Translations under genes and position numbers: made by a program
The notes under the pieces: generated by a model
Database searches by the model: none
Seen by the model: the letters and a program-made list of their open reading frames with translations, nothing else
What the model was told of the DNA's origin: nothing
Shown: positions 1-35,618 of the stretch, one piece after another
How positions within the stretch are numbered: the first letter of the stretch is position 1
Layout: the number at the start of each line of letters is the position of its first letter
IMG/VR virus record: IMGVR_UViG_3300030333_001304
Location: 1 to 35,618 of that record
Reading direction: 5' to 3' (one strand)
Length of the DNA: 35,618 nucleotides
DNA from: a virus

Positions 1-150
1 GTAACCCATCTACAATCTACGAGAGTTACGGCTAAAACCCCCGTCCGTCAGAAGGACACGTTAACCAGCGGGGTCTCTCAATCAGACTCTGCCGAGTACA
101 AAGCCTTTGGTGATGCATGGTCAGCAAATAAGACTGCCTGTAAGGCGTGA
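1..150 (+). CDS. possible C-terminal end of an early gene (partial at window start)
   Basis: The first forward frame is open from base 1 to a TGA at 148-150, giving 49 residues that end with GDAWSANKTACKA. The other two forward frames have stops within the first 65 bases. No start codon is needed because the gene would begin outside the window. The peptide is hydrophilic and I do not recognise it. Its codons are richer in G and C than those of the downstream genes, and part of the stretch (37-74) can also fold as a hairpin. It may therefore be leader RNA and not coding. An open frame of this length is not rare by chance. Confidence 0.3.
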   Translation, partial: VTHLQSTRVTAKTPVRQKDTLTSGVSQSDSAEYKAFGDAWSANKTACKA

Positions 151-323
151 AGAGGATGTAAGATTCCTTACGGTAGAGGGTACTGGTCCTTGAGGAAGGA
201 CCTAATGCTCCCAGACACGGTGGCTTGTGTCCAGAGTCAATAATTTAATAGGGGTGGGCAGCTGGAGCTAGCAGTTAAATAACTATAAACAGCTAACCCA
301 CCCCGACAATTATAGGAGACATT
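151..323 (+). promoter_or_regulatory. structured non-coding leader upstream of the first complete gene
   Basis: No convincing gene lies here. The stretch holds a run of hairpins: 158-162 with 167-171 (GTAAG/CTTAC), a perfect 7-bp stem 185-191 with 196-202 closed by loop GAGG, and 214-218 with 227-231 (GACAC/GTGTC). These are followed by the large stem-loop at 251-304. A Shine-Dalgarno AGGAG at 314-318 serves the ATG at 324. The density of perfect stems suggests a functional RNA such as a leader, a processing site or an attenuator. None has a U-tract, so intrinsic termination is not supported. I recognise no tRNA or known riboswitch. Confidence 0.5.
251..304 (+). promoter_or_regulatory. long G/C-rich stem-loop in the leader
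   Basis: GGGGTGGG (251-258) pairs perfectly with CCCACCCC (297-304). After a small bulge, AGCTG (260-264) pairs with CAGCT (290-294). A small AGTT/AACT hairpin sits in the loop near 273-284. In an A+T-rich genome this 13-bp helix just before a ribosome site is striking. T7-like phages process leaders at RNase III hairpins, so that is one possible role. The absence of a following U run argues against a simple terminator. Confidence 0.5.
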
Positions 324-593
324 ATGCCTGGGAATACTTGGAGACAAGACAATAGTAATTGGGATACAGATCGGCACTGGCGTAGGATGAAGGAAGATCA
401 GCGTGCTGTTCGTGAAGGTAAAAAGAAATATGTCCCTAAGAAATGGGATGGTGATGCAGGTAAGGGTGATGGAAGAAGAGAGAGTGATATATCTGATGAA
501 GAGTATGGTCTTAGATATGACCTTGCATTCGGTAAGATAACCCGTGAAGAGTTTGAAAAAAGGATGAATAAACTTGACAACTCAATGGAATAA
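324..593 (+). CDS. small basic hydrophilic protein, unknown function
   Basis: This 89-residue protein starts at an ATG with AGGAG at 314-318, 5 bases upstream. It is rich in Asp, Glu, Lys and Arg, with a Lys/Arg/Gly-rich middle and an acidic-basic helical C-terminal part (DEEYGLRYDLAFGKITREEF). It has no signal peptide or membrane segment. Its end overlaps the start of the RNA polymerase gene by 20 bases, so the two are probably translationally coupled. T7-like phages carry small host-takeover proteins just before the polymerase, and this may be one. That is inference from position only; I recognise no family. Confidence 0.75.
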   Translation: MPGNTWRQDNSNWDTDRHWRRMKEDQRAVREGKKKYVPKKWDGDAGKGDGRRESDISDEEYGLRYDLAFGKITREEFEKRMNKLDNSME

Positions 594-3018
594 ACTATCT
601 AAAGGTGATAAGATTAAACGAGATGATTGGCAGCGTGTGTTAGAAGAAGACATGCTAATGACATCTTGTTCCAGATACTGGAATGAATATAACAGAGCAC
701 CTGATGAAGGCATACCTGAACAACAGTTATTAGATGCTGCGGTTACTAGCCTGGAACCATGTTATCAAGAGTGGATAGATAGAGTATGTCTTAATGCTAA
801 GACACCTCAATGGGTACACCCACTACTAGCAGTAGGTTCACGGAAGATGGCTGACTTAACTATAAGATGTTTACTTAGAGTATGGCTGACACCTAACATA
901 TTTGGATACAAGTTCTCAGAACAATGCAATCCACCTACTGCACAGATGCTATCAAATCTTATAGCACAAGAGGTAATAAATATTGTAGGCTTTCAACAAG
1001 CTAAAGAAAACTATACTGAGGATTGGCGTACACAATCCAAGTTCATTAAGAACTGGACACCTAAGAGATGTATAGCATTTGCTAAGAAGATGGATACAAT
1101 ACCTAACATGACACTAAAGCAGCGACAAGACTTTGGTCATCACATGATAAGGATTGCTGAAGAAAGTAATGTAATTGTGTCAGTAAGAAGAAGAAAGAAA
1201 ACTAAAAAAGGTTATAGGAATTACCTATACATAGAGTTAGCACCTGAACTGTTGTCAGATTTACATGAACAACATTACTTATTAGAGATGTCAACTCTAC
1301 TATATAGACCTATGATTGTACCGCCCGTTGATCACACATTATCATCATCAGGTGGACATCTTACTCCTAACATTAGGAAACCTGTAGTACAAAAGTATAG
1401 ATCTAATCTATATGAAGACGAGAAGCTTAATCAGATATCTTCTGAACCTTCTCAGTTAGTTATCGATGGGTTGAATGCATTGCAAAAAACTGAGTGGTGT
1501 ATAAACATGAGAATATATGATGTAATGAAATCATTATTTGAAAACAATACAAGACTTGCTAACTTACCATCATGTAACTTTGAAGAGTTTATGTTTAATG
1601 ATGAGTACCCAGAAGATGGTACTAAACAAGAGCAAGCTGTATGGTGTCAACACCGTGAAGAAAGCTGGGGTAACTGGTATAAAGACGAGCAAGCTAGAGG
1701 TAGAATGTTTGTTCGCTTTAAACTAATAGATAGATTATCCAAGTGGAATTTCTTTTACATGCCATATACTCTAGACTTTAGAGGGCGTGCTTATTCTGTA
1801 TGTGAATTACTATCACCTCAAAGTTCTGATATAGATCGTGGGTTGATTATGTTTGCTAATGCAGTAGAACAAACTGAAGAAGGATTGTACTGGCAAAAGA
1901 TATACTTAGCAAATCTGTTTGGTATGGATAAGATACCATTCGATGAGCGTATTGAATGGGTAGATAAACATTGGCACATCTTTGAAAAGATAAACGATGA
2001 CCCATACTCAGAACATTTCTGGATTGATAATTCACCTAAGAAAAATAAATCATTCCAAAGACTAGCTACAATCTTTGATCTAATGAGATCAGATGGATTA
2101 ACACAAGTTCCTGTACATATAGACGGTAAGTGTAATGGCTCACAACATTGGGCTGCACTTATGCGTGATGAAGTAATAGGTTTACTAACCAATGTGTTAC
2201 CATCTGATACACCTCAAGATCTTTATCAATTTGTTGCTGATAAAACTACAGACTACTGTAAGTTTCATCTTGATGATAATAATTACTATGAAGAGTTCAT
2301 GGATCATTGGGTTGATGGTATTAGTCGTGATGTAACTAAACGTTCTACCATGTGTGATTCATATGGCTTAACATTTTATGGTATTCAAAAGTATACTAGA
2401 TCAGAAGGTCATGTTGATTGGATACCTAAAGAACGTAGAGGTGGTGCTGTTGTTGAATTAGCTAGAGCTATACAAGCAGGACTTAACACATCACTTGAAG
2501 GACCTAACAGAGGCAAGGCTTACCTAAAAGAATTAGCTAGTATAGCCTGTGAAAATAATAAACAACTAGTATGGTATACACCATCTGGTTTTAAAGTTGT
2601 ACACGTGTATAATAAGACTGGTTCAAGAAGATCTTTAGCTAAGATGTTTAACAACAAAGAGCTTCAGTTCTTTTTTAGAACTAAGGATATAGATGAGAGA
2701 GCAGTTAAGCAAGCTATCTCTCCTAACTATATTCATTCGTTGGATGCTGCCCACATGTTTCTTGTTATCTATGCTTTCATAGCTGATCATATAAAAGATA
2801 TGTCTATGATACACGATTCATTTGGATGTCACGCTCCGTTAATAGGTATCTTAAACAAACATATTAGAGAGGAGTTTAAAAAGATGCATTCCAAAAATTT
2901 GCTAGAAAAATTTCGAGAGGACATTGGATCCTTAATTGGTACACAGTTACCAGAAGTTCCAATGACTGGTGATTTAGATATCGCTGATGTATTATTATCT
3001 AGGTTCTTCTTCTCATGA
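574..3018 (+). CDS. T7-like single-subunit DNA-directed RNA polymerase
   Basis: This 814-residue protein (T7 gp1 is 883) transcribes the phage middle and late genes. The palm and fingers motifs align with T7: D517 in HIDGKCNGSQHW (T7 D537), K589 and Y597 in VTKRSTMCDSYG (T7 K631 and Y639, same spacing of 8) and D748 in MIHDSFG (T7 D812). The C-terminus ends in FFFS, like the hydrophobic foot of T7 RNAP. The N-terminal third is much less similar to T7 and shorter. The start chosen is TTG at 574 with AAGGA at 560-564. The next in-frame ATG is 26 codons later and would cut into the N-terminal helix. The end overlaps the next gene by ATGA. Confidence 0.95.
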   Translation: MTTQWNKLSKGDKIKRDDWQRVLEEDMLMTSCSRYWNEYNRAPDEGIPEQQLLDAAVTSLEPCYQEWIDRVCLNAKTPQWVHPLLAVGSRKMADLTIRCLLRVWLTPNIFGYKFSEQCNPPTAQMLSNLIAQEVINIVGFQQAKENYTEDWRTQSKFIKNWTPKRCIAFAKKMDTIPNMTLKQRQDFGHHMIRIAEESNVIVSVRRRKKTKKGYRNYLYIELAPELLSDLHEQHYLLEMSTLLYRPMIVPPVDHTLSSSGGHLTPNIRKPVVQKYRSNLYEDEKLNQISSEPSQLVIDGLNALQKTEWCINMRIYDVMKSLFENNTRLANLPSCNFEEFMFNDEYPEDGTKQEQAVWCQHREESWGNWYKDEQARGRMFVRFKLIDRLSKWNFFYMPYTLDFRGRAYSVCELLSPQSSDIDRGLIMFANAVEQTEEGLYWQKIYLANLFGMDKIPFDERIEWVDKHWHIFEKINDDPYSEHFWIDNSPKKNKSFQRLATIFDLMRSDGLTQVPVHIDGKCNGSQHWAALMRDEVIGLLTNVLPSDTPQDLYQFVADKTTDYCKFHLDDNNYYEEFMDHWVDGISRDVTKRSTMCDSYGLTFYGIQKYTRSEGHVDWIPKERRGGAVVELARAIQAGLNTSLEGPNRGKAYLKELASIACENNKQLVWYTPSGFKVVHVYNKTGSRRSLAKMFNNKELQFFFRTKDIDERAVKQAISPNYIHSLDAAHMFLVIYAFIADHIKDMSMIHDSFGCHAPLIGILNKHIREEFKKMHSKNLLEKFREDIGSLIGTQLPEVPMTGDLDIADVLLSRFFFS

Positions 3019-3251
3019 GCTTTTTAATAATAACAAATGAACATGACATGGAACAGAACATAGATTATGTTACTGAACTTGCTAAAAATAATAGTAATTC
3101 TAAAATAGATATTGCATTCCCTAATCAAAAGTTTGCTACACTATTTATGGAAAACTTAATGAAGAATTTCAAAAGAGAAAAAGTTAAGAAAGATTGTGGA
3201 TTACACATTATTATAAGTGTACCACCTAATGAAGGAGAGATTAATGATTGA
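3015..3251 (+). CDS. small protein of unknown function
   Basis: This 78-residue protein begins at an ATG overlapping the polymerase stop (ATGA, 3015-3018), so it is probably translated by reinitiation. It has a short hydrophobic beta-like start (MSFLIITNEHD), a Lys/Asn-rich middle and a second beta-like stretch near the end (GLHIIISVP). The pattern suggests a small alpha/beta domain. It has no membrane segment or signal peptide, and I do not recognise the family. Its end overlaps the next gene by 8 bases. Confidence 0.7.
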   Translation: MSFLIITNEHDMEQNIDYVTELAKNNSNSKIDIAFPNQKFATLFMENLMKNFKREKVKKDCGLHIIISVPPNEGEIND

Positions 3252-3492
3252 ACCTAATGGAAAGTATTATGACTACAGACTAGACAATACTTTAAACGAA
3301 TTGCAAATCATGCACATGAACGGTGAGATAGATTTACATGAACCTATTGAAGCGTACTATGCTAAGTGGAAACATGATAACAAAGGTAACAATCATCAAC
3401 CCATTGAAGAAACTAGAACGAGAAAGGATCTACCTTCTATTGCTCAGCAGTGGAAGACAGATTACAATAAACGGAGAAACAATAATGGCTAG
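3244..3492 (+). CDS. small hydrophilic protein of unknown function
   Basis: I start this gene at the ATG at 3244 because AGGAG at 3233-3237 sits 6 bases upstream. An earlier in-frame ATG at 3217 has no such site. The product is 82 residues, charged and rich in Asn, Lys and aromatic residues (MIEPNGKYYDYRLDNTLNEL), probably helical, with a basic C-terminus (NKRRNNNG). No known motif is visible. It overlaps the genes on both sides by 8 bases, which supports a real coupled gene. Confidence 0.7.
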   Translation: MIEPNGKYYDYRLDNTLNELQIMHMNGEIDLHEPIEAYYAKWKHDNKGNNHQPIEETRTRKDLPSIAQQWKTDYNKRRNNNG

Positions 3493-4138
3493 AGTATTAT
3501 GCATAGGTGATATACACCTACCCGCAACACACGAGGACTACTTAGGTTTCGTTAAGAAGTTAAAGAGAAAGTATAAGACTGATACTACAGTATTCATAGG
3601 TGATATTGTAGACATGCACGCTATCTCTTATCATCAAAAGAATCCTGAATTACCTAGTGCTATTGATGAGCACGAGGCAGTAGTAAAAGGACTGAAGGCT
3701 TGGAAGAAAGCTTTCCCAGAAGCATATGTATGCATAGGCAATCATGATGAAAGAGTACACAGATTATCAGCAACTGCAGGTATACCGTCCGTCTATCTGG
3801 CAGACTATAAAGAACTTTATGATACTCCTAATTGGGATTGGGATTATGATTTTGTTATTGACGGTGTTCAGTATATTCATGGTACTGGTCTTAGTGGTCA
3901 GCAGCCTGCATTTACTGCTGCGCAAAGGCTTGGGCACTCAGTAGTCATGGGTCATACACATAGCATAGCTTCTATTAAAGTACAACAAACAGTTACCAAA
4001 AGAATCTTTGGTATGAATGTAGGTTGTGGTGTTGATATGAATCACAAAGCTATGAACTATTCTAAGGCACACTTAAACAAATCTGTGATCTCAGCAGGAA
4101 TTATTATTGATGGAATTCCAATTTTAGAGTTGCTTTAA
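3485..4138 (+). CDS. calcineurin-like metallophosphoesterase
   Basis: This 217-residue protein has the full set of metal-binding blocks of the calcineurin-like family: D9 and H11 (CIGDIH), D40 (FIGDIVD), N86-H87-D88 (IGNHDER), H132 (IHGTG) and H157/H159 (GHTHS). It should be a dinuclear-metal phosphoesterase. Phage members include lambda protein phosphatase and SbcD-like nucleases, and the substrate cannot be told here. The ATG at 3485 is chosen because GGAG at 3473-3476 lies 8 bases upstream. The frame is open for 49 codons further upstream, but that overlaps the preceding gene. It is the last gene before the sigma70-type promoter at 4130-4157, whose -35 box overlaps its final codons. Confidence 0.88.
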   Translation: MARVLCIGDIHLPATHEDYLGFVKKLKRKYKTDTTVFIGDIVDMHAISYHQKNPELPSAIDEHEAVVKGLKAWKKAFPEAYVCIGNHDERVHRLSATAGIPSVYLADYKELYDTPNWDWDYDFVIDGVQYIHGTGLSGQQPAFTAAQRLGHSVVMGHTHSIASIKVQQTVTKRIFGMNVGCGVDMNHKAMNYSKAHLNKSVISAGIIIDGIPILELL

Positions 4139-4157
4139 TTTTTATTTATGGTATAAT
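4130..4157 (+). promoter_or_regulatory. probable host sigma70 promoter with extended -10
   Basis: The -35 box is TTGCTT (4130-4135). After a 16-base spacer comes a perfect -10 box TATAAT (4152-4157), preceded by TGG, which gives an extended -10 (TGNTATAAT). It lies in the 63-base gap upstream of the SSB gene, one of few intergenic gaps in the window. It would start transcription of the replication block by host polymerase. The match is by eye and no transcript data are available. Confidence 0.6.
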
Positions 4158-4201
4158 ACATGAATAATAACAACGGGTCAGAAAACAAAAGGAGAAATTA
4201 A

Positions 4202-4714
4202 ATGAAAGCATTTGTAACTGACACACTTAACGTAAAGTGGGGACACCTACACCGACCGGATGATAAGTTCGGAGCAGATTCAGCCAACCATAACGTCACA
4301 GTAATTGTTGACGAGGCTCTTCAATTAACACTAGATAATCTTATGAAAGAATCTGGTGCTAAAAAGATCAATGGTATGCGTACTGATGATGATGGTGATA
4401 CCCTACTTAAAGTAAAGACGAAGACATTCGTAAAGAAAGGTGAACAAACATTCCCTTGTCGTGATGCTAAAGCTGAAAAGACTGAAGCAACACCATTCGG
4501 TGGAGACAAAGTTCGCCTTCGCTTAAACCCCATGGTTCTCGATCGTGATAACTCATTAAGTATTTATCTTAATGGATGTCAAATCATCGAGAAGAACGCA
4601 TCAGATACTGGTGGGTTCGCACCAACCGACGGCTTTGATGGCTCTGAGTATACTGCTCCTACCCCAGAGAGTAATACAAATGAACCAGAAGAAGTCGAGG
4701 ATCTTCCATTCTAA
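4202..4714 (+). CDS. single-stranded DNA-binding protein, T7 gp2.5-like
   Basis: This 170-residue protein sits where T7 gene 2.5 lies, directly before the recombination endonuclease and the primase-helicase. The N-terminal part looks like an OB-fold core (beta-rich, ending near residue 135 with LSIYLNGCQIIEK). It is followed by a Gly/Thr/Pro-rich linker and an acidic C-terminal tail, EPEEVEDLPF. Acidic tails ending in Phe are a hallmark of phage and bacterial SSBs and recruit polymerase and primase. The ATG has a strong AAAGGAG site. Its stop overlaps the next start (TAATG at 4712-4716). Confidence 0.85.
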   Translation: MKAFVTDTLNVKWGHLHRPDDKFGADSANHNVTVIVDEALQLTLDNLMKESGAKKINGMRTDDDGDTLLKVKTKTFVKKGEQTFPCRDAKAEKTEATPFGGDKVRLRLNPMVLDRDNSLSIYLNGCQIIEKNASDTGGFAPTDGFDGSEYTAPTPESNTNEPEEVEDLPF

Positions 4715-5097
4715 TGGAGTGGAAGTTTCCTATTAGCCCAGTGGCAGCAAGTAGACCCCGTGTGTCAAAGCACGGGGCTTACTTCACTGGTGCTTACAAA
4801 GAATACCGTAAGGTCATGCTGGATTTAGTTCCTGAAATCTTAGGAGAATTTGAACCACTAACATATCCACTCAGTGTAGACTTGGAGTTGTATGTTAAGA
4901 GACCAAAGACTACTAAGCTTGAAGCTCCGAGAGCAGATATAGATAACTATCTCAAAGCAATATTCGATAGCATGAACGGTTTCTTGTGGGAAGACGACAC
5001 ACAAATACGCCAAATATATGCTACTAAACAATGGGCTAAGCCTGGCGAAGATGGTTACTTTGTTATAGGAGTAAATGAATATGAATATTATAATTGA
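4714..5097 (+). CDS. RusA-family Holliday junction resolvase
   Basis: This 127-residue protein carries the RusA signature: D75 and D77 in RADIDNYLKAIFDSMNG, K81, and D94/D95 in WEDDTQIRQ. These correspond to the metal-binding Asp residues and the catalytic Lys of E. coli RusA (D70, D72, K76, D91). It should resolve branched DNA during replication and packaging. It occupies the locus where T7 has endonuclease I (gp3), which belongs to a different fold, so this looks like a functional replacement. The start overlaps the SSB stop by one base. Confidence 0.87.
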   Translation: MEWKFPISPVAASRPRVSKHGAYFTGAYKEYRKVMLDLVPEILGEFEPLTYPLSVDLELYVKRPKTTKLEAPRADIDNYLKAIFDSMNGFLWEDDTQIRQIYATKQWAKPGEDGYFVIGVNEYEYYN

Positions 5098-5136
5098 TGA
5101 CAATAGTGTAGTTGTTATTGATACTGGGGGAGATTA

Positions 5137-5415
5137 ATGAATAAAGAATATAGATTAATTAAGATACGGTGGATGGATATCATTAGACCTGATGCAACAT
5201 GGATGTTCCCAGAAGAATTAAAAACTCTCGAGCCTGCTAAGATTACTACAGTAGGTTGGATAGTAGATGAATCTTCTGAGCAGATCACTATAGCAAGTTC
5301 ATTAGGAGATGATAGACAATTGGGAGATATCAACTGTATACCTAAGTCTGTTGTCCAGACTATAGAAGATCTAGGAGAAACAAATGAAAACACAATTGAA
5401 ATACCTATTATTTAG
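5137..5415 (+). CDS. small protein of unknown function
   Basis: This 92-residue protein has GGGGGAG just upstream of its ATG. It is mostly beta-like, with KIRWMDIIRPDATWMF at the start and ITTVGWIVDESSEQITIASS in the middle. This suggests a small barrel or beta-sandwich domain of the kind seen in many phage early regions. There is no membrane segment. Its last 32 bases overlap the next gene, a lipoprotein. It is the first of three small genes between the RusA resolvase and the primase-helicase, where T7 carries its gp3.5 lysozyme. Confidence 0.72.
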   Translation: MNKEYRLIKIRWMDIIRPDATWMFPEELKTLEPAKITTVGWIVDESSEQITIASSLGDDRQLGDINCIPKSVVQTIEDLGETNENTIEIPII

Positions 5416-5785
5416 TTTACTATTAATGGGTTGTAGTTCAAAGTCTAACTGGTTTCCGTCAACACCTTCCATAGAAGGAGTTAGTAATGAGGTTGTGGCT
5501 GGTTCGATGTCAAGTTGCAGTCCTATGCTTGGTTGGATCGGAGGTATTTGTACCTTATTCGGTATGGCTTTGCTTGTTCTTACTGGTGGTAGAATGGGTA
5601 TGCGTCCAATTATCGGAGGAATAATATTCGTAGTAATAAACTACGCACTAGCAACTTATGCTAGCTGGATATTCTTGCCTGTAGTTATAGCAACTGGTGC
5701 TATATCTTTAGCATGGGCAGGAAAAATTATATGGAAGATCGTCAATGATGACGACATTAAAATTAAGGAGATGTTCAATGGGTGA
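5384..5785 (+). CDS. predicted multi-pass membrane lipoprotein (holin or exclusion candidate)
   Basis: This 133-residue protein begins with a signal peptide and a lipobox-like stretch (LLFSLLLMGCSS, lipidated Cys at residue 17). About three hydrophobic segments follow, near residues 48-68, 72-92 and 95-116. It ends with a charged tail containing NDDDIKIKEM. A lipidated, multi-pass membrane protein of this size could act in lysis or superinfection exclusion. Both are inferences from topology and from its position at the T7 lysozyme locus. AGGAG precedes the ATG. Its end overlaps the following micro-gene by 8 bases, which suggests they work together. Confidence 0.72.
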   Translation: MKTQLKYLLFSLLLMGCSSKSNWFPSTPSIEGVSNEVVAGSMSSCSPMLGWIGGICTLFGMALLVLTGGRMGMRPIIGGIIFVVINYALATYASWIFLPVVIATGAISLAWAGKIIWKIVNDDDIKIKEMFNG

Positions 5786-5924
5786 AATGTTAAGTTCAGG
5801 ATTAGGAACAGTATTTTATTCTATCGTAGTCTTCATGGCAGGTGCATTAATCGGTCGCCCTATGTGGTGTTGGATGTGTAAGTCAATGCCTTGGAGTGAC
5901 TGTGGTAAAGAATGCAAGAAGTAA
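5778..5924 (+). CDS. 48-residue membrane protein with Cys-rich tail
   Basis: The ATG at 5778 has AAGGAG at 5765-5770, 7 bases upstream, and the stop is at 5922-5924. One transmembrane helix spans about residues 9-26 (LGTVFYSIVVFMAGALIG). The C-terminal tail has four Cys: C31 and C34 (WCWMCK), then C42 and C46 (DCGKECKK). The tail could bind a metal or form disulphides. The good ribosome site, the 8-base overlap upstream and the coupling to the primase start 9 bases downstream support a real gene. I do not recognise the family. It may partner the preceding lipoprotein. Confidence 0.68.
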   Translation: MGEMLSSGLGTVFYSIVVFMAGALIGRPMWCWMCKSMPWSDCGKECKK

Positions 5925-5932
5925 GGAGAGCT

Positions 5933-7636
5933 ATGTCAAAGGTAATTGATAGGGAACAGTGTCCTGCTTGTGCTAGCCATGGGCAGGACACTTCCTGTGA
6001 CAACTTAGCCGTCTATGATGACGGTCACAAGTATTGTTTTGCTTGTGAGTATAGAGAAAGTGGTAAAGGAGAAACAGTGCCAACAGTTACAGAACCAAGT
6101 AATGTAAACTTTTACAAAGGTACTTATGTAGCCAACCGTGGTATAACTGAAAAGACTATGCGTATGTATGGTTATGAGTCTATACGACAAGGCGATAAGA
6201 AAGCCGAGATTGCTTCGTTCTATTCTAGTAATGGTGGTCTTGTTGCTCAACATTTACGTGGTCCGAATAAAACATTCAGATGGATTGGTGATGTTAACAA
6301 TGTAACCCTATGGGGTCAACACTTATGGAAGACTGGTAGCGGTAAGCGATTGGTAATCACTGAAGGTGAGTACGATTGCATGACTGTTGCTCAGTTATTT
6401 AATCTTAAGTGGGCAGTTGTTAGCTTACCCAACGGTGCTGCAGGTGCAGTGAAAGCAGTGAAGGATAACCTAGAGTTTGTTAGTGGTTATGATGAAGTTG
6501 TTTTAATGTTCGATAACGATCAGCCAGGCAAAGAGGCAGCAGCAGCAGTTGCTGAGATCTTACCGCCAGGTAAATGTAAGATAGCAACACTACCTTATAA
6601 GGATGCGAACGAATGCTTAATGAATAATGATTCCCAATCAGTAATTAATGCTGTATGGGAAGCACAACGATTTAGTCCAGATGAGATCATGCATATCTCT
6701 AGTATAGCTGAAGCGCCTGATCTATCTGAAACTAAAGTGTATCCCTTCCCCTTTGATTCGCTTACTGAATTCTTAGTAGGTCAGCGGTCAGGAGAGATTA
6801 CACTATGGGCATCAGGTACAGGCTCAGGTAAGACTACAATTGTTCGTGAGTTAATACACCACCACCTAATTGAAGGTAGGTCGGTAGGTGCTATCATGTT
6901 AGAAGAATCACCACAGGAAACTATGGATGATATGATCTCTCTCATGATCAACAAACCTGTTAGAGTTATTAGAGCATCACGTATGATGAATAACTTAAGG
7001 GAATCACTAGGTCAAGATCCTATTGATATCCATGTTATAGATGATCTTACTGATGAAGAATACACAACAGCAAGAGAAAGCTTGAATAATACTAGCCTAT
7101 ATATCTATGATCACTTAGGTAATAACGCACTCAAGAATCTATGTTCACGCATAGAGTACATGGCTGTGTCTCTAGGTGTAGATGTAATCGTGTTGGATCA
7201 TATCACAGCTGCAGCCACTGGACTTATGTCTGGTGATTCTGACTATGATAACAATTCAAACGAACGGTTACTTATAGATAGTATTATGAAAGAACTACGA
7301 GGTCTAGTTAGTAGGACTGGTGTGAGGATAGATGTAATCTCACAACTCAAGAAGACTAATAAAGCATATGAAGAAGGGGATAGGATTACGCTACAAGATC
7401 TGCGTGGTTCTGGTTCACTATCTTCTGTGCCTAATACAGTCATTGGTCTTGAACGTGACAGACAAAACCCTGACACTAAGATAGCTAACACCACGGTCAT
7501 TCGTGTGTTAAAGAATAGACTTACTGGTAAAGCAGGTGTAGCCACTTGCTTATACTACAATCACACATCGGGTCGTTTAGAAGAACTAAACTGGGCTCAA
7601 GATGATGAAGGTGAATTGAGGTTTGATCCAGTATGA
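5933..7636 (+). CDS. T7 gp4-like DNA primase-helicase
   Basis: This 567-residue protein (T7 gp4A is 566) has the full architecture. A zinc-binding domain uses C10, C13, C35 and C38. The TOPRIM primase core has E144 in TEGEYD and D194/D196 in MFDNDQ. A linker leads to a RecA-like hexameric helicase with Walker A G295-T302 (GTGSGKTT, K300), Walker B D422 (VIVLDH), the ISQLKK motif and a likely arginine finger R508 (LERDR). It unwinds the fork and makes primers for the phage polymerase. I choose the ATG at 5933 because AAGGAG lies directly upstream; the in-frame ATG at 5912 lacks a good site. Confidence 0.95.
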   Translation: MSKVIDREQCPACASHGQDTSCDNLAVYDDGHKYCFACEYRESGKGETVPTVTEPSNVNFYKGTYVANRGITEKTMRMYGYESIRQGDKKAEIASFYSSNGGLVAQHLRGPNKTFRWIGDVNNVTLWGQHLWKTGSGKRLVITEGEYDCMTVAQLFNLKWAVVSLPNGAAGAVKAVKDNLEFVSGYDEVVLMFDNDQPGKEAAAAVAEILPPGKCKIATLPYKDANECLMNNDSQSVINAVWEAQRFSPDEIMHISSIAEAPDLSETKVYPFPFDSLTEFLVGQRSGEITLWASGTGSGKTTIVRELIHHHLIEGRSVGAIMLEESPQETMDDMISLMINKPVRVIRASRMMNNLRESLGQDPIDIHVIDDLTDEEYTTARESLNNTSLYIYDHLGNNALKNLCSRIEYMAVSLGVDVIVLDHITAAATGLMSGDSDYDNNSNERLLIDSIMKELRGLVSRTGVRIDVISQLKKTNKAYEEGDRITLQDLRGSGSLSSVPNTVIGLERDRQNPDTKIANTTVIRVLKNRLTGKAGVATCLYYNHTSGRLEELNWAQDDEGELRFDPV

Positions 7637-8220
7637 TATTAGTAACAGGCGCATGTAGATCTGGTAGTAGTCTAGTGATGCAGACTCTTCAGCTATTAGG
7701 AATACCTATAGCTGGGGAGGCTCATCACCCTGACTTTCCAGTAGAAGAAGGAAATCCTAAGGGGTATTATGATTTACCCTTTTACAATTTAGTTACGGGT
7801 GTTGATGGTAAGTTTGATAATAAAGCCGTTAAGTTATTTGGCACAGCCTTACCAAAGATTATGTATCCAGAAAGAGTAACACATGCTATTGTGTGCTGCC
7901 GCAAGGATACTAAAGCACAGGATGCTAGTACTAGAAAGTTAATGGATTTAGAAATGGAAATAGAATCAGAGTCACCTCTTAGGAAGATGGCTATAGATGC
8001 TATGTCAAATTTAACTGATGATGATATCTCTAGTATGAGACGTAAGACTTATAAGAGAACGTATGAATACTTAGAAGCTCATGATATTAAATATATTAAA
8101 GTTTATTATGAAGATATGCAATATAAAACTTTAGAAGAGATCCAAAGAATACTAGAGTTTCTTCAGATCAGGGCTAAAGAAGATGAAATCAATGAAGCAA
8201 AGGAGAATGTAGATGTATGA
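7633..8220 (+). CDS. sulfotransferase-like P-loop protein
   Basis: This 195-residue protein opens with TGACRSGSSLVMQTL, which matches the 5'-phosphosulfate-binding loop of the sulfotransferase family (GxxRSGTS type) at residues 5-15. A PEGNPKGYYDLPF-like segment follows near residues 37-52 (EEGNPKGYYD), as seen in bacterial and phage relatives. The C-terminal half is helical and charged. Such genes recur in marine phages, where they are thought to modify host or virion surface sugars or other metabolites; the substrate is unknown. The gene overlaps the primase-helicase and the DNA polymerase by ATGA at both ends. Confidence 0.72.
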   Translation: MILVTGACRSGSSLVMQTLQLLGIPIAGEAHHPDFPVEEGNPKGYYDLPFYNLVTGVDGKFDNKAVKLFGTALPKIMYPERVTHAIVCCRKDTKAQDASTRKLMDLEMEIESESPLRKMAIDAMSNLTDDDISSMRRKTYKRTYEYLEAHDIKYIKVYYEDMQYKTLEEIQRILEFLQIRAKEDEINEAKENVDV

Positions 8221-9911
8221 AAAGGTTAGTATTTGATATTGAGACTGATGGTCTTAATGAAATAACTATCAACGGCAAGGGCGATGCAGTCCCCGAAGGG
8301 ACTAAAGTCTACTGTCTATGTACGATAGACGTTGACTCTGGTGAAGAGACCAAGTATGTTGGGTCACATGTTGAGTACGGTGTGGAAGCACTACGCAATG
8401 CAGACTTAATCATAGGACATAACATACTAATGTTTGACATCCCCTTCCTTGAAAGATTATATGGAACTATAACTACTAAGGCATTAGATACTTTAATTGT
8501 ATCGAGGCTTATGTATCCAGATCCACACAATCATCCTCTTGGTGGTAACTCACTTAAGAACTGGGGTAAACATCTAGGTGAAGAGAAGATACAGTATGAT
8601 AACTTTGATTACTTCTGTGAAGAAATGCTAGAGTATTGTCTTCAAGATGTAAAGGTTAATCTTGGTATCTTCAATGCACAGCAGAACTTTATTAAGAAGT
8701 ATCAAAAGAATGTAGACTTAGAACACATCACTACTAGAATTATAGCAAAGCAAATCGCCAACGGCTATGGCTTTGATCTAGAAGCTGCTGAAAAACTTCA
8801 GATGGAATTGCTTGCAGAGAAAGCTAAGATAGAAGATGAGATGCGTAAGGTATTTCCACCTATTGTAGAAGAAAGGTGGTCTGATAAGACTGGCAAACGC
8901 TTGAAAGACAAGGTAACTGTATTCAATCCAGGCTCACGCCAACAGATAGCAGATAGATTGTCTAAGAAGTATGGCTGGAAACCACCCCTAACAGATAAAG
9001 GCAACCCAAAGGTAGATGCTGCTGTTCTTAAGAAGCTATCCTACCCTGAAGCTAAAGAATTAGTTCGAGCTTTTGATATTATGAAACTCGAAGGTCAGGT
9101 AGCTGACTGGATTAAACGAGCATCAGCCTCTAGGGATGGTAGAATACACGGCAATGTTAATGTACAGGGTACAGTTACAGGTCGTATGACTGCTAGTCAA
9201 CCTAACATGCAACAGGTATCTGGTGACAAGAGAGCACGAGCTTTGTTCAAACCTAAAGATGGCTGGGTTCAGGTTGGTATTGATGCCTCAGGTCTAGAAG
9301 CTAGGATGTTGGCTAATAGAATGGCACCTTATGATAACCTAGACTATGGTAGGATTATACTACATGATGATATTCATGAAGCTAATCGTAAAGCTGCAGG
9401 TCTAACGAACCGTGACCAAGCAAAGACATTCTTCTATGGTCTTATCTATGGTGCTGGTAATCAGAAGATTGGTGAGATTGTGGGTAAGAATGCCTATACT
9501 GGTGGTAAGTTGAAGACTAAGTTCTTTGAAAATATACCTGCTATTAAGACTGTAATGGATAACTGTGCCTTTCAAGTAGCTGATAAGAAAACAATTACAC
9601 TACTAGATGGTCGTGAAGTACCGTGTCGATCTCAACATGTAGGTTTAAATGTACAATTACAGGGTGATGGGGCTATTGTTATGAAGCTAGCCCTATGTAT
9701 TCTTATTAATAAACTGTCAATATACAAGGGTAAGTATGCACTAATGGCTACCGTCCATGATGAGTGGCAGTTTGAGTGCGATCCTTCTATTGCTGAAGAG
9801 GTTGGTAAGCTAGGGTGTGATGCCATTAAAGAGGCGGGTGAGAGACTGTCTTGTATCATGCCTTTAGATGGTGACTATAGAGTAGGAAAGAACTGGTCTG
9901 AATGTCACTAG
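8217..9911 (+). CDS. T7-like family A DNA polymerase
   Basis: This 564-residue protein (T7 gp5 is 704) has a 3'-5' proofreading domain with D7 and E9 (VFDIETDG), D74 (GHNILMFD) and Y140/D144 (YCLQD). Its polymerase domain carries motif A D356 (GIDASGLEARM), motif B R399, K403, Y407 and Y411 (RDQAKTFFYGLIYGAG) and motif C H514-D515-E516 (VHDEWQ). The position equivalent to E. coli Pol I 762 is Tyr, as in T7. The shorter length means a reduced thumb/exo linker region; T7's thioredoxin-binding loop was not identified. It replicates the phage genome with the primase-helicase and SSB. Confidence 0.95.
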   Translation: MKRLVFDIETDGLNEITINGKGDAVPEGTKVYCLCTIDVDSGEETKYVGSHVEYGVEALRNADLIIGHNILMFDIPFLERLYGTITTKALDTLIVSRLMYPDPHNHPLGGNSLKNWGKHLGEEKIQYDNFDYFCEEMLEYCLQDVKVNLGIFNAQQNFIKKYQKNVDLEHITTRIIAKQIANGYGFDLEAAEKLQMELLAEKAKIEDEMRKVFPPIVEERWSDKTGKRLKDKVTVFNPGSRQQIADRLSKKYGWKPPLTDKGNPKVDAAVLKKLSYPEAKELVRAFDIMKLEGQVADWIKRASASRDGRIHGNVNVQGTVTGRMTASQPNMQQVSGDKRARALFKPKDGWVQVGIDASGLEARMLANRMAPYDNLDYGRIILHDDIHEANRKAAGLTNRDQAKTFFYGLIYGAGNQKIGEIVGKNAYTGGKLKTKFFENIPAIKTVMDNCAFQVADKKTITLLDGREVPCRSQHVGLNVQLQGDGAIVMKLALCILINKLSIYKGKYALMATVHDEWQFECDPSIAEEVGKLGCDAIKEAGERLSCIMPLDGDYRVGKNWSECH

Positions 9912-10345
9912 AATTCTCTGTTAATTTCTACGATACCCGTCATTTAAATTGGCGGAACTGTCTTATAGGTTTCTTTTCACGTACTAATATTACTCATGTT
10001 GGGTTGCAAGTAGATCTTGGAACTCAAAGTATAGAGTATACCTGTATAGATAAGAACCGTGGTCTTAGTGTAGTAAATCCAAAGGTATACTCTAAGCTCT
10101 ATTGTAAGCCAGTTGATTCCATTAAGTTGGGTATTGTAGACAAACCCCTTCCGGAAATACCAGACAACTTCTCTCTGACTGGTAGAGGCTTATTGTTCTA
10201 CCATCTAATAGGTAGATTTATAGGTTCCGATATGCCTGATGGCTGCTGTGTATTTGTATCCCAAGTACTAGTAGACTTAGGTATAATTAAACGGAAGATA
10301 TTCTATCCTGAACAATTATATAAGGAGTTAAATAAATGCAGATGA
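9902..10345 (+). CDS. permuted NlpC/P60 (YiiX/LRAT-type) papain-like protein, putative
   Basis: This 147-residue protein has an early His in NITHVGLQVDL (H32) and late Cys residues in DGCCVFVSQVLVDLG (C115/C116). That His-before-Cys order and the hydrophobic context resemble the circularly permuted NlpC/P60 fold of YiiX, YebB and LRAT proteins, which are cysteine hydrolases or acyltransferases acting on amides. It has no signal peptide. It is one possible peptidoglycan-cleaving lysis enzyme, since no T7-type amidase is visible in the window, but its setting between polymerase and dNMP kinase gives no direct support. Assignment rests on two short motifs. It overlaps both neighbours by 10 bases. 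Confidence 0.5.
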   Translation: MSLEFSVNFYDTRHLNWRNCLIGFFSRTNITHVGLQVDLGTQSIEYTCIDKNRGLSVVNPKVYSKLYCKPVDSIKLGIVDKPLPEIPDNFSLTGRGLLFYHLIGRFIGSDMPDGCCVFVSQVLVDLGIIKRKIFYPEQLYKELNKCR

Positions 10346-11103
10346 TACTAATTGCTGGTCAAGCTGGCGTAGGTAAATCAACAATGGCTAAGATGATAGC
10401 AGAAGAAGCGTTTAAAAAAGGATTAACTCCAGTTTTATTGTCGTTTGCTAGCCCTCTTAAAGAAGAGGCTGCTCGTAAAGGTTATGGTAAAGAGGTTAAT
10501 CCAGATAAATACAGGTCGTACTGTCAAGAGATTGGTGCCGCCAGAAGAGCTGATGATCCTGACTACTGGATCTACAAGTTTGATGAATCGGTTAAGAAAA
10601 TTCAGAAGGATGAGCAGAAAGCTGTGAATGATTCTTCTAAGTTTTGGGAAAGGGTTATTATTATTGATGACGCTAGGTATCCCAATGAGTTAGCATATGG
10701 TAAATTACATGAAGCTACTAGTATATTTATATCAGCCAGGGATAGGGATGACCTAGATCTGTCTGCTGAGTGGCGGAATCATGAGTCAGAAGACTTGGCA
10801 AAGAAGATTGATAACGGTGTAGCCGGAACTATCCTTAAAGAGTTTACTAACATTGTATTTAGTTGTGATGGTTTAAATGCCTATAAAGAAACTGTGGAAG
10901 AAATGGTTCCTATCTGGTGTGGACTAACAGCAGATCAGTACTGTGAGGATAATACTTGCACTTGTGATAATTGCATGAACAAGGCATTAGATGTACCCAA
11001 TCTTCAGGATATATTAGAAAACCTAACTGATATGTTGTTCCTATCTGATCCTGATATCCCAGATCCTGATGATGAAGAGGAGGATGAAGATGACTATTCC
11101 TAA
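10336..11103 (+). CDS. deoxynucleoside monophosphate kinase with Cys-rich acidic tail
   Basis: This 255-residue protein starts with a P-loop (IAGQAGVGKSTMAK, residues 5-18) and has the KxxxxSF(A)SPLKEEA and IIIDDARYPNE features of phage dNMP kinases such as T4 gp1. It would phosphorylate dNMPs and complement the ribonucleotide reductase encoded just downstream. After about residue 195 comes an unusual extension with C203, C208, C210 and C213 (CEDNTCTCDNC) and a strongly acidic end (DPDDEEEDEDDYS). The start at 10336 has AGGAG 8 bases upstream. It overlaps the next gene by 14 bases. Confidence 0.82.
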   Translation: MQMILIAGQAGVGKSTMAKMIAEEAFKKGLTPVLLSFASPLKEEAARKGYGKEVNPDKYRSYCQEIGAARRADDPDYWIYKFDESVKKIQKDEQKAVNDSSKFWERVIIIDDARYPNELAYGKLHEATSIFISARDRDDLDLSAEWRNHESEDLAKKIDNGVAGTILKEFTNIVFSCDGLNAYKETVEEMVPIWCGLTADQYCEDNTCTCDNCMNKALDVPNLQDILENLTDMLFLSDPDIPDPDDEEEDEDDYS

Positions 11104-11851
11104 CTTAGCTATTATAGATGGGGATATTATAGCATATAGGGCTGCATTCTGGGCTGATGTTGAGGGTATTGAAGAACTAGAGTCCCGTCTACAGCAAGAT
11201 ATAGACAATTGGACACCTTCAGATTGCTCTGAGGTTTTAGTTGCCTTGTCTTGTAAGAGAAAGAATAACTTTAGAAAGGATTTCTGGAGTAGTTACAAGG
11301 AACATAGGAACAGTGTCTCATCTCCTGAGTCTTTAGGCTATTGTAAGGAGTTGTTATGGGACATGTTTGATAGTATCGAAGAGCCTAGACTAGAAGCAGA
11401 CGATCTCATGGGTATTTATATATCTAAAGGAGATGCTATAGGTATAACTATAGATAAAGATTTAAGAACTATACCTGGATATCATTGGAATCCAGATAAA
11501 GAAAAGAATCCTGTGCATGTTACTGAAGAGGAGGCAGATTTCTTCTTCCATCAACAGTGGATGCAAGGTGATAGTACTGACGGGATCCCAGGCTTGTGGC
11601 GTGTGGGTCCAAAGAAGGCTATTAAGTTTATAAATAGTATTATAGAAGAAGATGGTGATGTTATTGAAGCTATCTTTAATGAATACGACACAGAAAAGCG
11701 TCCTAACGAGCTAGAAATGGACACTTATGACTTTGCTTTGTCTATGGCAAGGTGTGTTCGTATCTTAAGAGACGGTGAATACGACTTTGAAACCAAAGAA
11801 ATTAAATTATGGGAACCCAAAGTTGGGTATAGCGATAGTAAGGAGACATGA
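11090..11851 (+). CDS. T7 gp6-like 5'-3' exonuclease (FEN family)
   Basis: This 253-residue protein shows the flap-endonuclease/5'-exonuclease acidic sites: D10/D12 (IIDGDIIAYR), E102/D104/D105 (RLEADDLMG), D122/D124 (ITIDKDLRTIPG) and D161/D164 (GDSTDGIPG). The last runs into the helix-hairpin-helix WRVGPKKAI. In T7, gp6 removes RNA primers and degrades host DNA to recycle nucleotides, which fits the neighbouring dNMP kinase and reductase. I choose the ATG at 11090 because AGAGGAGG at 11076-11083 lies 6 bases upstream. Earlier in-frame ATGs at 11069, 11072 and 11084 precede or touch that site. Confidence 0.9.
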   Translation: MTIPNLAIIDGDIIAYRAAFWADVEGIEELESRLQQDIDNWTPSDCSEVLVALSCKRKNNFRKDFWSSYKEHRNSVSSPESLGYCKELLWDMFDSIEEPRLEADDLMGIYISKGDAIGITIDKDLRTIPGYHWNPDKEKNPVHVTEEEADFFFHQQWMQGDSTDGIPGLWRVGPKKAIKFINSIIEEDGDVIEAIFNEYDTEKRPNELEMDTYDFALSMARCVRILRDGEYDFETKEIKLWEPKVGYSDSKET

Positions 11852-13752
11852 TGGATCAGTTTCAAGAGTTTATAACCACCAAAAACTATTGTAGGTGGCT
11901 TGAAAAAGAGAATAGAAGAGAAACTTGGCAAGAATGTGTAGATCGTTATTACGATTACATGATAAGTAGATTTCCTGTGCTTCAAGAAGAGCATAGTGAG
12001 GTTATGACAGAACTACGAGAAGCTACATATAATAGAGAAGTCTTCCCGTCAATGAGAGCGTTGATGACAGCTGGTCCAGCTGCAGATGTAGATGATACTT
12101 GTATGTATAACTGTTCTTATCTTGCTATTAATAGTATAAGGTCTTTCTCAGACGTACTTTACATCCTGTGCTGCGGTACAGGTGTAGGGTTTTCCTGTGA
12201 AAGAGAAGAAGTAGATCAATTACCTACAGTCCCAACCTTAGTTCGGGATGAAGATACTGTAATTACAGTGCCTGATTCTCGTAAAGGTTGGGCTGATTCC
12301 CTTAGAGACTTATTAGATTATCTTTATAAAGGTATTCATCCCACTTGGGATATGTCTCAGGTTAGAGGTAAGGGAGAAAGACTTAAGACATTTGGAGGTA
12401 GGGCTTCAGGTCCAGAACCATTAGAGCGTTTGTTTAAATTTATTGTAAACATCTTCAGAAATGCTGAAGGACGTAAGCTTACCTCTTTAAATGTTCATGA
12501 TATCATCTGTATGATTGGTGAGATTGTTATTGTTGGTGGTGTTAGGCGCTCCGCTTTAATCTCTCTGTCTGATTTAGATGATAGGGATATGGCAATGGCT
12601 AAGTCTGGACCATGGTGGGAGAATTCTGGTCAAAGATCTCTTGCTAATAACTCAGCAGTTTATGATTCCTATCCTGGGATGAGTAGATTCATGGAAGAGT
12701 GGTGTAATATATACAACTCACATTCAGGTGAGCGTGGTATTTGTAACAGAGAAGCTATGAATACTCTTGCTTTGAAGTCTGGACGGGCTTCTGCTAAGTT
12801 TGGAACCAATCCATGCAGTGAAATTATTCTCAGACCTAAACAATTCTGTAATTTAACTGAAGTTGTTATCAGATCTTACGATGATATAGCTACATTGCGG
12901 CACAAGGTGAGGCTTGCTGCAGTACTAGGTACTATACAGTCAGCTTGCACTAAGTTTTCATACTTAGATCCTGAATGGAAAGCTAACTGTGAAGAAGAAA
13001 GATTATTAGGCGTATCCTTTACTGGGATATATGATAATACTTTTATGTCTACATGTAGTGAAGAACTCAGTAAAGGTTTAGAATTATTAAAGAACGAAGT
13101 TAAGGAAGTTAACAAGGAGTTTGCGGACTATCTTGATATCAATCCTTCTCTAGCAACTACATGCTGTAAACCTAGCGGTACTACATCATGTGTTGCTGGG
13201 ACTTCGTCAGGTATTCATCCAAGATTTTCTCCCTATTATATTAGAAGGGTGAGGATAGATAACAAGAATCCTATGTGTGAGTTTATGATAGCTGAAGGTT
13301 TCCCTCACGAACCCTGTTCAATGAGACCTGACAGTACTGAGATATTCTCATTCCCTATCAAATCACCTGAAGGTTCTTTAACATACGAAAATTATTCACC
13401 AATTAAACATTTAGATCTTTGGTTATTATATCAAGAAATGTGGTGTGAACATAAACCATCAGTAACTATTAACTATACTGATGATTCTTTCCTAGCTATA
13501 GGACAATGGGTTCACGATAATTGGGATAAAGTTTCAGGTATTTCATTCTTACCTAAGGATGACCACATCTATGAGCAAGCTCCCTTTGAATCCGTAGATG
13601 AAGAAACATATATAAGTCTTCTTGAGTCAATGCCTGTTGATGTTGATTGGAAAAGACTTTCATTGTACGAACTAGAAGATACATCCTCTAGTTCACATTC
13701 GTTAGCATGTCATGGGGGCGCATGTGAAGTAGTAGATATATTGGAGAATTAA
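11851..13752 (+). CDS. nrdJ: adenosylcobalamin-dependent (class II, monomeric) ribonucleotide reductase
   Basis: This 633-residue enzyme would reduce ribonucleotides to deoxyribonucleotides with coenzyme B12. It matches the Lactobacillus leichmannii monomeric type (739 residues). The radical Cys is C322 in NPCSEI with E324, and the substrate-reducing pair is C88 (YNCSY) and C333 (FCNLTEV). The C322-C333 spacing of 11 equals C408-C419 of the reference enzyme. The C-terminal thiol pair C620/C625 (CHGGAC) keeps the CX4C spacing. CGTGVGFSCERE is also typical. The ATG at 11851 is 5 bases from AAGGAG; an ATG at 11848 is too close. No small-subunit gene is seen, as expected for class II. Confidence 0.92.
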   Translation: MDQFQEFITTKNYCRWLEKENRRETWQECVDRYYDYMISRFPVLQEEHSEVMTELREATYNREVFPSMRALMTAGPAADVDDTCMYNCSYLAINSIRSFSDVLYILCCGTGVGFSCEREEVDQLPTVPTLVRDEDTVITVPDSRKGWADSLRDLLDYLYKGIHPTWDMSQVRGKGERLKTFGGRASGPEPLERLFKFIVNIFRNAEGRKLTSLNVHDIICMIGEIVIVGGVRRSALISLSDLDDRDMAMAKSGPWWENSGQRSLANNSAVYDSYPGMSRFMEEWCNIYNSHSGERGICNREAMNTLALKSGRASAKFGTNPCSEIILRPKQFCNLTEVVIRSYDDIATLRHKVRLAAVLGTIQSACTKFSYLDPEWKANCEEERLLGVSFTGIYDNTFMSTCSEELSKGLELLKNEVKEVNKEFADYLDINPSLATTCCKPSGTTSCVAGTSSGIHPRFSPYYIRRVRIDNKNPMCEFMIAEGFPHEPCSMRPDSTEIFSFPIKSPEGSLTYENYSPIKHLDLWLLYQEMWCEHKPSVTINYTDDSFLAIGQWVHDNWDKVSGISFLPKDDHIYEQAPFESVDEETYISLLESMPVDVDWKRLSLYELEDTSSSSHSLACHGGACEVVDILEN

Positions 13753-13753
13753 T

Positions 13754-13960
13754 ATGTTAGAAACTCTTTATAGAAGAATACAGGTTGGTGGTAAGCTAAG
13801 CAATGCTCACTCACTAATCGTCCTAAAAGATATCGTAAGAAGAGTAGATGAATTGGAGAAAGCTAATGCAGTTTCAGTATCTGGATCCAAAGCTAGTAGC
13901 ACACCTAAGAAAAAAGCTGCCAGCAAAAGAGTATCAAGAAAATCAGAAGATGACTCCTGA
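13754..13960 (+). CDS. small Lys/Ser-rich protein, unknown function
   Basis: This 68-residue protein has GGAGA 7 bases before its ATG and starts 2 bases after the reductase stop. The first 40 residues form a likely amphipathic helix (IVLKDIVRRVDELEKANA). The rest is a disordered, basic Ser/Lys/Ala tail (STPKKKAASKRVSRKSEDDS), reminiscent of nucleic-acid-binding tails. It has no membrane segment. It lies at the boundary between the nucleotide-metabolism genes and the virion genes. I do not recognise a family. It overlaps the following small gene by 11 bases. Confidence 0.65.
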   Translation: MLETLYRRIQVGGKLSNAHSLIVLKDIVRRVDELEKANAVSVSGSKASSTPKKKAASKRVSRKSEDDS

Positions 13961-14048
13961 AGAATTTTTAGCTGACTCCGCCTTTAGGGCAGGTCAACGA
14001 GATATTATTACTAGGTTAGAAAAAATAATTAAGGATCAAGACAAGTGA
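13950..14048 (+). CDS. 32-residue peptide, unknown function
   Basis: An ATG at 13950 gives MTPEEFLADSAFRAGQRDII and a charged helical end (TRLEKIIKDQDK), 32 residues, stopping at 14048. The ribosome site is weak. It overlaps the upstream gene by 11 bases and the downstream GTG start by 4 (GTGA), so it bridges what would otherwise be an 84-base gap. Short proteins of the type TPEEFxxxxxFRAGQRDxI occur in T7-like phages next to the portal region, but I cannot name the function. The same frame is open further upstream to 13848. Confidence 0.48.
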   Translation: MTPEEFLADSAFRAGQRDIITRLEKIIKDQDK

Positions 14049-15349
14049 TACCAGACAGAAAGATGGAAGATCTCTTCGGTTCTTATGGTAAGGTGTATAA
14101 TCATCTTCAAAGGTTTCGTCTTATGGAAGAGGCTATAAAACAACGAGTAGGTACTAGAAATCTATATGTTGAACGAGCTCTTTTTGGTAAGAATGAACCA
14201 ATAGAAGGTCACGGTAATGTACAAGAGTTTATCAATAGGCTTGAAGCTGACAGGGCTGAGTATCATAGGAACTGGATAAAGTATCACAGAGCTAAAGAAG
14301 AACGAGATCATATGGGTAATTGGCTTGATGAGTTAGATCATCGTGCTAATGCGTTAGCTCCTCCTAGTATGAAAGTTAATTATAATCCAAGCAGAGGTCC
14401 CTCTTTAGATATTGGCATGTTCAGACCCATCATTAGAAATGCAGGTAGGCACGGTGATACGGAGATTGCTCACTTAACTAAAGGTGAGGTAGTATTACCA
14501 GAAGAGGTAGCTCGTACTTTACAGAATCAGATCAAGGAAATCATGAATAAAGATTCACTTGATGAGTTAACTGTAGGTAAGGGGAAGATTAACCCCGAGA
14601 CAGGATTAGAAGAGTTTTGGCAAGAGGGTTATATAGGCGATCCTGATCCTGAAACAGGTAAGCGTGGCTATATCATGCATTGGAAAGACTACAGGTCTCA
14701 TATTGATTATTTAAAATACGGTACTGGGGCTCGAAGATTAACTGGTAAAAAGAAAACCAAAGAGTGGTGGGAAGATAAAGACATTACTTCTCAAATAGGT
14801 CAATTAGATCCTGAAGGTGACTTTACAGCTAGAGAACGTAGAGAATACGAACACCTTGCTAGATCTTATTATAAAGTTTTGTATATGGGTAGAATGAGAC
14901 GTCGACGATATTGGAATACAGAGAGCAATGAACCGTATGAAAATCCTATTGACACGTCAGGTATAAGCCATAGTACCTATAATAAATATTACAGAAAGAC
15001 AGCTGGTTCATGGGGTCATGATATAGCAAATAAAGAAAAGCGATTATTAAACTGGGAAAAACATCGTAATAAAAGATTACAAACAGAATTGGTTGAACGA
15101 CAAAGGCTTGAAGAAGAAGCTCTTATTAGGGAACAGGAAAGAGAAGCAGGCATTCAAAGAGCATTAGAGTTAAGAACTAAACGAGGATATGCCGAACAAA
15201 TAGGCAGATTGGATGAGGGTAGAATAACCGCAGCAGCAGAGCAAACAGCTTCTGAGGATCCGCAAAGTTATTCTGCTCCCAAATACACAACACGAAGACG
15301 TAGTAGAGAAAGAAGAATATCTAATCCAGGTTTCTTCTTCAACGTTTAA
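14045..15349 (+). CDS. putative virion protein with tape-measure-like AHLTKGEVV motif
   Basis: This 434-residue protein uses a GTG at 14045 with AAGGA 9 bases upstream; an ATG at 14063 is an alternative. The N-terminal 100 residues are helical and charged. Near residues 137-160 lies GDTEIAHLTKGEVVLPEEV, a motif of the type GDTxxAHxTPGEVVxP that I associate with phage tape-measure and internal virion proteins. The C-terminal third is a long charged coiled coil (ERQRLEEEALIREQEREAG) ending in a basic tail and NPGFFFNV. It lies two genes before the portal. A role as an ejected or head-tail protein is inference. Confidence 0.62.
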   Translation: MIPDRKMEDLFGSYGKVYNHLQRFRLMEEAIKQRVGTRNLYVERALFGKNEPIEGHGNVQEFINRLEADRAEYHRNWIKYHRAKEERDHMGNWLDELDHRANALAPPSMKVNYNPSRGPSLDIGMFRPIIRNAGRHGDTEIAHLTKGEVVLPEEVARTLQNQIKEIMNKDSLDELTVGKGKINPETGLEEFWQEGYIGDPDPETGKRGYIMHWKDYRSHIDYLKYGTGARRLTGKKKTKEWWEDKDITSQIGQLDPEGDFTARERREYEHLARSYYKVLYMGRMRRRRYWNTESNEPYENPIDTSGISHSTYNKYYRKTAGSWGHDIANKEKRLLNWEKHRNKRLQTELVERQRLEEEALIREQEREAGIQRALELRTKRGYAEQIGRLDEGRITAAAEQTASEDPQSYSAPKYTTRRRSRERRISNPGFFFNV

Positions 15350-15359
15350 GGAGAAAATT

Positions 15360-15719
15360 ATGAGAAACATAAGATGGGAACTAGAGCATGGTGTTCTACA
15401 CTTCGGTGGTGGAAGTGTGCAGGTGCCCGATAACTCCGAAGCTATGATGGCTATGATGCGTGAGCAAGATGCTCGTAATGCAGAGTTACAAGCTCAGCAT
15501 CATGAGCGTATGATTGCTATGCAAGAACGCCAGGCGGAGATCGAAAGGGCGAATGTATTGGCACTACAACGAGAAGAAGATGAGCTTAAACTTGAAGCTC
15601 AACGCATGGAAGATGCAGCTCAAGGTGAGTCACTGGCTCAGGCTGTTGATCAGGAACAAGACTATGATCAGATCATTACTGGCTTCTATGGTTCCTTAGC
15701 AGGAGAGAGACCTGAATGA
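15360..15719 (+). CDS. coiled-coil protein preceding the portal
   Basis: This 119-residue protein has AAGGAG directly before its ATG. A short beta-like start (MRNIRWELEHGVLHFGGGS) is followed by a Met/Gln/Glu-rich coiled coil at about residues 28-85 (DARNAELQAQHHERMIAMQE) and an acidic end. Its last codons overlap the portal ATG (ATGA, 15716-15719). Position and composition suggest a virion-assembly factor that acts with the portal, comparable to the small proteins that precede T7 gene 8. No specific family is recognised. Confidence 0.65.
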   Translation: MRNIRWELEHGVLHFGGGSVQVPDNSEAMMAMMREQDARNAELQAQHHERMIAMQERQAEIERANVLALQREEDELKLEAQRMEDAAQGESLAQAVDQEQDYDQIITGFYGSLAGERPE

Positions 15720-17362
15720 AGGAAGCAACAATAGCAGAACGGTTTAATAAGCTAGAATCAAAACGTACAGCTAAGCTGGAACGATCTAGATACTGTGCAT
15801 CTTTATCTGTACCTTCTCTCTTACCGCCTAGCGGGTGGACAGAAGAGTCACAGCTCCCCCAGCCATTTAGTTCTGTCACTGCACGAGGTGTAACAGCTAT
15901 GGCTAGCCGTATGCTCAGTGCTTTACTACCTTTGAATGATATGCCATTCTTTAAGTTTGAAATGAATACTGGAATGGAACCTGATGAAGATATTAGAGTA
16001 TACTTAGAGGCTTTAAGTTATCAAGTATATAATAAATTGTCTTCTAAAAACCTAAGAGAAACTTTGTATCAAGTATTACAACACCTTATTGTTGTTGGTG
16101 ATATACTTTTAATTATGGAAGATGACTTCTCATACAGACTAATTAGATTAGATCAGTTTGTAGTTAGACGTGATGTCAACGGAGATGCTAAGGAAATTAT
16201 TCATTTAGATTTCGTGGCTAATGACAACGACAGTGAATATGTAGACGCATTCTATAATGATAGTACTGAATTTAATCGTACTGGATATGAAACAATTTAC
16301 TGTAGGTGTTGGCATGATGAAGATGCAGGCGTATGGAAATGCAGGAAAGAAGATTCAGATGGCAACCTTATTATGGAGGGTGAATGGAAGGTTAGTCCTT
16401 ACGTCTGTCTCCGATGGTCGGGTGTAGCAGGAGAAAACTATGGTCGCTCACACTGTGAGGATTTAATTGGTGATATCAGATCCTTAGAAGCCTTTACGGA
16501 AGGTCTGATTTACGGTACTGCAGCGTCCTCATCCTTTTGGGTAGGCATAGATCCTGCAGGTATTACTGAGATAGATGATATTCATGATGCACACAAGGGA
16601 GCATTTGTTCCAGCTAGACAACAAGATGTATTTACTATATCACCGGCAGCTACAATGACACCTCAGTTACAAGCTACTCAATCTGGTGTTGAGAATATGC
16701 GTAGAGAAATTGGTCAAGCATTCTTGCTCAACTCAGCTAGTATTCCAGAGGGTGATCGGGTTACAGCTACTGCAGTTAGGGCTATTGGTCAAGAGTTAGA
16801 GAACGTACTAGGTGGAGCGTTTAGTTCTATTGCACGCAATCTAATGAAACCTCTTGTATCTAGAGCAGTATATCTCATGTTAGACAATCAAGAGATAGAT
16901 CCTCGTATGGAAGCAGAGTTTACTGAAGATGGTGAACTTACTGTAGAAATTGTGACTGGTCTTCAAGCTTTGAGTCGGGACAGTGATTTACAAAAGTTAA
17001 TGCAGATGGGTGAGATGGTACGTAACCTACCTGAACCAGCAATAGCAAACTTTAGATGGGAATCCTATGGTCGTGCTCTTATTTCATCATTAGGATTTAA
17101 TCCTGACAACTGGGTTAAGTCTGAAGAGCAGATTATGCAAGAGCAGCAGGCTATGCAACAAGAGCAAATGGCTATGCAACAGCAAATGCAAGCTCAAGCT
17201 GGTGTTCAAGAGATGATGCAACAAGCAGCGGCACAAGACATACAACAAAACGGTGGAGCTGGTATTAATCAACTCATGGGTCAGATGGATCAAGGTAGTC
17301 CAATGCCTGAGGGTGCTGACGAGATTCCACCTGAGATTGCTGCAATGATGGGAGGCAGGTAA
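15716..17362 (+). CDS. head-tail connector (portal), T7 gp8-like
   Basis: This 548-residue protein (T7 gp8 is 536) forms the dodecameric vertex through which DNA is packaged and ejected. The N-terminus shows the family pattern: a charged helix, then SLSVPSLLPPSGW, then PFSSVTARGVTAMASRMLSA and LLPLNDMPFF. The central part has SPYVCLRWSGVAGENYGRSH and SASIPEGDRVTATAVRAIGQ, both typical of T7-like portals. The C-terminus is very rich in Met and Gln (roughly residues 465-520). AGGAG sits 10 bases before the ATG. The stop overlaps the next start by TAATG. Confidence 0.92.
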   Translation: MKEATIAERFNKLESKRTAKLERSRYCASLSVPSLLPPSGWTEESQLPQPFSSVTARGVTAMASRMLSALLPLNDMPFFKFEMNTGMEPDEDIRVYLEALSYQVYNKLSSKNLRETLYQVLQHLIVVGDILLIMEDDFSYRLIRLDQFVVRRDVNGDAKEIIHLDFVANDNDSEYVDAFYNDSTEFNRTGYETIYCRCWHDEDAGVWKCRKEDSDGNLIMEGEWKVSPYVCLRWSGVAGENYGRSHCEDLIGDIRSLEAFTEGLIYGTAASSSFWVGIDPAGITEIDDIHDAHKGAFVPARQQDVFTISPAATMTPQLQATQSGVENMRREIGQAFLLNSASIPEGDRVTATAVRAIGQELENVLGGAFSSIARNLMKPLVSRAVYLMLDNQEIDPRMEAEFTEDGELTVEIVTGLQALSRDSDLQKLMQMGEMVRNLPEPAIANFRWESYGRALISSLGFNPDNWVKSEEQIMQEQQAMQQEQMAMQQQMQAQAGVQEMMQQAAAQDIQQNGGAGINQLMGQMDQGSPMPEGADEIPPEIAAMMGGR

Positions 17363-17952
17363 TGGCATATGCAGAGGTAATAAAAGATGATATTGGAACA
17401 GGAGGCTCTGGCGGCAAAAGCGGAATTGAAGGTATATCAGGTACTGGTGGTTATCAGGACGGTGGCGGTACTGATTCTGGTGCCGGTACTGATTTCACTT
17501 ATTATAACGTAACATCTGATACTACTATGGGTGGTAGTGGTTCTAATCCAGGGGCTAGTGATACTCCTGTACTAACACTTCCTGATACTGTTAGTGTTAG
17601 AGATAATAAAGGTTGTGTTGTTCAAATAACTATAGGTACAGCTTCCAGTGCAACAGGTAGTGCTGTTCCTTTGTTTGCTGAATTTTCACATGATGGTACT
17701 AATTGGACTGAACACAATGGTACAGGTAGTGTTAACAATACTACAATAAATGCTTCACTACCTACAACTACTACAGGTACACATACCTACTGGCTTGATT
17801 TAAATAATTGTAACTTTCCTAGATTTAGGGTAGGTTTTAATAGCAACGGACAAAACTTAAACGGAATGGTATTTAACATGGCTGTTACATTCATTGATGA
17901 TTGGGTAGATCCTGCTAAATACAGAAAGTGGAACGCTTTACAAGGCGAATAG
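17362..17952 (+). CDS. Gly-rich, beta-sandwich-like putative capsid decoration protein
   Basis: This 196-residue protein begins with about 45 residues of Gly/Ser/Thr-rich linker (GGSGGKSGIEGISGTGGYQ), followed by a beta-rich domain. Its C-terminal domain is paralogous to the next protein: FSHDGTNWTEHNGTG here matches ISADGTNFSQHEGTG there, and YWLDLNNCNFPRFRVGFNSN matches FMVDLTSYAVPYYRIGINSA. It has no signal or membrane segment. Lying between portal and scaffold with spike-base-like genes, it is probably a minor head or surface protein; that role is inferred. It begins within the portal stop codon (TAATG). Confidence 0.62.
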   Translation: MAYAEVIKDDIGTGGSGGKSGIEGISGTGGYQDGGGTDSGAGTDFTYYNVTSDTTMGGSGSNPGASDTPVLTLPDTVSVRDNKGCVVQITIGTASSATGSAVPLFAEFSHDGTNWTEHNGTGSVNNTTINASLPTTTTGTHTYWLDLNNCNFPRFRVGFNSNGQNLNGMVFNMAVTFIDDWVDPAKYRKWNALQGE

Positions 17953-17961
17953 GAGTAACTT

Positions 17962-18414
17962 ATGGCGACTGCAACAACTATTAATAAGACGTGGACTGTT
18001 ACTAATACGTCTAATAATAAATATGCGTATCGTATATTAGATAACAATGATACTTTAACATCAACTACTAAGACACACAAGCTAGTAACCCCAGCCATTG
18101 ACAGTACAAGTAAACTGAGTGGCAATAAAGTATTGATAATTGTACATGTAACTGCAGGTGGTGATAATGTAGCTGCAGATTGTTTTTTAGAAATTAGTGC
18201 CGATGGTACTAACTTCAGTCAACACGAAGGAACTGGTCAAGATTACCTTGAAGTTTCTAGTGACATCCAACCAGATGTTACAGGTCAAAAAGTATTCATG
18301 GTTGATCTAACATCTTATGCCGTTCCTTACTATAGGATAGGTATTAACTCTGCCGGTTTAGATTTAGGAACCGCATTAAAAGTAAAATTAGGGTATGCTT
18401 ACCCAATAACCTAG
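17962..18414 (+). CDS. beta-rich putative virion protein, paralogue of the preceding protein
   Basis: This 150-residue protein starts after a good GGAG site. It is Thr/Ser/Asn-rich and beta-like throughout, with no signal peptide. It shares two sequence blocks with its upstream neighbour: DGTNF..HEGTG near residues 83-94, and VDL....PYYRIGINSAGLDL near 115-135. It lacks the Gly-rich N-terminal linker of that neighbour. The pair looks like a local duplication of one structural domain. Position next to spike-base-like genes suggests a head fibre, spike or decoration role, which is not proven. Confidence 0.62.
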   Translation: MATATTINKTWTVTNTSNNKYAYRILDNNDTLTSTTKTHKLVTPAIDSTSKLSGNKVLIIVHVTAGGDNVAADCFLEISADGTNFSQHEGTGQDYLEVSSDIQPDVTGQKVFMVDLTSYAVPYYRIGINSAGLDLGTALKVKLGYAYPIT

Positions 18415-18427
18415 GAGAAAAATAGAG

Positions 18428-18691
18428 ATGAAATATACCAAAGCCGGTACTGTGACAACTCACGACACAAACGATCAGAGTATTGATACAAAATATGGTA
18501 CACCTATCGATGCTATTTATGTTGGTGTGGGTGGTAATGTTAATCTAAAACTAAGTAAAGATACTACAGCTGTATTATTTAAAAATATGATAGCTGGTAC
18601 AATTTATCCTTTGTCTGCTAAGAATATTCTTAGTACTAGCACAACGGCTACAGATATTGTAGCTTTAGATACGGGAAGTAAGTATGACTAA
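18428..18691 (+). CDS. head spike base-like protein (RCAP_rcc01079-like), putative
   Basis: This 87-residue protein resembles the small beta-rich family named for Rcc01079, the head-spike base of the Rhodobacter capsulatus gene transfer agent. It shows an opening HDTND, then PIDAIYVGVGGNVNLKLSKD, a FKNMIAGTIYPL core, and the closing STTATDIVALD. Proteins of this kind are usually about 80-110 residues. If right, it forms a trimeric base on the capsid to which fibres attach. The match is from recalled family patterns, not an alignment. Its final codons overlap the start of the next gene by 8 bases, and the two share both their ends. Confidence 0.6.
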   Translation: MKYTKAGTVTTHDTNDQSIDTKYGTPIDAIYVGVGGNVNLKLSKDTTAVLFKNMIAGTIYPLSAKNILSTSTTATDIVALDTGSKYD

Positions 18692-19661
18692 GTATACTAA
18701 AGCCTATTCTCTTACACCCCACGATACTAACGCAACTGATCCTAGACCAGATGCATATTATGTAGGTGATGGTAATTTTACAGACGAACACGATACAACC
18801 GATTTCTATTCTCCTAAAGTATGGTATAGAGGCGGAGAACAAACTAGACTAGGCGGTGCTGTTACTGGCTGGAGTAATAAAGTTAATAACAGAGAAAGTT
18901 CAATGACTGGCTCTAGTGTTGTCGATACAACTGGTGATGCCTCTACAAACTATATTGATTACGCTACTTTTAATGCTAATAATGATCACCTAAAGACTAC
19001 CGATACCGATACTAACTATGATATAGGTACAGGCGAGTTTGAGATGATGGCTGTTGTAAGGTTTGCGGATCATGGAAATAAATATCAACATATAGCAGCT
19101 AGAGATGCTGGCGGATCAAGTGAGAACTGGGGCTGGTTAAGAAGAGCTGATAATGCTAGCAGTGATCCTGGCAAGATTTCATTCTCTATTATCGGTTCTG
19201 ATCCTGTATCAGCTACTACGGCAGCATATGATACTTGGTATATATTAGGGGTATCTAGAGATAGTTCAAATGTGATACAGCTATATAGAGACGGTGCTAC
19301 AGATGGTGCTTCTGCTACTAACGCTCAAGATTTGAATAATGAAACAGGCGACCCTCTTGTTTTAGGAGCTAAGGATAACGGAAGTGGAACTTTAGTTCAA
19401 TCTCTTATGGGTGACATGGTTGAGTTTATTCTTTGGGAAACTAGCTTAAGCTCAGCTGAACGAGCTGCTGTTGTTGGTCATCTTCAAGATAGATACTTTA
19501 ATGATCAAAGAGGTAAGCTGGTAACATGTACAGATCCTAGTGATGCTGATACTTACGCAATTACCTATCCTCCAATTGGAAAAATTATTGATGACAGTCC
19601 TAAGTATATAAGAAACTCAGGTAAGCAAGCATCAGATATCGTAGGACTAAAAATAAAGTAG
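18684..19661 (+). CDS. spike base-like protein with inserted LamG (concanavalin A-like) domain
   Basis: This 325-residue protein begins like its upstream neighbour (KYTKAYSLTPHDTN against KYTKAGTVTTHDTN; PDAYYVGDGN against IDAIYVGVGG) and ends like it (YPPIGKIID...ASDIVGLKIK against IYPLSAKNI...ATDIVALD). Between these, at about residues 45-273, lies a LamG_3-type jellyroll: YATFNANNDHL, a VSRDSSNVIQLYRDG strand pair, and the typical end GDMVEFILWETSLSSAERAA. LamG folds often bind glycans, so a capsid-surface adhesin is a reasonable inference. The ATG overlaps the preceding gene by 8 bases. Confidence 0.7.
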   Translation: MTKYTKAYSLTPHDTNATDPRPDAYYVGDGNFTDEHDTTDFYSPKVWYRGGEQTRLGGAVTGWSNKVNNRESSMTGSSVVDTTGDASTNYIDYATFNANNDHLKTTDTDTNYDIGTGEFEMMAVVRFADHGNKYQHIAARDAGGSSENWGWLRRADNASSDPGKISFSIIGSDPVSATTAAYDTWYILGVSRDSSNVIQLYRDGATDGASATNAQDLNNETGDPLVLGAKDNGSGTLVQSLMGDMVEFILWETSLSSAERAAVVGHLQDRYFNDQRGKLVTCTDPSDADTYAITYPPIGKIIDDSPKYIRNSGKQASDIVGLKIK

Positions 19662-19674
19662 AAAGGAAGGGGCT

Positions 19675-19911
19675 ATGTCACCACAAGATCCATGGGAAAC
19701 TCACGACGGAGGAACAAACGGCTGGCAAGAATATAAAAGACTGGTTATTAATGAGCTTGAAAGAGCTAATCTAAGATTAGATTTAGTTGACAAGAGATTG
19801 TCTAACTTAGAAAAGAATATTTCTATATTGCAAACAAAAGCAGCAACGTATGCTGCTACTGTGGCAATTTTAATTTCAGGAGGCATAAGCTTCCTACTAA
19901 AAATCCTTTGA
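19675..19911 (+). CDS. small coiled-coil membrane protein, XhlA-like holin candidate
   Basis: This 78-residue protein has AAGGAAGGGG before its ATG. The layout is a hydrophilic Trp-containing start, an amphipathic coiled coil (about residues 20-52, LERANLRLDLVDKRLSNLEK), and one C-terminal transmembrane helix (about 56-77, ATYAATVAILISGGISFLLK). This matches the XhlA/hemolysin type of small phage membrane protein, some of which act in lysis. It lies between the decoration genes and the scaffold. Holin function is a guess from topology; a membrane anchor for another complex is equally possible. Confidence 0.6.
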   Translation: MSPQDPWETHDGGTNGWQEYKRLVINELERANLRLDLVDKRLSNLEKNISILQTKAATYAATVAILISGGISFLLKIL

Positions 19912-19947
19912 CTCTGGGGTACAGAACAATCGTAAGGAGATTATCGA

Positions 19948-20928
19948 ATGGCAGAACAACCAAATTTAGATTATCAACAAGAAACAACATATAGTGCAGA
20001 GAATAGTACAACTCCTGGCGCAATGCCACAAGCAGATCCAACGGCTGAGCAAATGGCTCAGATTGCAGCGTCGCAAACAGCGATGCCGGAAGATGCGAAC
20101 GCAGTACGGGAACGTGCAGCATTCGAAACATACGTCCAAAATAGTGGAGATCAAATACCGCCTAACTTCAAGGACGCTGGGGCGTGGTTTGATTCACTCA
20201 AAGAAGCCCAGAAAAAATATACGCAAGGGCAACAAGAGATCGCAGAGCTAAAGAGAACGTATGCTGAAAACAATACACAGAATCCTAACTATGTTCCTCA
20301 ACAAGAAGCACCAGCTCCTGAACCTGTACAACCAACAGGTGAGGAACAACTACGGATCCCTTCTGTTGAGGAAGCTGCTCCTGAACAACCAACTAATAAA
20401 GAAATTAGTCAGGAGGATTGGGATAAGTGGGGTATGGAAGTTGCCATTAAGGGTGACTTGACTCCTGAAACACGTGCTGAAATTAAACAGTACGGTTTTA
20501 CTGATAAGATGGTTAACGATTTGTTAACAGCTCAGCAAGCTAAGATGAGAGAAGCATATTCTGATGCTACCGCAGTAGTTGGTGGTAAAGAAAAGCTTGA
20601 CTCTATCTTTGACTGGGCTGCTAAGAACTTATCTAAAGAAGAACAAGCACAAATTAATGTAGGTTTGTCAGGTCCTGCCTATGAAATTACATTAAGAGGA
20701 TTAGCTGATACATTTGAAAAAGCTAATCAATCAAAAAGAACTAATGAACCAGCACCTACACCAGGCTTAGAGCAAAGCTCTGTAGCTTATGATAGTAGTG
20801 TTGGTTATAAAACCAAGCGTGAGTTTTATGCTGATCGGAATAATCCAAGGTTTACTACAGACCAACGATTCCGACAAGCAGTAGAATCACGTATGCTTAA
20901 TACAGATTTTAATAATTTACCTGCCTAG
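19948..20928 (+). CDS. capsid assembly scaffolding protein, T7 gp9-like
   Basis: This 326-residue protein is acidic and low in complexity over its first 150 residues (Gln, Pro, Ala, Glu), followed by helical, charged sequence. The C-terminal end has YKTKREFYADRNNPRFTTDQ and FRQAVESRM, the pattern seen in scaffolds of T7-like phages. It would guide prohead assembly and then leave. Its place between portal and major capsid gene is the same as in T7 (gp8-gp9-gp10). The ATG is preceded by AAGGAG. Confidence 0.87.
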   Translation: MAEQPNLDYQQETTYSAENSTTPGAMPQADPTAEQMAQIAASQTAMPEDANAVRERAAFETYVQNSGDQIPPNFKDAGAWFDSLKEAQKKYTQGQQEIAELKRTYAENNTQNPNYVPQQEAPAPEPVQPTGEEQLRIPSVEEAAPEQPTNKEISQEDWDKWGMEVAIKGDLTPETRAEIKQYGFTDKMVNDLLTAQQAKMREAYSDATAVVGGKEKLDSIFDWAAKNLSKEEQAQINVGLSGPAYEITLRGLADTFEKANQSKRTNEPAPTPGLEQSSVAYDSSVGYKTKREFYADRNNPRFTTDQRFRQAVESRMLNTDFNNLPA

Positions 20929-21097
20929 TTAGACAGGCTAGGAGGTAAAGCTGATAGCATATAGAGAATCCCCCCGAAAGGACACGGGACTCTATTAGAA
21001 GGAAGCACCATAGAGTAAAACTCCAATAAGGAATAATTTAGAACCTATGTAACCGTAACTGTCAAATTTATTACATTAACACAAGGAGTAAGGTATA
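20929..21097 (+). promoter_or_regulatory. non-coding leader of the major capsid gene with hairpin
   Basis: This 169-base gap lies between the scaffold and major capsid genes, where T7 has its strongest late promoter. A composite hairpin spans 20961-20995: ATAGAG (20961-20966) pairs with CTCTAT (20990-20995), and CCCG (20973-20976) with CGGG (20985-20988). It contains AAGGACACG, also found at 52-60. AAGGAG just before 21098 serves the capsid gene. A phage RNA polymerase promoter is expected here, but its consensus is unknown and I cannot mark it. Confidence 0.5.
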
Positions 21098-22369
21098 ATG
21101 TCATACCCAAACTTAACAGCAGCACAACTTCCATATCGTGGTAGTATTGCTGAAACAGTTGGGACTAGCGGTGCTAACCCAACATACTCTGGTGGTGCAT
21201 GGAATGAAACAGCAGGTAGCGGTAAGCTATGGCTACCCATCTGGTCCGGTGAAGTAATTCACGCTTACGATCAGTATAACTCATTCGAACCTCTTGTCAC
21301 ATCGAAAACAATCGCAAGTGGCACAACAATGGAATTTCCAATTACTGGTACTGTAGGCTTAGAGCCAGCATGGGCAGCGGGTCAAGAACTAATTGGCGGT
21401 GCTGACAACAAGGCGACTACATTCACAGTCACATTGGACAAACGACCAATGGCAGCTCACTTTGAAACTGACAACATTGATATGATGTTGACTCAGTGGG
21501 AGTGGCGATCAGAATTGGCTCGTCAAGCAGGCATGACTCTGTCCAATACACGGGATAAACAGATCTTCTCATACCTAGTTCAAGCAGCTACTAACTCACA
21601 AATGGCGGAAGATGTACAAATCCGTGGTGACTTTGGTCTTGATGGTGTGATGTACAGTGGTGGAGTAGATTCTGTTGATGGTGCTACCATTCGATTTGCT
21701 TCATTAGGTAACACATCTGCATCAGCAGCCCTTCGTGCTGACGCTGCTCTCGGTGTTCTTGAATCAATCGAGAAGTTTGTAGTCCACCTACAAGAAAATG
21801 ACATCGATCATTCTCAAGTATACTGTGCTGTAACACCTCAAGCATTCATGGATATCCGTGCGCTTGGTGTTGCTCGTGACTACACTGACTTTGATGATGG
21901 TGGTACACGTCCATACTTCGGTGGTACAGCCGACATGGGTGGATTGGGAATGAGCCTTAACCAAGGCATGGGTCCAATCACAGCATCTCTCAACTACATG
22001 GGAGTTACTATCATTAAGTCCAATCACATCGTTCAAACTGACCTCAGTGGTGCAGATGGTACAGCCGATGCATTAGGTGAAGCTAAGTATAATCTTGACT
22101 TCCTAGCTGGGAAAGTTAAAGGCGTTATTTGGACACCAGAAGCAGTTGCAAGCTTGAAGCTTCAAGGCGTTAAGGTTGATAATGTTGAAGACGTTCGTCG
22201 AAATACACACTTTACAGTAGCATCCATGATGGGTGGTACTGGTGTACTTCGTCCAGAATGTGCAGCACTATTGACTGGTCTTGATACTTCAGCAGGACAA
22301 GTGGATAACCGCACAATGATTCGTGATGCGGCTTATCTAGACTACACACAAGAATACGCTAAAGGCTAA
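21098..22369 (+). CDS. major capsid protein, T7 gp10-like
   Basis: This 423-residue protein follows scaffold and precedes a terminator and tail tubular protein A, exactly as T7 gp10 does. It should have the HK97 fold. Supporting segments are the early helix/loop WSGEVIHAYDQYNSFEPLV, a P-domain-like ITASLNYMGVTIIKSNHI near residues 296-313, and the ending FTVASMMGGTGVLRPECAA typical of T7-like capsid proteins. Codons look more biased than in neighbouring genes, as expected for the most abundant virion protein. No sign of a gp10B-type frameshift product was seen at the end. Confidence 0.92.
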   Translation: MSYPNLTAAQLPYRGSIAETVGTSGANPTYSGGAWNETAGSGKLWLPIWSGEVIHAYDQYNSFEPLVTSKTIASGTTMEFPITGTVGLEPAWAAGQELIGGADNKATTFTVTLDKRPMAAHFETDNIDMMLTQWEWRSELARQAGMTLSNTRDKQIFSYLVQAATNSQMAEDVQIRGDFGLDGVMYSGGVDSVDGATIRFASLGNTSASAALRADAALGVLESIEKFVVHLQENDIDHSQVYCAVTPQAFMDIRALGVARDYTDFDDGGTRPYFGGTADMGGLGMSLNQGMGPITASLNYMGVTIIKSNHIVQTDLSGADGTADALGEAKYNLDFLAGKVKGVIWTPEAVASLKLQGVKVDNVEDVRRNTHFTVASMMGGTGVLRPECAALLTGLDTSAGQVDNRTMIRDAAYLDYTQEYAKG

Positions 22370-22392
22370 TTCTTAGTTTAGTTATATACATG

Positions 22393-22427
22393 GACCCTCT
22401 GCCTCTCGGGGCAGGGGGTCTTTTTTT
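22393..22427 (+). terminator. strong intrinsic terminator after the major capsid gene
   Basis: An 11-bp stem pairs GACCCTCTGCC (22393-22403) with GGCAGGGGGTC (22410-22420), including one G-T wobble. It has a 6-base loop and is followed directly by seven T (22421-22427). It lies 24 bases after the capsid stop, the place of T-phi in T7. It should cut transcription into the tail genes and favour capsid expression. Confidence 0.93.
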
Positions 22428-22442
22428 ATTAAGGAGGTGATC

Positions 22443-23090
22443 ATGGGTAGTATCTCAAGACTGGATGCTGTTAACCAAATGTTGCTAGCAGCAGGAGAAA
22501 GTCTAGTATCCGATTTAGAAAACAATTCAGGGGTGGATACAGGCTTAGCTGAGTTTGTCCTTGATCGTGTTTCTCAAGACCATCAGATCAGAGGAGTAGT
22601 TAACAATAGATATGTTCGTAAATATAACTTATCCACAGCTGGTGATATTAACTTACCGAGTGAGTTATTATCTGCAGAACTTGTGTCCAATCATGTAGAC
22701 GATGACGGTAATACTATTATTGGTATTGATAGACAACAGAAATTATACAATACTGTAGAGAATACCTACACTTGGGACAAGGATACTGACTATTATGTAG
22801 AGATAGTTGTTGAGTTAGCATGGGATGATATTTCAACACCTATGCAAAGAGCTATACTAGCTACTTCAATGAGACATTATCAACTTGTTGTTCAAGGTGA
22901 TGAGGTTTCAGACGCTTTCTTAACCGAATCTGAGCAAGTATTCAGAGCTATGAGCAGAGCAGACAATGTTAATAACAGTAGAAATACTATATTTAATAGT
23001 TCTAGTGATGTTATGAGAGCTGCTCTATCAAGAAATAATGATTTGTATAACGACCCAAGACGATTTAGATACTGGAGGTTCCGTGGCTAA
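22443..23090 (+). CDS. tail tubular protein A (adaptor), T7 gp11-like
   Basis: This 215-residue protein (T7 gp11 is 196) follows the capsid gene. The start ISRLDAVNQMLLAAGESLV is the typical opening of this family, which forms the dodecameric adaptor under the portal. Other matching parts are the middle INLPSELLSAELV and the end RNNDLYNDPRRFRYWRFRG. I start at the ATG at 22443 because AAGGAGG at 22431-22437 is 5 bases upstream. The in-frame GTG at 22437 overlaps that site. Its end overlaps the next gene by 8 bases. Confidence 0.9.
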   Translation: MGSISRLDAVNQMLLAAGESLVSDLENNSGVDTGLAEFVLDRVSQDHQIRGVVNNRYVRKYNLSTAGDINLPSELLSAELVSNHVDDDGNTIIGIDRQQKLYNTVENTYTWDKDTDYYVEIVVELAWDDISTPMQRAILATSMRHYQLVVQGDEVSDAFLTESEQVFRAMSRADNVNNSRNTIFNSSSDVMRAALSRNNDLYNDPRRFRYWRFRG

Positions 23091-25680
23091 ATATATCCCT
23101 ACTTTAATTCCGATTAATTCATTAAGTGGTGGTGTTGGTAGACAAGCACCATCAAAGCGTATGCCTAACGAGGCATCTACTTTAGATAATGTTTATTGTA
23201 CGCTTGAAAGATCGGTAGAAAGAAGGCGAGGATCTGAATTAGTCACAGGATCTAATGGATTACCTACAAGAATATCTTTATCTAGTACCAATATATGGTA
23301 TGATTGGTTTGTTATTAGCGAAGATCATAAATTCTTAATCTGTATAGATAGAGAAGCTACCATAAAATCCAATTTGTTACGTATCTTTAGACTAGACGCT
23401 AACGATAACTTTGAACTCGTTGATGTCGACTACGAATCTATACCTACAGAATGTTTGAACTATCTAACTCATGGAACTGCTGATCTCAAACGGGTAGCGA
23501 TAGGTACCAGCTTACTTTTACTGAACCCTGAGGTTTATGCAGGCTTTACTTCAGATACAGAAGATGATTATACTTTTGATCTTAGTGGCGCAAAGACAGA
23601 TGAAACAGATTTAGTAGGCAGAGAAGCTAACTATCAATCAGCATCTCGTGTTGATCCTGAAAGCGAAGCTGTTATATGGACTCAATACAGTGCATATGTA
23701 GCAGGAGATAAAGCTATAGATGGGACACATGAAGTTCAAGGGTATCCACCAGGCACTTACGAGATATGGAAGGTAAAAGATGATGTTGAAGGTACTGTTC
23801 AAAATAATGCCAACTCACCTCGAAACAATACACAGGGTACTGATGGCGCAAATCAGTGGGAATTAGTTCAAGATCCAGAAACTAATGAGGTTAGACGAAC
23901 TAAGAGGCTTCCTGTTAAAGAGTACATATACCCTGACCCCAGTAAACCAGAGCTTGGACAGTCTGTATTAGACTTATCTAAGATTAAACTTCCACCACCT
24001 GAAAGAGACTTAAATGACTTTAATGGTGCTGAAGCTATAATCAAAACTTTATATCCAGGTGTTGGTGACGTAACAGGTAATGGTAAAGTTTATTACTTTG
24101 CACAAAAATATGGAACAACAACACCCGGATACTATAGGGTTAAAGATTCCGAAAAATCACCGTACTTACATAAGATTAGGACTCCCGATAAACTATCTGT
24201 TATAGATAAGAAGAGAATGCCTATGCAATTAGTCTATGATTCTAAAGAAGAAACGTGGTCATTACGTATGGTTGATTGGGATCCTAGAGAATCAGGCACT
24301 AAGGACACAAATCCAGGACCTAGTCCATTTATGACTGATGATGGTAAAGCAAAACAAGCTCAGATTAGTTCTATATCTTTCTATAGAGATAGATTGTTCT
24401 TATCATCAGGAGATAAACTCTTCTCCAGCCGTATGAGTAACTGGGATAATTTCTGGATTGATGATCCAACTACAATTGTAGCTACAGATCCTATTGATCT
24501 AAGTGTAAGTTCTAATAAGTATTCACCTATTACACACACGATTCCATTTAACGACTTTCTGTTTATAAATACCAAGGGAGATACTCAGTTTGAACTAATT
24601 GGTTCCGAAAACCAGATTACTCCCTTTACTGCAGAGATAGCTCCTACTACATTCTACTCTACACTACCGGAAATTGAACCCCAGCTAATGTCAAGCCAGA
24701 TTTATTTCTTTGGTCAGAACAGATTATATATTTATTTCAACTCTGAAGCTTCTAATATCAATCAAGCTGTACCTGTATCTAATCATGTACCAGGATATCT
24801 ACCCGATAGTGTTAAAGAAGTAGCTACTTCACCTGCACATGATACTATTTTCTTTACAGATGAGAATGAACGTAATGTTTTGTACATGTATACTAATAGA
24901 TTTGCTGGTGATCAGGTTGTACAGAATGCTTTCTTTAGGCAGGTATTTAATCAAGAATTTAATATAGAAAAGATAGGTATCATGGGTGATAATATCTACA
25001 TGGTAGCTAGGGAAGAAAATTACGCTTATTTGTACAAGCTTCCTTTAAGAATAGAATCAGATCTAACTGATTATACGCCTAGATTAGATGCTAATTTCTA
25101 TACTACAGATATAGAATATGATAATGAAACAAACATAACAACTATTACAGTACCTTATCTAACCAATACTGCTGATAGGGTTGTTGTAATGTCCACTTTA
25201 AACAAAAGGTGGGTTTATGAATGCCAGGCAGAACCTATAGATACAGATAATGTAACTAAACTTCGTATAGCAGGTAAGGTTCAAGGAAATGAATTTGTAG
25301 TAGGCAAGGAATATACCTCTGTTATAGAACTAAGTGAACAGTTTGTAAGAGATCAGAATAATAATACACAAGATGGGGTGCTAAACCTTAGATCTATAAA
25401 CCTTAGACACAATAAGTCTGGTCAGTATGACGTTGTTGTATCTAGGCGAAACAGAACGGAAGAGATAACTTCCTTTGGTCTACTTAATGTAGACGCATTA
25501 AACACTTTATTAGATATGGATGAAGTATCTGATGATGGTGAACTTAAAGCGAGAGTCTTTGGACTTTCTAACGAAGTAACTATTATCATAAGGAGCTCTT
25601 ATCCAGAACCATTTAACATTACAAACATTGAACTTCGTGGTAAGTTCAGTAAACGAGATAGTATACTAGAGAAACGATAA
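23083..25680 (+). CDS. tail tubular protein B (nozzle), T7 gp12-like
   Basis: This 865-residue protein (T7 gp12 is 794) forms the tail nozzle. The N-terminus has SLSGGVGRQAPSKRMPNEAS and VYCTLERSVERRRGSE, the classic opening of T7-like nozzle proteins. Later parts are beta-rich, with SFYRDRLFLSSGDKLFSSRM and NTKGDTQFEL (family hallmarks). I start at GTG 23083, which follows GGAGG at 23074-23078 by 4 bases and gives MAKYIPTLIP. The frame is open upstream to 23038, but that lies deep inside the preceding gene. Confidence 0.9.
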   Translation: MAKYIPTLIPINSLSGGVGRQAPSKRMPNEASTLDNVYCTLERSVERRRGSELVTGSNGLPTRISLSSTNIWYDWFVISEDHKFLICIDREATIKSNLLRIFRLDANDNFELVDVDYESIPTECLNYLTHGTADLKRVAIGTSLLLLNPEVYAGFTSDTEDDYTFDLSGAKTDETDLVGREANYQSASRVDPESEAVIWTQYSAYVAGDKAIDGTHEVQGYPPGTYEIWKVKDDVEGTVQNNANSPRNNTQGTDGANQWELVQDPETNEVRRTKRLPVKEYIYPDPSKPELGQSVLDLSKIKLPPPERDLNDFNGAEAIIKTLYPGVGDVTGNGKVYYFAQKYGTTTPGYYRVKDSEKSPYLHKIRTPDKLSVIDKKRMPMQLVYDSKEETWSLRMVDWDPRESGTKDTNPGPSPFMTDDGKAKQAQISSISFYRDRLFLSSGDKLFSSRMSNWDNFWIDDPTTIVATDPIDLSVSSNKYSPITHTIPFNDFLFINTKGDTQFELIGSENQITPFTAEIAPTTFYSTLPEIEPQLMSSQIYFFGQNRLYIYFNSEASNINQAVPVSNHVPGYLPDSVKEVATSPAHDTIFFTDENERNVLYMYTNRFAGDQVVQNAFFRQVFNQEFNIEKIGIMGDNIYMVAREENYAYLYKLPLRIESDLTDYTPRLDANFYTTDIEYDNETNITTITVPYLTNTADRVVVMSTLNKRWVYECQAEPIDTDNVTKLRIAGKVQGNEFVVGKEYTSVIELSEQFVRDQNNNTQDGVLNLRSINLRHNKSGQYDVVVSRRNRTEEITSFGLLNVDALNTLLDMDEVSDDGELKARVFGLSNEVTIIIRSSYPEPFNITNIELRGKFSKRDSILEKR

Positions 25681-25692
25681 GGAGAATCATCA

Positions 25693-28600
25693 GTGGCATA
25701 CGACAATAACTCAAACCCTAGTGGGATTTTATGGGCACCCACTAAAACGATTTCTGATTGGACAGAAAGACCGGGTACATCATTACGTGAAACGCCATAC
25801 ACAAGTTTAACTTTAGATGCTAATGTTTCAGATCAAGATCAGATCGTAGTAGTACGCACATTCGATATCTCGTCTGTCACTCCTGCACCAGCTACGCCCT
25901 TTACTGGTGAACAAGTGTGGAAACTATGGACTTTGCCTAACTCAGATTCTTCAGGCAGTCCTATGTATCAGCTAACTGATGATAAAACCGTAGTCATGTC
26001 AGCTACTGCAGCTGATTATAAGATTACTATTGATGGTACAGAGTACACAACTCCAACATTTGACTATGCTACCCATGATACCTATGTTCTAAGACGAACC
26101 TACAGTAAAGAAGGATTTGTTACATGGACAGCAGGCAGTAGAATTACTTCAGCCCAATTAAACCACAGTATGCAGCAAGTAATTAACTTACTACAAGAAG
26201 GAATCATTCGTGATCTTAACCGTGGTAAGTTTGATCCGTTTATTGGTCAAGCTAATGGTGTAGCACAGCTAGATTCTGATGGTAAGATTCCTAACTCTTT
26301 AATCGGTGCTGCTACTCTAGGTATTAATTCTGAATTGGGGATTCAGGGTGATGGCACAACAAGTGACAAACTAAGGATTAAACTTAACGGATCATCTTTA
26401 GCTGCTACAAGTGATGGTTTAAGCGTATCTGTAGTTAATGATTTAACTACAGGCGGTACTACAGTAGCTTTGTCCGCAGAACAAGGTAAAATACTTAAGA
26501 CAAGTCTTGATACTTTAGGTACTGGGTTTGCTTATCAAGGAACATTTGATATTTCAGGAGGTGCTGACATTGATGCACCTGCGGGTGCAGCAGCTGGTTA
26601 TACTTATGATGTCATAGGTAGTGGTACTTATACAATGTCTAAACTTAATAACCTAAGTTTAACAGCAGGAGATATAATTAGATACGACGGCTCAGCTTGG
26701 GTAGAGGTAGCTCAAGCTAGTGTACTTAGAGCTGACGGTACTGTTGCTCTTGAATCAAGTGTAACATTAGATTTAGATGCAGGTACTTCTGTACTTGTAC
26801 CTAACGTTACTTATAGTACCAGTGTTGATGATACTAAGGCAGCTAATACGGCTTATGTAAAAGATGCTATAGAAGCAATCCAAGTCGAAACTCTTTCAGA
26901 TGTAGATTTTGGGGGTGGAACTCCCACTGATGGTAAAGTTATTAAGGCTGACGGTGATAATACGTGGTCTTTAAAGGATGGTGTGTTTGATGAGAACGTA
27001 GGGTTAGATGCACTTAAACTACAGAACCTTTCTGATGTAGCGTCTCCTACTGATGGGCAGTACTTGAAATATACTACCTCAGGTGGTTGGGCTACTGCAC
27101 CTGTATCAATAACTAACCTAGTTGTAGGTGTAAACTCTAGTGCTAACTTTAGTGGTGGTGCAGATGCTTCACAGTATGTACAAGATGCATGGATTGATTC
27201 AAACCTAGGACATATAGGGGTACCTACAGCTTCTACTCTTAAAGTACTAGAGTTTAACGGTGCTAAGCATTTACTAGGAACACCAACAACTTTTGCATTA
27301 CCAGCAGCAGCTAATAGGCTCTATACCACACACAGACAAGACGTTACTTATCGTAACGGTCATCTACAGTGGCAAGGTAGAGACAACGATGGTACTACAT
27401 GGGCAAACAATACAGAAACTTCCATATATCCTTACATGATCGCACCTACTGATACAACAGGATCAGCAGCAGGTGCTGAAGCATCTGGAGTTGACTTGCA
27501 AGACATAGCAGGAACAGTAGATAATGACAATGCTGGTGGATTTAAGACTAATGTTAAGATTACTGCTGCATGTAGACCAGGAGAAACAATTCTTACCTTA
27601 ACAGAGACGGATGATTTCTTTGAAGGAGATGTTATTAGGATTGTCAAGGTAGATGCTACACATACAGAATATATTAGAGAAGATAGTTCTGGTGGCGCTA
27701 ATAGAATGTGGTTTACAATGACTAATAGAATTAAGAAAGTACTTAATGGAACTCAAATAGAACTTGAAACACCAGTACCTTCACATATGACTGCTAATAA
27801 GTTCAGGATTTATAAAAATATCTATCATACTGGTGGCAATGATCAAAATCCTAATGTTTGTTCACAACCTTCACGCCTCAGTTTTGAGAATATGAAGTTT
27901 GAAAACCTTTGTAGTGCATATTATGAGCTAGCCGCAAACAAAATTGTACTAGTAGCTGATGCTGAAGATGATTTTACTGTAGAGTTTCCAGTTGCACATG
28001 GAGTACATACAGATCAGGAGGTACTTGCTAGTTTTGATAGTGTTAGTTTACAAGGATCTACTGATAACGCTTTTGTTTGGGGAGATATCAACAGACAGAC
28101 TAAAGGAACAGATGCTGTCGGTACTTATGGTACAGGTAAGCTTGTGAAAAAAGACGTAGGCAGCCATATGACGGGAGCTCACGTAGTCAGTACGACTAAA
28201 CTTGCAGGTAAGTTAGCTAATTCCCAGAATCCAACATCTTCCGCAGCCGGTAATGGAATAGGCGGTGCTTATTCTGTTTTAGGTATAGGTTATGAAAGAT
28301 GTATGCGTATAAATGATGGTCAGGATATTGTATTTAAGAACTGTACCTTTGATGGATGGGCAGAAGCTGTAATCTTAGATGGATGTTACAATGTTCGGTT
28401 TGAAGACTGTACTTTCAACTCACCACTATGGACAGGCACGGGTCCTAACAGTACAGGTATTAAACTAATTGGCTGTACAAATGTTACCGTTAAGGATTGT
28501 ACTTTCAATGGCTGTCATTATGGAATTAAAAATATAGACACAGCTTTAACCTGTTACGATATTACGATTAAGAACTGTAAGTTCCATAATATATGTTCAG

Positions 28601-29781
28601 CTGTATACTTTACAGGCTGTACTAAGAACGTTAGAATCCAAGACTGTGATATGGTATCTAGAGCATGGAACGTAAGACGACTTGCATGTAGCCGTGGTGT
28701 AGATAACTCAAGCTATGTTATTCATGTTGAGGGTTGGGATATCAAAGTAACTGGATGTACTATGGACGGATCTCAGAACTATCTACATGGTGGTAATGTT
28801 GCAGAATCATGGGATCCAGATAAGTATGGACTATCAGCTGCCTCCGGTGGCTTTAATGTTTCAGGTGGATTTGATGGTGGAAACTTTGGCTCCTCTGACG
28901 CAAACCAGAAAGTAAGTATTTCCAAGGGATGTAAGTTTGTCATCACAGGCAAAGCTATGGAGCCAGGCAATAGTGAGTATAGGGGTGGCTTTATACAGGA
29001 TTTAGTATTTTCTAATAATTCTTGCACAAGTTGGGAACACGGTATTCTGGTTGAGTGTATGGGCGGATATATAAGTAGGCGATGTCCTATTAACGGAATC
29101 TCTATTACAGATAATTACTTTATATTTAATAGGTATGGTTGTTTAATTAGTTATGGCTTTGATGCTTGTAATGGTGTATTTGATACAGATATTGTTAACA
29201 ATACATTTAGAACTGATTATACTTATGTAACTAATATTCCTAGGGGTCTTTCAACCCAACGAGATGATTTCCATTATAGAGTAGGAGAAACTACAGGAGG
29301 TGGATATGGCTATGGTCAAGGTAATGATACCACGCACTATGGTAATAACATGGATTACCTAGGTTCAATCTTTGGTATACGAACAGGAGCTCTTAAAGAT
29401 CCTTACAGTGGAGCTGATCCTCCAACTACCCTTAGAATGAATAAAGTTAGAGTAAGCGATAATTATATAGATTTTATAGCCAAATATGGAGCTCAGCAAA
29501 ATAAATTCCATCAATGGGGTATGAGTTTTGGTACAGGGCATCAGGCATATGGAGGAACACGGCACGTAAATATTTCTAATAACTCACAGAGGGGCGGATA
29601 TGCCCTGCACACTGTCAGCACTGATGCTGGAAATGTTAAACCAATTATGCTAAAATGTTTATACACTGATAATACTCTTCGTAATGGTTCGTATGGACAT
29701 ACTTATAGTATGCATAGATATGGTAAGTATGATTATACAGGGCATAACAAGAGAAGAGACGACTTCTCACTGGAAACATAA
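25693..29781 (+). CDS. tail fibre/tailspike with T7 gp17-type N-terminus and beta-helix
   Basis: This 1362-residue protein starts at GTG 25693, after AAGGAG. Residues 1-165 resemble the T7 gp17 N-terminal tail-attachment domain, ending with SRITSAQLNHSMQQVINLLQ. A linker and repeat region follows, with GKIPNSLIG, AANTAYVKDAIEAI and two LSDV modules ending in GKVIKADGDNTW and GQYLKYTTSGGW. From about residue 870 to beyond 1000 a Cys-rich parallel beta-helix is evident (FKNCTFDGWAEAV, FEDCTFN, VKDCTFNGCHYG, IKNCKFHN, IQDCDM). Such helices bind or cleave surface polysaccharide. It probably determines the host; enzymatic activity is not shown. Confidence 0.9.
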   Translation: MAYDNNSNPSGILWAPTKTISDWTERPGTSLRETPYTSLTLDANVSDQDQIVVVRTFDISSVTPAPATPFTGEQVWKLWTLPNSDSSGSPMYQLTDDKTVVMSATAADYKITIDGTEYTTPTFDYATHDTYVLRRTYSKEGFVTWTAGSRITSAQLNHSMQQVINLLQEGIIRDLNRGKFDPFIGQANGVAQLDSDGKIPNSLIGAATLGINSELGIQGDGTTSDKLRIKLNGSSLAATSDGLSVSVVNDLTTGGTTVALSAEQGKILKTSLDTLGTGFAYQGTFDISGGADIDAPAGAAAGYTYDVIGSGTYTMSKLNNLSLTAGDIIRYDGSAWVEVAQASVLRADGTVALESSVTLDLDAGTSVLVPNVTYSTSVDDTKAANTAYVKDAIEAIQVETLSDVDFGGGTPTDGKVIKADGDNTWSLKDGVFDENVGLDALKLQNLSDVASPTDGQYLKYTTSGGWATAPVSITNLVVGVNSSANFSGGADASQYVQDAWIDSNLGHIGVPTASTLKVLEFNGAKHLLGTPTTFALPAAANRLYTTHRQDVTYRNGHLQWQGRDNDGTTWANNTETSIYPYMIAPTDTTGSAAGAEASGVDLQDIAGTVDNDNAGGFKTNVKITAACRPGETILTLTETDDFFEGDVIRIVKVDATHTEYIREDSSGGANRMWFTMTNRIKKVLNGTQIELETPVPSHMTANKFRIYKNIYHTGGNDQNPNVCSQPSRLSFENMKFENLCSAYYELAANKIVLVADAEDDFTVEFPVAHGVHTDQEVLASFDSVSLQGSTDNAFVWGDINRQTKGTDAVGTYGTGKLVKKDVGSHMTGAHVVSTTKLAGKLANSQNPTSSAAGNGIGGAYSVLGIGYERCMRINDGQDIVFKNCTFDGWAEAVILDGCYNVRFEDCTFNSPLWTGTGPNSTGIKLIGCTNVTVKDCTFNGCHYGIKNIDTALTCYDITIKNCKFHNICSAVYFTGCTKNVRIQDCDMVSRAWNVRRLACSRGVDNSSYVIHVEGWDIKVTGCTMDGSQNYLHGGNVAESWDPDKYGLSAASGGFNVSGGFDGGNFGSSDANQKVSISKGCKFVITGKAMEPGNSEYRGGFIQDLVFSNNSCTSWEHGILVECMGGYISRRCPINGISITDNYFIFNRYGCLISYGFDACNGVFDTDIVNNTFRTDYTYVTNIPRGLSTQRDDFHYRVGETTGGGYGYGQGNDTTHYGNNMDYLGSIFGIRTGALKDPYSGADPPTTLRMNKVRVSDNYIDFIAKYGAQQNKFHQWGMSFGTGHQAYGGTRHVNISNNSQRGGYALHTVSTDAGNVKPIMLKCLYTDNTLRNGSYGHTYSMHRYGKYDYTGHNKRRDDFSLET

Positions 29782-29782
29782 T

Positions 29783-30001
29783 ATGAATAAATCAGATAGA
29801 ATAGAACGATTGCAATCACTTTTAATTGAGTGTATGTTAGATGACCTAAGCGATCCTGATAAATGTACCCCTGGTTTATACCAGGTGGTACGTGGGATCA
29901 TATCAGATAATAGAGAACAATTAGACAGCATCCCTGACGAAACATTAGATTTCTTAGAGGGTAAGTTTAAAGATAGTATACCATTTAGGAAGGAGGCGTA
30001 A
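29783..30001 (+). CDS. small terminase subunit, T7 gp18-like
   Basis: This 72-residue protein has MLDDLSDPDKCTPGLYQVVR, which lines up with the T7 gp18 segment around MLADLSDHERRSPQLYNAI. It is shorter than T7 gp18 (89 residues). It would recognise concatemeric DNA for packaging with the large terminase two genes downstream, in the same order relative to the fibre gene as in T7. I place the start at the ATG at 29783, just after the fibre stop. The same frame runs open upstream inside the fibre gene. Confidence 0.75.
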   Translation: MNKSDRIERLQSLLIECMLDDLSDPDKCTPGLYQVVRGIISDNREQLDSIPDETLDFLEGKFKDSIPFRKEA

Positions 30002-30002
30002 T

Positions 30003-30107
30003 ATGCCGAAGGTAGGAAAAAAGAAATTTGCTTATACCAAGAAGGGAAAGGCAGCTGCCAAAAAATACGCTAAGAAAACCGGCAAGAAGATGAAGAAGAA
30101 GTATTAA
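30003..30107 (+). CDS. 34-residue Lys-rich protein
   Basis: AAGGAGG lies just before the ATG at 30003, an excellent ribosome site. The product has 16 Lys in 34 residues and no acidic residue (it starts MPKVGKKKFAYTKKGKAAAK). The stop overlaps the next ATG by one base (TAATG). Peptides of the MPKVGKKxFxYTxxGKAAAKK type recur in marine phage genomes near structural genes. The charge suggests nucleic-acid or membrane binding, perhaps in the virion. Function is unknown. Confidence 0.75.
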   Translation: MPKVGKKKFAYTKKGKAAAKKYAKKTGKKMKKKY

Positions 30108-30454
30108 TGAACTGTAATTGTGATTGTCATAAGCAAGATAATCTTAGTAAGCTAAAAAAATGTGAAGATAGAGGTAGGGCTAAGGATAAAAAAATTAAAG
30201 AACTTGAGAAAAAGATCTTGACATTAACGATAGTTGCTGCTATAATAGGAACCATAGTCGGTAAAGAGGCAGTGGATTCTGTTATAGAATACTTCAACAC
30301 ATTTAATGAAGTTAAGTCTACTATAGTTGATATAACTACAGATGCAGGGGATCTAACTATAGATCCCCCTGTATACTATGGTATATCTCCAGCCCCTAGT
30401 AGCTTAGCTATCTTTGCCTTATTAGCTTTTACCCCACCAAGGAGACGTAGATAG
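30107..30454 (+). CDS. Cys-rich coiled-coil membrane protein with PEP-CTERM-like end (spanin/lysis candidate)
   Basis: This 115-residue protein lies where T7 has the Rz spanin (gp18.5), between small and large terminase. Its N-terminus is CNCDCHK. A Lys-rich coiled coil follows (about residues 13-36), then a transmembrane helix (about 38-53, LTLTIVAAIIGTIVG). The end is a Pro-Ser motif, a hydrophobic stretch and RRRR (PAPSSLAIFALLAF followed by TPPRRRR), which has the layout of the PEP-CTERM sorting signal. A spanin or lysis role is inferred from position. The stop overlaps the terminase GTG by one base. Confidence 0.68.
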   Translation: MNCNCDCHKQDNLSKLKKCEDRGRAKDKKIKELEKKILTLTIVAAIIGTIVGKEAVDSVIEYFNTFNEVKSTIVDITTDAGDLTIDPPVYYGISPAPSSLAIFALLAFTPPRRRR

Positions 30455-32127
30455 TGAATATACCAGAAGAAATGCTTGAGGACTTCCGCAATCACATGTG
30501 GGCGTGCTTTAAGTATATGGGTATAGGTGAACCTACACCTGCGCAGTACGCTATGGCTGACGCTCTACAAGAAGGACCTGAGGATATGCAGCTACAGGCT
30601 GGTCGTGGCTTTGGTAAGTCCGTTATTACAGCTTGCTTAGCTTCTTGGTTCTTACTAAAGGATCCTAACACTACTATCATGGTTGTATCCGCTACCAGTA
30701 ACAAGGCTGCGGAGTTTATTAGCATGACTAGAAAAATCTTAGACCTTGTTCCTTACTGCGAACACATGAGACCGGGGGATCATACAACAGATAATGCGTT
30801 TGGTTTTAATGTAGAGTGTCGTACTAAGATGGGTCAAGATAAATCCTGTTTTGCCCGAGGTATATCCTCTCAAATTACAGGTAGTCACGCTGAGTATGTT
30901 ATAGCAGATGACGTAGAGATTGAGGGTAATTGTGAAACAGCCAATGCTAGAGAAAAATTGTTAAACAAAGTATCAGAGTTTGAACAGATACGTAACGTAG
31001 GTGGTCGAGTTTTGTTCTTAGGTACACCTCAGATTAGGGACTCTATCTACAATACACTAGCTGAAGGTTATCCTATTACAAAATTCCCCGCAGTTATACC
31101 AGACAAGAACAATGAGTCCGAATGTGAGAATGTCAATAGTTGGGTATGGCAGTTACAAGGGGAAGCTGGCGAACCTACTCAGCCTGAGAGGTTTAGTGAA
31201 GAGGTATTAGAGGGAAGAAAAGCTAAGATCGGTCCTAGATTATTTGCTTTACATTATAAACTAGACACATCTCTTGCAGATGCAGAGAAGTATCCTTTAA
31301 GATTATCAGATCTACTGGTAATTGACGTAGATCCTACGATTTGTCCTGAGAAAATCATATGGGCTTCCTCTACACCTATGAAAAGAGTCCCATCATTTGG
31401 AATGGCGGGAGATGTTATCTATGAACCCATGTGGATCTCGGATAATTATACAGAGTATCTACATACAGCTATGTTTATAGACCCGTCAGGTCGTGGTACA
31501 GACGAAACAGCTGTCTGTATTAGTTCATTTGCGAACGGATACATATTTATCCATGATTTAATAGGTCTTGACGGGGGCTACAATAAGGCAGTCCTCACCA
31601 AAATAGCCAAATTAGCTAATGAATACCAAATAAAGAACATACATGTCGAAAGTAACTTCGGTGATGCTATGTTTGGGCAGCTTTTGGCTCCCGTTGTGGC
31701 TGCATCTTGCGGTCATAAGGTAGGAATTGAAGAGTACAGAGTGGCTGGGCAGAAGGAAGCTCGTATGCTTGAGGCTTTAGAGCCCGTATTAGCCCAGCAC
31801 AGGCTTGTCTTTAACCGAAAGGCTATCGTGAACGAAGAAACCCAAAGACAGCTCACACGGCTTCATGACGCACGAGGTGCGTTGCCACGAGATGACCGTG
31901 TAGATGTCCTAGCAGCCTCTGTTAAATTCTGGTATGACAACATGAGTATTGATGTTGATCAGGTTATTCAACAAAATGAACATAAGAAGCACCAAGAAGT
32001 AGTTAAAGAGTGGCTATCTAATGATAGGATATTCGGTCTTCTTGGTGAGAGAATTTCTGGTGCGGTCTTAAGAGAAGATATGCCCCGGAAACGCAACCCA
32101 TTTAAAATAAATCAAAGATATTGGTAA
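30454..32127 (+). CDS. large terminase subunit, T7 gp19-like
   Basis: This 557-residue protein (T7 gp19 is 586) is the packaging motor. The ATPase domain has Walker A at about residues 50-56 (GRGFGKS, K55) and Walker B at D152-D153 (YVIADDVE). The nuclease domain shows D343 (MFIDPSGRGTDETA), an acidic site in HVESNFGD, and DRVDVLAA near the C-terminus. It cuts and translocates concatemeric DNA through the portal. The start is GTG at 30454 with AGGAG at 30440-30444, 9 bases upstream. Confidence 0.93.
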   Translation: MNIPEEMLEDFRNHMWACFKYMGIGEPTPAQYAMADALQEGPEDMQLQAGRGFGKSVITACLASWFLLKDPNTTIMVVSATSNKAAEFISMTRKILDLVPYCEHMRPGDHTTDNAFGFNVECRTKMGQDKSCFARGISSQITGSHAEYVIADDVEIEGNCETANAREKLLNKVSEFEQIRNVGGRVLFLGTPQIRDSIYNTLAEGYPITKFPAVIPDKNNESECENVNSWVWQLQGEAGEPTQPERFSEEVLEGRKAKIGPRLFALHYKLDTSLADAEKYPLRLSDLLVIDVDPTICPEKIIWASSTPMKRVPSFGMAGDVIYEPMWISDNYTEYLHTAMFIDPSGRGTDETAVCISSFANGYIFIHDLIGLDGGYNKAVLTKIAKLANEYQIKNIHVESNFGDAMFGQLLAPVVAASCGHKVGIEEYRVAGQKEARMLEALEPVLAQHRLVFNRKAIVNEETQRQLTRLHDARGALPRDDRVDVLAASVKFWYDNMSIDVDQVIQQNEHKKHQEVVKEWLSNDRIFGLLGERISGAVLREDMPRKRNPFKINQRYW

Positions 32128-32138
32128 GGAGGTAAACC

Positions 32139-32765
32139 ATGGCAGTAACAAGCGCATTAGTACTGCAAGGAGTAGGTGGTGTTCTATCATCTATAGCAGG
32201 AGCCAGAGCAGCAAAACAACAAGCAGCACTGAACATAGCCAAATGGAGAGAAAGTGAAGTACTTAGAGCCAAAGATTGGGCTAATGCTACATGGTTCCAA
32301 CTTCTAGAAGAAGAGGAGAAGTGGGCTAGAAACCAGGCAATAGGTGAAGAAGCTCTAAAGATTAGAGAAAAGAATCGTTATTGGCAACGGGAACGTACTA
32401 ATAACACTATGTCTCAAATGTCTAATGGTATGTTCAAAGCTTATGGTGATCTTCAAGGACAACTAGCAGGACGTATGAACTCTAACTCAGCTACTTCTAA
32501 AGCTATGCTTAGGAATGCAATGAGCAACTATCATAAAGCAAGAGATACTGTCAATGTAAACTCAGCGCTAGAAAAAGGTCTTATTGATGATGAGTATCAA
32601 AAGACATTGAACATGCGTGACTTTGGCTTTACTAAAATTTCTGAAATTACACCAGGTCAATACTATGGTCAAAGCCCAAGCCAAGCATATAGCAGTGCTC
32701 TTATGTCAGGTATTGGACAAACAACCATGTCTGTTGCAGGTTCTTATTATCAGGCGAACGCATAA
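32139..32765 (+). CDS. internal virion protein, T7 gp14-like
   Basis: This 208-residue protein (T7 gp14 is 196) has AAGGAGG before its ATG. The N-terminal segment GGVLSSIAGARAAKQQAALN is typical of gp14-like internal core proteins. A long charged helix follows (LLEEEEKWARNQAIGEEALK) and an Ala/Ser/Gln-rich end. In T7, gp14 leaves the head first and forms a pore in the outer membrane. Unlike T7, where this gene lies between nozzle and fibre, here it follows the large terminase. It overlaps the next gene by TAATG. Confidence 0.72.
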   Translation: MAVTSALVLQGVGGVLSSIAGARAAKQQAALNIAKWRESEVLRAKDWANATWFQLLEEEEKWARNQAIGEEALKIREKNRYWQRERTNNTMSQMSNGMFKAYGDLQGQLAGRMNSNSATSKAMLRNAMSNYHKARDTVNVNSALEKGLIDDEYQKTLNMRDFGFTKISEITPGQYYGQSPSQAYSSALMSGIGQTTMSVAGSYYQANA

Positions 32766-33727
32766 TGAGTATGGATTTTATAAAAAAGAAATCTGTTTCA
32801 GATATAGTAAATAAAAACTATACTGATCTTCAAGTACAGAGAAGTAATGAATGGATTAAAGGTTATCAGGGTGATAATATTCTTAGAGACTGGCTAGAGT
32901 TTGTACCTTTTGATATTACTCCTGAAAACAGAACAGTATATAATGATACTTACGAAGCTTTATCTGGATTATCTAGGGAAAAGTTTAACGCCTACAGAAT
33001 GCAAGAGATAGATGCTAAGTTAAGCGAAGCCTATTCACCTATGGATAAGCTGTTTGTTCTACAGAATGTAAATAGCGTTGAGAATGATGATGTGGCTAAT
33101 CACTATATGCCTAAGCTTACCCAATTGCAGGAATATATTACAACAGACTTTGCACACAAGAGTACTATCTCACACTCTAAAGCGTTAGAAGAATCTTTAG
33201 TAAAGCTGTTTAGCGATCCAAGCAAAACCTTAGATGCTTTAGCACCTGAGTATGAGCATATAAAAGATATCTCAGTATTAGAGCGAATGAATAAATTAGG
33301 AGAAGCTGAGATTGTTAACGGCAGAGTTTCTGTAAAAGATGATACTGGTAAGTATGTCGTAGGGCAGAACCTAACCGCAAATGAGCAAAGTCCTGATGCT
33401 GCCGAACAGTATGCGGTACAGGTAAATAGTTTTAAACCTATTCAAAGAGCCGTTAGACCCCACTTAGATATAGCTAGAAGTATTACTTCTGAAGGTAAAA
33501 GACAAGTTGATGAGTCTTTATTCAATAATCTTGATACATTGTCTATTGATGATGTGGCTCCTGTAATGGCAAACATGTTAGACTACAGAGATGTAGAAAC
33601 TAAAGGTGTGGTTGAGAAAGGATTAAAGAAGTTTAAAGAGTCCACTAATATCCAAGATAAACCTAGAGCCATGGCTAGAATAGCTGGGCAATTAGTATCT
33701 AATATCTATAAGAGAGGTGTTCTATAA
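32765..33727 (+). CDS. putative internal virion protein, unknown
   Basis: This 320-residue protein is mostly helical and charged, with no signal peptide or membrane segment. Recognisable stretches such as VNKNYTDLQVQRSNEWIKGY and RAMARIAGQLVSNIYKRG suggest long helices. It lies between a gp14-like and a LysM-containing protein, where T7-like genomes encode gp15-like core proteins (T7 gp15 is 747 residues), so an ejected core protein is plausible. No sequence motif confirms it. TAATG overlaps join it to both neighbours. Confidence 0.6.
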   Translation: MSMDFIKKKSVSDIVNKNYTDLQVQRSNEWIKGYQGDNILRDWLEFVPFDITPENRTVYNDTYEALSGLSREKFNAYRMQEIDAKLSEAYSPMDKLFVLQNVNSVENDDVANHYMPKLTQLQEYITTDFAHKSTISHSKALEESLVKLFSDPSKTLDALAPEYEHIKDISVLERMNKLGEAEIVNGRVSVKDDTGKYVVGQNLTANEQSPDAAEQYAVQVNSFKPIQRAVRPHLDIARSITSEGKRQVDESLFNNLDTLSIDDVAPVMANMLDYRDVETKGVVEKGLKKFKESTNIQDKPRAMARIAGQLVSNIYKRGVL

Positions 33728-34290
33728 TGCGACCACAACAAAAAAGACAAGATGTAAGACCTCTAGAACTACCTGATATGTCGCAAGAAGTAAACATAGT
33801 TAACGCTAAGTTTACAGAAACAGACCCACGATTCAGAGACACAGATACTAACCAACTGAATAAAAATTCAGAAGGTCAGATAAGTGGTGTGGAAAATTCC
33901 CAAGCTGCTGCTGATTATAAGATGTCTACTGTTCTTCGTCAAAGTATATTAGAAGCTGGTGCGGAGCTTGTAAAATCAGAAACTGCGAAAAGAACACAGA
34001 AAGAAAAGGACGATCTTGAAAAGAAAAATGGTGCAAGGATAATGAACGAACTTCAAGGAAAACTAATCGGTATAGAAAATCTGGAAGAAGCTGGAGCTGT
34101 TGTAGAATATATTCAAAGTTTACAAAGTGATGATGCAGATCCGAAGGCTAAAGAAGAAGTTAGGTTAGCTATGGATGAGTTTCTGGTAAAATATATTGAA
34201 GATACTAGTGATGAACTTACCGAAGAAGAACGAAAAGAACTTATGGAAATACTAAAAGCTAGAGCTTTTAGACAACAAGGAATGAGATAA
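33727..34290 (+). CDS. putative internal virion-associated protein, unknown
   Basis: This 187-residue protein has a disordered Gln/Pro/Arg-rich beginning (MRPQQKRQDVRPLELPDM). The remaining sequence is highly charged and helical (KRTQKEKDDLEKKNGARIMN; DELTEEERKELMEILKARAF). It has no membrane segment and no known motif. It starts inside the previous stop codon (TAATG) and its own stop does the same for the following LysM protein. The block from 32139 therefore appears to be one translationally coupled virion cassette. Confidence 0.6.
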   Translation: MRPQQKRQDVRPLELPDMSQEVNIVNAKFTETDPRFRDTDTNQLNKNSEGQISGVENSQAAADYKMSTVLRQSILEAGAELVKSETAKRTQKEKDDLEKKNGARIMNELQGKLIGIENLEEAGAVVEYIQSLQSDDADPKAKEEVRLAMDEFLVKYIEDTSDELTEEERKELMEILKARAFRQQGMR

Positions 34291-35618
34291 TGGATCCTGA
34301 ATTTAAACATACTACTAATCCTATATTACATAATATAAATGATTCGCTTAGAAGCGAAGATTTAAATAATATACATAATCTAAAAGAGATATATAATAGA
34401 ATCGAAACCTATGGTACTAAACCTTCAGAGCCTACTCATGGAGATTATGTAGTGCACAAAGGCGATACCATTTGGAAGCTTTCTCAAGCATCTGGTTTAT
34501 CTGTAGAAGAGTTCCGGGAACTGAACAATCTAAAAGAAGGGGAGCAGCCAGGTATTGGTACCCTTGTTCAAGTACCTCTATCTAGTGGTTTAAGAACAGT
34601 CTTAACAGGTGATGTGTTCACGTATCCTAAAGTTAAAATGCCTTTACCTGATAATACTGGCTTTACAACAGGGTTAGAAGATTATGATGAGGAAACAGTT
34701 AAGCGTATACAGAGTGGCGAGATTATAATAAATAACCACCGAATCAGTTCATTATCTAAAGAAGAAAGAAATATAGAATTAAGCAATGCATTAAAGGTAG
34801 TTGGAGACCAAGGTAGACTTATACCTATACCTAAGTATACTCCTGAAATACTCGAAATAAAGAAAAAGTATCACGAGGCAGACAATCATGCAATGGATCT
34901 ACTCAAAACAGCAACCGAAATGGGTGAGCGTTTAGACGAATTACCTGATATAGATGATCCGGCAGTTCGTAAAGACAGAGAAAAATGGATTAGGAAAGAG
35001 TATGCTGCCTTTTATAATGCTTACAAAGATGCAAGTGATATAGCTAGCACGTTACGGACTGAGTTGCAAGATGGATTACACAACCAATATTCTGGTCTAC
35101 TTGCAAATAGTCTTGACGCAGCTTGGGACGTTAATGAACTTCCTTACATGAAAGCTTCTCAGATAAGAATGTTGAATATGGGAATGGAGGAAAACGAATA
35201 TAACCTAGCAATACTTAGACAAGCACAACACCCTCTCCAAGCAAATAATCCACACAAGAAACATATAGATCTGCTTTGGGGCAAAGAGCTATCATTGGAT
35301 TATGATCCAGACGTTCATATTGCGGTAATTCCTCGTGGTGATAGGTGGTATGCCCACACTACTTGGGCTCCAAATAGAAAGCTAGAGTGGGTAGATGATA
35401 CAGAAAAATTAAAAGTAGCGGATACTCCATGGACTATGGGTGAACATCCATGGATAGAACATCAAGTAGATCCCGACGATCCACATAAAATATACTATGC
35501 AAGACTAGAGGATACAGATTTTAAAAAAGAGCATCGAAGAGATTTAGGTAAAGCTGGTATTCAAGGATGGATTCCTGACGATGACATTCTACACTACGGT
35601 GATATAGGACTAGATACC
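34290..35618 (+). CDS. LysM-domain internal virion-type protein, partial (runs off window end)
   Basis: An ATG at 34290 (TAATG overlap, AAGGA upstream) opens a frame that has no stop before the window end, so 443 residues are visible. A LysM domain lies at about residues 53-97 (YVVHKGDTIWKLSQASGLSV, ending with GTLVQVPLS). LysM binds peptidoglycan. The rest is hydrophilic and helical, then mixed. As the fourth gene of a virion-like cassette it probably binds or helps cross the cell wall during DNA ejection, like the gp16 group of T7-like phages. A lytic domain may lie beyond the window; none is seen here. Confidence 0.8.
   Translation, partial: MDPEFKHTTNPILHNINDSLRSEDLNNIHNLKEIYNRIETYGTKPSEPTHGDYVVHKGDTIWKLSQASGLSVEEFRELNNLKEGEQPGIGTLVQVPLSSGLRTVLTGDVFTYPKVKMPLPDNTGFTTGLEDYDEETVKRIQSGEIIINNHRISSLSKEERNIELSNALKVVGDQGRLIPIPKYTPEILEIKKKYHEADNHAMDLLKTATEMGERLDELPDIDDPAVRKDREKWIRKEYAAFYNAYKDASDIASTLRTELQDGLHNQYSGLLANSLDAAWDVNELPYMKASQIRMLNMGMEENEYNLAILRQAQHPLQANNPHKKHIDLLWGKELSLDYDPDVHIAVIPRGDRWYAHTTWAPNRKLEWVDDTEKLKVADTPWTMGEHPWIEHQVDPDDPHKIYYARLEDTDFKKEHRRDLGKAGIQGWIPDDDILHYGDIGLDT

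Follow-up and report, generated by a model that had tools for sequence, protein, structure and literature searches.

When the determinants of host recognition in tailed phages are sought, attention usually goes to the tail proteins alone. Capsid-borne glycan binding is nevertheless already known from RcGTA, where a pentamer of base proteins sits on each of eleven capsid vertices with its N-termini contacting the capsid, and where one flexible fibre per base pentamer, held through an Ile/Leu-Gly repeat at the fibre N-terminus, binds the host capsule (PMC7296036). Both solved members of this base family, those of RcGTA (C5 capsid map) and of the phage Carin1 (mature capsid), are located on the capsid.

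Here we describe a locus in which a base of this family is followed by a second copy interrupted by a lectin-like domain. The window, by which we mean the whole stretch of DNA that was analysed, comprises the 35,618 bases of the IMG/VR virus record IMGVR_UViG_3300030333_001304 (positions 1 to 35,618). The second copy is most likely an adhesin of the capsid vertex, with a conserved anchor to the capsid and a LamG cassette that is exchanged. As a whole, the locus is probably best explained by two paralogous head spike bases, one of them carrying a nested LamG domain, that would make an early glycan contact from the head.

Gene order and the compact spike base

The order of genes in the window is that of a T7-like podovirus, with portal, scaffold-type, major capsid, tail tube, nozzle, tail fibre and terminase genes, the terminase being called by eye from its translation. 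The early region also encodes a 634-aa protein (11848-13752) that resembles a ribonucleotide reductase, judged by eye from the motifs NPCSEI and CKPSGTTS. Five genes lie between those for the portal and the scaffold, and the two base genes are among them. The relevant features are as follows.

15716..17362, + strand, portal protein (PF12236, E=6e-51)
17362..17952, + strand, 196-aa neighbour, related by alignment to the 150-aa neighbour
17962..18414, + strand, 150-aa neighbour (p150), same family as the 196-aa protein by alignment
18428..18691, + strand, compact head spike base, 87 aa
18684..18691, + strand, overlap between the base genes (8 nt), seen in the sequence
18684..19661, + strand, 325-aa split spike base that contains the LamG domain, with at least six distinct relatives
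18684..18779, + strand, N-terminal half of the split base, residues 1-32 (counterpart of the capsid arm, and strand 2)
18780..19505, + strand, LamG/ConA-like insert that is exchanged as a cassette, residues 33-274
19506..19658, + strand, C-terminal half of the split base, residues 275-325 (strand 3 onward)
19948..20928, + strand, scaffold-type head assembly protein (phrog_1052, E=1e-16)
21098..22369, + strand, major capsid protein (phrog_267, E=7e-30; PF21703, E=2e-8)
25693-29781, tail fibre with a beta-helix and fibre repeats

The open reading frames of 87 and 325 aa and their overlap are as the sequence-only reading had described them. A Shine-Dalgarno-like GGGAAG is present at 18673-18678, inside the 87-aa gene and upstream of the 325-aa start, and together with the overlap it suggests that the two base genes are translated in a coupled manner; in relatives, too, the pair either overlaps or is almost contiguous. 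The 196-aa neighbour gave no family match in the family-library search and is likely another head-surface protein. The p150 family is a second domain-gaining gene of the block, growing in relatives from 150 to 327-419 aa (L002:3490-4620, L006:2867-4126, L007:3546-4529) as modules like TITLIDAAGT...GTLTLTQATKGTxGNT are added or inserted.

The 87-aa protein belongs to the NCBIfam family NF048002, "spike base protein, RCAP_Rcc01079 family" (52.5 bits against a cut-off of 28, E=4.5e-14). A profile made from 17 bases matched exactly two solved structures, those of RcGTA (6tb9, 2.4e-10) and Carin1 (8cjz, 8.8e-7). The AF2 model of the protein (pLDDT 83.3) has the single jellyroll of the solved bases, superposing on 6tb9 and 8cjz with Z-scores of 10.9 and 10.8 (rmsd 1.3-1.5 over 72 residues), against 4.6 for the match ranked after these. 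Sequence family, PDB profile match and fold thus agree on the spike-base identity first proposed for this protein. Three longer viral predictions in BFVD match the base fold (A0A516M714, 257 aa; A0A516MNI2, 282 aa; A0A516M5G1, 175 aa) and might represent further bases with a fusion or an insertion. L002 (4633-4974) and L025 (747-1094), two relatives whose split bases differ widely, share compact bases of 113-115 aa in which some 25 additional residues precede the IYVG motif.

The split base and its insert

The earlier claim that the 325-aa protein shares both its start and its end with the 87-aa protein is borne out by profile comparison, BLASTP between the two finding the shared start only (46% over 46 columns, E=7e-5). 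In the long protein and its orthologues, residues 1-34 plus 275-325 aligned to the base profile with an hhalign E-value of 4e-15 and a score of 79, and each end was also recognized by itself (N part, 6e-11; C part, 2e-7). With the relatives of the window removed, the ends still matched a profile of nine distant bases (E=2.6e-11, score 60.6). The best score among 100 column shuffles against the full base profile was 16.2, which rules out chance similarity as the source of scores of 79 and 61. Both halves of the base profile are present and in order, and the middle of the protein did not match it. NF048002 itself aligns to residues 289-322 at the expected model positions 51-84, at 14.6 bits against the cut-off of 28 (E=0.029), and the protein is therefore a split paralogue and not a standard member of that family. 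The same arrangement is found in a 329-aa member from L025/L026/L028 that has 31% identity and was outside the profile training: base matches at residues 12-44 and 291-327 flank a LamG profile match at 1e-43.

The insert starts just past a GxG(G)N turn, between the predicted base strands 29-34 and 36-42, i.e., in the beta2-beta3 hairpin. Insertion of LamG into this hairpin is supported by the profile alignment and the Pfam matches of the orthologues, and the hairpin would be the surface loop of the sequence-only reading. The AF2 model of the 325-aa protein, made with 6 homologues, was poor (pLDDT 39.9) and was left unused for the ends, and it is therefore from sequence that we infer the packing of the two ends as one domain around the insert. 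The locus points to one spike-base loop that tolerates an insert of 240 residues.

That the middle is of the LamG type is clearest in the orthologues, where the corresponding region exceeds the Pfam cut-off for Laminin_G_3 (PF13385) in L009 (residues 109-255, E=1.3e-8) and L025 (118-265, E=4e-12). This agrees with the central LamG domain of the sequence-only reading, but not with its size, which was given as about 230 residues and is about 242 (33-274). In the window protein, library matches of the middle fell below threshold (Pentaxin PF00354, E=0.0014; phrog_4390, E=4e-5). As supporting evidence only, residues ~29-272 of the low-confidence model gave fold matches mainly to ConA/LamG lectin domains, with Z-scores up to 13.1, including the lectin domain of a trypanosomal sialidase (13.1), PAPP-A, pentraxins, pneumococcal NanB and the tailspike of cyanopodophage Pan3. 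When the long protein was compared with PDB sequences by phmmer and profiles, no LamG match was obtained, and a FANCC match at E=0.098 was taken as chance. The ligand of a LamG domain can be a protein, calcium or nothing at all; for the domain described here, polysaccharide binding is the function we would predict.

Relatives, origin and exchange of the insert

Compact and split bases adjoin each other in distinct relatives (L001, L002, L003, L009, L004-L006 and L025/L026/L028), in the conserved order portal, p150 family, base, base with LamG, 78-aa protein, scaffold and capsid. L075 has a partial split base followed by a 78-aa-type gene and the scaffold and capsid genes, with its compact base past the capsid gene. 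In both L075 (2989-3243) and L034 (2683-2937), the compact base lies between the capsid and tail-tube genes, away from the split base. A search of all open reading frames of 214 loci from IMG/VR, GTDB genomes and named phages, which hold 156 distinct compact bases, found the split base in this family only, and a scan of GTDB species genomes for the split base found none. The distinct split-base genes known number about seven, all metagenomic.

In a tree of 62 bases (89 columns), the split ends formed one clade with support of 100/92, which is most simply read as a single origin of the split base. The split ends and the compact bases of the same phages grouped together, with support of 92/78, apart from 45 other bases. 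This grouping supports the proposed duplication of a spike-base gene and is consistent with a duplication within this lineage, with 89 columns leaving the exact parent unplaced. The split base could instead be a captured foreign base, independent of the compact base beside it. The position of the compact base in L075 and L034 fits such a capture, as does the weak grouping of the split ends with the bases of these two loci (91/63) and not with the adjacent ones. The separation of all bases of these phages, split or compact, from the 45 others stands against it, though weakly given the 89 columns, and we regard capture as somewhat unlikely. Two different compact spike bases occur in tandem in another phage (L020:4650-4922 and 4923-5189), and base duplication without insertion therefore also occurs. 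An apparent co-variation of the N-terminal arms (HDT/HNT/HDS) within genomes was dropped, as it fails in L007 and L024.

The ends and the insert of the split base have different nearest relatives. Window and L003 are 100% identical in the portal and in p150 and 63% identical in the split base, while the window and L001 are 84% identical in the split base (86% in LamG) and 61%, 27% and 54% identical in portal, p150 and capsid, respectively. Divided into N end, LamG and C end, the identity of the window protein is 84/57/86% to L003 and 66/83/40% to L002. Informative DNA sites were split between L003 and L001 in a ratio of 32:19 in the ends and 28:194 in LamG (Fisher p=9e-13), and between L003 and L002 in a ratio of 70:16 in the ends and 54:188 in LamG (p=6e-22). 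Synonymous divergence behaves in the same way, with dS in ends/LamG of 0.57/1.08 to L003 and 1.23/0.33 to L002, and omega is 0.14-0.42 in both ends and LamG, which indicates purifying selection. Because dS also flips between the ends and LamG, the pattern is one of intragenic recombination and not of selection on the protein sequence, and the flip of nearest neighbours and dS between segments likewise rules out fast evolution as its cause. In these alignments, the recombination breakpoints lie inside the split-base gene, the base ends of the window following L003 and the LamG domain following L001/L002. A recognition module anchored to the capsid would be expected to show this combination of a conserved frame and an exchanged lectin-like domain. 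Mosaicism extends to other genes of these phages, and exchange alone is therefore no proof of receptor binding.

Location, role and comparison with known systems

Two paralogous bases, one with a nested lectin, would work at the head as follows. Both base versions, made from coupled, overlapping genes in the head-gene block, would attach to the 5-fold capsid vertices in the manner of RcGTA, through N-terminal arms that are similar in the two. There, the compact and split bases would be either mixed in one pentamer or placed on different vertices, with the LamG domains displayed outward. The LamG domains would make the first, reversible and multivalent contact with a glycan of the host surface, ahead of engagement by the tail, and the nested lectin would take the place of the separate fibre, present in a single copy, that is plugged into the base of relatives by a (GL)n peptide. 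As a tentative extension, the pentamers might be mixed, with the number of lectins per vertex set by the ratio of the two gene products, and LamG might be the exchangeable host-range module of the capsid, parallel to the tail fibres.

The long protein might also be a capsid decoration that stabilizes or shields the head, with the LamG domain having no role as a receptor-binding domain. LamG folds are versatile and this one is without a known ligand, and the beta-helix of the tail fibre in the window could do all the recognition. Such a role is improbable, however, since LamG is swapped as a cassette on a conserved frame, as is typical of recognition modules, since it also occurs in separate head fibres of relatives, and since the fibres of RcGTA bind the capsule (PMC7296036). 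It is quite improbable that the protein sits on the tail or neck with its base-like fold as a generic jellyroll platform, the labels that suggest this ("tail fiber protein" for the base family phrog_12296 in PHROGs and a tail fibre annotation of the P8625 base) carrying little weight without experiment against two solved members on the capsid, a gene between portal and scaffold, and a tail fibre encoded elsewhere in the window.

With two spike bases at the head as the preferred reading, the phage head, besides the tail, probably helps to recognize host surfaces. The locus is a sequence-level case of a recognition-type domain in a protein whose solved relatives sit on the capsid vertex, and of this domain alone being exchanged between phages. 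It offers a case in which head-borne recognition by a T7-like phage can be tested, and an alternative to the GTA-type design of base plus fibre, with a nested domain in place of a plugged-in peptide.

To our knowledge, no ConA-like or LamG lectin domain has been known as an insert in a viral capsid-spike base, and the literature searched, which excluded most subscription journals, described neither a base with a nested lectin nor its single origin or swapping within the gene. RcGTA (base pentamer Rcc01079 and fibre Rcc01080, 6tb9) has a base of the same family by profile and fold and a glycan-binding head appendage, such as is predicted here; it differs in having a single, compact base, with the fibre as a separate protein that is present in one copy and anchored by an I/L-G star peptide, while the window has the lectin nested in a second base. 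The T7-like Cobetia podophage Carin1 (base gp40 and gp39, 8cjz) shares the base family and fold but has a separate star-type fibre, gp39 (MLGLGLGIA), and a base gene between those for the cement protein and the connector, without a split base. Among compact-base loci, 41 of 152 have an RcGTA-star-like N-terminus next door, compared to 7.4% of control open reading frames; none of the head and tail genes in the window, which may be incomplete, had a start-proximal star peptide.

In the Verrucomicrobia phage P8625, the base gp23 is directly followed by gp24 with Laminin_G_3 domains (E=7e-20), but there the LamG is part of a fibre of its own, whose N-terminus is of the star type (MIGLGLDLSL), and not of the base. 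With LamG in gp24 and no star-type gene found in the window, LamG is a recurrent head-fibre domain of this system that is here found inside a base copy. The middle of the split base resembles the ConA-like/LamG lectins in fold (the sialidase lectin domain, pentraxins, NanB and the Pan3 tailspike, at Z-scores of 10-13 for the low-confidence model) and through the Pfam matches of its orthologues. What is new compared with these systems is the nesting of the lectin in a base copy, instead of its placement in a separate fibre, together with its exchange as a cassette.
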